From NCBI GenBank assembly GCA_020725025.1, contig DYFV01000001.1, positions 1-64,000 on the forward strand: a stretch of DNA of 64,000 nucleotides. The letters run 5' to 3'. The stretch is from Azoarcus sp. Lineage in GTDB: Bacteria > Pseudomonadota > Gammaproteobacteria > Burkholderiales > Rhodocyclaceae. The position numbers and the translations under genes were made by a program. Below, piece by piece: positions 1-64,000 of the stretch; the first letter of the stretch is position 1; every line of letters starts with the position of its first letter. The notes under the pieces are model-generated. The model did no database searches. It saw only the letters and a list, made by a program, of their open reading frames with translations, and was not told where the DNA came from.

Positions 1-86
1 TAGATCTTGCGCGAATTGGGCAGGGGCGCGACGGCCGCTTCGTCCACGTGGGCCTCGGCGGCGATGAAGTGTTCGTTGGCGTTCAT
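1..86 (-). CDS. thiC: Phosphomethylpyrimidine synthase ThiC, N-terminal part only
   Basis: Only the first 28 codons lie in the window; the gene continues past the left edge. The N-terminus contains AHVDEAAV and LPNSRKI, which match the conserved start of ThiC, the radical-SAM enzyme that makes HMP phosphate from aminoimidazole ribotide. The ATG at 86 has a GGAGAA ribosome-binding site just upstream. It lies 53 bp downstream of thiD on the same strand, so both are probably transcribed from the TPP-riboswitch leader above thiD. The identification rests on the short N-terminus plus context. Confidence 0.75.
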   Translation of the reverse strand, partial: MNANEHFIAAEAHVDEAAVAPLPNSRKI

Positions 87-139
87 GGGGTTCTCCGTTG
101 CTGCGGGGGCGGGCGGCCGGGTGCGCCGCCCGGTTGTGG

Positions 140-985
140 TTATGCGGAAGCGCGGGGCCACCAGGCGTGGAAGTGATGCACCGGCCCGTGGCCCTTGCCG
201 ACGGCGAGACTGCCCGCGGCCGCGATGGCGTGGAGGAGGTAGTTGCGCGCATCGCGCACCGCGGCCTCCACCGGGTTGATTGCGCCGCGCCGTTGCGGCA
301 GCAGGGCGGCGACGGCAGACGACAGCGTGCAGCCGGTGCCGTGGGTGTTCTTGGTGTCGATGCGCGCGGCGGGCAGCTCGATCATGCGGTCGCCGTCGAA
401 GAGGAGATCGACCACCTCGGAGCCGGGCAGGTGGCCGCCCTTGAGCAGCACCCAGCGCTCGGACGAGAGCGGCAGCATCTCGCGCAGGCGCTCGGCGGCG
501 CGGTACATCTCCCGCACCGTGTCGGGTGCGCGCTGCTCGAGGAGCACGCCCGCCTCGGGCAGGTTGGGGGTGATGAGGAAGCTCCGGGGGAAAAGCGCCT
601 CGCGCACCATCGCCACCGCGCTCTTTGCGAGCAGATGGTCGCCGCTCTTGGCCACCATCACGGGATCGCACACAACGAAGGGCGCATCGAAATGCGCGAG
701 CCGGTCCGCCACGGTGGCGACGATCTCGGTGCTCGCCAGCATGCCGAGCTTCACCGCGTGGATAGGCACGTCGGCGAAGAGGGTGTCGATCTGCAGGCGC
801 AGGAAATCGGTGGGCGGGACATGCACGCCGGTCACCGCCTGCGTGTTCTGGGCGGTGAGTGCCGCCACCACGCCGCAGCCGTAGGCGCCGAGGGCCGAGA
901 AGGTCTTGATGTCGGCGAAGACTCCCGCGCCGCCGGAAGGATCGACCCCGGCGATGGACACCACGTTGGGCACGGCGCGGCTCAT
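140..985 (-). CDS. thiD: Hydroxymethylpyrimidine/phosphomethylpyrimidine kinase ThiD
   Basis: The product (281 aa) phosphorylates HMP and HMP-P in cytoplasmic thiamine synthesis. Family hallmarks are visible: an N-terminal SIAGVDPSGGAGVFADIKTF segment, the KLGMLAS strand, VCDPVMVAKSG, and the ribokinase-type anion hole NTHGTGCTLSSA with the catalytic Asp region near the C-terminus. Length is normal for ThiD. I chose the ATG at 985, preceded by GAGGTG, over an in-frame GTG at 1000 that lacks a good ribosome-binding site. The gene sits directly behind a TPP riboswitch and ahead of thiC. Confidence 0.93.
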   Translation of the reverse strand: MSRAVPNVVSIAGVDPSGGAGVFADIKTFSALGAYGCGVVAALTAQNTQAVTGVHVPPTDFLRLQIDTLFADVPIHAVKLGMLASTEIVATVADRLAHFDAPFVVCDPVMVAKSGDHLLAKSAVAMVREALFPRSFLITPNLPEAGVLLEQRAPDTVREMYRAAERLREMLPLSSERWVLLKGGHLPGSEVVDLLFDGDRMIELPAARIDTKNTHGTGCTLSSAVAALLPQRRGAINPVEAAVRDARNYLLHAIAAAGSLAVGKGHGPVHHFHAWWPRASA

Positions 986-1047
986 GCGCACCTCGTGCAC
1001 GACGGACGGAAAGGACGGAAGAGCGGACAGGAAGGAAGCATGAAGCG

Positions 1048-1132
1048 CGTTTCCCTACGCCGGTACGAGCCGGATCAGGTTCAAAGGGTCTATCTCAGCC
1101 AGCCGGAACCCCGGGCAGGCACCCCCAACGGA
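1048..1132 (-). promoter_or_regulatory. TPP riboswitch (THI element)
   Basis: Read on the minus strand, the segment carries the THI-box landmarks in order: GGGGTGCC, CTGAGATAGACCC, GAACCTGATCCGG and ACCGGCGTAGGGAA. It sits about 65 bp upstream of the thiD start. Thiamine pyrophosphate binding would shut down thiD-thiC expression. The core sequences are near-consensus, so the call is strong; the expression platform (terminator or Shine-Dalgarno masking) was not resolved. Confidence 0.95.
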
Positions 1133-1200
1133 TGCCGTGCAGGCTACCGGATGGCGGCGGGTGAGGCAAGGGGCCGGTACGGCCGTCCTGTTAGTCCGAG

Positions 1201-1779
1201 TCAATCGAGCCCGATGCCGGTGAGCGCCGCGACCCCCAGCACGGCGAAAAGGACGGCCGCCACGCCATGCACCAGCCGCACCGGCATCCTCTTCGCGATC
1301 CGGTCGCCCGCGACCACCGCCGGCACGTTGGCGATCATCATCCCCAGGGTGGTGCCGCCCACCACCGCCACGAAGGCGTCGTACTGCGCGGCGAGCGCCA
1401 CCGTCGCCACCTGGGTCTTGTCGCCCATCTCGGCGAGGAAGAAGGCGACGATGGTGGTGCCGAGCACGCCCAGCTTGGGCGTCGCGAGCTCGTCCTGGTC
1501 GAGCTTGTCGGGGATCAGCGTCCACACCGCCATGCCCAGGAAGGAAAGCCCCAGCACCCAGCGCAGGACGTCGCGTCCCAGGACGTTGGTGATCCAGGTG
1601 CCCACAGCGCCGGCGAAGGCGTGGTTGGCGAGGGTCGCAACGAGGATACCCAGGATGATCGGCCAGGGCCGGCGGAAGCGCGCCGCCAGCATGAAGGCGA
1701 GCAACTGCGTCTTGTCGCCGATCTCGGCGAGGGCGACGATGCCGGTGGACATCAGGAAGGCGTCGAGGGACAGGTTCAT
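1201..1779 (-). CDS. UPF0016/GDT1 (TMEM165) family membrane protein, probable Mn2+ exporter
   Basis: The 192-aa protein has six predicted membrane segments in two repeated halves, each with the family signature E-x-G-D-K-(T/S): AEIGDKTQLLA near residue 18 and AEMGDKTQVAT near residue 115. These acidic motifs form the cation path in the GDT1 family, whose bacterial members export manganese. Its leader carries a yybP-ykoY-type riboswitch, which is direct contextual support for manganese. The start ATG at 1779 is preceded by GGAGAACCCG. It could in principle move Ca2+ instead, but the riboswitch argues for Mn2+. Confidence 0.88.
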   Translation of the reverse strand: MNLSLDAFLMSTGIVALAEIGDKTQLLAFMLAARFRRPWPIILGILVATLANHAFAGAVGTWITNVLGRDVLRWVLGLSFLGMAVWTLIPDKLDQDELATPKLGVLGTTIVAFFLAEMGDKTQVATVALAAQYDAFVAVVGGTTLGMMIANVPAVVAGDRIAKRMPVRLVHGVAAVLFAVLGVAALTGIGLD

Positions 1780-1789
1780 CGGGTTCTCC

Positions 1790-1956
1790 GGGCCGGCTCA
1801 TGACCGATGACCGCACGGCTGCCCGGCCCGAAAAGCGGCAGCGCATGCGGTCAAAGGTCTCGCCAGGTCCGAAGACTGGCCACGCCATGCCCACGAACCG
1901 GGCAAGTCTGTTGACGTGACCCCCGCGCGGGGCGCGCGGGCGGCTACTCCCCAATG
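1790..1956 (-). promoter_or_regulatory. yybP-ykoY manganese riboswitch
   Basis: On the minus strand the leader contains TTGGGGAGTAGCCG (1941-1954), CGTCAACAGAC (1907-1917) and GGCGAGACCTTTGACC (1849-1864). These are the conserved pieces of the proteobacterial yybP-ykoY element seen ahead of alx and mntP. The downstream gene is a UPF0016 cation transporter, a known target class of this Mn2+-sensing switch. The 3' part, GGTCATGAGCCGGCCCGGAG, probably forms the expression platform that frees the ribosome-binding site. Exact ends are approximate. Confidence 0.85.
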
Positions 1957-2115
1957 ACGGCGCGCATTCTACCGGGATGCGCGGCGTGCGCAAAGCGGGG
2001 GCGGGTCCAGGCCGCCGAAGCAGGCCTGCGCAAGCGCCGTGCATTTGCGGAAATGCCCTCAAGATCCGCCCCGCCCTGCCGAAGACAACGTACCGGTCCC
2101 GAATCTCCAGCCGAC

Positions 2116-3525
2116 ATGAAACCCGGATTCCTCTTTCGTCGCCTCACCCCCCTGGCGGCGCTGGTCCTCGCAGCCGGCGCGTTCGCGGCCGACTCGTGGG
2201 AGGTCGTGGTGCGCGACCGCGACCGCGTGGTGGAGCTCGACCGATCGAGCATCATCCAGTCGGACGGCGGCACCAAAGTCGCCTGGGGGCGCATCGTGCT
2301 CACCCCGGAGGAGGCCGCCAGGACCGGCTACGCCACCATCAAGGCGCTCAACCGCTACGACTGCTACAACCGCAGCTTCTTCACCATCAAGCGGGTGTAC
2401 CTCGATTCGCGTCAGGTCGTGCTGCGCGAGGAGGCGGTGATCGACCAGAGCCCGATCCTCGTCGCCCGCAAGGGCGTGGACGAGCGGCTGTGGAGCGAGG
2501 TATGCCGCCCGCCCACGACCAGCGAGTTGCAGAAGGTCGCAGCCGAGGCCGGCAAGTCGGCCGAGACGGCGATGCCCGAGGCGCCCGCCGGCGAGGCGGC
2601 CAAGCCCATGCCGGCGAAGCCGGACGCCGGCGCGAAGGCCGATCAGGCAGCGCGTGCCGAGCCGCCCAAGGCGGAGGCCCCCGGGAAAGAGCCGCCCGCA
2701 GCCCGCTCCGCGCCGGCACCGGCACCGGCACCGGTGGCGACGCCGCCGCGCCCGCGCCCGGCTCCCGTGGCGGTGGCACGGACCACGCCTGCCGCGCGAA
2801 CGGCCGCCGCCAAGCCCGCCAAGACGACCGAGCCGCCCGTAGACCGCAACCGGCGCTGGAGCTACGAAGGCGAAACCGGTCCCGAGAACTGGGGGCGCAT
2901 GCGGCCCGAGTGGGCGTTGTGTTCCGACGGCCTGCGCCAGTCGCCCATCGACCTGCGCGACGGGGTCGCGGTCGACCTCGAGCCGGTGCGCTTCGACTAC
3001 CGTCCCACCCGCTTCCGGATCACCGATACCGGACACACGCTCAAGGTGGACGTGGGCGAGGGCATGGGCGTGGAGATTCGCGGCCGCCGCTACGAGCTCA
3101 CCCACCTGCAGTTCCACCGTCCGTCCGAAGAGCGCGTGGGCGGCCGTGCCTACGACATGGTGGCGCACCTGCACCACCGGGACCTGGACGGCAACATGGC
3201 CATCGTCGCGGTGCTCCTCGAGCGCGGCGAGCGCCCGCATCCGCTCATCCAGACCCTGTGGAACAACCTGCCTCTGGAGCGCGGCACCGGCTACATGCCG
3301 TCGGTCACCGTCGACCTGGCGAGCCTCGTCCCGGCGAGTCCCGCCCACTACCTCTACATGGGCTCGCTCACCACGCCGCCGTGCACCGAGGGCGTGCTGT
3401 GGGTGTCGATGAAGGAGCCGCTCATGGTCTCCGACGAGCAGCTGCGCATCTTCGCGCGGCTCTACCCGCGCAACAGCCGGCCCATTCAGCCGCACAACGG
3501 GCGCCTGGTGCTCGAGTCGCGCTGA
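2116..3525 (+). CDS. Secreted alpha-carbonic-anhydrase-like protein with N-terminal adhesin-E-like domain
   Basis: The product is 469 aa. Residues 1-24 form a Sec signal peptide ending AGAFAA. Residues 25-132 resemble the surface-adhesin-E-like domain found in betaproteobacterial exported proteins. A Pro/Ala/Lys linker (about 135-250) follows, then an alpha-carbonic anhydrase domain (about 252-469) with QSPIDL, FHRPSEE, SLTTPPC and a C-terminal ARLYPRN region. Of the three usual zinc histidines, two are visible (H334, H351). The first position is Gln332, with a His two residues earlier (H330), so activity as a normal carbonic anhydrase is uncertain. ATG 2116 is chosen because it begins the signal peptide. 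Confidence 0.82.
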   Translation: MKPGFLFRRLTPLAALVLAAGAFAADSWEVVVRDRDRVVELDRSSIIQSDGGTKVAWGRIVLTPEEAARTGYATIKALNRYDCYNRSFFTIKRVYLDSRQVVLREEAVIDQSPILVARKGVDERLWSEVCRPPTTSELQKVAAEAGKSAETAMPEAPAGEAAKPMPAKPDAGAKADQAARAEPPKAEAPGKEPPAARSAPAPAPAPVATPPRPRPAPVAVARTTPAARTAAAKPAKTTEPPVDRNRRWSYEGETGPENWGRMRPEWALCSDGLRQSPIDLRDGVAVDLEPVRFDYRPTRFRITDTGHTLKVDVGEGMGVEIRGRRYELTHLQFHRPSEERVGGRAYDMVAHLHHRDLDGNMAIVAVLLERGERPHPLIQTLWNNLPLERGTGYMPSVTVDLASLVPASPAHYLYMGSLTTPPCTEGVLWVSMKEPLMVSDEQLRIFARLYPRNSRPIQPHNGRLVLESR

Positions 3526-3575
3526 CCGGTCGCTCTCCCGGACGTCGGCGGACCGGCGTCGAAGGAGGGTAGGGC

Positions 3576-4067
3576 TCAGAATATTCCCATCGCAAGGCCG
3601 GCCGCCATCGCGGCCCCCAGCTCCTCGCAGCGCGCGATGTCCTCCGCCCCGATCCGCTTCGGCCGAAGGATCTCCTCGGGCGTCTGGGCGTGCGTGCACA
3701 CGATCAGCGGCGGCGCGGCCGGCTTCAGCCGCCAGCCGGTCGCGATGCGCTCGATCTGGCGCGCCGCATTCGTGCCGTCGCTGCCCGCGCAGACGAGGGA
3801 TGCGTACGACCGGCCGTTGATGCGGTCCAGGACCGGGTAGTAGGTGCGATCGAAGAAGTCCTTCATCTGCCCCGAGATGGCGGCGAGGTTCTCGGGCGTC
3901 GCGAAAAGGTAGGCGTCCGCGGCCAGGACGTCGTCGGCACCGGCCTCGTGCGCGCGCAGCAGTCGCACCGCGATCGAGGCATCGCCGGCCGCGCCGTCGG
4001 CGGCGGCGCGTGCCATCTGCTGCGTGCCGCCGGTCATGGTGTGATAGACGATGAGCAGGGTCTTCAT
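3576..4067 (-). CDS. Flavodoxin-like/NAD(P)H-dependent FMN reductase family protein
   Basis: The 163-aa cytoplasmic protein starts with LLIVYHTMTGGTQQMA, a flavodoxin-type phosphate-binding loop for FMN. It continues with LFATPENLAAISGQMKDFFDR, typical of the WrbA/flavodoxin-like reductases, and a YASLVCAGSDGTNAARQ strand-loop. No CxxC or haem motif is present. It is convergent with the carbonic-anhydrase-like gene and has no evident operon partner. Substrate unknown; a general flavin-dependent redox role is all that can be supported. Confidence 0.75.
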   Translation of the reverse strand: MKTLLIVYHTMTGGTQQMARAAADGAAGDASIAVRLLRAHEAGADDVLAADAYLFATPENLAAISGQMKDFFDRTYYPVLDRINGRSYASLVCAGSDGTNAARQIERIATGWRLKPAAPPLIVCTHAQTPEEILRPKRIGAEDIARCEELGAAMAAGLAMGIF

Positions 4068-4134
4068 TCCGGGAGCCTGTTCGAGCCCGCCATCGGGCTC
4101 ACGGCGCCCAGCTTATCAGCCGCTCGGCGGGGCT

Positions 4135-4500
4135 TCACGGACGGCAACGGCCGATCGGTATCGCCAACGCCTGAAGCACCTCCCCGGTATCCAGGTCTTC
4201 GACGAAGGCCGCGGCACCAGATTCGCGGTGTTCCGGTCCGGCTCCGGCGCGACGCTCCCGCGCAGGTGCTGCGTCTCTCTGCCCGGCCCCAGCGTCAGCG
4301 GCATCCACTCGCGCACCACGCGGTCGTGGTGGAGCGTGACGCCGCGGTTCTCGCCCCGGCGTACCTTGGACACCAAGGCGTCCTCGCAGGGCACGACCAC
4401 GCCGCGCAGCCTTCGGGTGCGCTCGGCCGGCGGGGGGGAAGCCCACCTCGATCTCGAACTCGCGGCGGAGATCCAGCGTCGCCGGATCGCCCCTCGGGCC
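4135..4500 (-). pseudogene. Frameshifted C-terminal remnant of a DUF1223 family protein
   Basis: Three consecutive stretches in two different frames look like one degraded protein. They are LRREFEIEVGFPPA, then RGVVVPCEDALVSKVRRGENRG with VVREW in another frame, then GAAAFVEDLDTGEVLQALAIP in the first frame again. Together they match the C-terminal third of DUF1223 (thioredoxin-fold, secreted) proteins as I know them. At least two frameshifts are needed, one at a run of G/C near 4430-4440. The N-terminal two thirds are missing: the alpha/beta hydrolase gene begins immediately upstream. No full-length reading frame exists, so this is called a pseudogene. Confidence 0.6.
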
Positions 4501-4502
4501 GT

Positions 4503-5357
4503 TCAGCCGGACTGGCCTAGGAACGCGAGCAGCAGGCGATTCACCACTTCCGGCGCATCCCGATGCACCCAGTGGCCCGCGTGGCGAATCCGGTGGATGC
4601 GCAGGCGAGGCGCATAGCGTTGCGTACCCTCGAGCAGGAAGCTGCCGAGGGCCGGGTCCCGTTCTCCCCAGATGATCGATACCGGCGCGTCGGTTCGTGC
4701 CGATCGCGCCCCCGCCAGCCCATCGGCGCCGATGTTCGCGCGGTAGTAGTCCAGGGCGGCCGTGAGGGCGCCGGGATGCGACAGGCCGCGGACGTAGGCG
4801 TCGATCTCGTCGTCGCCGAACGCGTCCCTGCGCACCGCCAGTAACCGGAAGGTCTGTCGCACCGCGAAAAAATTCCCGAAGGACAGGGCCCACTCGGGGA
4901 GGTAGGGCAGCCGGAACAGGCCGATATAGGCGCTGCGCAGGAGCTGGGAGGTCCGCCAGACCTTCTGCGCATACACCCCCATGTGCGGTGCGTTGAGGAT
5001 GACCAGCTTGTCCAGCAGGTCCGGGCGGGCGCCGGCGAAGGTCCAGGCGATGATGCCGCCCCAGTCGTGGCCCACCACGCTGGCCCGTCCGTAGCCGGTT
5101 GCGGCCACCACGGCCGCGACGTCATCGACCAGATGGCGCAGGTGGTAGTCGCTGCGGCGCGGGGAGATTTCCGAGGGCGGGTAGCCGCGCAGGTTCGGCA
5201 CCCAGGCGGAGAACCCGCCCGCCACGAGTGCGGGAACCTGGTGCTTCCAGGACCGGCCGTTCTCGGGAAAACCGTGCAGCAGCACGACCGGCGGTCCCGT
5301 TCCGGCGCTCTGGACGTGCAGGTGCAGGCCATCACCCTCGATGAGTGCTTGTCGCAT
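4503..5357 (-). CDS. Alpha/beta hydrolase, epoxide-hydrolase-like
   Basis: The 284-aa cytoplasmic enzyme has the HGFPENGRSW oxyanion-hole region, the nucleophile elbow GHDWGG (Asp nucleophile, as in epoxide hydrolases and haloalkane dehalogenases), an acid in WGERDPALG and a catalytic His in HAGHWVHRD. The central cap is helical (about residues 130-200). An Asp nucleophile with two cap residues points to epoxide hydrolase rather than esterase, but the substrate is not known. I use the ATG at 5357 (MRQALIEGDG); an upstream in-frame extension to 5405 is possible but lacks similarity to the family start. Confidence 0.82.
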   Translation of the reverse strand: MRQALIEGDGLHLHVQSAGTGPPVVLLHGFPENGRSWKHQVPALVAGGFSAWVPNLRGYPPSEISPRRSDYHLRHLVDDVAAVVAATGYGRASVVGHDWGGIIAWTFAGARPDLLDKLVILNAPHMGVYAQKVWRTSQLLRSAYIGLFRLPYLPEWALSFGNFFAVRQTFRLLAVRRDAFGDDEIDAYVRGLSHPGALTAALDYYRANIGADGLAGARSARTDAPVSIIWGERDPALGSFLLEGTQRYAPRLRIHRIRHAGHWVHRDAPEVVNRLLLAFLGQSG

Positions 5358-5559
5358 CGGCGGTCGGGTCACCTTTCCATGCTGTCGAAGACGTTCCGGA
5401 TGCAAGGGGCGGACCCGGCTCGCCTGGCGCCGGGTTTCCCTGGACGGCGTACAGTCGTCGGAAATATTCCAGGGTCACCTGGCGACCATGCCTTTGGTAT
5501 GATGCTTGGGCCCCGCTGCCACCGGAGAGCGGGCGCCCGGACAACTGCGCGGAGCCAGC

Positions 5560-7260
5560 GTGGATCAGCACCAGACCGCCAAGGAGGGCAGCGACGCCTT
5601 CTACCCGTCGGAGCACAGCCGACTCGGCAGGGTCCGGCGATGGATGTGGATGGGTGCGGCCTTCGGGATGATAGGCGCCCTGGCGGGCGCGAAGGCGTCG
5701 CTGGCGGGGGCCGTCTTCGCGGCGACCTTCGTGCTCGCCGTCGTCGGCACGATCGACTGGTTTCTGCGGCGCAGGCTGGTCACCGATCGGGCCGCGGTGG
5801 TTCTGGACGGGGAGGGGATCCAGTCGCCGCTCTTCACCGGGCGCGCCAAGCGCCACCTCTGGCGCGACGTCGCCCAGGTGAGCGTCGAATCGGACTATGG
5901 CGCGCCACGCCTTCGGTTTCGCCTGGCCGGGTCGTCGGGCTGCCGGGACCGGCGCGACTTCTGGACCGGCATCAACCCGTGCCGCCCGGCGATTCCGCTC
6001 ACGTCCTTCGACCCCCTTGCGCAGGAGCGGCTGGTCGAGGCCGTGAGCCGCCACCTGCATCGGGTGCGCGGCGATCCGGATATGGCCGCCGGTGGGCTCG
6101 CGGCGCCCCTCCTGGAGGAGCGCGAGTTCCAGGCGCGGCTGAAGGGGCTCGCGCCCATTCCGTGGGTGACCTGGCTGCTCGTCGCGCTCAACGTCATGGT
6201 GTGGGGCGTTGCGGTCGTGAGCGGCGCCGAGGTTCGGGCGACTCCCGCCCATACGCTGTTCGCATGGGGCGGCAACGCCGCCTCGGCCGTCCAGCAGGGC
6301 GAGTGGTGGCGCCTGCTCACCGCGCTGTTCCTGCACGGCGGCGTCGTCCACCTGACCATGAACATGCTCGGCCTCGCCGGGGCCGGCATCATGGTCGAGC
6401 GCATCTACGGCCACCGGCTCTTCGCGCTGATCTACCTGGGAACCGGGCTGGTCGGCGGCGCGGCGAGCCTCCACTTCTCGGCGCAGCAGGCGGTCTCCGT
6501 CGGCGCTTCGGGCGCCGTGTTCGGCATCACCGGCGCCCTGCTGGTGGGCGTGTTCCAGCATCGTCGTCGCCTGCCGAAGGCATTCGGCAGGCAGACCCTG
6601 GTCGGGATCGGCTTCTTCGTCTTCTACTCGCTCATGCAGGGCTTCGCCCACAAGGGCGTGGACAATGCCGCGCACGTCGGCGGCCTGCTGGCGGGCGCCA
6701 TGCTCGCCCTCGTCCTGCCCGAGCGCTTCGACATGGCGCACTTCGCGCGGAACCTGCAGCGCCGCGCCGTGGCCGCCGGCGCGCTCGTGCTCGTGACGGT
6801 CGCGGCGCTGATCGCCGCTTCGCCGCCCGCGGCCCTGGACATGCAGCGGCTCTTCGACGGTCACGCCGCGTTCGTCCGCGGGGCGAGCGAATTCGATGTC
6901 GCCGTGAAGGCCCTCCAGAGGGAGCATGAGGCCATCGAGGCGGGGCGGATCGGCGTGCGGGAAGCCGACGAGCGGAGCCGGACGGTCTATGCGCCGATGT
7001 TCGCAAGGGTCGTCGAGGAGCTGTCGCGGGCTGCACTTCCCCCGTCGGATCCGCGCACGGCCCTGCTCGAGGACCTCAGGCGCATGGCCGAGCTGATCCA
7101 CGAATCGTTGGCGATGGAGTCCGTCTTCAGGCCCGGGAGCGACGAGCCCGAGCCGATCGACCCGGTGCGCGCCGAGGAGATCGAGGCGGAGCTCATGGAG
7201 ATCGGCGCACGGCTCGAACGCCTGCGCCGGCATGCGAGCGAGGCGCGATCCGAGCGCTGA
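5560..7260 (+). CDS. Rhomboid family intramembrane serine protease with long cytoplasmic ends
   Basis: The 566-aa protein has two membrane segments near residues 25-70, a soluble stretch to about 200, then a six-helix rhomboid core. The core contains HGGVVHLTMNMLGL, the catalytic GASGAVFG (Ser) and the partner His in NAAHVGGLLAG. A final membrane helix and a C-terminal helical, charged region (about 435-566) follow. The extra N-terminal membrane hairpin and long C-terminal tail make it larger than a simple GlpG-type rhomboid. The start is the GTG at 5560 with GGAG six bases upstream; an in-frame ATG at 5506 lies in sequence without coding character. Confidence 0.85.
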   Translation: MDQHQTAKEGSDAFYPSEHSRLGRVRRWMWMGAAFGMIGALAGAKASLAGAVFAATFVLAVVGTIDWFLRRRLVTDRAAVVLDGEGIQSPLFTGRAKRHLWRDVAQVSVESDYGAPRLRFRLAGSSGCRDRRDFWTGINPCRPAIPLTSFDPLAQERLVEAVSRHLHRVRGDPDMAAGGLAAPLLEEREFQARLKGLAPIPWVTWLLVALNVMVWGVAVVSGAEVRATPAHTLFAWGGNAASAVQQGEWWRLLTALFLHGGVVHLTMNMLGLAGAGIMVERIYGHRLFALIYLGTGLVGGAASLHFSAQQAVSVGASGAVFGITGALLVGVFQHRRRLPKAFGRQTLVGIGFFVFYSLMQGFAHKGVDNAAHVGGLLAGAMLALVLPERFDMAHFARNLQRRAVAAGALVLVTVAALIAASPPAALDMQRLFDGHAAFVRGASEFDVAVKALQREHEAIEAGRIGVREADERSRTVYAPMFARVVEELSRAALPPSDPRTALLEDLRRMAELIHESLAMESVFRPGSDEPEPIDPVRAEEIEAELMEIGARLERLRRHASEARSER

Positions 7261-7279
7261 CGCACGGGTCGCAGCGGAC

Positions 7280-8938
7280 TCAGTCCAACCGGGCCGCCGG
7301 GGTGATCTGCAACGGATCGACGCACAGCTCGATCAGGGCCGGCACGCCCGCCGAGCTCGCGCGGGCGAAGGCGGCCGGGAAGTCGCCGCTGTGCTCGACC
7401 CGCTCCCCGTGAGCCCCGAAGGCCCGTGCGAGCGCCGCGAAATCCGGATTGCGCAGCCCGGTGGCGATGGGGCGGCCCGGAAATTCGCGCTCCTGGTGCA
7501 TCCGTATCGTGCCCAGCATGCCGTTGTTCACCACCACGACGACCACCGCCGCGCCGTGCTGCACCGCGGTGGCGAGCTCCTGCGGGTACATCATGAAGCA
7601 GCCGTCGCCGGCGAAGCACACCACGGTCCGCTCCGGGTGGCGCAGCCTCGCGGCGATGGCGGCGGGCAGGCCGTAGCCCATGGCGCCGTTGACGGGGGCG
7701 AGCTGGGTGCCCGGCCGGCGGTAGCGGAAGAAGCGGTGCACCCACATGGTGTAGTTGCCCGCGCCGTTGGTGAGGATTGCGTCCTCGGGCAGGGTCTCGT
7801 TCAGCCAGCCCATCACCTGCCCCAGGTCGACGCCCGCCATGGCAGGCGCCGGGGCCGGCGGCGTCGAATGGGTCTCGTAGTCGGCGCGGGCCTCGCGCGT
7901 CCAGGCGTGCCATGCCGGGGAGGGGACGGGCATCAGCCCGGCCAGGGCCGCGGCCGCCTGGCCCATGCCGGCAGCGATCGGCAGTGCCGCGCGATACACG
8001 CGGCCCGTCTCGAAGGGGTCCGGATGGAGATGGATCAGGGGCTGTCGCGGCTCCGGGCTTTCCACCAGGGTGTAGCCGGCGGTCGCCGCCTCGCCCGGGC
8101 GGGCGCCGACGACGAGCAGCAGGTCGGCCGCGCGCACCCGCTCGGCGAGCCGGGGCGCGACGCCGAAGCCGAGCTGGCCGACGTAGTGGCGGTCGCGATT
8201 GTCGAACAGGTCCTGGCGGCGGAAGGAGGCGGCCACGGGCAGGTCGTTCGCCGCCACGAAGCGGGCGAGCGAGGCGCAGGCGGCGGCGTCCCAGCCGCTG
8301 CCGCCGACGAGGACGAGCGGGCGCTCGGCGCGGGCGAGCAAGACACGCAGCTCGTTCATGGCGGCCGGGTCGGGGGCGGGGAGGGCGATGCGCACCGGCG
8401 GCAGGTCGGCGCAGGGGGCGGTGGCGAAGAGGACGTCCTCCGGCAGCGCGACCACGGCCGGTCCGGGCCGGCCGGAGAGCGCCGCGGCGAAGGCCCGCGA
8501 GACGACCTCCGGAATGCGCTCCGGCCGGTCCACCGCTTCGACGTACTTGGCCAGGCCGGCGAACATCTGCCGGCAGTCGATCTCCTGGAAGGCCTCGCGG
8601 CCGAGGAAGCGGGAGTCGGCCTGACCGACGAAGAGGATCATCGGCGTGGAGTCCGCCCGTGCCGTGTGCACGCCGTTGGCCGCGTGGCACGCGCCCGGGC
8701 CCCGGGTGACGAAGCAGACCCCGGGGCGGCCGGTGAGCTTGCCGTCGGCTTCGGCCATGTTGGACGCGGCGCCCTCGTGGCGGGCGACGACGGTGCGGAT
8801 GTCCGGCGCGTCGTGCAGGGCGTCGAGCACCGGCAGGAAGCTCTCCCCGGGGACGCAGTAGACGGTATCGACGCCGTTCTGCCGCAGCGCCTCGACCAGG
8901 ATCCGCCCGCCGCTGCGGGCCTCGTCCGCGGCCGTCAC
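7280..8938 (-). CDS. Thiamine-pyrophosphate-dependent enzyme, acetolactate-synthase-like
   Basis: The 552-aa protein has the three-domain layout of the ThDP family. The Pyr domain carries the catalytic Glu in VARHEGAASNMA (about residue 50), a central Rossmann-like domain follows (about 195-330), and the PP domain has the ThDP/Mg2+ motif GDGCFMMYPQELATA and a VVNNGMLG loop. It resembles IlvB-like enzymes of unassigned substrate rather than true IlvB, and no small regulatory subunit is next to it. The GTG start at 8938 overlaps the stop of the upstream lipoprotein gene by 4 bp (GTGA), so the two are translationally coupled. Confidence 0.85.
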   Translation of the reverse strand: MTAADEARSGGRILVEALRQNGVDTVYCVPGESFLPVLDALHDAPDIRTVVARHEGAASNMAEADGKLTGRPGVCFVTRGPGACHAANGVHTARADSTPMILFVGQADSRFLGREAFQEIDCRQMFAGLAKYVEAVDRPERIPEVVSRAFAAALSGRPGPAVVALPEDVLFATAPCADLPPVRIALPAPDPAAMNELRVLLARAERPLVLVGGSGWDAAACASLARFVAANDLPVAASFRRQDLFDNRDRHYVGQLGFGVAPRLAERVRAADLLLVVGARPGEAATAGYTLVESPEPRQPLIHLHPDPFETGRVYRAALPIAAGMGQAAAALAGLMPVPSPAWHAWTREARADYETHSTPPAPAPAMAGVDLGQVMGWLNETLPEDAILTNGAGNYTMWVHRFFRYRRPGTQLAPVNGAMGYGLPAAIAARLRHPERTVVCFAGDGCFMMYPQELATAVQHGAAVVVVVVNNGMLGTIRMHQEREFPGRPIATGLRNPDFAALARAFGAHGERVEHSGDFPAAFARASSAGVPALIELCVDPLQITPAARLD

Positions 8939-9441
8939 GACCGGCCTCCGCCGCTCCCGATCCCGGGGAGCGTGAGCGTGCCCCGGTCGGTGAAGCGCCG
9001 CGTCCCGAAGGCGCCGCCACCGAGCTTGCCGCGCAGGACGTAGGGCAGGCGGTCCACCCGCTCGCTCTCGGCGAATCGGAAGAGCTGGCGCACCGCGGCC
9101 ACCGCCGAGACGCTGATCGGCACCGCGATCACCGTCTCCCCGAAGCGCGAAACCGTGCCCTTCCGGCTGCTCACGCCGGTGGCGAAGGGCTTGTCGTTGA
9201 GCTCCAGCTCGACGGCGATGCCGTCGTAGTCGATGGGTGTCTCGTTCGGGTTCTGCAGGCGGAGCTTGAGGTTGAAGCGCATCTCCAGCCCCTGGCCGGG
9301 CAACGGCTCCAGGCCGACGACGCCGATCCGGACCGGGTCGCGCACGGTCACGCCCGCGCACCCGCCCAGGGTGAGCGCGAGGCATGCGCTTGCGGCGAAG
9401 AGGAAGAGGCGGATGGAAGCCGTTCCGGAAAGCGCGCGCAT
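8935..9441 (-). CDS. LEA type 2 family lipoprotein
   Basis: The 168-aa protein has a lipoprotein signal peptide with the lipobox LGGC near residue 27. The mature part matches the LEA-14/WHy (water stress and hypersensitive response) fold: a beta sandwich with NLKLRLQNPNETPIDYDGIAVELELNDKPFATG. Bacterial members are small envelope lipoproteins of unclear role. The start at 9441 puts the signal peptide at the N-terminus; longer in-frame extensions lack it. The gene is coupled to the downstream ThDP enzyme by a GTGA overlap, though no functional link is obvious. Confidence 0.8.
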   Translation of the reverse strand: MRALSGTASIRLFLFAASACLALTLGGCAGVTVRDPVRIGVVGLEPLPGQGLEMRFNLKLRLQNPNETPIDYDGIAVELELNDKPFATGVSSRKGTVSRFGETVIAVPISVSAVAAVRQLFRFAESERVDRLPYVLRGKLGGGAFGTRRFTDRGTLTLPGIGSGGGRS

Positions 9442-9485
9442 GGGCTGCCTCCTCTGCAGGGTGCGAGGGTATTGTAGTCCCCCCG

Positions 9486-9983
9486 TCAGGCGGCGAGGGC
9501 GCTCACGATCCAGCCCACGAACAGGGCCGAGAGCATGCTCATCAGCACCACGAGCAGGACCACCAGGGCGAGCACCAGGAGCACGAAGCGCCGGCTGCTG
9601 CGGGCGGTCTCGGCCGGATCGCCCATGTGGCGCTCCAGCAGCCGGACGTTCCGCTGGTTGGCCTTCCACGCCGCGTCGAAGACGTCGCCCGCCAGGGGCA
9701 CGAGGCCGACCAGGCCTTCCACCGCCACATTGAGGATCATGCGCATCAGCACCGCGCGCGGCACGCCCAGCTTGGCCGCCTGGCTCACGATCCAGGCCGA
9801 CAGCAGCACGCCCGCCGCGTCGCCGAAGAAGGGCACCAGGCCGATCAGCGCGTCGACCCCGATACGGAAACCCCCGGGCAGGCGGATGGAGCTGTCGAGC
9901 AGCCAGGCGAGCGCCTGGAGCTGCTCGCGCGTCCGGGCGTCTCGCTCCGCCCTGCGATGCTCGCTGTCGTGATCCCGCCTCAT
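9486..9983 (-). CDS. DUF4112 domain membrane protein
   Basis: The 165-aa protein carries the DUF4112 signature LLDSSIRLPGGFRIGVDALIGLVPFFGD followed by amphipathic and membrane segments (GVLLSAWIVSQAAKLG and PLAGDVFDAAWKANQRN). A strongly hydrophobic C-terminal helix runs from about 130 to 160. Proteins of this family are inner-membrane proteins without assigned function. It is transcribed in the same direction as the lipoprotein gene, 44 bp upstream of it, and may share a transcript. Confidence 0.82.
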   Translation of the reverse strand: MRRDHDSEHRRAERDARTREQLQALAWLLDSSIRLPGGFRIGVDALIGLVPFFGDAAGVLLSAWIVSQAAKLGVPRAVLMRMILNVAVEGLVGLVPLAGDVFDAAWKANQRNVRLLERHMGDPAETARSSRRFVLLVLALVVLLVVLMSMLSALFVGWIVSALAA

Positions 9984-10057
9984 CGGTCGATTCCCGCAGT
10001 GCCGTCGGGGATTCCGAGACGAGCGGGGGGCGGAAAGTTTCCCGGCCGCCCTCGGGC

Positions 10058-11353
10058 TCAGCTCTCCTTGAAGGCCCGATGCAGGCTGTCGAGGACGGGA
10101 TCGAAGAGGTAGCGCAGGGCGCTGCGCCGGCCCGCCTCGACCTCCACCTGGGCCAGCATGCCGGGGATGAGCTCGGCGCGCTCGACCTCGCCGAGGGCGT
10201 CGGCGCCGATCTCGACGCGGGCCTTGTAGTAGGGCTGTCCCCGGGATTGCTCGTCCCGGAAAGTGCTGCCGGAGACGTGCACCACCGTGCCCGGGAGGCT
10301 GATGTGGGAGCGTGCCTTGTAGGCGGTGAGCCGCACCCGGGCGGGCAGCCCCTCGCGCACCACGTCGATGTCGTCGGGCTGGATGCGCGCCTCCACCTGC
10401 AGCGACTCGGCGACCGGCACGAGGTCGGCGACCGCGCCGCCGGCGAGAACCACGCCGCCCACTGTGGTGGTGCGGAGGTTGTTCACGATGCCGTCCTGGG
10501 GAGCGCGGATCTCGGTGCGGGCGAGCCGGTCCGCGGCGACCGCGGCCCGCTGGCGGGCGGCCGCGGCGGCCTCCTGGGCGCGGGCGAGCTCTTCGAGGAG
10601 CTTGCTCATCCAGTCGTTGCCGAGCCGGGCGATGGCGATCTCGGTGTCCGCGATGCGCTGGCGCACCCGCGCCGCCTCGGCGGTGTTCTCCGACAGCCGC
10701 GCGGCGCTGTCGGCCCGCTGGCTCTCGAGCTGCAGCAGGCGCGGGCGCGAGATGAAGTTCTTCTCGTAGAGCTGCCGGTTGATGCGGTTCTCCTCGGCCG
10801 CGTTGGCGCCCAGCTCGGTAAGGGCGCGGCCTTTCCGCTCCCAGCTCGCGAGCTCCTGGCGCAGCCCGGCGAGCCGGGTCTCGAGGCCGGCGCGCTCCTT
10901 CTCCAGCGTTTCCCGGCGCGACTCGTGGAGGCGCAGCTGCGCGAGCACGCCGGGGGAGGCGAGGTGATCGGAGAGCGGCGCGAAGGGCCGGCCGTCGCGC
11001 TCGGCCTCCAGTCGCGCGACGAGCGCCTCCCGGGCGGCGCGCTCGGTCTCGGCGATCGCGAGGGCGGCGCGCGCCTCGGTGTCGTCGAGCCGCACGAGGG
11101 TCGTGCCGGCGGCCACCGCCGCCCCTTCCTCCACCGCGATCTCGCGGATGATCCCGCCTTCCAGGTGCTGGACCGTTCTCACCCGGCCGGCGGGGATGAG
11201 CTCCCCTTCGGCGATGGCGCCGGCGTCCAGCCGGGCGAAGGCGCCCCAGGCGAGGAGCACGCCCAGGAAGCCCAGCGCGATCAGGTAGAAGAGGCGGGAT
11301 TCGAACCGCGTGTCCACCGGGATGGCGGGCTCGGTCGCGTCAGACACCGACAC
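10058..11353 (-). CDS. HlyD-family type I secretion periplasmic adaptor
   Basis: The 431-aa membrane fusion protein has one N-terminal membrane helix (YLIALGFLGVLLAWGAFA, about 28-46). A lipoyl half-motif follows (VEEGAAVAAGTTLVRLDD), then a long coiled coil (about 115-280), and the second lipoyl/beta-barrel part (RAPQDGIVNNLRTTTVGGVV). The RTX-type C-terminal region ending LIPGMLAQVEVEAGRRS is also present. It links the inner-membrane ABC exporter to an outer-membrane TolC-like channel. The start overlaps the end of the ABC transporter gene by 14 bp. No TolC homologue is found in the window. Confidence 0.92.
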   Translation of the reverse strand: MSVSDATEPAIPVDTRFESRLFYLIALGFLGVLLAWGAFARLDAGAIAEGELIPAGRVRTVQHLEGGIIREIAVEEGAAVAAGTTLVRLDDTEARAALAIAETERAAREALVARLEAERDGRPFAPLSDHLASPGVLAQLRLHESRRETLEKERAGLETRLAGLRQELASWERKGRALTELGANAAEENRINRQLYEKNFISRPRLLQLESQRADSAARLSENTAEAARVRQRIADTEIAIARLGNDWMSKLLEELARAQEAAAAARQRAAVAADRLARTEIRAPQDGIVNNLRTTTVGGVVLAGGAVADLVPVAESLQVEARIQPDDIDVVREGLPARVRLTAYKARSHISLPGTVVHVSGSTFRDEQSRGQPYYKARVEIGADALGEVERAELIPGMLAQVEVEAGRRSALRYLFDPVLDSLHRAFKES

Positions 11354-13082
11354 GTCGGACTCCTGCGAAGCAGAGGGGCGCCGGCCGCGCGGGCGCCTTC
11401 GGTTGCGGCTGGATCCTGGCCAGCACCTCCTCGCGCGGCCCGAAGTGCTGGAGCTGGCCGTCGACCATCACCGCCAGCTGGTCGGCGCCGGCGAGCGCCG
11501 AGGGGCGGTGGCTGATCATGACGATGGTGGAGCCCGCCTCCCGCGCCCGGCCGATCGCCTGGGCGAGCGCGAGCTCGCCCTCGTTGTCCAGGCTCGCGTT
11601 GGGCTCGTCGAGCACGATGAGGCGGGGCAGGCGGAAGAGCGCGCGGGCGAGCCCGATCCGCTGGCGCTGGCCCCCCGAGAGTGTCGCGCCGCCGGTGCCG
11701 ATGGGGGTGTCGTAGCCCTTGGGCAGTTGCAGGATCAGCTCGTGGCAGCCGGCCATCTGCGCGGCGCCGATCACCTCGGCGTCCTCGGCCGGACCGAAGC
11801 GGGCGATGTTGTCCCGCACCGAGCCGGCGAAGAGCTCCACGTCCTGCGGCAGGTAGCCGCAGTGGCGGCCGAACTCGGCGCGCTTCCAGCTGTAGACGTC
11901 GGCGCCGTCGAGCCGGATCGAGCCGGAGCGCGCCGGCCACACGCCGCAGATGAGGTGGGCGAGGGTCGATTTGCCCGACCCGGACGGCCCGACGAGGCCG
12001 AGCCAGGTGCCCGGCTCGAGGGCGAAGGAGACGCCCTTCACCGTCTGACGCTCGCTGCCGGGGGGCGCGAAGCACACCCGTTCGAGGGCGAGCCGCCCCG
12101 CCGGTGCGGGGAGCGAGGTCGCCGTCTCATTGCGCGGGAAGCGGACGAGGGCGAGCTCGATGCGCTCGACTGCGGCGCGGGCCGACACCACGCCCTTCCA
12201 GGTGGCGATCAGCGCCTCCAGCGGCGCGAGCCCGCGCGCGGCGAGGATGCCGACGGCGACCATCGCGCCGATGGTGATCTGGTCGTGGATCGCGTACCAA
12301 GCGCCCACCCCGGCGAGCAGGACGTTGAGCATCAGGCGCACCGCCTTGGCGAGGCCGGCGAGCTGGGCCGCGCGGTCGCCGGCCCGGCTCGCGTCCGCGA
12401 GCGACGCGGCTTGGGCGCGTTGCCAGTGCTCGCGCATGGCGCCGCGCATGCCCATGGCCTCGACCGCCTCGGCGTGGGGCAGGACGCCGTCGATGCGCCG
12501 CTGGGCGGCGATCGCGGCTTCGCCCGCCGCGCGCAGCAGCCCGCCGGTCGCCGCCTCGGTGCCGATCGCCAGGGCGATCAGCGCCAGCACGCCGGCGAGC
12601 ATGGTGTGGCCTAGGCCGGGGTGGATGGCGTACACCGCGAGCAGGAAGACCGGCACCAGCGGCGCGTCGAAGAGGGCGACCAGGCCCTGTGGGCCGGTGA
12701 CGAAGCCGCGCACCGCCTGCAGGTCGCGCAGCGGCTGCCCGCTGGGGTCGGTCGAGCCGGCGGCGTGCGCGATGGAGGCGTCGATGAGTCGCGGACCGAG
12801 GGCGAGGGCGTAGCGGTTGCCGATGCGCACCAGCATGCGCGCGCGCAGGGTGTCGAGCACCGCGGAGACGAGCAGCGTCACCGCGACGATGGCGGAGAGC
12901 AGCCACAGGGTGTCCACGCTGCGCGAGGTGAGCACCCGGTCGTACACCTGCAGCGAGTAGAGCGGCAGGGCGAACAGGAGCACGTTGATGACCAGGCTGG
13001 CGACTCCGACCGTCGCCAGCGCGCGGCGGTCGAGATCCGTCAACGCGGGCGAACGGAGGAGGGCGGAGAAGGCCTTCGGCAT
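11340..13082 (-). CDS. Type I secretion system permease/ATPase (PrtD/LapB-like)
   Basis: The 580-aa half-size ABC exporter has an N-terminal transmembrane domain (about 25-310) without a C39 peptidase-like domain. The nucleotide-binding domain has Walker A GPSGSGKST, Q-loop region GYLPQDVELF, signature LSGGQRQRIGLARAL, Walker B RLIVLDEPNA and H-loop MISHRPS. It matches exporters for RTX proteases, lipases and haem-binding proteins. The ATG at 13082 begins MPKAFSALLRSP, a typical family start; the longer in-frame extension is repetitive Ser/Pro/Arg-rich shadow sequence. It lies directly between the adaptor and its likely RTX substrate. Confidence 0.93.
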   Translation of the reverse strand: MPKAFSALLRSPALTDLDRRALATVGVASLVINVLLFALPLYSLQVYDRVLTSRSVDTLWLLSAIVAVTLLVSAVLDTLRARMLVRIGNRYALALGPRLIDASIAHAAGSTDPSGQPLRDLQAVRGFVTGPQGLVALFDAPLVPVFLLAVYAIHPGLGHTMLAGVLALIALAIGTEAATGGLLRAAGEAAIAAQRRIDGVLPHAEAVEAMGMRGAMREHWQRAQAASLADASRAGDRAAQLAGLAKAVRLMLNVLLAGVGAWYAIHDQITIGAMVAVGILAARGLAPLEALIATWKGVVSARAAVERIELALVRFPRNETATSLPAPAGRLALERVCFAPPGSERQTVKGVSFALEPGTWLGLVGPSGSGKSTLAHLICGVWPARSGSIRLDGADVYSWKRAEFGRHCGYLPQDVELFAGSVRDNIARFGPAEDAEVIGAAQMAGCHELILQLPKGYDTPIGTGGATLSGGQRQRIGLARALFRLPRLIVLDEPNASLDNEGELALAQAIGRAREAGSTIVMISHRPSALAGADQLAVMVDGQLQHFGPREEVLARIQPQPKAPARPAPLCFAGVRRVGV

Positions 13083-13152
13083 CGGAAGCTGGCGCTCGTG
13101 GGCCGCCGCCCCGTCCGTGCGGGCGGAGGCGGACGGCGGGTGGGAGGGCGGG

Positions 13153-14376
13153 TCAGATGACCGAGAAATCCGCGTTGGTGACCGCGGTGCCCGGCGTGAG
13201 CTGGGCGAACTGCTGCGCCGCGCCCGCGCCACTGCCGTCGGCGTCGAAGTAGAGCGCGCCGCTGGTGCGGTCGTAGACGATGCGATCGGTGGCATCCAGC
13301 GCCGCGGTGCCGGCGCGGAACGCCGCGGCGGACAGGGTGCCGGTCGGCAGGCCGGCGAAGACCGCGTTCTCTAGCAGGACGGTGTCGTACACGGAGGAGA
13401 AGTCGGTGATCGCGTCGACGCCGCTCCCGAGCGCATCGCTGAACACGAACTTGTCGTACCCGCTGCCGCCTACCAGGATGTCGGCGCCGGCGCCGCCGAA
13501 CAGCCGATCGTGGCCCGAGCCGCCCTCGATGCGGTCCTTGCCGGCACCGCCCTTGAGCACGTCGTTCCCGCCCAGCCCCACGATGTAGTCGTCGCCCGCG
13601 GTGCCGGTGATGCTGTTGGCGGAGGAGGTGCCGGTGTGCGTCGGCTGGGGCGCCGCCGAGGCGACGCTAGGATCGACCAGGTCGAGCTTCACGTTGCGGC
13701 TGCCGATCGTCACCTGTTGCGTGGTGGTCGCGAGGCCCTCCCCGGTGAAGGTGACGGTATAGGTGCCGGAGGCGAGCGCGAGGTCGTAGCCGCCCGCCGG
13801 CTGGGTGGTGGTGCTGAACACCGAGCCCGTCGAGTTGTTGCGCACGCTCACGGTGATGCCCGAGAGCCCCTCGCCCACGTCGTAGCGCACGTCGCCGTCC
13901 TTGTCGTCGAAGGCCACGCCGGTGAGGAAGCTCGCCGTGCCGGTCCGCGCGAAGTTCTGGGTCACGAAGGCGCCCTCGTAGCCGCCGTACTGGCCGACTT
14001 CCAGCCCGACACCGATCTCCCGATAGGTGTCGTTGAGCAGGTTGGCCCGGTGCCCGGACGAGTTCATCAGGTTGTTGTGCAGCAGCAGGACTTCGTCCTG
14101 CAGGCCGGCGGGGGCGCGCGTGGACGCCCAGGCGATGTTCTCGGCCCAGGCCCAGGAGCCGGTGAACACGTAACCGGCGGCGGCCATGCGGGCGCCGGGG
14201 CTGGAGCCGCCCGAGCCGGTGTGGGAGAAGGTGTCGGTGGCGATCATCCAGGCGCTGTGCTTCTCGGCCGCCTCGTTGAGATCGCCGTCGAAGGCGAGCG
14301 GCTGCGCGCCGACCTTGGCCCGTTCCGCGTTGATGAGTTCGAGCATGTACTGCTCGTAGCTGTTGGCGAGCGACAT
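13153..14376 (-). CDS. CAP/SCP-domain protein with RTX repeats, probable type I secretion substrate
   Basis: The 407-aa protein has no Sec signal. Residues 1-155 form a CAP (SCP/PR-1) domain with the metal-binding histidines and acids of the family (EKHSAWM, SHTGSGGSSPG, WAENIAWAS, HNNLMNSSGHRANLL). Residues about 160-250 form a Cna-B/SdrD-like beta domain (FDDKDGDVRYDVGEGLSGITV). Residues about 262-330 hold roughly six Ca2+-binding RTX nonapeptides (GGAGKDRIE, GGSGHDRLF, GGAGADILV). An aspartate-rich C-terminal export region ending DFSVI follows. It sits just upstream of the ABC exporter and adaptor, so it is very probably their cargo. AAAGGGG precedes the ATG at 14376. Confidence 0.88.
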   Translation of the reverse strand: MSLANSYEQYMLELINAERAKVGAQPLAFDGDLNEAAEKHSAWMIATDTFSHTGSGGSSPGARMAAAGYVFTGSWAWAENIAWASTRAPAGLQDEVLLLHNNLMNSSGHRANLLNDTYREIGVGLEVGQYGGYEGAFVTQNFARTGTASFLTGVAFDDKDGDVRYDVGEGLSGITVSVRNNSTGSVFSTTTQPAGGYDLALASGTYTVTFTGEGLATTTQQVTIGSRNVKLDLVDPSVASAAPQPTHTGTSSANSITGTAGDDYIVGLGGNDVLKGGAGKDRIEGGSGHDRLFGGAGADILVGGSGYDKFVFSDALGSGVDAITDFSSVYDTVLLENAVFAGLPTGTLSAAAFRAGTAALDATDRIVYDRTSGALYFDADGSGAGAAQQFAQLTPGTAVTNADFSVI

Positions 14377-14483
14377 GGGTACCCCTTTGAGAGAGACGAA
14401 GCATGACGATGCGGACGGCGCGTGCCGCCCGCCCCGAACCGCGGTGCTCGGGCTTTCTTCGCTCTTCTTGTCGCCCACCGGGT

Positions 14484-14510
14484 GGCGCGCATCCTAGCGG
14501 CGGATGCGCC
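14484..14510 (-). terminator. Possible hairpin terminator between mocR-type gene and CAP-RTX gene
   Basis: The stretch forms an inverted repeat (GGCGCATCC / GGATGCGCGCC with a one- to two-base bulge and a 7-nt loop) in the 235-bp gap downstream of the MocR-type gene. There is no T-tract after it on the minus strand, so intrinsic termination is uncertain. Confidence 0.3.
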
Positions 14511-14611
14511 GTGACCTCTTACCGCGCGGCAACTGAAGCAATGTGTTACACGGCGAGGGCGCGCGCGTACCGATGGCGTTCAGACGCTTCCCCGCGGCCC
14601 GTCGGCGGCTC

Positions 14612-16018
14612 TCAGGAGGCCGTCTGCAGCGCCTCCCCCAGGAAGCGCTCGATCTGCGGATGGTTGGCGAAGGCCACGTTGAGCCGAAGCCAGGGGCTCG
14701 CCTGCATCTGCGGGCGGAACACCTTGCCGGGGGCGAGCATGATGCCCTGTTGCGCGGCGGCCGAGGCGATCTCGGCCACGTCCTCGATGCCCGGCGGCCG
14801 CACCCACAGGAAGACGCCGCCCTTGGGCTCCAGATAGGGCTCGAGGCCGACCCGCTCCACCATCCGCAGCGCCGCGTCGGTCGCCTGGGCGAGGCGGCCG
14901 TGCAGGCGTTCGATGTACTTTCGATAGTGTCCGTCAGTGAGCATCTGGTAGGTGAGCTGCTCGGCGAACTCGGACGAACACACCGCGGTGAGGGTCTTGA
15001 CGTCGGTGAACTCGGTGACGAGATCCGGCCGCGCGGCGAGAAAGCCGACGCGCAGGCTGCCCGAGAGCGTCTTCGAGAAGCTGCCGACGAGAATCACCCG
15101 GTTCAGCTGGTCGAGGTTCGCCAGTCGCGTCGTCGTGTGCGGATGCAGGTCGCCGTAGGTGTCGTCCTCGATGATGTGGAAGTCGTGCTTCTCGGCCAGT
15201 TGCAGGATGCGGAACGCGACCGCCGGCGACAGGTTCGTGCCGGTCGGATTGTGCAGCACCGAATGGGTGAAGAAGGCCTTCGGCCTGTGGTGCTCCAGCA
15301 GCGCCTCGAGCTCGGCGACATCCGGGCCGTCGTGGCGGCGCGGCACGCCGACGAGCTTGGCGCCGAGCAGGCGCAGGTTCCCGAAGAAATTGAAGTAGCC
15401 GGGGTCGTCGACGAGCACCGTGTCGTCCGGCTTGAGCAGGTGGCGGGCGATGATGTCGAGCGCCTGCGTCGCGCCGCTGGTGAGCACGATCTGCTCCGGC
15501 GGCGCGCCGACGCCGAATTCGGCGAGCTTCACCTGCAGTTGCTGGCGCAGCGGCAGATAGCCCTGCGCGGTGCCGAAGGCGGTCAGGCGCGCATCCTGCC
15601 GGCGCGACAGGGCGCGCATGTGGCGCCGCACGCCATCGTCGTCGAGCCAGTCCTCCGGCAGCCAGCCGGCACTGGCCTTGATCTGCCCGGGGCGGTCGTC
15701 GAGCGCCTGGCGCATCAGCCAGGCGACGTCCACCGCGCGGTCGATCGGTGCCGGCGGCCGGTTCTCCCCGCGCTCGCGCCGCGGTGCGACGAAGAAGCCC
15801 GAGCCGCGCCGCGAGCGCAGGTAGCCCAGCGCCACCAGCCGGTCGTAGGCCTCGACCACGGTGAAGCGGCTCACGCGCTGGGTCTCGGCGAGCTTGCGGA
15901 TGGGGGGCAGCTTCATCCCGGGACGCAGGATGCGGTCGTCGATCTGGCCGCGGATCGCGCCCACGATCTGTTCCACCAGCGGCACCGGCTGGCTGCTGTC
16001 GATACTCACCTGAAGCAT
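14612..16018 (-). CDS. MocR/PdxR-type regulator: GntR DNA-binding domain fused to aminotransferase domain
   Basis: The 468-aa protein begins with a GntR winged helix (VPLVEQIVGAIRGQIDDRILRPGMKLPPIRKLAETQRVSRFTVVEAYDRL split over residues 10-60). A linker and a fold-type I PLP aminotransferase domain follow (about 110-468), with the ASGATQALD-like region, DDPGYFNFFG and the PLP-lysine motif VGSFSKTLSGSLRVG. MocR proteins regulate PLP, GABA or taurine genes. No pdx or gab gene adjoins it, so the target is unknown. Four phased GACA repeats lie in the divergent intergenic region and may be its operator. Confidence 0.9.
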   Translation of the reverse strand: MLQVSIDSSQPVPLVEQIVGAIRGQIDDRILRPGMKLPPIRKLAETQRVSRFTVVEAYDRLVALGYLRSRRGSGFFVAPRRERGENRPPAPIDRAVDVAWLMRQALDDRPGQIKASAGWLPEDWLDDDGVRRHMRALSRRQDARLTAFGTAQGYLPLRQQLQVKLAEFGVGAPPEQIVLTSGATQALDIIARHLLKPDDTVLVDDPGYFNFFGNLRLLGAKLVGVPRRHDGPDVAELEALLEHHRPKAFFTHSVLHNPTGTNLSPAVAFRILQLAEKHDFHIIEDDTYGDLHPHTTTRLANLDQLNRVILVGSFSKTLSGSLRVGFLAARPDLVTEFTDVKTLTAVCSSEFAEQLTYQMLTDGHYRKYIERLHGRLAQATDAALRMVERVGLEPYLEPKGGVFLWVRPPGIEDVAEIASAAAQQGIMLAPGKVFRPQMQASPWLRLNVAFANHPQIERFLGEALQTAS

Positions 16019-16153
16019 GTGCGGCCTCCTTCCGGGTGCATTGCCCGGTCGATGCGAAAGGCATCGTCTCGGCGTTTCGTCGGTCCCGTACCGGTCGATC
16101 GGGCAGTACGGACGCGGCGGTCGGGCGTTCGAGTGTCCCTTCGCCGGCAGGTA

Positions 16154-16193
16154 ACTGTCCGGTAGTGTCTGCTCACTGTCGTGCAGGTGTCAA
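16154..16193. promoter_or_regulatory. Four helically phased TGTC/GACA direct repeats, possible MocR-type operator
   Basis: The tetramer TGTC occurs at 16156, 16166, 16177 and 16188, that is at 10, 11 and 11 bp steps, in the 185-bp divergent gap between the MocR-type gene and a lipoprotein gene. On the minus strand the last copy is part of TTGACA, a possible -35 box for the regulator. MocR proteins are known to bind direct repeats, so autoregulation is plausible. This is pattern recognition only. Confidence 0.4.
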
Positions 16194-16203
16194 GGAGGCG
16201 GAT

Positions 16204-16641
16204 ATGAGGCGCACTGGTTGGAAGGGGTGGTTCGCGGCGTTGGTGCTGGTCGCGATGGCCGGATGCAGCGATCTCGCCTGGGAGCGCGGCCGCGTGCTGC
16301 TGTGGTGGGAGGCGCACGAGATGCTCTTCGCCCTGTCGCCGCAGAGCGGCCGGGTCGATGGTTACCGGCTGCACGGCGGGGTGCTGCACACCGGTGGTGT
16401 CGTGCTGCCCGCCGGCGCCTGTTTCGACACCCTGCGCTTCGATCCGCGCTCGGCGCGGTTGTGGGTGCTCGGCGCCGATGGCGGGCTGCTCGTCGACGCA
16501 CGCCGCATGAAAGTGCTTGCGCAGTGGCAGGGCGCCGAAGCGCCGGCTCCGCCGCCGGAGACCGCCCTTGCCGGTCGGGCGGAGGAAACGGTCGCCGCCG
16601 TCTGCCCCGCGCCGTGGCTCGCCCGCTCGGGCGCCTTGTAG
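16204..16641 (+). CDS. Small predicted lipoprotein of unknown function
   Basis: The 145-aa product has a classic lipoprotein signal peptide with two positive residues, a hydrophobic core and the lipobox AMAGC at about residue 22. The ATG at 16204 has a strong AAGGAGG ribosome-binding site. The mature part contains short beta-rich repeats (GRVDGYRLHGGVLHTGGVVL, LRFDPRSARLWVLGADGG) that suggest a beta-propeller-like fragment. I do not recognise the family. It is divergent from the MocR-type regulator, so it is a candidate target of that regulator. Confidence 0.65.
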   Translation: MRRTGWKGWFAALVLVAMAGCSDLAWERGRVLLWWEAHEMLFALSPQSGRVDGYRLHGGVLHTGGVVLPAGACFDTLRFDPRSARLWVLGADGGLLVDARRMKVLAQWQGAEAPAPPPETALAGRAEETVAAVCPAPWLARSGAL

Positions 16642-16738
16642 GGGCGGAAGGCGCGATAGGGCGCTTATCCGGTGCGCCGCGCGATCGGCAGGCGGCGGCG
16701 TTCGCGGCTGGCGCCGCTCCTACAGCGGCGCAGGCGCC

Positions 16739-17377
16739 TCAGCCGAGGGGTGCCAGCACCACGTCGAAGCGGCCGCTGACCACGCCGTCCGGTCCGGCCT
16801 GAAACTTCACCCAGCGGCAGGCCTCGACCTCCCGGTCGACCAGGTCGAAACGCGCCCGCGCACCGCCGCGCTCGTCCTCCCAATAGGACTGGGTGGTCAG
16901 CGGGCGATGGCCGGGGGCGGCGAATTTCCAGTGGATGTGACGGCGGCGCACGCCGTAGTGGCCGGGGACGATGCTCGCGAAGGCGAAGTGACCGGCCTTG
17001 TCGGTGGCGGCGAGGCCGCGCAGGTTGATCGACTCCAGGGGCCAGGCGGAGATGTCGCCGTTGCCGGCCGGGTGGTACGCGCCCTCGTGGTCGCAGTGCC
17101 AGATCTCCACCACCGCCCCCGGCAGCGGACGCCGCCCGTCCGGGCCGCCGTACACGGTGCCCTCGATGCGCATCGGGATGCCGGGTGCGCCGAGGATGTT
17201 GATGTCCACCAGCCGCGGTGCATTCGCCACGTAGAACGGGCCCTCGGTCGCGGCGCCGGTGACGCCGCAATTCGCCGCTGCGGCCGGGAAGGCCCGCGCC
17301 AGCGCAGCGGCGCCCAGCGTCAGGCCGGCCGTTTCGAGGAAGAGGCGGCGCGGGGGCGGGGACGGCGTCTTCGTCAT
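16739..17377 (-). CDS. Intradiol ring-cleavage dioxygenase with Tat signal
   Basis: The 212-aa protein begins with a twin-arginine-like leader (PRRLFLETAGLTLGAAALA) ending AAAA near residue 34. The mature domain is the intradiol dioxygenase/protocatechuate 3,4-dioxygenase-beta fold. Candidate Fe(III) ligands are a Tyr in EGAYHPAGN, a Tyr in GHYGVRRRH, and two His in RRHIHWKF. The family cleaves catechol-type rings between the hydroxyls. Exported members exist but their substrates are poorly defined, and no aromatic catabolism genes are nearby. The ATG at 17377 follows a GGAG motif. Confidence 0.85.
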   Translation of the reverse strand: MTKTPSPPPRRLFLETAGLTLGAAALARAFPAAAANCGVTGAATEGPFYVANAPRLVDINILGAPGIPMRIEGTVYGGPDGRRPLPGAVVEIWHCDHEGAYHPAGNGDISAWPLESINLRGLAATDKAGHFAFASIVPGHYGVRRRHIHWKFAAPGHRPLTTQSYWEDERGGARARFDLVDREVEACRWVKFQAGPDGVVSGRFDVVLAPLG

Positions 17378-17497
17378 GGCGGATCTCCGAGGGCAGGGTT
17401 CGCCGGGCGGCGTGGGGGTGTGGTGCCTGGTCGCGTCGACCATGCCGGAGTGCGCGCGGTTCGCTTTCCAGTCGGCTGGGGAGGCTCGATCCGATTC

Positions 17498-17511
17498 TTG
17501 ATCTGGATCAA
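17498..17511. promoter_or_regulatory. Perfect FNR-type box 1 upstream of hybO
   Basis: TTGATCTGGATCAA is an exact match to the FNR/ANR consensus TTGAT-N4-ATCAA. It lies in the 444-bp gap between the dioxygenase gene (start 121 bp away on the other strand) and hybO (about 310 bp away), so it could serve either. I see no gene in this gap. Confidence 0.75.
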
Positions 17512-17584
17512 GAAAAGTGGAAAGCAGCTTATCGGTTTTCTGCCGCTCTCAGCCGGCGCGTCCCCTCGCGTGACGTGCAAGTGT

Positions 17585-17598
17585 TTGATCTGGATCAA
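17585..17598. promoter_or_regulatory. Perfect FNR-type box 2 upstream of hybO
   Basis: A second TTGATCTGGATCAA, identical over all 14 bases including the N4 spacer, lies 87 bp from the first. Its centre is about 178 bp upstream of the predicted sigma-54 start point of hybO, a distance suited to an upstream activator or to a separate anaerobic promoter. Confidence 0.75.
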
Positions 17599-17742
17599 AT
17601 GGGGGAATTCACCCAATCTGTTTCCGGGTGGTAACAGGGTTTTCAGTCCAGTGATCGCAGTGAGCTCGGAGTTGTCGCGGCAGCTACGGGGCGCTCTTGT
17701 ACAAGCCCTTGATGTGTCGAATAAAACTCCCTCTTCCGGTAC

Positions 17743-17759
17743 TCGGCACGGTTCTTGAG
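17743..17759 (+). promoter_or_regulatory. Sigma-54-type promoter of the hyb operon
   Basis: CGGCACGGTTCTTGA resembles the -24/-12 consensus TGGCACG-N4-TTGCA, with GG (17745) and G (17757) at the required spacing. The -12 dinucleotide is GA rather than GC. It aligns almost base for base with the element ahead of hupS. Transcription would start near 17770, about 50 bp before hybO. Confidence 0.6.
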
Positions 17760-17821
17760 AGACGGTCGCGCGGAGTGCGCAGTCGAGTGCACCCGCCATC
17801 GGACGAGAACAGGGGGAGTGC

Positions 17822-19003
17822 ATGCACGACGATCTGAAACAACTGGCCGCGGCCTGGGCCGCCCGCCCGGCCGAGGAGCGCCTGGGGATGAGCCGGCGCG
17901 GCTTCATGCAGTTCTGCGCCACGCTGGCCACCACGCTGGGCCTTTCCAAGGGCGCGGACGCGGCGGTGCAGCAGGCGATCGAGAGCGCGCGGCGCCCGTC
18001 GGTCATCTGGTTGCACTTCCAGGAGTGCACCGGCTGCACGGAATCGATGCTTCGTGCCGAGCACCCGACGCTCGAGAAGCTCATCCTCGACGTCATCTCC
18101 CTCGACTACCACGAGACGCTCTTCGCCGCTTCTGGTCACCAGATCGAGGCGGCGCGCAAGCAGGCGATGGCCGAGAACAAGGGCAAGTACCTGCTGGTGG
18201 TGGAAGGCGCCATTCCGACCCGCGATAACGGCATCTACTGCAAGGTCGGCAACCAGACCGCGATCGAGCTCACGAAGGAGTGTGCGGCCGACGCGGCGGC
18301 GGTGATCGCCATCGGCTCCTGTGCCTCCTGGGGCGGCATGCCGGCGACCGATCCCAACCCCACCGGCGCGGCGGGCGTCCAGAAGATCATCGACAAGCCG
18401 GTGGTGACCATTCCCGGCTGCCCCCCCAACCCCTACAACTTCCTCGCCACGGTGGTGCATTTCCTCACCTTCGGCAGCCTGCCGGCGACCGATCCCCTTG
18501 GCCGTCCCCTGTTCGCCTACTCGCGCCTGGTGCACGAGCACTGCGAGCGGCGCGCCCACTTCGACGCGGGCCGCTTCGCCCTGGAGTTCGGCGACGAGGG
18601 CCATCGCCGGGGCTACTGCCTGTACAAGCTGGGTTGCAAGGGGCCGGAGACCTACGCCAACTGCCCGACCATCCTCTTCGGCGATGCCGGCTCGGGCACC
18701 TGGCCGGTGGGCTGCGGCCACCCCTGTATCGGCTGTAGCGAGGAGGGGGTGGGCTTCACCAAGCCCATCCACATGCTCGCCAAGGTGAAGAACGTCGAGC
18801 CGCCCGCGGGTTACCCGGGGGTGGCCGAGGCGCAGGGCGAGGGCATGTCCCTGGGCGCGGCGGCAGTGCTCGCTGCGGTGGCCGGCGCGGCGGCCGGGGC
18901 CGGGGCGATGGTGGCGAAGAATCTCGGACGCCAGGCCGATGCCGGCGCGCCGCCCGCCGCGGGCAAGGGCGCCGGCGAGCAGGGGCCGGGGAGCGCGGCA
19001 TGA
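17822..19003 (+). CDS. hybO: [NiFe] hydrogenase small subunit, Hyb type (group 1c)
   Basis: The 393-aa precursor carries a Tat signal (SRRGFMQFC, Arg25-Arg26) and three Fe-S clusters that pass electrons out of the active site. Proximal-cluster cysteines are C69 and C72 (ECTGCTES), C167 (GSCASWGG) and one in PGCPPNP. Distal and medial ligands lie in [23 protein letters not shown] and GCGHPCIGCSEEG. Positions 71 and 172 are Gly, not Cys, so this is a standard 4-Cys proximal cluster, not the O2-tolerant type. A C-terminal Ala-rich membrane anchor spans about 340-365. It heads a tightly overlapping operon with hybABCD. Confidence 0.95.
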   Translation: MHDDLKQLAAAWAARPAEERLGMSRRGFMQFCATLATTLGLSKGADAAVQQAIESARRPSVIWLHFQECTGCTESMLRAEHPTLEKLILDVISLDYHETLFAASGHQIEAARKQAMAENKGKYLLVVEGAIPTRDNGIYCKVGNQTAIELTKECAADAAAVIAIGSCASWGGMPATDPNPTGAAGVQKIIDKPVVTIPGCPPNPYNFLATVVHFLTFGSLPATDPLGRPLFAYSRLVHEHCERRAHFDAGRFALEFGDEGHRRGYCLYKLGCKGPETYANCPTILFGDAGSGTWPVGCGHPCIGCSEEGVGFTKPIHMLAKVKNVEPPAGYPGVAEAQGEGMSLGAAAVLAAVAGAAAGAGAMVAKNLGRQADAGAPPAAGKGAGEQGPGSAA

Positions 19004-19986
19004 GCTCCCGGCGCGAATTCCTGAGGCACGCGCTGGCGGGCGTCGGCGCCGCGACCGGGCTCGCCGCGAGCGCCCCGGCGGCGGCGCGCGGCAATCCCGA
19101 GCGCCTGCCGGAGGCCGTGGGCCTCCTCTTCGACGGGACCCTGTGCATCGGCTGCAAGGCCTGCGTGGCGGCGTGCAAGCGGGCCAACGACCTGCCCCTC
19201 GACTATCGGACTCCGATCGAGTCGCAGTGGGATCTGCCGGTCGATACGACGGCGCGCACCTTCAACGTCATCAAGGTGTACCGGGACGGCGCGGCGGTGA
19301 ACAAGGACGTGCTGGAAGACGGCTACGCCTTCAGCAAGACCTCCTGCCTGCATTGCGTCGATCCGTCCTGCGTGTCGGCCTGCCCGGTCTCGGCGATGAC
19401 CAAGGATGCGGTCACCGGCATCGTCCAGTACGACCCGGATGCCTGCATCGGCTGCCGCTACTGCGTCGCCGCCTGCCCCTTCGGCATCCCCAAGTTCGAC
19501 TACGAGTCGGCCACCGGCAAGATCGGCAAGTGCGAGCTGTGCCGCCACCGCATGGAAGACGGCCACTACGCGGCCTGTGCCGAGGTGTGCCCGACCGGGG
19601 CGACGCTCTTCGGCAAGGTGAGCGACCTACAGGCCGAAGCCCAGCGGCGCCTGTCGCTGATTCCTGGCGCCACCACCGTCTATCCGCGCGGCTACCTCGG
19701 CAAGAACGATCAGCCGTCCTGGGAGGGCCCGGTCGCGAGCTATACGCCCCACCTCTACGGCGAGAAGGAGCTGGGCGGCACCCAGGTGATGCACCTCGCG
19801 GGCGTGCCCTTCGAGCGGCTGGGCTACCCGACGCTGCCGGAACGCTCCTTCGCTTCGCGCTCGGAGACGCTGCAGCACACCCTCTACGGGGGGCTCGTGC
19901 TGCCCATCGCGCTGTTCGGCGCGATGACCTGGGTGGCGAGGAAGAACAGCAAGCAGCATGACGAAGCCGAGGGGGGCGACAAATGA
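19000..19986 (+). CDS. hybA: Hydrogenase-2 iron-sulfur subunit HybA
   Basis: The 328-aa periplasmic ferredoxin-type subunit has a Tat signal (SRREFLRHALAG) and four 4Fe-4S motifs: CIGCKACVAACK, CLHCVDPSCVSACP, CIGCRYCVAACP and CELCRHR with CAEVCPTG. A hydrophobic helix near residues 295-315 anchors it. It carries electrons from HybO to the quinone-linked HybB. The start overlaps the hybO stop by 4 bp (ATGA), which suggests coupled translation and 1:1 assembly. Confidence 0.95.
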   Translation: MSSRREFLRHALAGVGAATGLAASAPAAARGNPERLPEAVGLLFDGTLCIGCKACVAACKRANDLPLDYRTPIESQWDLPVDTTARTFNVIKVYRDGAAVNKDVLEDGYAFSKTSCLHCVDPSCVSACPVSAMTKDAVTGIVQYDPDACIGCRYCVAACPFGIPKFDYESATGKIGKCELCRHRMEDGHYAACAEVCPTGATLFGKVSDLQAEAQRRLSLIPGATTVYPRGYLGKNDQPSWEGPVASYTPHLYGEKELGGTQVMHLAGVPFERLGYPTLPERSFASRSETLQHTLYGGLVLPIALFGAMTWVARKNSKQHDEAEGGDK

Positions 19987-21143
19987 GCGGACATACTCAC
20001 GCGGCGCCCGCGCCGGTCGGCGGGCGGCTCCTGTCGCCGGTGACCTTCATCTGCGGCGTGCTCATCGCGGCCGCGCTGGCAGTGCTGGCGGTGCGCTTCT
20101 TCTACGGGCTGGGGGCGGTCACCAACCTCAACGACGGCTATCCCTGGGGTCTGTGGGTGGTGGCCGACGTGGTGATCGGCTCGGCCTTCGCCTGCGGCGG
20201 TTTCGCGGTGGCGGCCCTGGTCTACATCCTCAACAAGGGCGAGTACCACCCGCTGATCCGCCCGGCGCTGCTGGCGAGCCTGCTGGGCTATACCCTGGCG
20301 GGCGTGGGGGTGATCTTCGACCTCGGGCGGTGGTGGAACTTCTACCACATCTTCACGCCCGGCTATGCCTCGCCCAACTCGGTGATGTTCGAGGTGGCGG
20401 TGTGCATCACCCTCTACATCATCGTGCTGTGGATCGAGTTCTCGCCGACCATCCTCGAGAAGTTCGGGCTGGAGAACGCCAGGAGGAAGCTGGTGGGCAC
20501 GATGTATGTGTTCATCGGCCTGGGGATGGTGCTGCCGATGATGCACCAGAGCTCCCTGGGCTCCATGCTCATCGTGTTCGGCACCCAGATCCATCCCCTG
20601 TGGCAGACGATGCTGTTGCCGCTGCTCTACCTGATGACGGCGGTGGCCATCGGCTACGCCATCGTGCTCTTCGAGAGCTGCCTCGCCTCGGCGGGCTACC
20701 GGCGCGAGATCGAGCTGAATCTGCTCACCCCGCTCGCCCGGGTGATGCTGGTCGTGCTCGGCGCCTACCTCGCGGTGCGCTTCGTCGACCTCCTGGTGCG
20801 CGGTGCCCTCGGCACGGCCTTCGAGCCCACCCTGCAGGCGGCCTTCTTCTGGCTGGAGACGATCGCCTTCGCGCTGCCCTTCTGGCTGCTGCGCAACCGC
20901 GACGCGCGCAGCAACCCGGCCAACCTGTTCCTGGGCGGCATCGCACTCATCGCCGGCGGCGTGCTCCTGCGCGTCAATTCCTTCCTGATCGGTTATCAGA
21001 CCGGCGGCAACTGGAGCTACTTCCCGTCGCTGGGCGAGATCGTCGTCACCGTCGGGATGTTCGCCATCGAAGTGCTCGCCTACATCGTCATCACCCGCCG
21101 TTTCCCGGTGCTGCCGCGCGAAGCGCGCGCGGCGGCCCATTGA
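19983..21143 (+). CDS. hybB: Hydrogenase-2 membrane subunit HybB (NrfD family)
   Basis: The 386-aa integral membrane protein has about ten transmembrane helices and NrfD/PsrC-family features (GYPWGLWVVADVVIG, RWWNFYHIFTPGYASPNSV split by loops). No haem-binding histidine pattern of cytochrome b is expected in this family; it exchanges electrons with the quinone pool and, in HybB, may pump or translocate protons. It overlaps hybA by 4 bp and precedes hybC by 12 bp. Confidence 0.93.
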   Translation: MSGHTHAAPAPVGGRLLSPVTFICGVLIAAALAVLAVRFFYGLGAVTNLNDGYPWGLWVVADVVIGSAFACGGFAVAALVYILNKGEYHPLIRPALLASLLGYTLAGVGVIFDLGRWWNFYHIFTPGYASPNSVMFEVAVCITLYIIVLWIEFSPTILEKFGLENARRKLVGTMYVFIGLGMVLPMMHQSSLGSMLIVFGTQIHPLWQTMLLPLLYLMTAVAIGYAIVLFESCLASAGYRREIELNLLTPLARVMLVVLGAYLAVRFVDLLVRGALGTAFEPTLQAAFFWLETIAFALPFWLLRNRDARSNPANLFLGGIALIAGGVLLRVNSFLIGYQTGGNWSYFPSLGEIVVTVGMFAIEVLAYIVITRRFPVLPREARAAAH

Positions 21144-21155
21144 GGAGAAGCTTCC

Positions 21156-22868
21156 ATGACTCAGCGCATCACCATTGACCCCGTTTCCCGGATCGAAGGC
21201 CACCTGCGGGTCGACGTCGACGTCAAGGACGGCCGCGTCGCCAAAGCCTGGTCGTCCGGGCAGATGTGGCGCGGCGTGGAGAACATCCTCATCGGCCGCG
21301 ACCCGCGCGACGCGTGGGCGATCACCCAGCGCATCTGCGGCGTGTGCACCACGGTGCACGCCATCTGCTCGGTGCGCGCGGTGGAGAACGCCCTCGACCT
21401 GGAGATCCCGGTCAACGCCCAGTACATCCGCAACCTGATCATCCTGGCGCACGCCATCCACGACCACATCGTGCACTTCTACCACCTGTCGGCGCTCGAC
21501 TGGGTGGACGTGGTCTCGGCGCTCAAGGCCGACCCGGACAAGGCCTCGGCGCTCGCGGAGAGCCTGTCCTCGTGGTCGGGGAATTCCAAGCACGAGTTCC
21601 GCAAGGTGAAGGAGCGGCTCGCCGGCTTCGTGTCCACCGGCCAGCTGGGCATCTTCACCAACGGCTACTGGGGCCACCCGGCGATGAAGCTGCCGCCCGA
21701 GGTGAACCTCATCGCCGTGTCCCACTACCTGCAGGCGCTGGAGGTGCAGCGCTATGCCAACAAGATCGTCTCCATCCTTGGCGCCAAGACCCCCCACATC
21801 CAGAACGTGGCGGTGGGCGGCGTCTCCAACCCGCTCGCCACCGACTCCCAGGCGGTGCTCACCATGGAGCGCCTGATGGCGGTGAAGGAGTGGATGGGCA
21901 AGCTCGACGACTTCGTGAAGAACGTCTACCTGGTCGACGTGGCGGCGATCGGCGCCTTCTACGCCGACTGGACCCAGCACGGGCGCGGCATCGTCGATTA
22001 CCTCGCCGCGCCGGACATCCCCCTCGACGGCAAGGGCACCAAGTTCGCGCTGCCGGGCGGCCACGTCGCCAACGGCGATCTCGGCCAGTTCAGCGAGATC
22101 AAGAGCTTCGGCGACGCCTACTTCCGCGACGGCGTGTCCGAGGCGGTGAAGCACTCCTGGTACGAGTACAAGGACGGCGACGGCGCGACCCTGCACCCCT
22201 ACGTCGGCGAGACCAAGCCGAACTACACCGACTTCCAGGACGAGGGGAAGTACTCCTGGCTCAAGTCGCCCACCTTCTACGGCAAGCCGATGCAGGTGGG
22301 GCCGCTGTCGCGCGTGCTCACCATGCTCGCCGCCGGCCACGAGCCGACCAGGCAGTACGCCACCGCGACCCTGGAGCGCGTCTCCGCCATCGCCGGAGCC
22401 AAGGTCGGGCTCGACGCGATGCACTCGACCATCGGACGGCACGCCGCGCGCGCCATCTCCTGCGCGGTGCAGGTGGACGAGATCGGCAAGCAGTGGGATC
22501 TGCTGGTGGCGAACATGGCCGCGGGCGACATGAAGACCTTCAACCGCCCGGTCTTCCCCAAGGGCGAGATCCGCGGCGTGGGCTTCCACGAGGCGCCGCG
22601 CGGCATCCTGTCCCACTGGGTGGTGATCGACGACGGCAAGATCAAGAACTACCAGTGCGTGGTGCCCACCACCTGGAACGCCGCGCCGAGGAACGAGCAG
22701 GACGCGCCCGGCGCCTACGAGGCGAGCCTCCTCGACAACCCGGTGGCCGACCCCGAGCAGCCGCTGGAGGTGCTGCGCACGGTGCACTCCTTCGACCCCT
22801 GCCTCGCCTGCGCGGTGCATGTGCTCGACAAGGAGCAGGAGAAGTCGGTGCAGGTGAGGGCGGTATGA
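21156..22868 (+). CDS. hybC: [NiFe] hydrogenase large subunit, Hyb type
   Basis: The 570-aa catalytic subunit binds the Ni-Fe(CN)2CO centre. The N-terminal pair of ligands is in RICGVCTTVH, the C-terminal pair in DPCLACAVH. Fifteen residues (VLDKEQ...VRAV) follow the terminal His and would be removed by the HybD protease during maturation. Other family marks are DPVSRIEGHL at the start and NGYWGHPAMKLPPE. It has no signal peptide and travels with HybO through Tat. AGGAG precedes the start. Confidence 0.96.
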   Translation: MTQRITIDPVSRIEGHLRVDVDVKDGRVAKAWSSGQMWRGVENILIGRDPRDAWAITQRICGVCTTVHAICSVRAVENALDLEIPVNAQYIRNLIILAHAIHDHIVHFYHLSALDWVDVVSALKADPDKASALAESLSSWSGNSKHEFRKVKERLAGFVSTGQLGIFTNGYWGHPAMKLPPEVNLIAVSHYLQALEVQRYANKIVSILGAKTPHIQNVAVGGVSNPLATDSQAVLTMERLMAVKEWMGKLDDFVKNVYLVDVAAIGAFYADWTQHGRGIVDYLAAPDIPLDGKGTKFALPGGHVANGDLGQFSEIKSFGDAYFRDGVSEAVKHSWYEYKDGDGATLHPYVGETKPNYTDFQDEGKYSWLKSPTFYGKPMQVGPLSRVLTMLAAGHEPTRQYATATLERVSAIAGAKVGLDAMHSTIGRHAARAISCAVQVDEIGKQWDLLVANMAAGDMKTFNRPVFPKGEIRGVGFHEAPRGILSHWVVIDDGKIKNYQCVVPTTWNAAPRNEQDAPGAYEASLLDNPVADPEQPLEVLRTVHSFDPCLACAVHVLDKEQEKSVQVRAV

Positions 22869-23377
22869 ACGCCCCGGCTCGCCGCGCCGTTCTGCTGGGC
22901 GTCGGCAACATCCTCCTCTCCGACGAGGGGGTGGGGGTGAAGTCGGTGCTGCGCTTCGCCGAGGAGAACCTGCTGCCCGAGGGCGTGGAGGTGCTCGACG
23001 GCGGCACCTGCGCGATGGAGATGCTGGAGGAGCTGGAGAACCTGGACCTCCTGGTGGTGGCCGACTGCGTGCGGGTCGGCAAGCCGCCTGCCTCGGTGGT
23101 CGTGCTCACCGGCGAGGAGGTGCCGGCCTTCTTCCGCCAGCGCCTGTCGCCGCACCAGGTGGGGCTCTCCGACGTCTTCGCCACCCTGCTGCTGACCGGC
23201 CGCGCACCCCGCGCCATCGTGGTGATCGGCGTGCAACCGGTGGCGATCGAGACGGGCATGGATCTCAGCCCCGAGGTCGAGGCCGCCGTGCCCCAGGTGC
23301 TCGCCGCCATCGGCGGGGCCTTCGCGGGCGAGGGCTACCGGGTCGCGCCCCGCGCCCTGCACAAGGCGGCCGCCTGA
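22865..23377 (+). CDS. hybD: Hydrogenase maturation protease HybD
   Basis: The 170-aa protease begins LLGVGNILLSDEGVGVKSV and contains the nickel-sensing residues of the HyaD/HybD/HycI family: Glu in SDEGVG, Asp in VVADCVRVG, and His in LSPHQVGLSD. It removes the HybC C-terminal peptide after nickel insertion. It overlaps the end of hybC (TATGA), consistent with dedicated service to this large subunit. The second protease, HupD, lies at 32 kb. Confidence 0.94.
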   Translation: MNAPARRAVLLGVGNILLSDEGVGVKSVLRFAEENLLPEGVEVLDGGTCAMEMLEELENLDLLVVADCVRVGKPPASVVVLTGEEVPAFFRQRLSPHQVGLSDVFATLLLTGRAPRAIVVIGVQPVAIETGMDLSPEVEAAVPQVLAAIGGAFAGEGYRVAPRALHKAAA

Positions 23378-23661
23378 TGTGCCTCTCGGTGCCCATGCAG
23401 GTGGTGGCGCTCGAAGCCGGCGGCGACATCGCCGTGGTCGAACGCCACGGCCGGCAGGAGCGGGTGAACATGCTGCTGGTCGGCCCGCAAGACGTCGGCA
23501 GCTGGGTGCTGGTATCGCTGGGCTTCGCCAAGGAGGTGGTCGAGCCCGAGGAGCTCGCGCTCATCGAGGACGCGCTCGCGGCCCTCGCCGCCTCCCTCGA
23601 CCACGACTACTCGCCCGAGGCGCATTTCCGCGATCTCATCGACGCGCGGAGAGAGTCGTGA
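23377..23661 (+). CDS. HypC/HybG/HupF family hydrogenase chaperone
   Basis: The 94-aa protein has the invariant N-terminal MCLSVPMQV with Cys2, which carries the Fe(CN)2CO unit together with HypD and delivers it to a large-subunit precursor. It is one of three HypC-family proteins in the island (others at 32778 and 38767). By position it is the HybC-specific one, like HybG of E. coli. It overlaps hybD by one base and the next gene by 4 bp. Confidence 0.92.
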   Translation: MCLSVPMQVVALEAGGDIAVVERHGRQERVNMLLVGPQDVGSWVLVSLGFAKEVVEPEELALIEDALAALAASLDHDYSPEAHFRDLIDARRES

Positions 23662-24200
23662 GCACCGTGCTGCCGCTGGTGCGCGTGCCCGCGCTGCGCC
23701 CGATCGTGGGCGAGGCCGCCGCGCCCTGGCCGGAGGATCCCTCCGACGCCCTCGAGCGCCATTTCGCGCGGGTCGCCCGCGAGCGCATGGCCGGCCTCGA
23801 TTTCCTCAATCCCCGGGTCGAGGTAAGCGTGGCCGAGTGCCGGCGCGTGGCCGGCGACTGGCTCGCGGCCCTGGTGACGCCCTGGTCCATCCAGCTCGTC
23901 CTGCTGCCCGGCGGCGGCAGCCTGTGGGAGGACTCCGCCCCGGGGCTGCGCCGGCGCGTCCGGCTGCCTGCCGGTGAGCTGGTTTTCATCGGCGACGCGG
24001 GCGAGGCGGCGCTGCCCGCTTATCAGTACTGCCCGCTCGTCGCGCCGCTCGATGCCGCGCTCGACACGGCCGCCGCGTGCGCGATCGCCAGCGATGCGCT
24101 TGCTGCGGCGCTCACTGCTGCCGTTCCCACGACCGCCCCGTCTCCTGCCGAGGGGCCGCCGTCTCCGTCCCGCCGCGCATTTCTCCGCGGCTCGCGCTGA
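23658..24200 (+). CDS. hybE: HybE/HupJ family hydrogenase assembly chaperone
   Basis: The 180-aa protein matches HybE/HupJ (NPRVEVSVAECRRVAGDWLAALVTPWSIQLVLLPGGG region, about residues 48-90; then LPAGELVFIGD and YQYCPLV). In E. coli HybE is a chaperone for the Tat-exported HybO-HybC pair. The last residues are SRRAFLRGSR, which imitate a twin-arginine motif although at the C-terminus. The start is a GTG at 23658 overlapping the previous stop (GTGA). A paralogue, HupJ, is at 34650. Confidence 0.85.
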   Translation: MSTVLPLVRVPALRPIVGEAAAPWPEDPSDALERHFARVARERMAGLDFLNPRVEVSVAECRRVAGDWLAALVTPWSIQLVLLPGGGSLWEDSAPGLRRRVRLPAGELVFIGDAGEAALPAYQYCPLVAPLDAALDTAAACAIASDALAAALTAAVPTTAPSPAEGPPSPSRRAFLRGSR

Positions 24201-24397
24201 CAGCTCGCTGGCGCGCGTAATCCGCCCGCGCCGGGGGGCGCATCGAGGCCCTCGCGACGGCGGCGGATGGAAGCCGCTTTCAACTGCGACGGATCGAAGC
24301 CCCATCCCGCGGGCGCAAGGCCGTCCGCCGTCATCGCACTTTCGTGCCTTTACGCCAAACCGGTAAGCCGCTTTCCACGCCAAATCCGGCCGAGTTC

Positions 24398-24411
24398 TTG
24401 ATCTGTCTCAA
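24398..24411. promoter_or_regulatory. FNR-like box upstream of hupS
   Basis: TTGATCTGTCTCAA matches the FNR dyad with one mismatch (CTCAA for ATCAA). It lies 10 bp upstream of the sigma-54-like element of hupS, centred about 41 bp before its predicted start point. The rest of the 297-bp gap after hybE shows no gene. Confidence 0.5.
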
Positions 24412-24420
24412 TTTTCAGAT

Positions 24421-24436
24421 TGGCACACTTCTTGTG
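24421..24436 (+). promoter_or_regulatory. Sigma-54-type promoter of hupSLC
   Basis: TGGCACACTTCTTGT follows the -24/-12 rule (GG at 24422, G at 24434) and carries a full TGGCAC. The -12 is GT instead of GC. It is very close to the element before hybO: GGCAC, a 2-base difference, then TTCTTG and GAG. Start point near 24446, about 50 bp before hupS. Confidence 0.65.
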
Positions 24437-24497
24437 AGGTGCTCCCCGTGGCTCACGTCCCGAGCGGACGACACAAACGAGAACCCGGAGACGCCCG

Positions 24498-25598
24498 ATG
24501 ACCGAAACCTTCTATGAAGTCCTGCGACGCCAAGGCATCACGCGGCGCAGTTTCCTCAAGTTCTGCTCGCTCACCGCGACCTCGCTCGGGCTGGGCTCGG
24601 CGGCGGTGCCGAAGATCGCCCACGCCCTCGAGACCAAGCCGCGCACGCCGGTGCTGTGGCTGCACGGCCTCGAGTGCACCTGCTGCTCCGAGTCCTTCAT
24701 CCGCTCGGCCCATCCGCTGGCGAAGGACGTGGTGTTGTCCATGCTCTCGCTGGACTACGACGACACCCTGATGGCCGCGGCCGGCCACCAGGCCGAGGCG
24801 ATCCTCGACGAGGTCAAGAAGAAGTACAAGGGCAACTACATCCTCGCGGTGGAAGGCAACCCGCCCTTGAACGAGGACGGCATGTTCTGCTTCCAGGGCG
24901 GTCGCCCCTTCATCGAGAAGCTCAAGGAGACCGCGGCCGACTGCAAGGCGATCATCGCCTGGGGCTCCTGCGCCTCCTGGGGCTGCGTGCAGGCCGCCAA
25001 GCCCAACCCGACCCGCGCCACCCCGGTGCACAAGGTCATCTTCGACAAGCCGATCGTGAAGGTGCCGGGCTGTCCGCCCATCGCCGAGGTGATGACCGCG
25101 GTGGTCACCTACATGCTGACCTTCGAGAAGATCCCCGAGCTCGACCGCCAGGGCCGACCGAAGATGTTCTACGGCCAGCGCATCCACGACAAGTGCTACC
25201 GCCGGCCCCACTTCGACGCCGGTCAGTTCGCCGAGGCCTGGGACGACGACAACGCCAGGAAGGGCTACTGCCTCTACAAGCTCGGCTGCAAGGGGCCCAC
25301 CACCTACAACGCCTGCTCCACGGTGCGCTGGAACGAGGGCGTGTCCTGGCCGGTGCAGTCGGGCCACGGCTGCATCGGCTGCTCCGAGGACGGCTTCTGG
25401 GACAAGGGCGGCTTCTACGACCGGGTGACCGACATCCACCAGTTCGGGGTCGAGGCCAACGCCGACAAGGTGGGCGGCACCGCCGCCGCGGTGGTCGGCG
25501 CCTCGGTGGCCGCCCATGCCGCGGTCACCGCGCTCGCCCGCGCCCGCAACAAGACCGGCATCGATACGCCGAGCCAATCGCAACAGGGAGACAAGTGA
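24498..25598 (+). CDS. hupS: [NiFe] hydrogenase small subunit, O2-tolerant Hup/Hya type (group 1d)
   Basis: The 366-aa precursor has a Tat signal (TRRSFLKFC). The proximal cluster region reads LECTCCSES (C60, C62, C63) and GSCASWGC (C158, C163), plus PGCPP (C192). These six cysteines, including the two extra ones at 62 and 163, are the known hallmark of the [4Fe-3S] cluster in O2-tolerant membrane-bound hydrogenases. Distal and medial ligands are in [23 protein letters not shown] and [12 protein letters not shown]-terminal anchor helix is Ala/Val rich (about 327-348). Confidence 0.96.
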
Positions 25599-25600
25599 TC

Positions 25601-27391
25601 ATGGGCGTGTACGAGACGCAAGGCTTCAAGCTCGACAACACCGGCAAGCGGGTGGTGGTGGATCCGGTGACCCGCATCGAGGGCCACATGCGGGTCGAGG
25701 TGAACCTCGACGAGAACAACGTGATCCGCAACGCGGTATCCACCGGGACCATGTGGCGCGGGCTGGAGGTGATCCTCAAGGGACGCGACCCGCGCGACGC
25801 CTGGGCCTTCACCGAGCGCATCTGCGGCGTGTGCACCGGCACCCATGCGCTGACCAGCGTGCGCGCGGTGGAGAACGCGCTGGGCATCGACATCCCGGAG
25901 AACGCCAACTCCATCCGCAACCTGATGCAGCTCACCCTGCAGGTGCACGACCACCTGGTGCACTTCTACCACCTGCACGCCCTCGACTGGGTGGACGTGG
26001 TTTCCGCGCTGAAGGCCGACCCGAAGGCCACCTCCGAGCTCGCCCAGAGCATCTCCAGCTGGCCCAACTCCTCGCCCGGCTACTTCCGCGACATCCAGAA
26101 CCGGCTGAAGAAATTCGTCGAGTCCGGCCAGCTCGGGCCCTTCACCAACGGCTACTGGGGCAACCCCGCCTACAAGCTGCCGCCGGAGGCCAACCTCATG
26201 GCGGTCACCCACTACCTGGAGGCCCTCGACTTCCAGAAGGAGATCGTCAAGATCCACACCATCTTCGGGGGCAAGAACCCGCACCCGAACTGGCTGGTGG
26301 GCGGCATGCCGTGCGCGATCAACGTGGACGGGGTGGGCGCGGTCGGCGCGGTGAACATGGAGCGGCTCAACATGGTGTCGCACATCATCGACCGCTGCAT
26401 CGAGTTCACCGACCAGGTGTACCTGCCCGACCTCACCGCCATCGGGAGCTTCTACAAGGACTGGCTCTACGGCGGCGGACTGTCGGGCATGAACGTGATG
26501 TCCTACGGCGACATCCCAGACCGGGCCAACGATTACTCCGCCGGCAACCTGCTGATGCCCCGCGGCGCGATCATCAACGGCGATCTCTCCACGGTGCACG
26601 AGATCGACCTCGCCGATCCGGCCCAGGTCCAGGAGTTCGTCACCCACTCCTGGTACAAGTACCCGGACGAGAGCAAGGGCCTGCACCCCTGGGACGGCGT
26701 CACCGAGCCCAACTTCGCCCTCGGCCCCAACACCCGCGGCACCAAGACCCGCATCGAGTCCCTCGACGAGGAGGGCAAGTACTCCTGGATCAAGTCGCCC
26801 CGCTGGCGCGGAAACGCCATGGAGGTGGGGCCGCTGGCGCGCTACATCATCGGCTACGCCCAGAACAATCCCGAGTTCAGGGAGCCGACCGAGAAGCTGC
26901 TGCGCGACCTCGATCTGCCGGTCGGTGCGCTCTTCTCCACCCTGGGTCGTACCGCCGCACGCGCACTGGAGTGCTCCTGGGCTGCGCACAAGATGCGCTA
27001 CTTCTTCGACAAGCTGATGGCCAACATCAAGGCCGGCGACACCGCCACCGCGAACATCGAGAAGTGGGAGCCTGCGAGCTGGCCGAAGGAAGCCAAGGGC
27101 GTGGGCTTCACCGAGGCCCCGCGCGGTGCCTTGGGGCACTGGATCAGGATTCGCGACGGCAAGATCGACAACTACCAGGCGGTGGTGCCCACCACCTGGA
27201 ACGGCAGCCCGCGGGACGACAAGGGCCAGATCGGGGCCTTCGAGGCCTCGCTCATGAACACCCCCGTGGCCAAGGCCGACGAGCCGCTGGAGATCCTGCG
27301 CACCATCCACTCTTTCGACCCCTGCCTCGCGTGCTCGACCCACGTGATGAGCCCGGACGGGCAGGAGATGGCGAGGGTGAAGGTGAGGTGA
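25601..27391 (+). CDS. hupL: [NiFe] hydrogenase large subunit, Hup/Hya type
   Basis: The 596-aa catalytic subunit has [28 protein letters not shown] (first Cys pair) and DPCLACSTH (second pair) followed by a 15-residue tail (VMSPDG...VKVR) to be clipped by HupD. With HupS it oxidises H2 in the periplasm in the presence of O2. The ATG at 25601 is two bases after the hupS stop; CAGGGAG lies upstream. Confidence 0.96.
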
Positions 27392-27485
27392 GGTTTTCTC
27401 CCTCCCCTTGAAGGGGAAGGAACCTCCTAATTCGGGGAGGTGGTTCGTTAGACGCTGCCTGCCCCCCAAAGCAAGGAGAATACCC
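27392..27485 (+). repeat. Two adjacent dyads in the hupL-hupC gap
   Basis: The 94-bp gap is relatively AT-rich for this island and holds two inverted repeats: TCCCCTTGAAGGGGA (27403-27417) and ACCTCC...GGAGGT (27422-27441). Neither is followed by a T-run. They may stabilise or process the hupSL message and lower hupC expression. The hupC ribosome-binding site AAGGAG lies after them. Confidence 0.4.
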
Positions 27486-28193
27486 ATGCTAGCCGAACAA
27501 GACGCCTTCGAAGCCGAGCGCAGTGCGCGGATGGTGAAGGCGGTATACGTCTATGAAGCCCCCCTGCGCCTGTGGCACTGGGTCAATGCCCTGGCGATCA
27601 CCGTGCTGGCCGTCACCGGCTACTTCATCGGCAAGCCGCTGCCGAGCGTGCCGGGCGAGGCGAGCGAGCAGTTCCTGATGGGCTACATCCGCTTCGCCCA
27701 CTTCTCGGCCGCCTACATCTTCGCCATCGGCTTCCTGGCCCGCATCTACTGGGCCTTCGTGGGCAACCACCACGCGCGCCAGATCTTCCTGCTGCCGGTG
27801 CTCGACGCGCGCTGGTGGCGAGAGGTGTGGTACGAGCTCAAGTGGTACCTCTTCCTGGTGAAGGAGCCGAAGAAGTACGTCGGGCACAACCCGCTCGCGC
27901 AACTGGCGATGTTCCTGTTCTTCACCGTCGGGGCGGTCTACATGATCTGCACCGGCTTCGCCCTCTATGGCGAAGGTCTGGGTCAGGGCAGCTGGGCCGA
28001 TGCGATGTTCGGCTGGGTGATCTCGGCGGTCGGCGGCAACAGCATGCAGGTGCACAGCTGGCACCGCATGGGGCTGTGGGTCACGCTGATCTTCGTGATG
28101 GTGCACGTGTATGCCGCCATCCGAGAGGACATCATGAGCCGGCAGAGCCTCATCAGCACCATGATCAGCGGGTGGCGGATGTTCAAGGACTAG
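27486..28193 (+). CDS. hupC: Ni/Fe-hydrogenase b-type cytochrome subunit
   Basis: The 235-aa membrane protein has four helices and the conserved haem ligands of HyaC/HoxZ: His in LRLWHWVNAL, His in RFAHFSAAYIF, and His in SWHRMG with VHVYAA. It accepts electrons from HupS and passes them to quinone. The ATG at 27486 follows CAAGGAGAATACCC; an upstream in-frame extension has no coding character. Third gene of the hupSLC unit. Confidence 0.95.
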   Translation: MLAEQDAFEAERSARMVKAVYVYEAPLRLWHWVNALAITVLAVTGYFIGKPLPSVPGEASEQFLMGYIRFAHFSAAYIFAIGFLARIYWAFVGNHHARQIFLLPVLDARWWREVWYELKWYLFLVKEPKKYVGHNPLAQLAMFLFFTVGAVYMICTGFALYGEGLGQGSWADAMFGWVISAVGGNSMQVHSWHRMGLWVTLIFVMVHVYAAIREDIMSRQSLISTMISGWRMFKD

Positions 28194-28339
28194 CTTTCCG
28201 CGCCCAGTGCCGCCGCCTCGTGGGACGGTGCCGCGCGTGCCTGCGCACTACTACTAAGGACATACGTCACGCGGTCCATGCCGTTCGGCTGGCGAAGGTC
28301 CGTCGGGCTTGGTAGAGTTCCGTCCGGAGACAATCCCGG

Positions 28340-28570
28340 ATGGGAAAAAACATCGACAGGCTGCGTACCACCTTCGCCGAGCCCGTGATCGCGGTCCTGC
28401 TCGCGGCGGCGGGTTTTGCCCTGCTCGGATGGCCGTTCGTCGAGTCGGCGCGCGCAGCAGGCGACGGCGCCCTGTTCTGGTACTACTTCCTGGTCTGGGC
28501 CGTCATCGTCGGGTTCGCCGGCCTCCTCGCCTGGGCGGCCGGTTCCGGCGAGGAGGACGGCGATGTTTAG
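28340..28570 (+). CDS. Small two-helix membrane protein coupled to the symporter-kinase
   Basis: The 76-aa protein has two hydrophobic helices (about 15-35 and 46-66) with a short loop between and an acidic tail (GSGEEDGDV). Its 3' end overlaps the next gene by 8 bp, so it is translationally coupled to the symporter-fused histidine kinase. I do not recognise the family. Small membrane partners accompany some sodium:solute symporters, so a subunit or accessory role is an inference from position only. The preceding 146-bp gap shows no gene. Confidence 0.6.
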   Translation: MGKNIDRLRTTFAEPVIAVLLAAAGFALLGWPFVESARAAGDGALFWYYFLVWAVIVGFAGLLAWAAGSGEEDGDV

Positions 28571-31500
28571 CCCGATCCTTCTCGTAGGGGTGCTGGGCGG
28601 CTATCTCCTGCTGCTGGCCGCGCTCGCGGTCTGGGCCGAGCGGCGTGGCCCGATCGCCGAGCGGCTGGCCGACAGCCGCTTCGTCTACGGGCTCGGCGTC
28701 ACCGTCTACTGCACCGCGTGGACCTACTACGGGAGCGTCGGCGTCGCGGCGCGCTCGGGCTTTCTCTTTCTCGCGGTGTTTCTCGGGCCCACCCTGGTGT
28801 GGCTGCTGGGCTGGACCCTGATCCGGCGCCTCGCGCGCTTCCGCGCCGCCCACGGCGCGAGCAACCTGGGCGACCTCCTCGCCGCCCGCTACGGCCACTC
28901 GGGCGGGCTCGCGGCGCTCGCCACCGTGCTCGCCCTGGTAGCGATCAACCCCTACATCGCGCTCCAGTTCAAGGCCGTCCTCACCTCCTTCGAACTCATG
29001 GTGCACGACGAGCTCGCACGGCATTGGCCTAGCACGGGATGGGTCCTCGAGATCCTGCTGGTGGGCTTCGTGATGGCGCTCACCATGCTTTTCGGCCTGC
29101 GTCATCTCGACCCGGGACAGCGCCAGCGCGGGGTGATGGTGGTGCTGGCCGCGGAATCGCTGGTGAAGCTCGCGGCCTTCGCCGCCGTGGGCGTCTTCGT
29201 CACCTGGGGCATGTACGACGGGCTCGACGACCTGTTCGCCCGGGTGGCGACCTTGCCCGCGGAGTCGGGGCTGCGCCACGACGGCGGCGCCGACTGGTAT
29301 CTCACCTTCTTGAACTGGATGATCCTGTCCATGGCGGCGGTGCTGTTCCTGCCGCGCCAGTTCCACGTAACCTTCGTCGAGCTGCCGCGTGCCCGGCACT
29401 TGCGTACGGCGATGTGGTTCTTTCCGCTCTACCTGCTGGCGATCAACTTCTTCGTCTATCCCATCGCGGCGGGGGGGGTGCTGGCGGGCCATCCGACGGC
29501 GAACGCCGACAGCTTCGTCCTCGGCCTGCCGCTGCAGCACGGCAATCCTGCCCTCGCGCTCTTCGTGTTCCTGGGGGGCGTATCGGCGGCGGTCGGCATG
29601 ATCATGGTGAGCGCGCTCACCCTGTCGGTGATGGCGGCCAACAACCTGGTGATGCCGCTCGCCGACCGCGTCCCGGCGCTGCACGGGCTGCGCCGGCGGA
29701 TGCTGGGGGTGCGCTGGGCGGTGGTGGGCGTGATCATCGTGGCGGGTTACCTCTTCTCGCGCAGCGTGGGCGCCTCGCAGTTCCTCGCCAGCATGGGGCT
29801 CATCGCCTTCGCCGGGGTGGCGCAGTTCGCGCCGGCGGTGCTGGGCGGGCTGCTGTGGCCTCAGGCGAGCCGTACCGGGGCGCTGTGGGGCTTGTCGGCG
29901 GGTTTCGTTCTGTGGGCCTACACCCTGTTTCTTCCTGCCGTGGTGAAGAGCGGCGCGCTGCCGGCCGAGCTGCTCGCAGCGGGCCCCTTCGGCATCGCGG
30001 CGCTGCGGCCGGAATCGCTGCTGGGGACCGGCGGCCTCGATCCGCTCGCTCACGGGGTTTTCTGGTCCCTGTTCGTCAACGTGGTGCTCTTCGTGCTGGG
30101 CTCGTGCTGGCGGCCGGCGAGCGACGCCGAGCGGGAGGCGGCAGCCGCGGGAGACAGCGGATGTCCGGCAGCGCTCGGCAGCGCACTGCCGCGGACCATT
30201 CCGTTGGCCCCGAAGCTTGCGGCAGTCCGGGAGGTACTCCGTGCCTATCTGCCCGCGGCGGAGCTCGACGCAGTCGTTTCCCGCGCAGTGGCCCCGCTCG
30301 GGTCGGACGCGCTGCCGTCGAAGATTTCGCCGCTCGAGCTGGTATGCGTTCTGGCCGGCGCGGAGAAGGCCTTGGCCGGCGCCATCGGCGCCGCGTCCGC
30401 CCACGTCGCCATGCGCAGCGCAGCCCTCGTCTCCGCCCGCGAGTCCCAGGAGGTGTCGCAGGTGTATGGCCGCATCCTGGCCAAGCTCAAGCTCTCGCCG
30501 GAGGAGTTGAGGCGACGCGTCGACTTCCACCAGGAACGCCAGCGGATTCTCGAGGAGCACGCGACCGAGCTCGCGGACAAGCTCGAGGCCCTGCGCCGCG
30601 AGATGAGCGCGCGCGGCGAGGCGGAGGCGGCCCTGCGCGAGAGCGAGGCGCGGTTCCGCAGCCTCGCGGATTCCGCACCGGTGATGATCTGGATGAGCGA
30701 GACGAACGGCGACCGGGTCTATTTCAACCAGGCATGGCTCGCCTTCACCGGTCGCGGACTGGCCCGGGAGCTGGGCGGCGGCTGGCTCCAGGGGATGGCC
30801 GAGGAGGATCGCGAGGCGTGGCGTGCTGCGGTCGCCGCAGCCGAGGGCGAGGCTTGTCCGTATCGGGTGGAGTACCGTCTGCGCCGGGGCGACGGCGAGT
30901 GGTGCTGGGTGGTGGAGCAGGGCTCGCCGCGGATGTCGGCAGGCGGGGCGCTGGTAGGCTTCGTCGGCTCCTGCGTCGACGTGAGCGACATGAAGGCCGC
31001 CGCCGAGACCTTGCGCCGCTCCCGGGACGAGCTGGAGCAGCTGGTGGCCGAGCGCACCGCGGAGCTGCGTGCCGAGGTCGAGCAGCGCCGGCAGGCAGAG
31101 GCGTCGTTGACGGCGAGCAACGCCGAGCTCACCGCGATCAACGAGAAGCTCGCCGAGGCGCAGAGCCAGCTCCTGCAGTCGGAGAAGATGGCCTCCATCG
31201 GCCAACTCGCCGCCGGGGTGGCGCACGAGATCAATAATCCGATCGGCTTCGTGAACTCCAACCTCACCACCCTGTGGGGCTACGTGGAGGACCTCATGCG
31301 GCTGCTCGAGCGCTACCAGGCCGCCGAGTCCGGGTTGCCCGATCCCGGGCTGCAGGCGTCGCTGCAGGCCCTGCGCGACGAGATCGAGCTCGACTTCCTG
31401 CGTCAGGACCTGCCCACCCTCCGGCATGAGACGATGGACGGCATCGCCCGGGTTCGCCGGATCGTGAAGGACCTGAAGGATTTCTCCCACGTGGACGAAT

Positions 31501-31985
31501 CGACCTGGCAGGAGGCCGACCTCCACGCCGGTCTGGACAGCACCCTGAACGTGGTGTGGAACGAGCTGAAGTACAAGGCGAGCGTCGACAAGCGGTACGG
31601 CGAGCTGCCCCTCGTGCGCTGCATCCCCTCCCAGACCAACCAGGTCTTCATGAACCTGCTGGTGAACGCCGCGCAGGCGATCGACGGTCGCGGGGTGATC
31701 ACCATCCGCACCGGCCGCGACGATCAATGGGTGTGGATCGAGATCGAGGACACCGGCCGCGGCATTCCGCCCGAGCACCTCGGGCGCGTCTTCGAGCCCT
31801 TCTTCACCACCAAGCCTGTGGGGCACGGCACCGGGCTGGGGCTCTCGGTTTCCTACGGCATCGTGAAGAAGCACGGCGGGCGCATCGAGGTCCGCAGTAT
31901 GCCGGGGGAGGGCGCCTGCTTCCGCATCCGGCTGCCCCTCGCGCCCGTGGAGGCGCCCGACGCGAGCGACGCGCAGCCGGCCTGA
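28563..31985 (+). CDS. Sodium:solute symporter-fused PAS sensor histidine kinase
   Basis: The 1140-aa protein has an SSS-type transporter module (about residues 1-530, a dozen or more helices, with LGVTVYCTAWTYYGSVG typical of CbrA-like kinases). A helical region follows (about 555-690), then a PAS domain (about 690-815, ESEARFRSLADSAPVMIWMSE), a coiled coil, and a kinase core with the phospho-acceptor in GVAHEINNP (His888) and ATP-binding boxes DTGRGIPPE, FFTTKPVGHGTGLGLS. No receiver domain is attached and no response regulator adjoins it. It lies inside the hydrogenase island between hupC and hupD; its kinase core resembles that of HupT. Confidence 0.88.
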   Translation: MFSPILLVGVLGGYLLLLAALAVWAERRGPIAERLADSRFVYGLGVTVYCTAWTYYGSVGVAARSGFLFLAVFLGPTLVWLLGWTLIRRLARFRAAHGASNLGDLLAARYGHSGGLAALATVLALVAINPYIALQFKAVLTSFELMVHDELARHWPSTGWVLEILLVGFVMALTMLFGLRHLDPGQRQRGVMVVLAAESLVKLAAFAAVGVFVTWGMYDGLDDLFARVATLPAESGLRHDGGADWYLTFLNWMILSMAAVLFLPRQFHVTFVELPRARHLRTAMWFFPLYLLAINFFVYPIAAGGVLAGHPTANADSFVLGLPLQHGNPALALFVFLGGVSAAVGMIMVSALTLSVMAANNLVMPLADRVPALHGLRRRMLGVRWAVVGVIIVAGYLFSRSVGASQFLASMGLIAFAGVAQFAPAVLGGLLWPQASRTGALWGLSAGFVLWAYTLFLPAVVKSGALPAELLAAGPFGIAALRPESLLGTGGLDPLAHGVFWSLFVNVVLFVLGSCWRPASDAEREAAAAGDSGCPAALGSALPRTIPLAPKLAAVREVLRAYLPAAELDAVVSRAVAPLGSDALPSKISPLELVCVLAGAEKALAGAIGAASAHVAMRSAALVSARESQEVSQVYGRILAKLKLSPEELRRRVDFHQERQRILEEHATELADKLEALRREMSARGEAEAALRESEARFRSLADSAPVMIWMSETNGDRVYFNQAWLAFTGRGLARELGGGWLQGMAEEDREAWRAAVAAAEGEACPYRVEYRLRRGDGEWCWVVEQGSPRMSAGGALVGFVGSCVDVSDMKAAAETLRRSRDELEQLVAERTAELRAEVEQRRQAEASLTASNAELTAINEKLAEAQSQLLQSEKMASIGQLAAGVAHEINNPIGFVNSNLTTLWGYVEDLMRLLERYQAAESGLPDPGLQASLQALRDEIELDFLRQDLPTLRHETMDGIARVRRIVKDLKDFSHVDESTWQEADLHAGLDSTLNVVWNELKYKASVDKRYGELPLVRCIPSQTNQVFMNLLVNAAQAIDGRGVITIRTGRDDQWVWIEIEDTGRGIPPEHLGRVFEPFFTTKPVGHGTGLGLSVSYGIVKKHGGRIEVRSMPGEGACFRIRLPLAPVEAPDASDAQPA

Positions 31986-32106
31986 CGGGGCATCCACCGT
32001 CCGGCTGGAAGAGTTGTTTTCGATGTGGAAAGACACTAACCATTCGCTTCGCGGGGCCGTGAGGGCAAGCGACGGATTCGGCGGGTTTTTCTCGCGCGGC
32101 GCATGC

Positions 32107-32122
32107 TGGCATGGTCCCTGCA
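32107..32122 (+). promoter_or_regulatory. Sigma-54 promoter of the hupD-hyp operon
   Basis: TGGCATGGTCCCTGCA fits TGGCACG-N4-TTGCA with both GG (32108) and GC (32120) in place, the best -12 of the three sigma-54-like elements in the island. The predicted start point near 32133 leaves a 26-nt leader before the chosen hupD ATG. Confidence 0.7.
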
Positions 32123-32158
32123 CAGGGGAGACCGTCTGCCATCTTTCCACTTCGCGTC

Positions 32159-32776
32159 ATGGATGCCACCACCTCTTCCGTGCTGGTCCTTGGTATCGGC
32201 AACCTGCTGTGGGCCGACGAGGGCTTCGGCGTGCGCTGCGCCGAGGCGCTTGCGGCCGGCTGGGAGCTGCCCGAGTCGGTGACCGTGATGGACGGCGGGA
32301 CCCAGGGCCTGTACCTGTTGCCGCATGTGACCGCCGCGCAGCGGCTCATAGTGTTCGACGCGGTGGACTACGGCCTGGCGCCGGGTACGCTGCGTCTGGT
32401 GGAGGGCGGGGACGTGCCCCGCTTCCTCGGCGCGCGCAAGATGAGCCTGCACCAGACCGGCTTCCAGGAGGTGCTCGCCTCGGCCGAGCTGCTGGGGCAA
32501 CTGCCGGCCGAGATGCTGCTCATCGGCGTCCAGCCGGAGGAGCTCGAGGACTACGGCGGGAGCCTGCGCCCGGTGGTGCGCGCGCGGCTGGACGAGGCGG
32601 TCGGCCACGCCGTGGCACGGCTGCAGGCCTGGGGCGTGCCGCTGCGGCAGCGCAGCGGAGGCGATGTCCGGCTGAACGATCGCGCCCTCGCCATCGAGGG
32701 CTACGAGGCGGCGCGGCCTAGCGAGACGGAGGCCTGCCGCCGTGGCGATCTGCGCTTCGTCGAGGCGGAGCGCTGA
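32159..32776 (+). CDS. hupD: Hydrogenase maturation protease HupD/HoxM
   Basis: The 205-aa endopeptidase has LVLGIGNLLWADEGFGVRC, VFDAVDYG and LHQTGFQEVL, placing the nickel-binding Glu, Asp and His. It should trim the HupL tail. I chose ATG 32159 (MDATTSSVLVLG) because an earlier in-frame ATG at 32111 lies within the sigma-54 element; its ribosome-binding site is weak. It begins a run of closely spaced genes through hupK and hypABFCDE. Confidence 0.93.
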   Translation: MDATTSSVLVLGIGNLLWADEGFGVRCAEALAAGWELPESVTVMDGGTQGLYLLPHVTAAQRLIVFDAVDYGLAPGTLRLVEGGDVPRFLGARKMSLHQTGFQEVLASAELLGQLPAEMLLIGVQPEELEDYGGSLRPVVRARLDEAVGHAVARLQAWGVPLRQRSGGDVRLNDRALAIEGYEAARPSETEACRRGDLRFVEAER

Positions 32777-32777
32777 G

Positions 32778-33089
32778 ATGTGTCTGGGAGTGCCCATGCA
32801 GGTCGTCGAATGCGAAGGACCGATGGCGGTGTGCCGCGACCGGCACGGGCGGCTCGCGCGGATAGACGTGTTGCTCACCGGCGAGCGGCCGGCCGGCACC
32901 TGGTTGATGACCTTCCTCGGCGCCGCGCGCGCGGTGATCGACGGCGACGAGGCGGCGCGGGTGGGGCAGGCGCTCGACGCGCTCGATGCGCTCGCCGCCG
33001 GCGGCGCGCCGGATCTCGATGCCGCCTTCGCCGATCTTGTCGGGCGCGAGCCCACCCTGCCGGATTTCCTCAAAGGAGAGCGTGGATGA
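32778..33089 (+). CDS. hupF: HypC-family chaperone HupF
   Basis: The 103-aa protein begins MCLGVPMQVVECEG with the essential Cys2. It is longer at the C-terminus than HypC (38767), as HupF/HoxL proteins are. In aerobic H2 oxidisers HupF/HoxL protects and delivers the Fe(CN)2CO unit to HupL under O2. It directly follows hupD and overlaps hupG by 4 bp. Confidence 0.92.
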   Translation: MCLGVPMQVVECEGPMAVCRDRHGRLARIDVLLTGERPAGTWLMTFLGAARAVIDGDEAARVGQALDALDALAAGGAPDLDAAFADLVGREPTLPDFLKGERG

Positions 33090-33544
33090 TCGAATCCGAC
33101 CTGACGCCGGCCGAGCGTTTCGAGGCGCTGCTGGCGCGGCTCGAGAGCCAGCATGGCATTTGCCGCGTCGCCGCGGACCGCGTGGACCGCTTCGCGGCGG
33201 GGCCGGGAGACAGCGTGCTGCTGCTCACCGATGCACCGAACCGTTGCCCCGAAGCCTGGGACATGGCGGTGGTCCTGCCCGAGGCCCTGCGCGCGATGCC
33301 GGGGGAAGTGCGCGGCGGCATCGCCGATCCCCAGGCGAGTACCCCGGTCGCGGCCCGCTTCGGCGTCGCCCGGCTGCCGGCGCTGCTCTTCCTGCGCGAC
33401 GGCGGCTACGTCGGCGTGCTCGAGGGCATGCGCGACTGGGCCGATCTGGTTCCTGCGGCGCGGGCCATGCTCGACGCCCCCGTCGGGCGCGTTCCCGGCA
33501 TCGGCGTAGCGGTGCGCGCCGCACCCGCCGGCTCCTGCCACTGA
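33086..33544 (+). CDS. hupG: HupG/HyaE family hydrogenase accessory protein
   Basis: The 152-aa protein has a thioredoxin-like fold as in HyaE/HoxO (VLLLTDAPNRCPEAWDMAVVLPEAL, then ARFGVARLPALLFLRDGGYVGVLEGMRDW). The redox CxxC is absent, as usual for this family. HyaE/HoxO binds the Tat leader of the hydrogenase small subunit and helps install its Fe-S clusters. The start overlaps the end of hupF; AAAGGAGAG lies upstream. Confidence 0.88.
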   Translation: MIESDLTPAERFEALLARLESQHGICRVAADRVDRFAAGPGDSVLLLTDAPNRCPEAWDMAVVLPEALRAMPGEVRGGIADPQASTPVAARFGVARLPALLFLRDGGYVGVLEGMRDWADLVPAARAMLDAPVGRVPGIGVAVRAAPAGSCH

Positions 33545-33554
33545 GGTGACTGCC

Positions 33555-34418
33555 ATGCGTTCCGATTTCCCGATTCCCGTGGTGGCCATAGGCCCGGGCT
33601 CGCAGGCCCTGCCCGAGGACGAGGCGCCCGACTGTCCCGCCCTGCCGCAGGGCATGCACACCTACGCCCCGCCGCCCCTGCCCGAGGCGGCCGACCCGGC
33701 GGCGCGCGAGGAGGCGCTCGGCCTCTTGCGCGGCCTGCGGGCGGCGATGCAGGGCATCGCCTTCGGCAGCCCGGACTACCCGGTGATCGAGCTCGGCGAG
33801 CTTTCGGCCGGCGCGCGGGCGCTGGTGAACGACGCGCTCGGCCAGGGCGAGGTGAGCGCCGTGGTCGAGGGCGAGCCGTCCCTGCGCATCCAGGAGTCGG
33901 TGTTCGCCGGCGTTTGGCGCGTGCAGGCGCTCGACGCCGCGGGCCGCGTGCGTGCCGACCGCATCGAGGCCTGCCCGATCCCCGCCGCCATCGCCCGGCG
34001 CGCGGCGGCGCACGGACGAGTCATCCTCGACATCCCGGAGCCGCCGGCCGGCGTGATGAACGCCCAGGCCCTGCTCGCCGAGCTGCGCGACGTCGCCGCG
34101 CGCTACAGGGCGGGCGACGCGGCCCACGTCATGAACCTCACCCTGCTGCCCCTCGTCCCGGCCGACCTCGCGCACCTGATGCGGACCCTCGGCAGCGGGT
34201 GTGTGGTCGTGCTGGCCCGCGGCTACGGCAACTGCCGCATCACGAGCACCTCCCTCGCCGACACCTGGTGGGTGCAGTATTACAACAGCAACGACAGCCT
34301 GATCCTCAACACCATCGAGGTCGCCGCGGTGCCGGAGGTGGCGTGCGCGTCGGCCGAGGACTACGCCGACAGCATCGAGCGGATGGGCGAGTGGATCGAG
34401 GCCCTGGCGGCTGCATAG
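33555..34418 (+). CDS. hupH: HupH/HyaF family hydrogenase accessory protein
   Basis: The 287-aa protein matches HupH/HyaF/HoxQ. Recognisable parts are LPQGMHTYAPPPLPE, the ESVFAGVWRVQ strand, VMNLTLLPL and the C-terminal GNCRITSTSLADTWWVQYYNS block. With HupG it assists small-subunit maturation and is linked to cluster assembly in O2-tolerant enzymes. The ATG at 33555 is used rather than a GTG nine bases earlier. Confidence 0.9.
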   Translation: MRSDFPIPVVAIGPGSQALPEDEAPDCPALPQGMHTYAPPPLPEAADPAAREEALGLLRGLRAAMQGIAFGSPDYPVIELGELSAGARALVNDALGQGEVSAVVEGEPSLRIQESVFAGVWRVQALDAAGRVRADRIEACPIPAAIARRAAAHGRVILDIPEPPAGVMNAQALLAELRDVAARYRAGDAAHVMNLTLLPLVPADLAHLMRTLGSGCVVVLARGYGNCRITSTSLADTWWVQYYNSNDSLILNTIEVAAVPEVACASAEDYADSIERMGEWIEALAAA

Positions 34419-34433
34419 TCTAGGAGTCCGGCC

Positions 34434-34646
34434 ATGTTCGAAGGCAGCTTCCTGGGAGACCCCTCCCGCATCGAGGCGGATGCGCGGCTCGAGTGCGGCA
34501 TCTGCTGGTGGGTGTACGATCCCGCCGTGGGCGATCCCGCGTCGCAGATTCCGCCCGGCACGCCGTTCGCGGCCCTGCCGGCGCACTGGACCTGTCCGGA
34601 ATGCGATGCGCCGCCCCACAAGTTCATGGTGTGCGGGGACCGTTAA
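34434..34646 (+). CDS. hupI: Rubredoxin HupI/HoxR
   Basis: The 70-aa protein has two rubredoxin knuckles, CGICWWVYDP and CPECDAPP, which bind one Fe(Cys)4. A rubredoxin is characteristic of hup clusters of O2-tolerant hydrogenases (HoxR), where it helps form or protect the proximal [4Fe-3S] cluster in the presence of O2. It lies 15 bp after hupH and 3 bp before hupJ. Confidence 0.93.
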   Translation: MFEGSFLGDPSRIEADARLECGICWWVYDPAVGDPASQIPPGTPFAALPAHWTCPECDAPPHKFMVCGDR

Positions 34647-34649
34647 ACA

Positions 34650-35198
34650 ATGCCCGAGGACAGGCGAGCGGATCCGATGCGGGACAACGCCGAGGCGCTT
34701 CCGGACGAAGGCCATCATCGCAATCCGCGCTCGCGGGTGGAGGCGGCGTTCCGGCGCATCGCCGGCACACGCATGGCCGACGTGCCGCTGTGCAACCCGG
34801 CGCTCGTCGTCGAGGCGGTGGGTTTCCGCCGCTGGCAAGACGAATGGCTGGGGGTCCTGATCACCCCGTGGGCCCTGAACCTCATGCTGCTGCCGGGCGG
34901 TGGAGGAGGGTTTCGGGCGATCTGGCCGGGCGACTCCCAATGGTGGCAGTTTCCGTCCGGCGCCTACGAATTCCTGGGGAACCGGGAGCCGGGGCTCGGG
35001 CCTTACCAGGTGTGCTCGCTGTTCTCGCCGGTGCTGGAATTCGCCGACCAGGAGGCCGCCCGGGCCACGGCGCTGGCGGCGCTTGCGGCGCTGCTCGAGC
35101 CGGCGCCGGTGAGCGCGCCCGATGACGCAAGCTCGTCCCAGGCGCCGCTCACCCGGCGCGGCTTTCTGCGCAACCTCCTGCCGGGGGCGCGCGAATGA
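34650..35198 (+). CDS. hupJ: HupJ/HybE family hydrogenase assembly protein
   Basis: The 182-aa protein shares the HybE core (CNPALVVEAVGFRRWQDEW, LGVLITPWALNLMLLPGG, FPSGAYEFLGN, YQVCSLFSPV) with the protein at 23658. Its C-terminus reads TRRGFLRNLLPG, again like a twin-arginine motif in an unexpected place. It probably works on HupS/HupL as HybE works on HybO/HybC. Confidence 0.88.
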   Translation: MPEDRRADPMRDNAEALPDEGHHRNPRSRVEAAFRRIAGTRMADVPLCNPALVVEAVGFRRWQDEWLGVLITPWALNLMLLPGGGGGFRAIWPGDSQWWQFPSGAYEFLGNREPGLGPYQVCSLFSPVLEFADQEAARATALAALAALLEPAPVSAPDDASSSQAPLTRRGFLRNLLPGARE

Positions 35199-35223
35199 GA
35201 GTCGGCGTGTTCGAGGTGGCGCG

Positions 35224-36348
35224 ATGAACGCCGGCGGAGCGCTGCATCTGACGGGCCGCTGGGACGGCCGGCGCGTCTCGGCGGTGGCGGTCGCCAACGC
35301 GCGCCCGCTCGCCGCCCGAGTCCTGGGCGGGCGTCCGGTGACGCAAGTGCTGCAGCTCGTGCCTTCGCTCTTCAGCCTGTGCTCGCGAGCCCAGGGCCTG
35401 GCAGCGCGGGCGGCCTGTGCCGCGGCGGGGGCGCCCGGCGTGGCGCGTGCCGAGGCCTGGGCCGAGGAGCGCGCCATCGCCACCGAGGCGGCCCAGGAGC
35501 ACCTGTGGCGGCTCATGCTCGATTGGCCGGCGCTTTTCGGCCACGAACCGCGCCGCGAGCGCTTTGCCATGCTGCACCGGCGGCTCGCCGCGGCCCACGA
35601 CGCGCACGCCGCCCACGAGATGGGGGGCGAGCTCCTCGACCTGGTGGCGGTGGAGCTCCTGTGCGGCATCTTCCAGTCGATGCGCGAGCCGCGTTCGCTC
35701 GCCGAGCTGGTCGAGCGCGCGCGGCGCGGCGGCAACATCGGCGCAGCGCTCGCCGACCTGGTCGAGATGGGGCCATGTGCGCCGGAGGGCGAGCCGGTGC
35801 CGCTGCTGCCGGCGCTGCCGGCCGGCGCCTGGGCCCACGAGCTTGCCGGCGTGCCTGCGCAGGAGTTCTGTGCCGCACCGACCTTCGCCGGGCGGGCACA
35901 CGAGACCGGCGTGCTCGCCCGCCACGCGGATGCGCTCCTGGTGCGGGTGCTGCTCGAACGGGGTCATCGGACTGCCGCGCGGCTCTTCGCCCGCGTCGTC
36001 GATCTCGCCGACTGCGCGAGCCGGCTGCGCCACCCGCTGGCGAGCGACATGCCGCCCCTGCTGGATGCGGCATCGCTCGGCAAGGGTGCGGGGCTCGCCT
36101 GCGTGGAGACGGCCCGCGGGCTGTTGATGCACGCGGTGCGCGTCGAGGACGGGCGGGTGGCGGACTACGCCATCGTGGCGCCCACCGAGTGGAATTTTCA
36201 TCCGCAAGGCGCCTTCGCGCACGAAGGCGCGGGCTGGGAGGCGGCTACGCGCGAGGCGGCGCTCCTGCGGCTGCGGGCGTTGGCGCTGGCGCTGGATCCC
36301 TGCGTGGACTTCGACGTGACGCTCGAGGAGGAAACCGTCGATGCATGA
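35224..36348 (+). CDS. hupK: Hydrogenase assembly scaffold HupK/HoxV
   Basis: The 374-aa protein is a shortened relative of the hydrogenase large subunit. LFSLCSRAQGLAAR stands where RxCGxC would be, and DPCVDFDV replaces DPCxxCxxH, so one cysteine of each pair remains. HoxV/HupK is known to hold the Fe(CN)2CO unit before transfer to HupL. The start at 35224 follows hupJ by 25 bp; the end overlaps hypA by 8 bp. Confidence 0.9.
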   Translation: MNAGGALHLTGRWDGRRVSAVAVANARPLAARVLGGRPVTQVLQLVPSLFSLCSRAQGLAARAACAAAGAPGVARAEAWAEERAIATEAAQEHLWRLMLDWPALFGHEPRRERFAMLHRRLAAAHDAHAAHEMGGELLDLVAVELLCGIFQSMREPRSLAELVERARRGGNIGAALADLVEMGPCAPEGEPVPLLPALPAGAWAHELAGVPAQEFCAAPTFAGRAHETGVLARHADALLVRVLLERGHRTAARLFARVVDLADCASRLRHPLASDMPPLLDAASLGKGAGLACVETARGLLMHAVRVEDGRVADYAIVAPTEWNFHPQGAFAHEGAGWEAATREAALLRLRALALALDPCVDFDVTLEEETVDA

Positions 36349-36682
36349 GATGTCGCTCGCCGAGGGCGTACGGGGCATCGTGGAGGACGCGGCGCGCGCG
36401 CAGGGCTTCGGTCGGGTGCGCACCGTGGTGCTGGAGATCGGGGAACTCTCCTCGGTGGAGGTGGAGGCGTTGCGTTTCTGCCTGGAGGCGGTGCTCGCCG
36501 ACACTGTGGCCGAGGGGGCGCGCATCGAGGTCGAGGAGGTGCCGGGAATCGGCTGGTGCATGATCTGCGCCAAGGAAGTGGCGGTGCACCGACTGTATGA
36601 TCCCTGTCCGCACTGTGGTGGCTACCAGGTGCAGCCCACCGGCGGCACCGAGATGCGCGTGAAGGAACTCGAGGTCGATTGA
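36341..36682 (+). CDS. hypA: Nickel metallochaperone HypA
   Basis: The 113-aa protein starts MHEMSLAEG, whose His2 binds nickel. It has a zinc site made of CMIC and CPHC in the C-terminal half. With HypB it inserts nickel into the large subunits. Overlap with hupK couples the hup and hyp parts of the operon. Confidence 0.95.
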   Translation: MHEMSLAEGVRGIVEDAARAQGFGRVRTVVLEIGELSSVEVEALRFCLEAVLADTVAEGARIEVEEVPGIGWCMICAKEVAVHRLYDPCPHCGGYQVQPTGGTEMRVKELEVD

Positions 36683-36703
36683 CCCGGGAAGAGGAGCGGA
36701 ACG

Positions 36704-37612
36704 ATGTGCACGGTTTGCGGTTGCGGCGGTGGTGAGGCGACGATAGGCGGGATGCGCCGGCAGCAGGCGGCGCGCCCGGCGGCGGGCGAGACGCGGGGCT
36801 GGAAGCCGGCGGACCACGCCCACGGCCATCACCACCACCACGAGCACCACGACGAGGCGGCGCATGCGCCGACCGCGGGCGACGGCCATCTGCACTTCGG
36901 CCACGGCCCGGCCCACGCCCACGCACCCGGCCTGTCCCAGTCGCAGATGGTGAAGATCGAGCGGGACATCCTGGGCAAGAACGACGCCCTCGCCGCTGCG
37001 AACCGCCGGCATCTCGCCGAGCGCGGCATCTTCGCGCTCAACCTCGTCTCCAGCCCCGGCTCGGGCAAGACGACGCTGCTCGTGCGCACCATCCGCGAGC
37101 TCGCCGGACGGGTGCCGGTGGCGGTGATCGAGGGCGACCAGCAGACCGAGTTCGACGCCGAGCGCATCCGCGCCACCGGCGCCCCGGCCCTGCAGATCAA
37201 CACCGGCAAAGGCTGCCACCTCGACGCCGACATGGTGGGGCGGGCGCTGCGCCAGATGCCGCTTGCCGACGACAGCCTGTTGCTCGTCGAGAACGTGGGG
37301 AACCTGGTGTGCCCGGCGGCGTTCGATCTCGGGGAGGCGCACAAGGTGGCGATCCTCTCGGTGACCGAAGGCGAGGACAAGCCCCTCAAGTACCCGGACA
37401 TGTTCGCCGCGGCCGACCTGATGCTGCTGAACAAGGTGGACCTCCTGCCCCATCTCTCCTTCGACGTGGAGCGCGCCATCGACTACGCGCGCCGGGTGAA
37501 TCCCCGCCTGGCGGTGATCCGTACCTCGGCCACCACCGGCGAGGGCTTCGGCGAGTGGCTCGCATGGATCGAGGCGGGTCTCGCCCGCGCGCGCCGGGGA
37601 GCCGCGTCATGA
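36704..37612 (+). CDS. hypB: Hydrogenase nickel-insertion GTPase HypB
   Basis: The 302-aa GTPase has an N-terminal high-affinity nickel motif (MCTVCGCGG), a His-rich nickel store (about 40-80: [15 protein letters not shown], then [13 protein letters not shown]) and the G domain with P-loop [22 protein letters not shown] and NKVDLLPH. The His-rich insert suggests nickel storage as well as delivery. Overlaps hypF by 4 bp. Confidence 0.96.
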
Positions 37613-38763
37613 GCGGGCGCACGGTTGTGCAGGGCGAGGCGCCGGCCGGCGTCGAGCTGCGCCAGCCGGTCCCCTTCGCCTGTCGGGCGCCCGCGGTGCT
37701 CGCCTTCGGCGCCTATTTCAAGAACGCGCTGTGCCTCGCCCACGACGGGCAGGCGGTGCTCACCGAGACGGTGGGCGACCTCGACACTCCCGGGGCCTGC
37801 GCGCTGGCGGAGGTCGCGGCCGAGGCGCTGCAGCAGGTCACCGGCTGCCGCCCCCAGGCCATCGCTCACGACCTGCATCCCGATTTCCATTCCAGCCGCC
37901 TCGCGGTGGCGCTCGCCGCCGAGCTGGGCGTGCCTGCGATCCCCGTGCAGCATCATCACGCCCACGTGGCGGCGGTGCTCGCCGAGCACGGCGAGACGCG
38001 GCCGGTGCTGGGGTTCGCGCTCGACGGAGTGGGCCTGGGCACCGACGGCCGCGCCTGGGGCGGCGAGCTGCTGTGGGTGGACGGTCCGCGCTTCGAGCGC
38101 CTGGGGCACCTGCGCGAGCTGCCGCTGCCCGGCGGCGACCGCGCCGCGCGCGAGCCGTGGCGCATGGCGGCCGCCGTGCTGCATCTGGCGGGGCGCGGCG
38201 ACGAGATCGCGGTGCGCTTCAAGCATCAGCCGGCCGCGGCGATGCTCGATGCGCTGCTCGGTCGCGAAGGCCTGTGTCCGCCCACCTCGAGCCTCGGGCG
38301 CTGGTTCGACGCGGCTGCCGGCCTGCTGGGCATCTGCGAGGTGATGCGCTTCGAGGCCGAGGCGGCCATCGCCCTCGAGCGGCTCGCCGCCGAGTACGGC
38401 GCGGTGGCGCCCGAGCCGGACGCCTGGACCATCGATGCCGAGGGCCGGCTCGACCTGCTGCCGCTGGCCCTGCGGCTCGCCGACGAGCCCGACGCGGCGC
38501 GCGGCGCGGCCCGCTTCCACGCCACGCTGGTGGCGGCGCTGGCCGACTGGGTGCGGCGCGCCGCCGCGAAAGCCCCCGCCGAGGGCGGCGTGGTGTTCTC
38601 CGGCGGCTGCTTCCACAACCGCATCCTCGCCACCGGCCTCGGCCGCACGCTGCGCGAGGCGGGCGTCACCGTGCTCGAGACGCGCCACATCTCGCCCGGC
38701 GATGCCGGGCTCGCGCTGGGCCAGGCCTGGGTGGCCGCCCGGCGCATGACCGAAGGAGTCTGA
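37609..38763 (+). CDS. hypF: Short HypF (C-terminal Kae1-like domain only)
   Basis: The 384-aa protein corresponds to the C-terminal half of a usual 750-aa HypF. It has the Kae1-like metal site [15 protein letters not shown], the [13 protein letters not shown] loop and the C-terminal [10 protein letters not shown]. The acylphosphatase, zinc-finger and YrdC-like domains are missing. The start overlaps hypB by 4 bp, so there is no room for them upstream. A short HypF is also known in Ralstonia eutropha (HypF1). It should pass a carbamoyl group to HypE; where the carbamoyl adenylate comes from here is unclear. Confidence 0.88.
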
Positions 38764-38766
38764 AGC

Positions 38767-39008
38767 ATGTGTCTCGCGATTCCCGCCCGCATCGTCGAAC
38801 TGCTGGAGGGCGACGCCTGCCGGGTGGACCTGGGCGGGGTGCGCAAGGAGGTCTCCCTCGCCCTCGTCGACGACGCGACGGTGGGCGACTACGTGATCGT
38901 GCACGTGGGCTTCGCCCTGTCGAAGCTCGACCCCGAGGAGGCCGAGCGCACCCTGGCGCTCTTCGCCGAAGCCGGCATCGACCTCGCCGCAGCCGCCGAG
39001 AACCCGGC

Positions 39009-39012
<4 letters not shown>
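38767..39012 (+). CDS. hypC: Hydrogenase maturation chaperone HypC
   Basis: The 81-aa protein begins [15 protein letters not shown] with Cys2 and contains the [13 protein letters not shown] strand of HypC. With HypD it forms the platform on which Fe receives CN and CO ligands. It overlaps hypD by 4 bp. Confidence 0.95.
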
Positions 39013-40145
<1,133 letters not shown>

Positions 40146-40162
40146 CGAGGAGGTAAGCCGAC

Positions 40163-40513
40163 GTGCCGCACCGCACCCCCCTGGCCCTCATCGAGCGGGC
40201 CGCCACCGAGATCCTCACCCTCATCGGCGAGATGGAGGAGCACGACTTCTTCGCCACACGCCTCACCCGTGCCGAGGCAGTGAAGCGGCTGGGCCGCATC
40301 GCCGAGGCGGTGGAGGCGCTGCCGCAGACCATCCACGCGGCGCTGCCCGAGATCGACTGGAAGGGCTGGCGCGAGCTGGGCCAGTCCCTCGCGAGCGCGG
40401 CCGCGCCCCAGGCCGCGGTGTGGCACGCCGTGTCCGATCTCACCCCGGCCACCCTGCAATGGTTGCGCGTCTATCGCGACGAACAGCCCCAGCTCTTCGC
40501 CCCTGCCCCATGA
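40163..40513 (+). CDS. HepT/DUF86-like small protein inside the hyp operon
   Basis: The 116-aa helical protein lies between hypD and hypE; its stop overlaps the hypE start (ATGA), so it is part of the operon. LPEIDWKGWRELGQSLA resembles the LPEIPWRxIxGxRN region of DUF86/HepT RNase-toxin-like proteins, but the catalytic RxxxxH motif is not present. No MNT nucleotidyltransferase partner is nearby. A maturation-related role is possible; family assignment is tentative. Confidence 0.55.
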   Translation: MPHRTPLALIERAATEILTLIGEMEEHDFFATRLTRAEAVKRLGRIAEAVEALPQTIHAALPEIDWKGWRELGQSLASAAAPQAAVWHAVSDLTPATLQWLRVYRDEQPQLFAPAP

Positions 40514-41556
40514 AAGCCAACTACGTCCGTCCCCTCGACCTCAAGCGCGGCGCGATCGACCTCGGCCACGGCGCCGGCGGCCGCGCCATGGCGCAGCTCG
40601 TCTCGGAGCTCTTCGCCCGCGCCTTCGCCAACGATTTCCTCGCCCGCGGCGACGATGGCGCGGTGATGCCGGCGCTGGGCCCCGGCGAGCGCCTGGTGAT
40701 GGCGACCGACGCCCACGTGGTGAGCCCGCTCTTCTTCCCCGGCGGCGACATCGGCTGCCTGTCGGTGCACGGCACGGTGAACGACCTCGCGGTGATGGGC
40801 GCCCGCCCGCTCTACCTGGCCGCGAGCTTCATCCTGGAGGAGGGCTTCCCGCTGGCCGAGCTCGCCCGCATCGTGGAGTCCATGGCCGCCGCTTCCCGCG
40901 CGGCCGGGGTGCCGGTGGTCACCGGCGACACCAAGGTGGTGGAGCAGGGCAAGGGCGACGGCGTCTTCATCACCACCACCGGCGTGGGCGCGCTCCCCGC
41001 CGGTCGCGAGGTGGGCGGCGCGAACGCGCGACCCGGCGACGCCATCTTCGTCTCCGGCACCCTGGGCGACCACGGCATGGCCATCATGGCCCAGCGCGAG
41101 TCCCTCGCCTTCGAGTCCGAGATCGTCTCCGACAGCGCGGCGCTGCACGGGCTCGTCGCGGCCCTCTTCGAGGCGGTGCCCGGGATCCACGTGCTGCGCG
41201 ATCCCACCCGCGGCGGGCTCGCCACCACGCTCAACGAGATCGCCGCCCAGTCGGGCGTGGGCATGGAGCTGGAGGAGAGCGCGATTCCCGTCTCGCCCCA
41301 GGTGGACGCGGCCTGCGAGCTCCTGGGCCTCGACCCGCTCTATGTCGCCAACGAGGGCAAGCTCATCGCGATCTGTGCGGACGCGGATGCCGAGCGGCTG
41401 CTGGCCGCCATGCGTGCGCATCCCCTGGGGACGAACGCCGCGCGCATCGGGACGGTCACCGCCGACCCCCATCACTTCGTGCAGATCCGCACCGGCTTCG
41501 GTGGGCGGAGGATGGTCGATTGGCTCTCCGGCGAGCAGTTGCCGCGGATCTGCTGA
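40510..41556 (+). CDS. hypE: Hydrogenase cyanide-ligand enzyme HypE
   Basis: The 348-aa PurM-like ATPase has DLGHGAGGRAM, GDIGCLSVHGTVNDLAVMGA, the VVTGDTKVVE motif and the invariant C-terminal PRIC whose Cys receives the carbamoyl group and is dehydrated to thiocyanate. It supplies both CN ligands. The C-terminus is intact. Confidence 0.96.
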   Translation: MKANYVRPLDLKRGAIDLGHGAGGRAMAQLVSELFARAFANDFLARGDDGAVMPALGPGERLVMATDAHVVSPLFFPGGDIGCLSVHGTVNDLAVMGARPLYLAASFILEEGFPLAELARIVESMAAASRAAGVPVVTGDTKVVEQGKGDGVFITTTGVGALPAGREVGGANARPGDAIFVSGTLGDHGMAIMAQRESLAFESEIVSDSAALHGLVAALFEAVPGIHVLRDPTRGGLATTLNEIAAQSGVGMELEESAIPVSPQVDAACELLGLDPLYVANEGKLIAICADADAERLLAAMRAHPLGTNAARIGTVTADPHHFVQIRTGFGGRRMVDWLSGEQLPRIC

Positions 41557-41568
41557 GGGCGGCGCATC

Positions 41569-41997
41569 ATGGTTCCTCTCACCCCGCGCGAGCTCGTGAT
41601 CCACTTCTACCGCGACGTCTGGAACGCGCCGCAGCGCGACGCCCGCACGGCGGCCATCGAGCGCCTGATCGAGGAGGACTTCGTCTTCCGCGGCTCCCTC
41701 GGCTCGGAGCGCCGCGGCCGCGGGGACTTCGCCGCCTACGTGGACCAGGTGCACGCGGCGCTCGCCGATTATCGCTGCGACATCCTGGAGCTGGTGTGCG
41801 AGGGCTCCCGCGCCTTCGCCCGCATGCATTTCTCCGGCGCCCACGTGGGCGAGCTCCTCGGCTACCCGCCCTGCGGACGGCGCGTGGGCTGGGACGGCGC
41901 TGCGCTCTTCGGCTGCCGCGTCGGACGCATCGCCGAGCTGTGGGTGCTGGGCGACCTGGACGGGCTGCGCGCCCAGCTCGCCAAGGGGGGCCGCTGA
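41569..41997 (+). CDS. NTF2/SnoaL-like protein between hypE and hypX
   Basis: The 142-aa protein has the cone-shaped alpha+beta fold signature of SnoaL/NTF2-like proteins: an N-terminal helix with FYRDVWNAPQRD, IERLIEEDFVFRGSLG, a FARMHFSGAHVGELLGYPPCGRRV strand pair and IAELWVLGDLDGLRAQL. It is wedged between hypE (12 bp gap) and hypX (TGATG overlap). Function unknown. Its position suggests a role in CO-ligand synthesis or in binding a small molecule linked to HypX. Confidence 0.75.
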   Translation: MVPLTPRELVIHFYRDVWNAPQRDARTAAIERLIEEDFVFRGSLGSERRGRGDFAAYVDQVHAALADYRCDILELVCEGSRAFARMHFSGAHVGELLGYPPCGRRVGWDGAALFGCRVGRIAELWVLGDLDGLRAQLAKGGR

Positions 41998-43742
41998 TGC
42001 GCATCCTGTTGCTCACCCACAGCTTCAACAGCCTCACCCAGCGCCTGTTCGCCGAGCTCCGGGAGGACGGCCACGAGATCTCGGTGGAGTTCGACATCGC
42101 CGACTCGGTGGCGGAGGAAGCGGTGGCGCTCTTCCAGCCGGACGTGGTCGTGGCGCCCTTCCTCAAGCGTGCGGTGCCCGAGTCGATCTGGACGCGCCAC
42201 CTGGTGCTGATCGTGCATCCAGGCATCGTCGGCGACCGCGGCCCCTCCGCCCTCGACTGGGCGATTCTGGAGGGTGAGCGCGAGTGGGGCGTCACCGTGC
42301 TGCAGGCCGAGGCCGAGATGGACGCCGGTCCCGTGTGGGCTACGTCCACATTCCCGATGCGTGCCGCCACCAAGGCGAGCCTCTACCGCAACGAGGTGAC
42401 CACCGCCGCCCTCGCCGCGGTGCGCGAGGCACTCTCCCGCATCCCGGACTTCCGCGCCGGCCGCTGGGCGCCGCGCCCGCTCGCCGCGATCGCCGGGGCG
42501 CGCGGACGGCTGCGCCCGCTCATGGGCCGGGCCGACCGGGCCATCGACTGGCAGCGCGACGACACCGCCACGGTGCTCGCCAAGATCCGCGCCGCGGACG
42601 GCTTTCCCGGCGTGGCGGACAGCCTCTTCGGGCACGCCTGTCATCTCTTCGACGCGCATCCCGCCCCGGTCGAACCGGGTGCCGCGCCCGGCGAGCCGCT
42701 CGCGCACCGCGACGGCGCGGTGCTGCGCGCCACCGTCGACGGCGCGGTGTGGATCGGCCATGTCCGGCGCGCGGACTCGGCGCATCCCTTCAAGCTCCCC
42801 GCGACCCTTGCCTTCGCCAAGGAGGCCGCGCGGCTTCCCGAGCGAGCGGCCGCGCTCGCGCGCGAGCCGGGCGAGTGGGCCGAGCTCGCCTATCGCGAGA
42901 GCGGCGACGGCGCGGTGGGCTTCCTCGCCTTCGACTTCTACAACGGCGCCATGGCCACCCCCCAGTGCGAGCGCCTCGCCGCCGCCATCCGCCATGCCGC
43001 GAGCCGTCCCACCCGGGTGCTGGTGCTGGAGGGCGGGCGCGACTTCTGGTCGAACGGGATCCATCTCAACGTCATCGAGGCGGCCGGATCGCCCGCCGAC
43101 GAGTCCTGGGCCAACATCAACGCCATGGACGACGTATGCCTCGCGCTCCTCACGCTGACCGACCGGCTGACGGTGGCCGCGCTGCGCGGCAATGCCGGCG
43201 CCGGCGGCTGCTTCCTCGCGCTGGCCGCCGACGAGGTGTGGGCGCGCGACGGCATCGTCCTCAACCCCCATTACAAGAACATGGGCAACCTCTACGGATC
43301 GGAATACTGGAGCTACCTCCTGCCGCGCCGCGTGGGCGACGCCGCGGCGCGCGCCATCATGCAGGACCGCCTGCCGCTGCTCGCCCGTCGCGCCCGTGAC
43401 GAAGGGCTGGTGGACGACTGTTTCGGCGAGGGCCCGGCCGAGTTCGAGGTCCAGGTCGCCGCGCGTGCCGCGCGCCTCGCCGCCGACCCGGCCCTTCCCG
43501 AGCGCATCGCCGCCAAGGCCCGTCGCCGCGCCGAGGACGAGGCGGCCAAGCCCCTCGCCGCGTACCGGGAGGAGGAGCTCGCCTGCATGCGCCGCAACTT
43601 CTACGGCTTCGATCCCAGCTACCACGTGGCGCGCTACCACTTCGTGGTCAAGAGCGCCCAGTCGTGGACCCCGCGCCACCTCGCCCGCCACCGCGACCTC
43701 GGCTGGCGGGTGCCGGCACCCGATGCACCCGTGGAGGCCTGA
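41997..43742 (+). CDS. hypX: HypX/HoxX, CO-ligand synthesis from formyl-tetrahydrofolate
   Basis: The 581-aa protein has an N-terminal formyltransferase-like domain (about 1-290) with the HPGIVGDRGPSALDWAI motif and a C-terminal enoyl-CoA hydratase/isomerase-like domain (about 305-545; LRGNAGAGGCFLALAADEVWA, GSEYWSYLLPRRVG). HypX makes CO for the active-site iron under aerobic conditions. Its presence fits the O2-tolerant HupSL enzyme. It overlaps the NTF2-like gene by one base and precedes hupR by 3 bp. Confidence 0.93.
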   Translation: MRILLLTHSFNSLTQRLFAELREDGHEISVEFDIADSVAEEAVALFQPDVVVAPFLKRAVPESIWTRHLVLIVHPGIVGDRGPSALDWAILEGEREWGVTVLQAEAEMDAGPVWATSTFPMRAATKASLYRNEVTTAALAAVREALSRIPDFRAGRWAPRPLAAIAGARGRLRPLMGRADRAIDWQRDDTATVLAKIRAADGFPGVADSLFGHACHLFDAHPAPVEPGAAPGEPLAHRDGAVLRATVDGAVWIGHVRRADSAHPFKLPATLAFAKEAARLPERAAALAREPGEWAELAYRESGDGAVGFLAFDFYNGAMATPQCERLAAAIRHAASRPTRVLVLEGGRDFWSNGIHLNVIEAAGSPADESWANINAMDDVCLALLTLTDRLTVAALRGNAGAGGCFLALAADEVWARDGIVLNPHYKNMGNLYGSEYWSYLLPRRVGDAAARAIMQDRLPLLARRARDEGLVDDCFGEGPAEFEVQVAARAARLAADPALPERIAAKARRRAEDEAAKPLAAYREEELACMRRNFYGFDPSYHVARYHFVVKSAQSWTPRHLARHRDLGWRVPAPDAPVEA

Positions 43743-43745
43743 GCC

Positions 43746-45191
43746 ATGGTCCGACCCCTTCCCACCGTGCTGGTCGTCGACGACGAGGTGCGCTCCCAGG
43801 AAGCGATCCGTCGAACCCTGGACGAGGACTTCGAGGTGTTCACCGCGTCCTCCGCCGCCGAAGCCGTCAAGGTGCTCGAGCGCGAGTGGATCCAGATCGT
43901 GCTGTGCGACCAGCGCATGCCGGGCACCTCGGGCGTGCAGCTCCTGCGCGAGGTGCGCGAGCGCTGGCCGGACGCGGTGCGCATCATCATCTCCGGCTAC
44001 ACCGACTCTCAGGACATCATCGCCGGCATCAACGAGGGCGGCATCTACCAGTACCTGCTGAAGCCCTGGCAGCCGGAGCAGCTGCTGCTCGCGCTGCGCG
44101 GGGCGGCCGAGATGCACCGCCTGCAGGCGGAGAACCAGCGCCTGTCGATGGAGCTCAAGGTGGCCGGGCCGGTCTTGAAGCAGCGGGTGGCGGGCAAGAA
44201 GGAGACCGCGCGGCGCAACTTCGGCGCCGAGGCGTTGCTGCGCGCCGCCGACTCGCCGATGAACGCCCTGTGCGAGCTCGTCGCCAAGGTGAGCGACTTC
44301 GACATCCCGGTGCTGCTCACGGGCGAGTCGGGTACCGGCAAGGAGCTCCTGGCGCGGGCGCTGCACTACGGCAGCAGCCGCGCGGCCAACGCCTTCGTGG
44401 TGGAGAACTGCGGCGCGGTGCCCGACACGCTTCTCGAGTCCGAGCTCTTCGGGGCGCGGCGCGGCGCCTTCACCGGCGCCCACGAGGATCGCGAGGGCCT
44501 CTTCCGCCAGGCCGACGGGGGCTCCATCTTCCTGGACGAGATCGGCGAGACCTCCGCCGCCTTCCAGGTGAAGCTCCTGCGCGTGCTGCAGGAAGGCGAG
44601 GTGCGCCCGATCGGCGCGGCCCGCCCGGTGGCGGTGGACGTGCGGGTGATCGCCGCCACCAACCGCGACCTGGAGGCCGAGGTGCGCGCCGGCCGCTTCC
44701 GGGAGGACCTCTACTACCGGCTCGCCGCCATCACCGTGACCGTGCCGCCGCTGCGCGACCGGCCGATGGACATCCCGCTCATCGCCCGGCAGTACATCGA
44801 CGGCCTGCAGGCCACCCTGGGCCGCGCCTTCCGGCCGCTGTCGAACGATGTCGTCGCCTGCCTCAAGGCCTACCGCTGGCCCGGCAACGTGCGCGAGCTC
44901 CGGAACGAGATCCTGCGCATGGTGGCGCTCGCCGAAGGCCCGGAACTGTCCGCCGGGCACCTCTCGCCGCGGGTCCTGCGCGCCGCCGAGGACCACCAGG
45001 AGCCGGAGCTCGCGCTGCTGGCCGGGCTCGACGGCGATCTCAAGGCGCGGCTCGAGGCGCTCGAGGCCAAGATCGTCAAGGAGAGCCTGATCCGCCACCG
45101 CTGGAACAAGACCCGCGCGGCGCAGGAGCTGGGTCTGTCCCGGGTAGGCCTGCGCAGCAAGCTGTCCCGATACGGGCTCGAGACGAATTGA
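43746..45191 (+). CDS. hoxA: NtrC-type hydrogenase response regulator HupR/HoxA
   Basis: The 481-aa regulator has a receiver domain (phospho-acceptor Asp55 in LCDQRMPG), an AAA+ domain with Walker A GESGTGKE, the sigma-54 contact loop GAFTGA (residues 240-245) and Walker B SIFLDEIGE. A Fis-type helix-turn-helix follows at the end (NKTRAAQELGLSRVGLRSKL). The intact GAFTGA predicts action at -24/-12 promoters, which are found ahead of hybO, hupS and hupD. In this family the unphosphorylated form is usually active. Confidence 0.95.
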   Translation: MVRPLPTVLVVDDEVRSQEAIRRTLDEDFEVFTASSAAEAVKVLEREWIQIVLCDQRMPGTSGVQLLREVRERWPDAVRIIISGYTDSQDIIAGINEGGIYQYLLKPWQPEQLLLALRGAAEMHRLQAENQRLSMELKVAGPVLKQRVAGKKETARRNFGAEALLRAADSPMNALCELVAKVSDFDIPVLLTGESGTGKELLARALHYGSSRAANAFVVENCGAVPDTLLESELFGARRGAFTGAHEDREGLFRQADGGSIFLDEIGETSAAFQVKLLRVLQEGEVRPIGAARPVAVDVRVIAATNRDLEAEVRAGRFREDLYYRLAAITVTVPPLRDRPMDIPLIARQYIDGLQATLGRAFRPLSNDVVACLKAYRWPGNVRELRNEILRMVALAEGPELSAGHLSPRVLRAAEDHQEPELALLAGLDGDLKARLEALEAKIVKESLIRHRWNKTRAAQELGLSRVGLRSKLSRYGLETN

Positions 45192-45221
45192 GCGCGCCGG
45201 TGACTGTGGTTCAATAACGCC

Positions 45222-46238
45222 ATGAATCTGCTCTGGCTCCAGTCCGGCGGTTGCGGCGGCTGCTCCATGTCGCTGCTCTCCCACGACGCCCGCGATCTCC
45301 TCGCCATGCTCGGGGACGCCGGCATCCACATCCTGTGGCATCCGGCCCTATCGGAGCAGACCGGCGCGGAGGCGATCGCGGTGCTCGAGGCCTGCGCGCG
45401 GGGCGACACGCCGCTGGACATCCTGTGCGTGGAAGGCTCGCTCCTGCGCGGCCCGCACGGCAGCGGACGCTTCCACATGCTGTCGGGCACCGGCCGGCCG
45501 ATGATCGGCTGGGTGCGCGAGCTCGCCGCCCGAGCCCGCCACACCGTGGCGGTGGGCACCTGCGCCGCCTTCGGCGGCATCACCGCCGGCGGCATGAACC
45601 CCGCCGACGCCTGCGGGCTGCAGTACGACGGCGAGGTGCGCGGCGGCCTGCTGGGCGCCGACTACCGCGCCGCGGGCGGTCTGCCGGTGATCAACGTCGC
45701 CGGCTGCCCCACCCACCCCGGCTGGGTGGTGGAGACCCTGCTCGGGCTCGCCATGGACGCCTTCGGCGCCGCGGATTTCGATGCCCTCGGCCGGCCGCGC
45801 TTCTACGCCGAGCACCTGGTGCATCACGGCTGCGATCGCAACGAGTTCTACGAATTCAAGGCGAGCGCGGAGAAGGCCTCCGACCTTGGCTGCATGATGG
45901 AGCACATGGGCTGCAAGGGCACCCAGGCCCACGCCGACTGCAACATCCGCCCCTGGAACGGCACCGGCTCGTGCACCAACGGCGGCTATGCCTGCATCAG
46001 CTGCACGGAGCCCGGCTTCGAGGAGCCGGGCCACCCCTTCGCCCAGACTCCCAAGATCGCCGGCATCCCCATCGGGCTGCCGTCGGACATGCCCAAGGCG
46101 TGGTTCGTGGCGCTCGCCGCCCTGTCGAAGTCGGCCACGCCGAAGCGGGTGCGGGAGAATGCCACGGCGGATCATCCGGTGGTCGCGCCAGCCATCCGGC
46201 GCACTGGACTCAAGGGACGGGGGCCGTCCGGCACATGA
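45222..46238 (+). CDS. hoxB: Regulatory hydrogenase small subunit HupU/HoxB
   Basis: The 338-aa small subunit has no Tat signal, so it stays in the cytoplasm. Cluster ligands are visible in GGCGGCSMS, GTCAAFGG, AGCPTHPG, HHGCDRNEFYEF, LGCMMEHMGCKG and ACISCTEPG. It forms, with HupV, the H2-sensing enzyme that controls HupT. It starts 30 bp after hupR. Confidence 0.95.
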   Translation: MNLLWLQSGGCGGCSMSLLSHDARDLLAMLGDAGIHILWHPALSEQTGAEAIAVLEACARGDTPLDILCVEGSLLRGPHGSGRFHMLSGTGRPMIGWVRELAARARHTVAVGTCAAFGGITAGGMNPADACGLQYDGEVRGGLLGADYRAAGGLPVINVAGCPTHPGWVVETLLGLAMDAFGAADFDALGRPRFYAEHLVHHGCDRNEFYEFKASAEKASDLGCMMEHMGCKGTQAHADCNIRPWNGTGSCTNGGYACISCTEPGFEEPGHPFAQTPKIAGIPIGLPSDMPKAWFVALAALSKSATPKRVRENATADHPVVAPAIRRTGLKGRGPSGT

Positions 46239-47689
46239 CGCGCGTGGTGGTGGGGCCCTTCAACCGGGTGGAGGGCGACCTGGAAGTGACTTTGGAGGTC
46301 GAGGACGGCCGGGTCGCAGCGGCCCGGGTCAACTCGCCCCTCTTCCGCGGCTTCGAGCAGATCCTGCTGGGCAAGGATCCGCGCGACGCCATGGTCTACG
46401 TGCCGCGCATCTGCGGCATCTGCTCGGTGTCCCAGTCGGCCGCCGCCGCTCGGGCGCTCGGCGACGCCATGGGGCTCGCGCCGCCCCCCAACGGCGAGCT
46501 CGCCTCAAACCTGGTGCTGGCCACCGAGAACCTGGCCGACCACTTCACCCACTTCTATCTCTTCTTCATGCCCGACTTCGCGCGCGACGCCTACGCCGGG
46601 CGGCCCTGGTTCGATGCCGCGCGCGCCCGCTTCAAGGCGATCGCGGGCAGCGCCGGGGGCGACGCGCTGCCCGCGCGGGCGGCCTTCCTGCAAACCCTCG
46701 GGATCCTCGCCGGTCATTGGCCGCACAGCCTCGCGCTGCAGCCGGGCGGCTCCACCCGCGCGGTGAGCGCCGCCGAGAAGATCCGCCTCTACGCGCTGCT
46801 CAGGGAGTTCCGCGGCTGGCTCGAGCGCCGGCTCTTCGGCGACGCGCTGGAGGCGATCGCCGGACTCGATTCGGCCGCCGCCCTCGACGCCTGGAAGGCC
46901 GCCCGCGCGCCGGCCGCGAGCGACTTCCGCCTCTTCCTGGAGATCGCCGGCTCGCTCGGCCTCGAGGGACTCGGGCGCGCTACCGACCGCTTCATGAGCT
47001 ACGGCAACTATCCGCACCAGGGCCAGCCCTTCTTCGCCGCCGGCGTGTGGCGGCCGGGCGAGGCCACGCCCGAGCCGGTCGCCTTCGAGCGCATCGCCGA
47101 GGACGCGAGCCACGCCTGGATGGCCGACCCCTCGCCGCGCCACCCCTGGCGCGGCGACACCCGCCCGGACGCGGACCGGGCCGGCGCCTACACCTGGTGC
47201 AAGGCGCCGCGACTCGCCGGCGAGGTAGTCGAATGCGGCGCGCTCGCGCGCCAGGCGGTGGACGGCCATCCCCTCGTCCGCGACCTTGTGGCGCGCTCCG
47301 GCGGCAACGTCGCCAGCCGCGTGGTGGCGCGGCTTCTGGAGGTCGCCCGGGTGCTTCCCGCGATGGAGCAGTGGGTGCGCGCCCTCGAACCCGGCGAGAC
47401 CTTCTGCAGCCAGGGCAGGCTCCCCGACGAGGGCCGCGGCGTGGGCACCGTGGAGGCCGCGCGCGGCTCCCTCGGCCACTGGATCGTGATCCGCCAGGGC
47501 CGCATCGCCAACTACCAGGTGATCGCCCCCACCACCTGGAACTTCTCCCCGCGGGACGCCGAAGGCACCCCGGGCGCGCTGGAGCAGGCGCTGGTCGGCA
47601 CCCCGGTGGGCGAGAACGAAGTGGTGCCGCTCGCGGTCCAGCATGTAGTGCGGTCCTTCGATCCGTGCATGGTGTGCACGGTGCACTGA
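46235..47689 (+). CDS. hoxC: Regulatory hydrogenase large subunit HupV/HoxC
   Basis: The 484-aa subunit has RICGICSVSQ and ends exactly at DPCMVCTVH, with no C-terminal peptide. It therefore needs no maturation protease, as known for H2-sensing hydrogenases. The SQ in place of TxH after the first cysteine pair is also typical. The start overlaps hoxB by 4 bp. Confidence 0.95.
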   Translation: MTRVVVGPFNRVEGDLEVTLEVEDGRVAAARVNSPLFRGFEQILLGKDPRDAMVYVPRICGICSVSQSAAAARALGDAMGLAPPPNGELASNLVLATENLADHFTHFYLFFMPDFARDAYAGRPWFDAARARFKAIAGSAGGDALPARAAFLQTLGILAGHWPHSLALQPGGSTRAVSAAEKIRLYALLREFRGWLERRLFGDALEAIAGLDSAAALDAWKAARAPAASDFRLFLEIAGSLGLEGLGRATDRFMSYGNYPHQGQPFFAAGVWRPGEATPEPVAFERIAEDASHAWMADPSPRHPWRGDTRPDADRAGAYTWCKAPRLAGEVVECGALARQAVDGHPLVRDLVARSGGNVASRVVARLLEVARVLPAMEQWVRALEPGETFCSQGRLPDEGRGVGTVEAARGSLGHWIVIRQGRIANYQVIAPTTWNFSPRDAEGTPGALEQALVGTPVGENEVVPLAVQHVVRSFDPCMVCTVH

Positions 47690-47691
47690 CC

Positions 47692-49044
47692 ATGACCGAG
47701 CAGACGCCTTCCGCCAGGACTCCCGGCCACACCGGCCACCCCGGCGAGCTCATCGAGCTCGGCGAGGACGTGTGGATGGACGTCATCCACAAGATGGACG
47801 AGGTGTACTCCGATCTCCTGCAGTACGAGGTGGCGCTGGAGGAGAAGAACGCCAAGCTCGAGGAGTCGCAGCAGTTCATCCTGTCGGTGCTCACCTCCAT
47901 GTCGGACATCATGGTGGTGTGCGACCGCAACGGGGTGATCGAGGACGGGAACCGCTCGCTGGTGGATTTCTGCGGGCGCGAGCTCGACTCGTTGCGTGGT
48001 ACGCCCATCTTCGATCTCTTCGCCGACGACGAGGCCCGCGCCCGCGCCCGGGAGATGCTCTCCAACTTCGGCGAGCGCGCGGTCCACGACTGCGAGCTGC
48101 CCCTGCGCGCGCGCGACGGCGGCGTGGTGCCGGTCTCGCTCAACTGCACGCCGCGCTTCTCGGCGGTGGGCAAGTCCCTCGGGGCGGTGGTCACCGGGCG
48201 TCCGGTGGGCGAGCTGCGCAAGGCCTATCACGCCCTGCGCCAGGCCCACGAGGACCTCAAGCGCACCCAGCAGCAGCTCCTGCATTCGGAGAAAATGGCC
48301 TCCCTGGGGCGGCTGGTGGCCGGGGTGGCGCACGAGCTCAACAATCCGATCAGTTTCGTGCTCGGCAACGTGCACGCCCTCAAGCGCTACGCCGAGCGGC
48401 TGGAAACCTACTTGGGCGCGCTGCACCGGGGCGAGAGCCGCGAGGCGCTGGCGGCGCTGCGGGTGGAGCTGCGCATCGACCGCATCCTCGACGATCTTCC
48501 CCCGCTCATCGAGGGCACCATCGAGGGCGCCGAGCGCACCCGCGACATCGTCGACGGCCTGAAGCGCTTCTCGGCCATCGACCGCGACGAGAACGAGCGC
48601 TTCGATCTCGCCGAGGTCATAGAGCGCGCAGTGCGCTGGGTGTGTCGCGCCGCGCGCGACAACTTCCGCGTTTCCGTCGACGTGCCGCCGCAGCTGCCGG
48701 TGGTCGGCTCGCCGGGCCAGATGCAGCAGGTGATGATGAACCTCATCCAGAACGCCTGCGACGCCACCGCCGATCGCCCCTCGCCGACGCTCGCCATCTC
48801 CGGACGCGTCGCCGAGGAAAGCATCGTGCTCGAGTTCCACGACAACGGCCCCGGCTTCGACCCCGGGAACGTGGCCCGGGTGTTCGACCCCTTCTTCACC
48901 ACCAAGCCGGTGGGCAAGGGCACCGGTCTGGGGCTCTCCATCAGCTACGGTATCGTGGAGCGCCACGGTGGGCGGCTGTCCGCCGCGAATCACCCCGCCG
49001 GCGGTGCGCTCTTCACGGTGGAGCTGCCGCTCGCGACGGGCTGA
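47692..49044 (+). CDS. hupT: H2-signalling sensor histidine kinase HupT/HoxJ
   Basis: The 450-aa soluble kinase has an N-terminal helical part, a PAS domain (about 60-175), and the kinase core with GVAHELNNP (His214) and ATP boxes DNGPGFDPG and FFTTKPVGKGTGLGLS. It lacks membrane helices and should bind the HupUV sensor; it phosphorylates HupR when H2 is absent. Last gene of the hydrogenase island. It converges on the next gene. Confidence 0.94.
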   Translation: MTEQTPSARTPGHTGHPGELIELGEDVWMDVIHKMDEVYSDLLQYEVALEEKNAKLEESQQFILSVLTSMSDIMVVCDRNGVIEDGNRSLVDFCGRELDSLRGTPIFDLFADDEARARAREMLSNFGERAVHDCELPLRARDGGVVPVSLNCTPRFSAVGKSLGAVVTGRPVGELRKAYHALRQAHEDLKRTQQQLLHSEKMASLGRLVAGVAHELNNPISFVLGNVHALKRYAERLETYLGALHRGESREALAALRVELRIDRILDDLPPLIEGTIEGAERTRDIVDGLKRFSAIDRDENERFDLAEVIERAVRWVCRAARDNFRVSVDVPPQLPVVGSPGQMQQVMMNLIQNACDATADRPSPTLAISGRVAEESIVLEFHDNGPGFDPGNVARVFDPFFTTKPVGKGTGLGLSISYGIVERHGGRLSAANHPAGGALFTVELPLATG

Positions 49045-49104
49045 CCGGCAGCGGACGGGCGCGCCGTACGTTCACGGCTTCCGCCGCTTGCTCCTACGCC
49101 GCGT

Positions 49105-49476
49105 CTAGCGGCGTCCGCGCATGTGCTTCAGAAACTCCGAATAGGAGATCTCCCGGACGACCAGCCCCCGCCTGTCGGCGTGGAGCCGGCGCTCCTTGCG
49201 CCCGGGCGGCAGCCCGGCCTCCTGCTGCCGGCGGTCCTGCTCGGCCCGTTTGCGAAAGAACCGGCCTTCGATCCGCTTCGCGCGCCCTGCAGCGCCCGAT
49301 GGTTCGCCGGCTCCCCGTTCGTCGCGTTCGGTGGCCCGCGCGACCCATTCCTCGAAGGGGATCTCTTCGACCTGTATGCTGCGCCGCTCGGCCACACGAC
49401 GCCGATCCCGCGCCCGCAGGGGCTTCTCCGCCTTGCGCCTCTCGTCGCCCCGCCTTCGTTCGCGCGCGTGCTTCAC
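49105..49476 (-). CDS. Small highly charged hypothetical protein
   Basis: The 123-aa protein is rich in Arg, Lys and Glu and has no membrane segment. Its central part (RRSIQVEEIPFEEWVARATERDERG) and end (VREISYSEFLKHMRG) look like real helical protein, but I do not recognise a family. The start is the GTG at 49476, placed 6 bases after GGAGG; a GTG five codons earlier would overlap that site. Monocistronic, convergent with hupT. Confidence 0.5.
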   Translation of the reverse strand: MKHARERRRGDERRKAEKPLRARDRRRVAERRSIQVEEIPFEEWVARATERDERGAGEPSGAAGRAKRIEGRFFRKRAEQDRRQQEAGLPPGRKERRLHADRRGLVVREISYSEFLKHMRGRR

Positions 49477-49636
49477 ACGCCCTCCTTCCACGCCGGCCGC
49501 GGGCGCGACCGCCCGGGCGGTACGCGCCGCGGCTTTTATCCATGCTAGATAGGGGCGGGAGAGGAGGCAAACCCGCAGGGACCCGCGGTGGGTACGCCTT
49601 CATGCTTGCCGAGCAGCGCCGGCGGCAGGAACGGTC

Positions 49637-50920
49637 TCACTCGAGCCGCTGCCGGCACCAGCTCTCCTGTGACAGGATCGCAAGCACGAGCGACACCGCG
49701 ATGCAGCCTGCGATCAGGAGAAAGCCAGCCTGGAAGGCTTCCGGCGGGTAGATGCGCACGCCGCCGTCCATGGCCCCCTCCCAATGCCGGTCGAGCACCC
49801 AGCCGAAAGCGGGCTGGAGCAGCATGCCGCCCATGAGGGGGCCCATGTTGCACACGCCGGAAGCAGTGCCGGCCAGGTGCGGCGGTACCGATTCCTTGTT
49901 GAAGGCGAAGCCGATGATGAGGATGCCGGCGGCGAAGCCGCCCACGAGCAGGACGGCGATCGCCGCCGGCAGCGGCAGGCGCACCAGGGCGAGCAGCGTC
50001 CAGCAGGCGAGCGCCACCGCGCAGCCGGCCACGAGCAGCGGCTTGCGTCTGCCCAGGCGCTCGGAAAGCGTCCCGAGCAGCGGCCCACCCAGCGCCCAAG
50101 AGACCAGCAGCGCCGAGACGACGGCCGCCGCGCTGCGCGCCTCCAGCCCGTACACCTGGCGCAGCCACGGCACGCCCCATAGTCCACCGACGGTGAGCAC
50201 CGCTCCGGCCACGCCGATCGGCACGATGAGGAGGATCCACACGTTGCGGTAGGTGAGCACGCGCATCACCCCTTGCAGCACCGACACGGCATGGCCGTCA
50301 CCCGCGTGCGGCGGACGATGGCTTCGGTAGCCGCGGTCGGTCGGGTCGTCGCGCACGCGCAGCCAGATCGCCACTGCGAGCACGGCGGTCACTGCCGCCG
50401 ACACCATCATCACCGGCCGCCAGCCGAAGGCGTCGAGGAGCATGCGCAGGGGCACGCCGCCGAACACGCCGCCGATGATGCCGACGAACAGCGCCATGCC
50501 CGAGGCGAGCGCGAACTGGCGCGGCGCGAACCAGTGGGTTGCGAGCTTGAGCATGGAGACGAAGGCCACCGCCACCGACCCGCCGATGAGCAGCCGTCCG
50601 AAGCTCGCCCAGGCGAGGCTGGCGCTGAAGGCGAAGATCAGCGTGCCGATCGCCGCCAGGGCCGCGCCGGTGGTGAGCAGCCTGCGAGGCCCCCAGCGGT
50701 CCGCGAGAATGCCGGTGGGCACCTGCATCGCCACGTAGGAGTAGAAGTAGAAGGCCGACAGGTTGCCCAGCGCCGCGCCGCCGATGGCGAACTCCGCCAT
50801 CAGGCGGTCGCTCATCACGGCGGGGGCGACGCGCTGGTAGAAGCCGATGAGGTAGAGCAGGGCGCCGAGTCCCCACACGCTCCAGGCGAGCGCGGCGGGC
50901 GGCAGGGGGCGGGCAGACAT
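49637..50920 (-). CDS. Major facilitator superfamily permease
   Basis: The 427-aa protein has twelve predicted helices and the MFS loop motif GILADRWGPRRLL between helices 2 and 3, repeated in LSERLGRRKPLL. The FYQRVAPAVMSDRLM start is typical of MFS members near the oxalate/organic-anion and nitrate-like group. Substrate cannot be told. The ATG at 50920 begins the first helix region; the longer in-frame extension lacks membrane character. Confidence 0.88.
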   Translation of the reverse strand: MSARPLPPAALAWSVWGLGALLYLIGFYQRVAPAVMSDRLMAEFAIGGAALGNLSAFYFYSYVAMQVPTGILADRWGPRRLLTTGAALAAIGTLIFAFSASLAWASFGRLLIGGSVAVAFVSMLKLATHWFAPRQFALASGMALFVGIIGGVFGGVPLRMLLDAFGWRPVMMVSAAVTAVLAVAIWLRVRDDPTDRGYRSHRPPHAGDGHAVSVLQGVMRVLTYRNVWILLIVPIGVAGAVLTVGGLWGVPWLRQVYGLEARSAAAVVSALLVSWALGGPLLGTLSERLGRRKPLLVAGCAVALACWTLLALVRLPLPAAIAVLLVGGFAAGILIIGFAFNKESVPPHLAGTASGVCNMGPLMGGMLLQPAFGWVLDRHWEGAMDGGVRIYPPEAFQAGFLLIAGCIAVSLVLAILSQESWCRQRLE

Positions 50921-50996
50921 GCGTGCCTGTTCTCGTTCGTTGTCGGGAGCGGGGACGATACCCGCCCGCCGCTGGCCGCACAAGGCGGCGCGGCGC

Positions 50997-51935
50997 TCAG
51001 CCCAGCCCGGATGGGCGCCCCGCGTCGGAAGCGGGCTCCTCGACGAGCTCGGTATGCACGCGCACGGCGGTGTTGCGCGGCCGTATCTCCCCGCCCCGCG
51101 CCTCGCGCTGGGCGCGGGTGAAGGCCGCGCCGAAGAGCAGGATGAGCGAGGAGTAGTTCACCCACAGGAGCAGCAGCACCAGTGAGCCCGCCGCGCCGTA
51201 GGTCGAGGCGGTCGCGGTGTAGGCGAGGTACATCGCGATGAGCGAGCGGCCGACGGTGAACAGCAGCGCGGTGACGAAGGCTCCGACGAGCACGTCGCGC
51301 CAGCCCAGGATGACGTCGGGCAGGATGCGGAAGATCATCGCGAAGAGCAGCGTCACCACGGCCAGCGACACGATGATCTCGGTGCCTACCACCACACCGG
51401 GCGGCAACGGCAGCCACTCCCGGGCGAACGCGATGATCGAGCGCAGCGCCACCGACAGCAGCAACGACACGAGCAGCACGAAGCCGATCGCCAGCACGAT
51501 GGTGAGCGAGAGCAGGCGCGCCTTCAGAAGGACCAGCAGGGAGTTGCGGGTGGGTTTGGGCGTCACCCCCCAGATCTGGTTCAAGGAGCGTTGCATCTGG
51601 GCGAACACGGTGGTCGCGCCCAGGATAAGGGTCGCCACGCCGACCACGGTCGGCAGAATGCCGCTGCGCTCGATGCGGCTCGCCTCGACCGCCGTTTGCA
51701 CCGCCGACGCGGCCTGCTCGCCGATGACCTGCTCGAGCTCCCGGGCCACGAGCCCCTGGGCGGCGTCTTCGCCCAGGGCTGTGCCCACGACGCTCACCGC
51801 GATGATCACCATCGGGGCCACCGAGAACACGGTGAAGAAGGCGAGGGCCGCGGCATGGATGAAGGCGTCGGCGTCCAGCCAGTGCCTGACGGCCTTCTGC
51901 ACGACGCCGAACCAGAATCGGATGCGCTTCAACAT
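50997..51935 (-). CDS. YihY/BrkB family inner-membrane protein
   Basis: The 312-aa protein matches the YihY family: HAAALAFFTVFSVAPMVIIAV, IFRILPD, GAFVTALLFTVGRSLIAMYLA and TYGAAGSLVLLLLWVNYSSLILLFGAAFT. Six membrane helices are predicted, with a short charged C-terminal tail. The family function remains uncertain (not a ribonuclease as once named). The 189-bp divergent gap to the next gene shows no further feature. Confidence 0.92.
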   Translation of the reverse strand: MLKRIRFWFGVVQKAVRHWLDADAFIHAAALAFFTVFSVAPMVIIAVSVVGTALGEDAAQGLVARELEQVIGEQAASAVQTAVEASRIERSGILPTVVGVATLILGATTVFAQMQRSLNQIWGVTPKPTRNSLLVLLKARLLSLTIVLAIGFVLLVSLLLSVALRSIIAFAREWLPLPPGVVVGTEIIVSLAVVTLLFAMIFRILPDVILGWRDVLVGAFVTALLFTVGRSLIAMYLAYTATASTYGAAGSLVLLLLWVNYSSLILLFGAAFTRAQREARGGEIRPRNTAVRVHTELVEEPASDAGRPSGLG

Positions 51936-52124
51936 GTTCTTCGCTCGCCTCCGTTCAGCTCGTGCGGTGCCGCGCACCATCCCGGTGCCGGCGCGCTTCG
52001 TGAGCTGTGAGGCAAGTTCGACGCCCGGTGTTCCGCGCCGGGGCCACGCAGGCGCCGGGAATGGGGATTGCACCCGCCCAGCGGTGCCGGCGTCCGCCGG
52101 CTCCATCCGACGAGGAGTTGCCCC

Positions 52125-53294
52125 ATGAGAGCCTTGTGCTGGCACGGCAAGAAGGACGTCCGCTGCGACACGGTGCCGGATCCGCGGATCGAGGATCCGC
52201 GCGATGCGATCGTCAAGGTGTCGAGCTGCGCCATCTGCGGCTCGGACCTCCATCTCTACGACGGCTTCATGCCCGGCATGGAGAAGGGCGACGTCCTCGG
52301 CCACGAGTTCATGGGCGAGGTGGTGGAGGTGGGTGCGTCCGATCATCGGCTGCGCCCGGGCGACCGGGTGGTCATACCCTTCACCATCGTCTGCGGCGAG
52401 TGCGAGCAGTGCCGGCGCGGCAACTTCTCGGTATGCGAGCGCAGCAACCGCAACAGGGCGCTCGCCGACAAGGCCTTCGGGCACAGTCCCGCGGGGCTCT
52501 TCGGCTACACCCATCTCACCGGGGGCTACGCGGGCGGGCAGGCGGAGTACGTGCGCGTGCCCTTTGCCGATGCGGGGGCGGTGAAGGTGCCGGAGGGCCT
52601 CACCGACGAGCAGGCGCTCTTCCTCGGCGATATCTTCCCCACCGGCTGGCAGGCCGCCGTGCAGTGCGACATCGAGCCCACGGACACGATGGCGGTGTGG
52701 GGGGCGGGGGCCGTCGGGCAGTTCGCCATCCGCAGCGCGGTCCTGCTCGGCGCCGCCCAGGTGATCGCCATCGACCGCCTGCCCGACCGCCTTTCCATGG
52801 CGCGGGCGGGGGGCGCGATCACCATCGACTTCGAGCAGGAGAGCGTGGTCGAGCGCCTGAACGAGCTCACCCACGGCAAGGGGCCGGAGAAGTGCATCGA
52901 CGCGGTCGGCATGGAGTCCCACGCCACGCGCTCGATCGACGCGCTCTACGACCGGGCCAAGCAGGCGGTGATGCTGGAGACGGGCCGGCCCCACGTGCTG
53001 CGGGAGATGATGTACGTGTGCCGCCCGGCCGGGATCCTGTCGGTGCCCGGTGTCTACGGCGGGCTTCTCGACAAGCTCCCCTTCGGCATGGCCATGAACA
53101 AGGCGCTCACCATCCGTACCGGCCAGACCCACGTCAACCGCTGGACGGACGACCTCCTGCGCCGCATCGAGGAAGGGCAGATCGACCCCTCCTTCGTCGT
53201 CACGCACACCGTCGGGCTCGAGCGCGGTCCGGAGATGTACCGGACCTTCCGGGACAAGCAGGACGGGTGCGTCAAGGTGGTGCTCAAACCGTAA
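52125..53294 (+). CDS. Zinc-dependent alcohol dehydrogenase (FDH-like, MDR superfamily)
   Basis: The 389-aa enzyme has catalytic-zinc residues in [13 protein letters not shown] and [12 protein letters not shown], a structural zinc site [15 protein letters not shown], and the NAD-binding turn [10 protein letters not shown]. The long form with [17 protein letters not shown] resembles glutathione-independent formaldehyde dehydrogenases and related threonine/sorbitol-type enzymes; substrate not assigned. GAGGAG precedes the ATG at 52125. It is followed 11 bp later by a small membrane protein gene. Confidence 0.9.
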
Positions 53295-53305
53295 GGAGCA
53301 GGAAG

Positions 53306-53797
53306 ATGAATCTGCACGACATGGATCCGACGAAGGGCGTCCTCGCCTCCTCGATCACCCGCGCGCTGGGCTGGTTCAGCATCGGCCTGGGCATCGCGGA
53401 ACTCCTCATGCCGCGCACGGTTGCGCATTCGGCGGGCGTGGACGGTCGCAGCGGGCTGGTGCGCAGCTTCGGAGTGCGCGAGCTCGCGACCGGAGTCGGG
53501 CTGCTCACCGCCAAGCGCCCGGCGCCTTGGCTGTGGGCGCGGGTGATGGGCGACGGGATCGACATGCTGGCGGTGGGCTCGGGGCTCGGCGACCGCTCGC
53601 GGCGTCCCTACGCGGCGCTCGCCCTGGGGGCCATCGCGGCGGTGGCGGCGCTCGACGTGGTGGCCGCGCGGAGCGCTTCCAACGGCAAGGGGCGCGAGGC
53701 GGGGCCGCCGCCCGACTACGGCGAGCGCAGCGGCTTCCCCCAGGCGCCGGCAACGATGCGCGGTGCGGCACGGGGCGGCTTCGGGCCGCCGCAGTAG
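53306..53797 (+). CDS. Small membrane protein downstream of the alcohol dehydrogenase
   Basis: The 163-aa protein has about three to four membrane helices (ALGWFSIGLGIAELLMP, VGLLTAKRPAPWLWARVMGD, YAALALGAIAAVAALDVVAA) and a Gly/Pro-rich soluble tail. It resembles the membrane part that precedes SRPBCC cyclase/dehydrase domains in some proteobacterial proteins, but that domain is absent here. AAGGAGC lies upstream; it is likely co-transcribed with the dehydrogenase. Confidence 0.65.
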   Translation: MNLHDMDPTKGVLASSITRALGWFSIGLGIAELLMPRTVAHSAGVDGRSGLVRSFGVRELATGVGLLTAKRPAPWLWARVMGDGIDMLAVGSGLGDRSRRPYAALALGAIAAVAALDVVAARSASNGKGREAGPPPDYGERSGFPQAPATMRGAARGGFGPPQ

Positions 53798-53849
53798 GGG
53801 GAGGGCGCGTGGGGTCGCGGGCAGGACTCGCGCCCGGCTCGGGACATGC

Positions 53850-55184
53850 TCAGCCGAGCGCGAGGGTGTAGGCCAGCCCCACCACGGCGCAGGCGCCGAT
53901 GACCTTCATGATGTCCGCCTTGTACCGCCACAGGGCGAGGAAGGCGGCGAGCGAGATCAGCGCGTAGAACCACTCGAAGGGGCCGGCGAAGGGCGCGGCC
54001 TCGCTGGCCTCGGGCCACAGCACGTGCCAGCCGAAGAAGAGCGCGAGGTTCACGATCACCCCCACCACCGCCGCGGTGATCGCGGACAGGGGCGCGGTGA
54101 AGCCGAGCTTGCCGTGGGTGGCCTCCACCAGCGGCGCGCCCGCCAGGATGAAGAGGAAGGACGGCAGGAAGGTGAAGAAGGTCGCCACCGCGGCCCCGGC
54201 GAAACCGGCCAGCGCCAGGGCGTCCGGCCCGAAGATCTCCTTGGTCCACGCGCCCACGAAACCCACGAAGGCCACCACCATGATGAGCGGCCCGGGGGTG
54301 GTCTCGCCCAGGGCCAGCCCGTCGATCATCTGCGGGCCGGTAAGCCAGCCGTAGCCGTCGACGCCGCCCTGGTACACGTAGGGCAGCACCGCGTAGGCTC
54401 CGCCGAAGGTCACCAGCGCGGCGCGGGTGAAGAAGGCCGCCATGTCGGAGAGGGTGCCGGGCGGCAGCAGCGCCATCGCAATCGCCCAGATGGCGAGGCC
54501 GGCGAGGAGGAGCCTGGCCAGATGGAGGTGGCTGTGGCGGGCGTGGGGCGGCGGCGGGGTGTCGTCGTCGATGAGGGCAGGGCCCCAGCGCTGGCCGCCT
54601 GCGCCGTGTCCGCCGCCGATGGCGAAGGCCTCGGGCAGGAGCCGGCCGCCCAGGAAGCCGAGCACCGCGGCCGTGACCACGATCCACGGGAAGGGCACGC
54701 CGAACGCGAAGATCGCCAGGAAGGAGGCGGCCGCGAGTGTCCACAGGACGCGGTTCTTGAGCGCCCGCGAGCCGATCCGCCAGGCGGCGAAGCCCACGAT
54801 GGCCACCACCGCCGGCTTGATGCCGTTGAACACCCCCTTCACCACGGTGAGATCGCCCCAGGCGAGGTAGATCCAGGTGAGCAGCGCCAGGATGAAGAGC
54901 GAGGGCAGCACGAACAGCGTCCCCGCGACGATGCCACCCCAGGTGCGGTGGAGCAGCCAGCCGAGATAGATCGCGAGCTGCTGCGCCTCGGGGCCGGGGA
55001 GCACCATGCAGTAGTTGAGCGCATGCAGGAAGCGGCGCTCGGAGATCCACCGCCGCTTCTCCACCAGCTCCTGATGCATGATCGCGATCTGCCCGGCGGG
55101 GCCGCCGAAGCTGATGAAGCCGAGCCTGAGCCAGTAGCGGAAGGCTTCCCGGAAGCTGGGGTAGGGCGGCGGGTTGTCGGTCAT
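53850..55184 (-). CDS. chrA: Chromate transporter, long (two-domain) ChrA type
   Basis: The 444-aa membrane protein has two homologous CHR halves: LRLGFISFGGPAGQIAIMHQELVEKRRW with MVLPGPEAQQLAIYLG in the first, and ALVTFGGAYAVLPYV with ALGETTPGPLIMV in the second. A His-rich linker (about 205-220) separates them. ChrA exports chromate by proton motive force; some homologues move sulfate or other anions. No chrB regulator adjoins it. Confidence 0.92.
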   Translation of the reverse strand: MTDNPPPYPSFREAFRYWLRLGFISFGGPAGQIAIMHQELVEKRRWISERRFLHALNYCMVLPGPEAQQLAIYLGWLLHRTWGGIVAGTLFVLPSLFILALLTWIYLAWGDLTVVKGVFNGIKPAVVAIVGFAAWRIGSRALKNRVLWTLAAASFLAIFAFGVPFPWIVVTAAVLGFLGGRLLPEAFAIGGGHGAGGQRWGPALIDDDTPPPPHARHSHLHLARLLLAGLAIWAIAMALLPPGTLSDMAAFFTRAALVTFGGAYAVLPYVYQGGVDGYGWLTGPQMIDGLALGETTPGPLIMVVAFVGFVGAWTKEIFGPDALALAGFAGAAVATFFTFLPSFLFILAGAPLVEATHGKLGFTAPLSAITAAVVGVIVNLALFFGWHVLWPEASEAAPFAGPFEWFYALISLAAFLALWRYKADIMKVIGACAVVGLAYTLALG

Positions 55185-55439
55185 GGGGTGTCGTCCGTGT
55201 GTCGGAAATCGGCCCGCGGCGCGGCACCGCCGCCGTTCGCGTGTTCCGGACGGGATTTTGCTTCAACATGCCGGCGGGGCGAAGCACCTCGCCTTACGGC
55301 CGTCGAGCGGTTGCCGCACCCGGCCGAAGCGATGCATTTCCGTGCATAGGTCGGAAGTCGTGGCGAGGCCTGTCGGGATGTCCCGAGACCCGAGACGGGA
55401 GGCTGCACGTTTTCGATACAGGGTCGGCGGGCTCCGCCG
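55185..55439. other. Intergenic stretch without a recognisable gene
   Basis: Between the chrA start and a short protein remnant I see no frame with coding character and no clear regulatory motif apart from what may be the chrA promoter region. Confidence 0.4.
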
Positions 55440-55559
55440 GTCATCGAGGTGCTGCGCTCGCAGGAACTCCGCCGCGTGGCGGAGGCGCTGCCGGGCTATT
55501 CGGCCGAGGGCGCCGGCCAGATCGTCTCCCTGCAGCGGTCGCGACCCTGGTACAAGTAG
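55440..55559 (+). pseudogene. C-terminal remnant of a substrate-binding-type regulator
   Basis: Forty codons ending in TAG read VIEVLRSQELRRVAEALPGYSAEGAGQ and so on. The pattern F/L-L-R-S-x-x-x-R-x-x-x-x-x-L-P-G-Y is typical of the end of molybdate-binding-like domains in substrate-binding transcription factors. There is no start codon or upstream match in frame, so this looks like the leftover of a deleted gene. The following 116 bp up to the next stop codon hold nothing recognisable. Confidence 0.4.
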
Positions 55560-55675
55560 CGTAGCGCGATCGGCCTCGCGCGGGCTCTCGTGATCGAATC
55601 CCGAAGAGACAGGCGGATAGGGTGAGGCTGCGCCGGACACGGAGACATGCGTGCGCCCGGCGCAGGGCAGGCGGG

Positions 55676-55978
55676 TCAGGACGGCAGGCGTCGAGGCAGC
55701 GGCACGTCCTCGTCGCCGAGGAGGGCGAAGGCCTGCCAGTCGCCGATCAGGCCGCTGGCGCATTCGCGCAGGGCGGGGTCCAGCCGCGGGTCGTCGGCCA
55801 CCATGCGCAGGTGGTCCACGATGGCGTGGGCGAGGGCGGGCTTCCGGGTGGCTGGGTAACGCGACAGCATGTACATCAGCGCCGCGACCGCCAGCTGCGG
55901 CCGCGTCGCGTAGCGCCGGCTACCCTCGTCCTCGGAGGTCGGGGTCGCGTTCCGGTCGGGGCAGGGGGCTCCGATCAC
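55676..55978 (-). CDS. Small helical protein downstream of the S4 paralogue
   Basis: The 100-aa product has a helical core LAVAALMYMLSRYPATRKP and AHAIVDHLRMVADDPRLDP with LRECASGLIGDW. Its GTG start overlaps the stop of the S4 paralogue (GTGA), so it is translationally coupled. The helical core resembles that of the 75-aa protein on the other side of the S4 gene (LSSYLQTGCP, RLLLHRL, D-x-x-x-LAFCRDLEE). Family unknown. Confidence 0.6.
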   Translation of the reverse strand: MIGAPCPDRNATPTSEDEGSRRYATRPQLAVAALMYMLSRYPATRKPALAHAIVDHLRMVADDPRLDPALRECASGLIGDWQAFALLGDEDVPLPRRLPS

Positions 55979-56586
55979 AGCCGCACCGCGTAGTACTCGA
56001 CCACGTGCTGGATCTCGACCGGGAAGGGCACCTCGCTCGCCTCGGGCAGGCGGGTCGCGGTGGCCGAGAACTGCTTGTCGTCGAAGCTGAGCCACTCCGG
56101 ACGGGTGAGGGACGGCTCGGCGAGGCATTCCACCGTGGCGGGAATACGCCGCCCCTTCTCGGTCAGGGTGATGCGGTCGCCCACCCGGATGCGGATGGAG
56201 GGAATATCCGCCGGCTTGCCGTTGAGCAGCACGTGCCGATGCCGCACCAGCTGCCGGGCGGCGACCGCAGTGGGCGCGAAGCCGGCGCGGAACACGAAGT
56301 TGTCCAGGCGCCGCTCGAGCAACTCCAGGAGCTTCTCGCCGGTCGGCGCCTTGGCGTTCTTCGCCTCGCGGAACAGGCGCTGGATCTGGCGCTCGGACAG
56401 GCCGTAGTTGAAGCGCAGCTTCTGCTTCTCGATCAGTTTGATGCCGTAGTCGGACTTGCGCTTGGGACGCTGGCCGTGCTGCCCCGGCGGGTAGTCACGC
56501 TCGCCCAGGGATCGGCGCGACAGGCCCGGCAGCTCCGTGCCCAGGGCGCGCATGACTTTCAATCGGGGTCCGGTATAGCGAGACAC
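55975..56586 (-). CDS. rpsD: Ribosomal protein S4 paralogue, cysteine-free
   Basis: The 203-aa protein is a full-length S4 (PPGQHGQRPKRKSDYGIKL, RRLDNFVFRAGFAPTAVAARQLVRHRHVLLNG with the S4 RNA-binding motif). The N-terminal part that normally carries one or two Cys in proteobacterial S4 is Cys-free here. It is outside any ribosomal protein operon: the main rpsD would lie with rpsK and rpoA. Start is GTG at 56586 behind AAGGAGC. It follows a Fur-like promoter, so it probably replaces or supplements the main S4 under iron starvation. Confidence 0.9.
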   Translation of the reverse strand: MSRYTGPRLKVMRALGTELPGLSRRSLGERDYPPGQHGQRPKRKSDYGIKLIEKQKLRFNYGLSERQIQRLFREAKNAKAPTGEKLLELLERRLDNFVFRAGFAPTAVAARQLVRHRHVLLNGKPADIPSIRIRVGDRITLTEKGRRIPATVECLAEPSLTRPEWLSFDDKQFSATATRLPEASEVPFPVEIQHVVEYYAVRL

Positions 56587-56720
56587 GTGGTGCTCCTTTC
56601 TTCAGTGGTTCGGATGAGGGCTTGTCGGGTGGGTAGCCGTCCGCGAATCGCCTCGCGAGCGCCCGGAAGAGCGCCACCGAGGCGCCGTCGAGTCGAATCC
56701 GGGGGCCGCGCGGGCCGGCG

Positions 56721-56948
56721 TCACGTGGGGCGGCGAGGGGTGTGGGCCGAGACGACCGCTTCCTCCAGGTCTCGGCAGAACGCGAGCACATCCCGGTCGA
56801 ATCCCGCCTCGCCGTCGAGCCGGTGCAGCAGCAGGCGCGCGACATGCAGCGAGCGCGGGCAGCCCGTCTGCAGGTAGGACGACAGGTGGGCCAGCGTGCC
56901 GGCAAGGACGGCCATCTGGTCGGGTAAGGCAGGCTGGGCGTGGGGCAT
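56721..56948 (-). CDS. Small helical protein, first gene of the S4-paralogue operon
   Basis: The 75-aa protein (MPHAQPALPDQ start) consists of helices: VLAGTLAHLSSYLQTGCPRS, HVARLLLHRLDGE and RDVLAFCRDLEEAVV. It begins 18 bp after a Fur-like dyad and a near-consensus promoter. It resembles the 100-aa protein downstream of the S4 gene, which suggests old duplication. No known family recognised. The 134-bp gap to the S4 gene holds no other gene. Confidence 0.6.
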   Translation of the reverse strand: MPHAQPALPDQMAVLAGTLAHLSSYLQTGCPRSLHVARLLLHRLDGEAGFDRDVLAFCRDLEEAVVSAHTPRRPT

Positions 56949-56959
56949 GGCAATAGATC

Positions 56960-57008
56960 ACGAAATGCGAATCATTCGCGATTGTAAGGAGCCCGGCGCG
57001 TATGTCAA
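56960..57008 (-). promoter_or_regulatory. Strong promoter with Fur-like box ahead of the S4-paralogue operon
   Basis: On the minus strand TTGACA (57003-57008) is followed after 16 bp by TACAAT (56981-56986), near the sigma-70 consensus. The perfect dyad GCGAATGATTCGC (56967-56979) covers the expected start point. GAATnATTC is a Fur-type core, so iron-loaded Fur would block this promoter. Confidence 0.65.
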
Positions 57009-57138
57009 GTGCTCCTTCGGATTCGCCTGGAATACGCTGCACCCCTCGCCCCGTTATCTGGTCGTCTTTGGGGCAGGTCGTCGCGTGGTACCGCCCGTCA
57101 CCCTTGCACAGGCCTGTGCGTCGCTCCCGACGGGCGGT

Positions 57139-57184
57139 TCGACAAGTCGGTAAGTACAAAGTAGAATACGAATGGTTCGCATTT
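57139..57184 (+). promoter_or_regulatory. Promoter with Fur-like box ahead of fecI
   Basis: TCGACA (57139) and TAGAAT (57162) are separated by 17 bp. The partial dyad AATACGAATGGTTCGCATT (57165-57183) overlies the start point and resembles the box of the divergent S4-paralogue operon. The rest of the 308-bp divergent gap shows no gene. Confidence 0.6.
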
Positions 57185-57256
57185 CGGCGACTGCGCAGCG
57201 GGTATCCCTTCGAGGGTCGCCACCTGTGACCCATCCGTCCGGAGCACCCTCGACCC

Positions 57257-57733
57257 GTGTTTGCCTGCTACTACTCGGAACTCGTGAATTACTTCGCCCG
57301 TTCCCTGAACGACCGCGACGCGGCCGCCGACGTCGTGCAGGAGAGCTGCGCGCGCGTGATCGGCATGACCGGCGGGGCGGCCGTGCGCGACATGCGCGCG
57401 CTGCTCTACCGCGTCGGGCGCAACATCGTCATCGACGAGGCGCGCCGGCGCCGGGCCGAGGCTGGCATGCTCGAGACGCTCGCCCTCGTGCAGTGCGACG
57501 AGGCGCCTTCCACCGAGCGCGAGGCGTGCGCCCGCCAGCAGCTCGAGCGGCTGGCGGCCCGTCTGGCCGCGATGCCGCGCAAGCGCTGCGAGGCCTTCGT
57601 GCTCGTGCGCATCTACGGCTTCAGCCATGCCGAGGCGGCCATCCGCCAGGGATGCTCCGAAGCGGCCATCGAGAAGCATGTGGTGCGTGCCGTGTGCGAT
57701 CTGCTCGGCTTGGCCGCCTCCCGTTCGAGCTGA
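57257..57733 (+). CDS. FecI-type ECF sigma factor
   Basis: The 158-aa protein has sigma region 2 (YYSELVNYFARSLNDRDAAADVVQESCARV, LLYRVGRNIVIDEARRRRAE) and region 4 (LAAMPRKRCEAFVLVRIYGFSHAEAA). It starts at a GTG with GGAG upstream. It would direct RNA polymerase to the TonB-receptor promoter when released by the FecR-type protein next to it. Confidence 0.9.
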   Translation: MFACYYSELVNYFARSLNDRDAAADVVQESCARVIGMTGGAAVRDMRALLYRVGRNIVIDEARRRRAEAGMLETLALVQCDEAPSTEREACARQQLERLAARLAAMPRKRCEAFVLVRIYGFSHAEAAIRQGCSEAAIEKHVVRAVCDLLGLAASRSS

Positions 57734-57737
57734 CACG

Positions 57738-58757
57738 ATGGCGCTCGCAGATCCCGGTGCTCAGGCCGAAGCGAAGCCATCGCGCCGGCAGTTCGAGCGT
57801 GCGCTGCTCCTGATCGCCCGTCAGCATGGCGGAGACGCCGCCACCGCCGAGGCGGCCCGGCACGAGCTCGAGCGCTGGCGCCTGACCGACCCCGCCCACG
57901 ACGCCGCGTACCGGGCCGCGCTGCGCGGCTGGGATGCCACCGACGCGAGCGCCCTGCGCGACAGCTTCGTGCTGCCCCCGCCGCGGCGCGAGCATGCCCG
58001 GGCGCGCCGCCGCGTCTTGTCCGCCCTGGCGGTCGGCGGCCTCTTGTTCGGATTGGCCGGCGCAATGAGGTGGATCGCTCAAGCCCCGACCCACGAGCTC
58101 GCACTGACGACCGGGAAGGGGCAGGTCCAGACCGTCAGCCTGCCCGACGGCTCCCGTCTCGACCTCGGCGCGCGGACCAGCGCGCGGGTCGCCTACTATC
58201 GCGATCGGCGCGAGATCCGGCTCGCCGCAGGGGAGATCCGCTTCGACGTCGCGCCCGACGCCGGCCGCCCGCTCGCCGTCGTCACCGACTGGGGGCGCGT
58301 GCGGGTGCTCGGCACCGTCTTCACCGTGGCTGCGCGCGACGCGCGGATGACGGTCGCGGTGGCCGAAGGCAGCGTCGCCGTGTGGCCGGGGGGCATGCCC
58401 GGCGACGCGAACGGCGAGCGAGCGCCGGGCGCCGTGCTTACCGCGGGCCAGCGCATCGAGACCGATGCCGTGCGCCTGGGCGAGCGCGGGCAGGTGCGCC
58501 CCGAGGACGTCGGCGCGTGGCGCCAGGGCTGGCTGGTGTTCGACGGCACGCCCCTCGCCCAGGCGGTCGCGCGCTGGAACGACTACCTCGCCACGCCGCT
58601 CGTGCTCGACGAGGATCCGGCGCTGCGCGGGCTGCGCGTGACCGGCAGCTTTCCGCTGCGTGATCCCGGTGCCTTCGTCGCCAGCCTCCCGGCGATCCTG
58701 CCGGTGCGCGTGACGAAGGGCGCCGACGGCGCGGTCGCGATCACGGCACGACGCTGA
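57738..58757 (+). CDS. FecR-type anti-sigma regulator
   Basis: The 339-aa protein has a cytoplasmic N-terminal DUF4880-like part (about 15-60, FERALLLIARQHGG, LERWRLTDPAHDAAYRAA), one membrane helix (about 94-110, VLSALAVGGLLFGLAGAM) and a periplasmic FecR domain (SLPDGSRLDLGARTSARVAY, VRVLGTVFTVAARD). A C-terminal STN-like stretch receives the signal from the receptor. It relays ligand occupation from the receptor to FecI. Confidence 0.92.
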   Translation: MALADPGAQAEAKPSRRQFERALLLIARQHGGDAATAEAARHELERWRLTDPAHDAAYRAALRGWDATDASALRDSFVLPPPRREHARARRRVLSALAVGGLLFGLAGAMRWIAQAPTHELALTTGKGQVQTVSLPDGSRLDLGARTSARVAYYRDRREIRLAAGEIRFDVAPDAGRPLAVVTDWGRVRVLGTVFTVAARDARMTVAVAEGSVAVWPGGMPGDANGERAPGAVLTAGQRIETDAVRLGERGQVRPEDVGAWRQGWLVFDGTPLAQAVARWNDYLATPLVLDEDPALRGLRVTGSFPLRDPGAFVASLPAILPVRVTKGADGAVAITARR

Positions 58758-58839
58758 ACCGGGGCATCGAAAGAAATTGTCCGGTGTTTTCCGCCTGCTT
58801 CGTCTTCACGGGGAAAACACCACTCCGAGGACACTTTCG

Positions 58840-61326
58840 ATGCACCACGCTTCCACCACTCCCGCCCATCGCCGCGCGCCGCTGCGCCTGCGCACGCTCG
58901 CGCTCGCCTGCGCCGCCTCGTTCGCCTGGCTCGCCGTGCCGCATGCCGCGCACGCGCAGGCCTCTGCCGGCACGGCGCTCGCGGCCGAGCAGCAGTTCGC
59001 CGTCCCCGCGCAGCCCCTCGGCGCCGCGCTCAACGCGCTCGCCCGCGAGGCCGGGGTGGCGATCTCGGTCGACGCCCAACTCGTCGCCGGCAAGCGCGCG
59101 CCCGCCGTGGAGGGTGCCATGACCCTGCGCGAGGCGCTCGACCGCGTGCTCGCCGACAGCGGCCTCGCCGCGAGCGCGAACGGTTCCGTGGTGATCGTCA
59201 AGGCCGCACCGAAGCCGACCGCCGCGGCCGAGGTCGCGCTCGCCGAGGTGAAGGTCACCGCCAGCGCCGACGCCTCGGCCGGCGGCCTGACCGAACCCTA
59301 TGCGGGCGGGCAGGTGGCACGCGGCGGTCGGGTCGGCATCCTGGGCAACCGGGACATCATGGAGACGCCGTTCAACGCCACGAGCTACACCAACGAGTTG
59401 ATCCAGGACCAGCAGGCGAAGAGCGTCGGCGACGTGCTCCTGAACGACCCGGCGGTGCGCGTCGCCCGCGGCTTCGGCAACTTCCAGGAGTCGTACTTCA
59501 TCCGCGGCTTCCTGCTCAACTCCGACCACGTCGCCTACAACGGCCTCTACAGCCTGCTGCCCCGGCAGTACATCTCCGCGGAGCTCTTCGAGCGGGTGGA
59601 GGTGCTGCGCGGCGCATCGGCATTCCTCACCGGGGCGACGCCGGGCGGCGACGGCATCGGCGGCACCGTCAACCTGCTGCCCAAGCGCGCACCGAACGAT
59701 CCGCTCATGCGGCTCACCGTCGGCGGCGCGAGCGGCGAGCAGGGCTACGTCACGGCAGACGTGGCGCGCCGATTCGGGCCCGAGGAGAGCACCGGCGTGC
59801 GGCTGGTGGCCGCGCACCGGGAGGGTGGCACCAGCATCGAGGACGAGCGCGTCGAGCTCGGCGTGGCGCTGGTCGGCGTGGATTGGCGCGGCGACAAGGC
59901 GCGTCTTTCCGCCGACGTGGGCTACCAGGATCACCGGCTGCGCGAGACGCGCACCAACGTGACGCTGGGCGGGGCCGTCCGCGTCGTGCCGTCCGCCCCG
60001 GACAGCGACGGCAACTGGGCCCAGCCGTGGACCTACTCCAACGAGCGCGACACCTTCGGCACGCTGCGCGGCGAGTACGACTTCGCGCCGTATCTCACCG
60101 GCTGGCTCGCCGCCGGCGCCCGCCGCAGCGAGGAAGCCAACTCGCTCGCCAACATCACCGTCACCAATGCGAGTACGGGTGCCGCCACGACCTACCGCTT
60201 CGACAACACCCGCGAGGACAGTGTCGATACCGCCGAGGCCGGCCTGCGCGGCAAGCTGCGCACCGGGCCGGTCGGCCATGAATGGGTCGTGTCCGGGTCG
60301 TGGTTCGAGCTGGAGAAGAAGAACGCGTACGCGATGGACTTCTTCAACACCCGGGCGACCAACCTCTACGACCCGGTCGACTGGCCGCAGCCGGCGATCA
60401 GCGGCGCAGCCTTCCGCGGCAACGACCTGGCCTCCCCCGAGCTGACGGGGCGCACGCAGCTCGCGAGTCTCGCCCTGGGCGACACGCTGTCGCTGCTCGA
60501 CGACCGGCTGCTCGTGACGCTGGGCGTACGCCGCCAGGCGCTCTACGCCGCGAACTATGCGTACAACAGCGGCGTGCGCACCAGCCGCTACGACAAGAGC
60601 CGCTCGAGCCCGGTGGTGGGCGTGGTGTACAAGCTCCGGCCGGACCTCTCCGTCTACGGCAACTACATCGAGGCGCTCACCCAGGGCGAGACGGCGCCGG
60701 GCACCGCAGACAACCGCGGCGAGATGCTCGCCCCCTACGTCTCCAGGCAGAAGGAGATGGGCGTCAAGTACGACGGCGGCCGCGTGGGCGGCGTGCTCGC
60801 GATCTTCTCCACCGAGAAGCCGCGCGCCTTCGTGAATCCCGCCAACGTCTTCGAGGCCGAAGGCGAGGACCGCCACCGCGGCCTCGAGCTCACCGCCTAC
60901 GGCGAGCCCGTGCGCGGGCTGAAGGTGCTGGGCGGGGTGACCTTCCTCGATGCGGAGCAGGCCGATACCGGCAACCCCGCCACGGAAGGCAAGCAGGTGA
61001 TCGGCGTGCCCAACCGGCAGGCCAACCTGGGCGTGGAATGGCGCGTGCCGGGCGCGACGGGGCTTTCGCTCGACGCCCGCGTGATCGCCACCGGGTCCTT
61101 CTACGCCAACGCCACCAACACGCTGCGCGTGCCTGGCTGGTCGCGGCTGGACGTGGGCGCGCGCTATCTCGCCGAAGTGGGCGGGCGGCTGGTCACCTTG
61201 CGTGCCCGCGTCGACAACCTCACCGATCGCGACTACTGGGCCTCGGCCGGCGGCTTCCCCGGCAGGGGCTACCTGGTGCTCGGCGCGCCGCGCACCTTCA
61301 CCCTCAGCGCTTCCATCGACCTATGA
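58840..61326 (+). CDS. TonB-dependent siderophore receptor with signalling (STN) domain
   Basis: The 828-aa outer-membrane protein has a signal peptide (about 1-39, ending HAAHAQ), an STN signalling domain (about 50-120, FAVPAQPLGAALNALAREAGVAIS), a plug (about 150-280, FIRGF, VEVLRGASAFLTG) and a 22-strand barrel ending in ASIDL. The STN domain marks it as a transducer that signals through FecR/FecI. The ligand is a siderophore of unknown type; no biosynthesis genes are present. Confidence 0.93.
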   Translation: MHHASTTPAHRRAPLRLRTLALACAASFAWLAVPHAAHAQASAGTALAAEQQFAVPAQPLGAALNALAREAGVAISVDAQLVAGKRAPAVEGAMTLREALDRVLADSGLAASANGSVVIVKAAPKPTAAAEVALAEVKVTASADASAGGLTEPYAGGQVARGGRVGILGNRDIMETPFNATSYTNELIQDQQAKSVGDVLLNDPAVRVARGFGNFQESYFIRGFLLNSDHVAYNGLYSLLPRQYISAELFERVEVLRGASAFLTGATPGGDGIGGTVNLLPKRAPNDPLMRLTVGGASGEQGYVTADVARRFGPEESTGVRLVAAHREGGTSIEDERVELGVALVGVDWRGDKARLSADVGYQDHRLRETRTNVTLGGAVRVVPSAPDSDGNWAQPWTYSNERDTFGTLRGEYDFAPYLTGWLAAGARRSEEANSLANITVTNASTGAATTYRFDNTREDSVDTAEAGLRGKLRTGPVGHEWVVSGSWFELEKKNAYAMDFFNTRATNLYDPVDWPQPAISGAAFRGNDLASPELTGRTQLASLALGDTLSLLDDRLLVTLGVRRQALYAANYAYNSGVRTSRYDKSRSSPVVGVVYKLRPDLSVYGNYIEALTQGETAPGTADNRGEMLAPYVSRQKEMGVKYDGGRVGGVLAIFSTEKPRAFVNPANVFEAEGEDRHRGLELTAYGEPVRGLKVLGGVTFLDAEQADTGNPATEGKQVIGVPNRQANLGVEWRVPGATGLSLDARVIATGSFYANATNTLRVPGWSRLDVGARYLAEVGGRLVTLRARVDNLTDRDYWASAGGFPGRGYLVLGAPRTFTLSASIDL

Positions 61327-62651
61327 CCCCGACAGGCCCCTCGCGTCCGGGATGGCGCGGCTTCTGGACCTTCGCCCACCGCTACCTCGGGCTCGTGGCC
61401 GCGCCCTTCCTGTTCGTGACGGGGCTCACCGGCGCGGTGATCTCGTGGGACCACGAGCTCGACGATCTCCTCAATCCGCATCTCGTGGAGGCGCGCGCGA
61501 GCGGACCGGCGTTGCCGCCGCTCGAGCTCGCGCGCGAGATCGAAGCGCGCTACCCCGAGCTGCGGGTGACCTTCGTGCCGCTCGCGGTGGAGCCGGGCCA
61601 CTCCCTCGGCTTCGGCGTGCAGCCGAGGGTCGACCCGGCCACCGGGCGGCTGCACGAGCCCGGCTTCAACCAGGTCTTCATGGATCCTGCGAGCGGCGAG
61701 GAGCTGGGCAAGCGCGAATGGGGCGCGGTGTGGCCGATCACCAGCGAGAACTTCGTCTCCTTCCTGTACAAGCTGCACTTCAGCCTGCATCTGCCGGAAA
61801 TCGGCGGCATCGACCGCTGGGGCATCTGGCTGCTGGGCATTATCGCCATCGGCTGGACGCTCGACTGCTTCGTCGGCTTCTACCTCACGCTGCCGGCGCG
61901 GCGGCGGGCGAGGGCGGTCGACGACGAAGCCGCGGATGAGGCGGCCCTGGCCGGGCGCAGCTTCTGGCAGCGCTGGAAGCCCGCCTGGAAGGTGCGCCGC
62001 AAGGCCGGCACCTACAAGCTCAACTACGACCTGCATCGCGCCTTCTCCCTATGGACCTGGCTGCTGCTCTTCATCGTCGCCTTCACTGCCTTCTCGCTCA
62101 ACCTGCGGCGCGAGGTGTTCTTTCCGATGATGAGCATGGTCTCGCAGGTGACGCCGACGCCTTTCGACGTGCGCAAGCCGCAGCCGCTGCATGCGCCGCT
62201 GGACCCCGCGGTCGGTTTCGCCGAGATCATCGAGCGCGCCTCGGCCGAAGCGGGTCGGCGCGGCTGGCAGGAGCCGGCCGGCAGCGTCTTCTACGCCCAG
62301 CACTTCGGCATCTATGGCGTGCAGTTCTTCCATCCCGAGAGCGACCATGGCAGCGGCGGTGTCGGGCACAAGCGCCTCTACTACGACGGCGCGGACGGGC
62401 GGCTCCTGGGAGAGCGACTGCCGTGGAAGGGGACGGCAGCGGACATCTTCGTTCAGGCGCAGTTTCCGCTGCACTCCGGGCGCATCCTGGGGCTGCCGGG
62501 TCGCATCCTGATCTCGGTGATGGGCCTGGTGATCGCCATGCTGTCGGTCACCGGCGTGTATATCTGGTGGAAGAAGCGCGCGGCGCGGCTGAAGTCGGCG
62601 GTCCGTCGGCAGGCGGACGGGAAGCTTGCGGCCGGGGCAGTTCTGGATTGA
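61323..62651 (+). CDS. PepSY-associated membrane protein
   Basis: The 442-aa protein has four main membrane helices (FAHRYLGLVAAPFLFVTGLTGAVIS start; WGIWLLGIIAIGWTLDCFVGFYLTL; LWTWLLLFIVAFTAFSLN; ISVMGLVIAMLSVTGVYIWWKKR) and the PepSY_TM layout common beside TonB receptors. Such proteins are thought to reduce ferric siderophores in the periplasm or inner membrane. It overlaps the receptor gene stop by 4 bp. Confidence 0.9.
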   Translation: MTPTGPSRPGWRGFWTFAHRYLGLVAAPFLFVTGLTGAVISWDHELDDLLNPHLVEARASGPALPPLELAREIEARYPELRVTFVPLAVEPGHSLGFGVQPRVDPATGRLHEPGFNQVFMDPASGEELGKREWGAVWPITSENFVSFLYKLHFSLHLPEIGGIDRWGIWLLGIIAIGWTLDCFVGFYLTLPARRRARAVDDEAADEAALAGRSFWQRWKPAWKVRRKAGTYKLNYDLHRAFSLWTWLLLFIVAFTAFSLNLRREVFFPMMSMVSQVTPTPFDVRKPQPLHAPLDPAVGFAEIIERASAEAGRRGWQEPAGSVFYAQHFGIYGVQFFHPESDHGSGGVGHKRLYYDGADGRLLGERLPWKGTAADIFVQAQFPLHSGRILGLPGRILISVMGLVIAMLSVTGVYIWWKKRAARLKSAVRRQADGKLAAGAVLD

Positions 62652-62658
62652 CTCTAAA

Positions 62659-62679
62659 ACACGAATCATTATCATTCTA
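62659..62679. promoter_or_regulatory. Fur box ahead of the imelysin gene
   Basis: ACGAATCATTATCATTCT contains GAATCATTATCATTC, a close match to the GATAAT-hexamer array of the classical Fur box. It lies about 35-50 bp upstream of the imelysin start. Confidence 0.7.
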
Positions 62680-62710
62680 GGGCTCCGCCATCGCATAAGA
62701 AGGTCTCCCC

Positions 62711-63871
62711 ATGTCCCGACCCCTCTCCCGAGTCGCTCCCTTCATCGTCGCCGCCACGCTGCTGACCGTCGGTGCCGCGCAGGCCCAGGAGCCGTCCCGC
62801 AAGGCGGTGCTCGAGAATTACGCCACCATCGTGTACGCGAGCTATGCGGACAGCCTCGCCGCCGCGCGCGACCTGCAGGCCGCCGTCGAGGCCTTCGTGG
62901 CGCAGCCTTCCGAGGCCGGTCTGGAGAAGGCCCGCAAGGCCTGGCTGGAGGCGCGCGAGTGGTACGGCCAGAGCGAGGCCTTCCGCTTCTACGGCGGCCC
63001 GATCGACGGAGAGGAGGGGCCCGAGGGTTTGATCAACGCCTGGCCGCTGGACGAGGCCTACATCGACTACGTGGAGGGCCGCCCCGACGCGGGCCTCATC
63101 AACGATCGCACCCAGGAGATCACGCCGGCGCGGCTCGCCGAGCTCAACGAGCGCGGCGGCGAGGAGAACGTCGCCACCGGCTGGCACGCCATCGAGTTCC
63201 TGCTGTGGGGGCAGGACCGGAGCGAGAGCGGGCCGGGCGCGCGCAAGTACACCGACTTCGTGGACGGGCAGGCACCCAACGCCGACCGCCGTCGTCTCTA
63301 CCTGAAGACCGTCTCGGCGATGCTGGTGGACGAGCTCGAAGGGGTGGCCCAGGCGTGGGCGCCGGGCAAGAAGAACTATCGCGCGGAGTTCGTCGCCGCC
63401 GGGCAGGACGGCGTGCGCCGGATCCTCACCGGGCTGGGCACGCTCTCGCGGGGCGAGCTCGCCGGCGAGCGCATGGAAGTGGCGATGGACACCCAGGACC
63501 AGGAGGACGAGCACTCCTGCTTCTCCGACAACACCCACCGCGACGTCGTCACCAACGCCCAGGGTATTCGCAACGTGTGGGAAGGCGGCTACCTCACGCG
63601 CGATGGGCGCACCATCGCCGGCCCCGGAGTGAAGGCGCTGGTGGCGCAGAAGAACCCGACGCTCGCCGAGGCGGTGAGCCGCGACATCGCCGAGAGCGTC
63701 GAGCGCGCCGAGGCGATCGAGGCGCCTTTCGACCGCGAGATCGTGGGTGACGACGCCGCGGCCGGCCGCAAGCGCGTGCGCGCGGTCATCGACGCGCTCA
63801 AGAAGCAGGCCGACGGGTTGGTCGAGGCGGCCAAGGCGCTGGGCATCAAGCGCCTGAACACCAGCGTCTGA
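62711..63871 (+). CDS. Imelysin family iron-regulated periplasmic protein
   Basis: The 386-aa protein has a Sec signal ending AAQAQ near residue 26 and the imelysin-like motif GWHAIEFLLWGQD (GxHxxE) around residue 158. It further shows DTQDQEDEHSCFSDNTHRD, typical of the IrpA/ICMP subgroup. These are Fur-regulated periplasmic or outer-membrane-associated proteins that assist iron uptake; no protease activity is expected. AGAAGG precedes the start. Confidence 0.9.
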   Translation: MSRPLSRVAPFIVAATLLTVGAAQAQEPSRKAVLENYATIVYASYADSLAAARDLQAAVEAFVAQPSEAGLEKARKAWLEAREWYGQSEAFRFYGGPIDGEEGPEGLINAWPLDEAYIDYVEGRPDAGLINDRTQEITPARLAELNERGGEENVATGWHAIEFLLWGQDRSESGPGARKYTDFVDGQAPNADRRRLYLKTVSAMLVDELEGVAQAWAPGKKNYRAEFVAAGQDGVRRILTGLGTLSRGELAGERMEVAMDTQDQEDEHSCFSDNTHRDVVTNAQGIRNVWEGGYLTRDGRTIAGPGVKALVAQKNPTLAEAVSRDIAESVERAEAIEAPFDREIVGDDAAAGRKRVRAVIDALKKQADGLVEAAKALGIKRLNTSV

Positions 63872-63887
63872 CGCCGACCCCTCTTGC

Positions 63888-63917
63888 CGTCGCCGCGCGC
63901 CGAGGCGTGCGGCGACG
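63888..63917 (+). terminator. GC-rich hairpin after the imelysin gene
   Basis: CGTCGCCGC and GCGGCGACG form a perfect 9-bp stem with further inner GCC/GGC pairing. No T-run follows, so it could be a weak terminator or an mRNA-stabilising hairpin. Confidence 0.35.
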
Positions 63918-63951
63918 CGATCCGTCTACCGCTTCGCCTCCGGGATTTCGC

Positions 63952-64000
63952 ATGAACTCACGCCATCTCGCCGCCTTCGCCGCCTGTACCTTCGCGCTCG
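63952..64000 (+). CDS. Start of a further gene, cut by the window edge
   Basis: Sixteen codons from the ATG at 63952 read MNSRHLAAFAACTFAL, which looks like the start of a signal peptide. Imelysin genes are often followed by a di-heme oxidoreductase-like gene, but nothing in these few codons can confirm that. Confidence 0.35.
   Translation, partial: MNSRHLAAFAACTFAL

Follow-up and report, generated by a model that had tools for sequence, protein, structure and literature searches.

Why should a bacterium keep an additional gene for ribosomal protein S4 outside the alpha operon, behind a promoter that carries an iron-type box and divergent from iron-uptake genes? This question is raised by the first 64,000 nucleotides of contig DYFV01000001.1 of Azoarcus sp. 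(GCA_020725025.1), the stretch that was analysed here and that we refer to as the window. The S4 operon is read on the minus strand in the order P0002 - S4 - P0003, and its features are listed in Table 1 together with those of the plus strand, where the genes for FecI, FecR, a TonB receptor, a PepSY-like protein and imelysin form an iron-uptake cluster. The initial annotation described a full-length S4 gene behind a near-consensus promoter with a dyad over its start, and the sequence scan agrees: the window S4 (P0001) scores above the cut-offs of TIGR01017 and NF003717 and contains the PF00163 and PF01479 domains, which makes it a full-length bacterial uS4. Between 55650 and 57300 only two promoter-like sites were found, one of the S4 operon and one of fecI, compared to a mean of 0.1 in shuffled sequences. 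The perfect dyad at the S4 promoter, GCGAATCATTCGC, was located at 56967-56979, and since this promoter ends at 56981 the expected start point falls within the dyad. The divergent fecI promoter with a similar box was found as well, and the two small unknown proteins described as coupled to S4 are indeed so and belong to one family, as one profile recovers both P0002 and P0003. The span 56721-57008, to which the operon had been assigned, contains the promoter and the first small ORF, whereas S4 itself lies outside of it. The designation of S4 as Cys-free was wrong, because Cys154 is present as its only cysteine; the missing part is the N-terminal CxxC or four-cysteine cluster.

Table 1. Features of the S4 operon and of the divergent iron-uptake cluster in the window.
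Feature	Position	Strand	Basis or remark
P0003, small protein, 100 aa	55676..55978	-	GTG start, GTGA overlap with the stop of S4; small helical family, as P0002
C-minus ribosomal protein S4 paralogue, 203 aa	55975..56586	-	GTG start; TIGR01017, NF003717, PF00163, PF01479
P0002, small protein, 75 aa, first operon gene	56721..56948	-	small helical family of S4 loci; no Pfam/NCBIfam match
Candidate Fur-type operator at the S4 operon promoter start	56964..56982	.	perfect 13-bp dyad 56967-56979; matrix 20.8
Sigma-70-like promoter of the S4 operon	56981..57008	-	TTGACA-16-TACAAT; 11/12 consensus positions
Sigma-70-like fecI promoter	57139..57167	+	TCGACA-17-TAGAAT; promoter scan
Second candidate Fur-type operator, fecI promoter	57165..57183	.	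matrix 22.2
FecI-type ECF sigma factor	57257..57733	+	PF08281, PF07638, PF04542; FecI models match below curated cut-offs
FecR-type anti-sigma/signal protein	57738..58757	+	PF04773
TonB-dependent receptor with STN signalling domain	58840..61326	+	PF00593, PF07715, PF07660
PepSY-like membrane protein of the iron cluster	61323..62651	+	named by reading of the sequence, no domain scan
Imelysin (Peptidase_M75), iron-related	62711..63871	+	PF09375

The objection that the window gene might be the sole S4 fails, because the search for a second rpsD revealed three S4 genes in the genome: a C+ S4 of the alpha operon, placed between S11 and rpoA, and two C-minus copies, one in the window and one on contig C77. 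The window S4 is 80% identical to the C77 copy and 42% to the C+ S4. It belongs to the C-minus paralogue class, having no C-x2-C...C-x4-C motif and lying outside the alpha operon, with the C+ copy inside. It is less certain that C77 belongs to this genome, because its tetranucleotide likeness is lower (r 0.958-0.976) than that among three stretches of the window and one of contig C31 (0.988-0.993); for two stretches of other genera against window, C31 and C77, r was 0.908-0.958. The contamination of the assembly is 5.03%.

The palindrome AATGCGAATCATTCGCATT (19 bp, up to three mismatches) occurs at eight distinct places in the 5.44-Mb genome and its reversed control at none, and chance was rejected on these grounds as the origin of the dyad. 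Two mismatches are found at four of the eight places, which include both boxes of the window. According to a Pfam scan of ORFs, two of the other six places lie at ECF sigma genes and one each at genes for a TonB receptor, for an ABC-type solute-binding protein and for a CRP-type regulator, the last with a weak CopD neighbour. The sixth place, on C31, is near an ORF without family, and an ORF that we read as bacterioferritin-like lies about 0.5 kb from this place. The 7-1-7 inverted repeat over the S4 promoter is therefore common to iron-type genes of the same genome, as is characteristic of a Fur regulon. The comparison of the dyad with Fur motifs gave a divided result: by the matrix derived from sites of relatives (see below) the window boxes score 20.8 and 22.2, whereas by the plain textbook Fur consensus they reach just 11/17, with 12/19 for the best site of the operon, which is below the cut-offs of the family counts.

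To which extent this arrangement is shared can be seen from the relatives. S4 (P0001)-like genes were found in 57 of 199 sampled family genomes (E <= 1e-50, own genome included), in 32 of 399 of the order sample (E <= 1e-45), at least 11 of these being C-minus S4s from alpha operons with 43-45% identity, and in 4 of 369 of the class sample (E <= 1e-58, own included), but in none of the five sampled genomes of the same genus. The sampled relatives and the 20 closest of 80 named loci, among the latter Azoarcus, Thauera, Zoogloea, Denitromonas, Methylobacillus, Methylovorus and Uliginosibacterium, gave 78 non-redundant paralogue loci. Ten duplicate loci were left out, as were the C77 copy (L171), which is handled apart, and L170 of genome G027, which falls under the 54% identity cut and has a box at -9.35 kb. 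A CxxC within the first 45 residues is present in none of the 78 paralogues, and 44 of them have no cysteine whatever. In comparison, all 42 alpha-operon S4s that were read contain the C-x2-C...C-x4-C motif and lie beside S11 and rpoA; 22 of these come from genomes also carrying a C-minus copy.

Using the 19-mer Fur consensus with at least 13 matches, a box is present in the 500 nt upstream of 31/78 loci, compared to 121/7800 dinucleotide shuffles and 0/78 S4 bodies; the window locus, with 12 matches, is not among the 31. Boxes were also found in 14/78 of the 500-nt stretches downstream, where they presumably belong to the start of the next iron gene. The sites found yield the motif ATGmrAATCATTmTCAT, and the matrix was built from 24 distinct sites that it also scores (leave-one-out, 23/24 at >=16.5). 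With a score of at least 17, this matrix finds a site within 1500 nt upstream of 51/78 loci, in 4/1560 mononucleotide shuffles and in 0/78 S4 bodies. As a further control served 60 other S4 loci (L024-L083), many from cyanobacteria, of which 5 have the four-cysteine motif and 55 lack it. None of the 60 reaches this score, and 2 of the 11 alpha-operon C-minus S4s of the order do (L194, L195). An untrained palindrome points in the same direction: at >=13/17 it occurs at 30/78 paralogue loci, 0/59 other S4 loci (one of the 60 had too little upstream DNA) and 3/1560 shuffles, and at the looser 12/17 at 45/78, 5/59 and 33/1560, respectively. Chance as the origin of the family-wide boxes was rejected by the shuffle, S4-body and other-locus controls. 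The comparison of neighbourhoods proposed in the initial annotation thus yielded a Fur-type box near the C-minus S4 paralogue in 22 sampled genera. Fur control of the S4 operon is a prediction well supported at the level of sequence.

In genomes that hold both S4 types, 40 of 59 loci have such a near box (matrix >=17, 1.5 kb), and 19 of the 27 loci without one come from such genomes. Three of these 19 have a box within 6 kb. Of the remaining 16, all but one have a box about 8-15 kb upstream, two of these 15 boxes being weak (17.8 and 18.6); these far boxes are weaker evidence, because iron clusters hold several boxes anyway. Even for a distant S4 of family f19 (genome G305), which is 42% identical to the window S4 and contains a pair of N-terminal cysteines without CxxC, a box of 30.7 lies upstream at a distance of about 58 bp, and a C+ partner is present in the genome, whereas its sister genus g208 (three genomes, 66-81% complete) shows neither box nor C+ partner.

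Besides the boxes, the paralogues share their neighbours. Iron-uptake genes are found within 1.5 kb of 52/78 paralogue loci vs. 0/41 alpha-operon loci, using query proteins drawn from these same loci and the window, and the neighbours across the relatives comprise FeoB, FecI, TonB/ExbBD, TonB receptors, ChaN and a CobN-type chelatase. Furthermore, a member of the small protein family stands beside 64/78 paralogues, and 79 of 80 hits lie on the S4 strand, as seen with a profile that was iterated on these paralogue loci. None of the few members tested has a Pfam or NCBIfam match above cut-off, the best Pfam hits being far below. The AlphaFold2 model of P0003 has four helices (mean pLDDT 85.8), and a Foldseek search of the PDB with the small-protein model gave 151 matches at E <= 10 and none at E <= 0.001. 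The family is not exclusive to S4, since it occurs in 87/199 family genomes and also without S4; among 20 chosen loci from paralogue-free genomes, each examined over at most 4.5 kb, 11 have a box, which in 10 cases lies no more than 0.5 kb upstream. Judged from these searches, it is an undescribed helical family linked to putative Fur-type boxes. Members without S4 are sometimes found near TonB/ExbB genes, and many members end in His. Several Methylophilaceae loci (L016-L019, L176, L178-L180) contain a different conserved small protein downstream of S4, mostly with a CxxC, and the one tested (L176) has no Pfam match.

In some genomes no S4 apart from the C-minus one was found. Among those of at least 90% completeness a near box is present in one of eight: G013 (100% complete) keeps it with a score of 24.2, against the pattern, whereas G047, G102, G222, G268, G739, G850 and G944 are boxless. 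Compared to the 40/59 loci of two-type genomes, this corresponds to a one-sided Fisher p of 0.004, uncorrected for relatedness. Of the less complete C-minus-only genomes, G035 (82%) and G321 (78%) have a box, and G090, G580 and the three g208 genomes have none. In family f25, which contains loci of Methylobacillus and Methylovorus and can therefore be assigned to the Methylophilaceae, the boxes of the C+-keeping genomes G311, G384, G500 and G528 score 25-29, whereas the sampled Methylobacillus genomes G222 and G268 have one S4 match each and no box. Two C-minus-only genomes of genus g47 lack box, small protein and iron neighbour altogether, and these are the only 2 of the 78 loci with none of the three. 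In the tree, the boxless Methylobacillus and g47 lie next to or within box-bearing groups. Genomes in which no S4 other than the C-minus one was found accordingly lack the predicted operator in most cases. Since this protein is the sole S4 found in several near-complete genomes, it can probably serve as general ribosomal S4.

Which metal is at stake depends on the C+ S4. The cysteine cluster of Thermus S4 binds Fe4S4 (PMC6555806; also PMC11791143, PMC10450194), and the C+ S4 of our genome aligns with Thermus thermophilus S4 without gaps over residues 1-49, with the four cysteines in register. An Fe4S4 cluster on S4 would explain an iron operator better than the zinc analogy does. The initial annotation had inferred an iron-type operator alongside the known Zur-controlled paralogues; the operator is supported across the relatives by boxes, iron genes and the small family, whereas the analogy to zinc may name the wrong metal. 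A second, C-minus S4 behind an iron-type switch among iron genes suggests that some relatives of Azoarcus and Thauera alter a part of the ribosome and thereby save iron. An iron-sparing swap of S4 under the control of Fur is the explanation that we favour and consider reasonably probable. Fur-Fe(II), bound over the promoter start, would repress P0002-S4-P0003, and under iron shortage the operon would be derepressed together with the divergent genes for FecI, FecR and the TonB receptor. Newly made C+ S4, provided that it carries a cluster in these species, would then be left without it; C-minus S4 may take the place of the alpha-operon S4 in new 30S subunits, and 30S assembly would then need no [4Fe-4S] cluster (or another metal) for S4. 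The small proteins may help in the swap, perhaps as S4 chaperones, assembly helpers or regulators. What can be read directly from the genomes are the multiple S4 types, the loss of the cluster motif, the predicted Fur-type operator at many relatives and the context of iron genes and small proteins.

The cysteines of betaproteobacterial C+ S4 could hold zinc instead, and the C-minus spare would then be an ordinary case of zinc economy with a fortuitous link to Fur, or to a Fur-family zinc sensor that recognises this box. In Chen et al. (2009; PMC3087516) the C+ cluster is taken to bind zinc and the C-minus forms are explained by zinc economy, and a zinc sensor probably exists in our genome, because of its three FUR-family genes one is Zur-like and adjoins an ABC ATPase that reads like ZnuC (of the other two, one is Irr/PerR-like and one was not classified; both classified genes score below the curated cut-offs). 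Nevertheless, we regard this reading as unlikely, since boxes of this type stand elsewhere in our genome at genes for ECF sigma factors, a TonB receptor and an ABC binding protein, the neighbours in the relatives are iron genes such as feoB, fecI, those for TonB/ExbBD and ChaN and that for the CobN-type chelatase, and Chen et al. (PMC3087516) found no Zur site at any S4 paralogue. A simple regex found no Zur-type candidate site in the C31 region of the Zur-like gene or at the only L31 locus found, which is a weak negative. The Irr/PerR-like gene, also on C31, lies between genes that we read as cytochrome-c-peroxidase-like and bacterioferritin-like, with a Fur-type site at C31:32758.

The loss of the cluster could also be incidental, with the paralogue forming a specialised or error-prone ribosome under iron stress or acting as an extraribosomal RNA-binding regulator. 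Mutations in uS4 alter translational accuracy and survival of oxidative stress (PMC12186496), other C-minus S4 paralogues of Clostridia rise in sporulation (PMC3087516), and a protein just 42% identical to the main S4 that is accompanied by small helical proteins in 64/78 cases would fit such a role; yet it has the domain content and equivalog scores of a normal S4 and is the only S4 found in several near-complete genomes, which makes a special function quite improbable. That S4 came in by horizontal transfer as a passenger of mobile clusters for iron uptake, and is expressed along with these but has no role in iron stress, agrees with its absence from the five sampled same-genus genomes and with the horizontal transfer of C-minus S4 inferred by Chen et al. 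(PMC3087516). A passenger should hardly be expected here, however, as the partners vary (FeoB, FecI, ExbBD, CobN/ChaN, TonB receptors) and yet Fur-type boxes and small family are mostly kept, and box and C+ S4 are mostly missing together.

Similar to the Zur-controlled C-minus paralogues of L31 (RpmE2), L33, L36 (RpmJ2) and S14, the window S4 is a cluster-free paralogue outside the ribosomal operons with an operator of the Fur-family type. In contrast to those, the operator is Fur-type, the neighbours are iron genes, and the protein concerned is S4, which in Thermus holds [4Fe-4S] and not zinc. Fur-controlled iron-sparing responses exchange iron enzymes for iron-free ones, alongside iron uptake. 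The proposed swap would resemble them in the derepression of an iron-free substitute beside iron uptake and differ from them in that the substituted part is a ribosomal protein. We know of no earlier iron-controlled swap of a ribosomal protein, and no link of Fur to an S4 paralogue was found in titles and abstract openings of the papers searched. The pairing itself corresponds to the C-(IV) S4 paralogues of Chen, Roberts and Luthey-Schulten (2009; PMC3087516), with C-minus outside and C+ inside the alpha operon; their two-S4 genomes include Methylobacillus flagellatus, with two C-minus copies, and Nitrosomonas europaea. Unlike in their account, in which Zur sites were sought and zinc economy was proposed, a Fur-type box, a small partner protein and an iron context are found here. 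C+/C-minus pairs of S4 are thus known, and what would be new is a metal-economy switch of the ribosome in which iron replaces zinc. If true, this would be the first swap of a ribosomal protein under iron control that is known to us and would answer why C-minus S4 paralogues have no Zur sites. It would tie the composition of the ribosome to iron via Fur, help to settle the lack of Zur sites that PMC3087516 left unexplained, and make the function of the puzzling S4 [4Fe-4S] cluster testable in ordinary mesophilic bacteria.

The third S4 gene lies in a different setting (L171, C77: 15000-24500; S4 at L171:4012-4623, minus strand). It is flanked by a CusA/CzcA pump gene on one side and by genes that we read as NfeD/slipin-like on the other, CzcE follows, and box scan and profile search found neither a Fur-type box nor a small-family protein at this locus. 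Possibly it is a copper or heavy-metal counterpart of the window S4. Copper damages Fe-S clusters, and for this reason the CusA/CzcE neighbourhood fits the iron-sparing view. A more general proposal, that ribosomes of mesophiles carry an Fe-S cluster in S4, that Fur swaps S4 to an iron-free form in iron starvation with the help of a small-protein partner family, and that the C77 copy does likewise under copper or metal stress that destroys Fe-S clusters, is tentative, and we would neither bet on it nor firmly against it.

One of the far boxes belongs to an extended cluster. In genome G011 (L284, L238) it lies just upstream of the TonB-receptor gene, and the subsequent genes run in the direction of S4 in the order TonB receptor - CobN-type chelatase (PF02514) - ExbB-like - DUF2149 - small protein - S4. 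An ORF on the opposite strand over the small gene, given by a simple ORF caller, was taken as spurious. It is possible that this cluster constitutes a route for de-metallation of haem or porphyrin that ends in the S4 spare.
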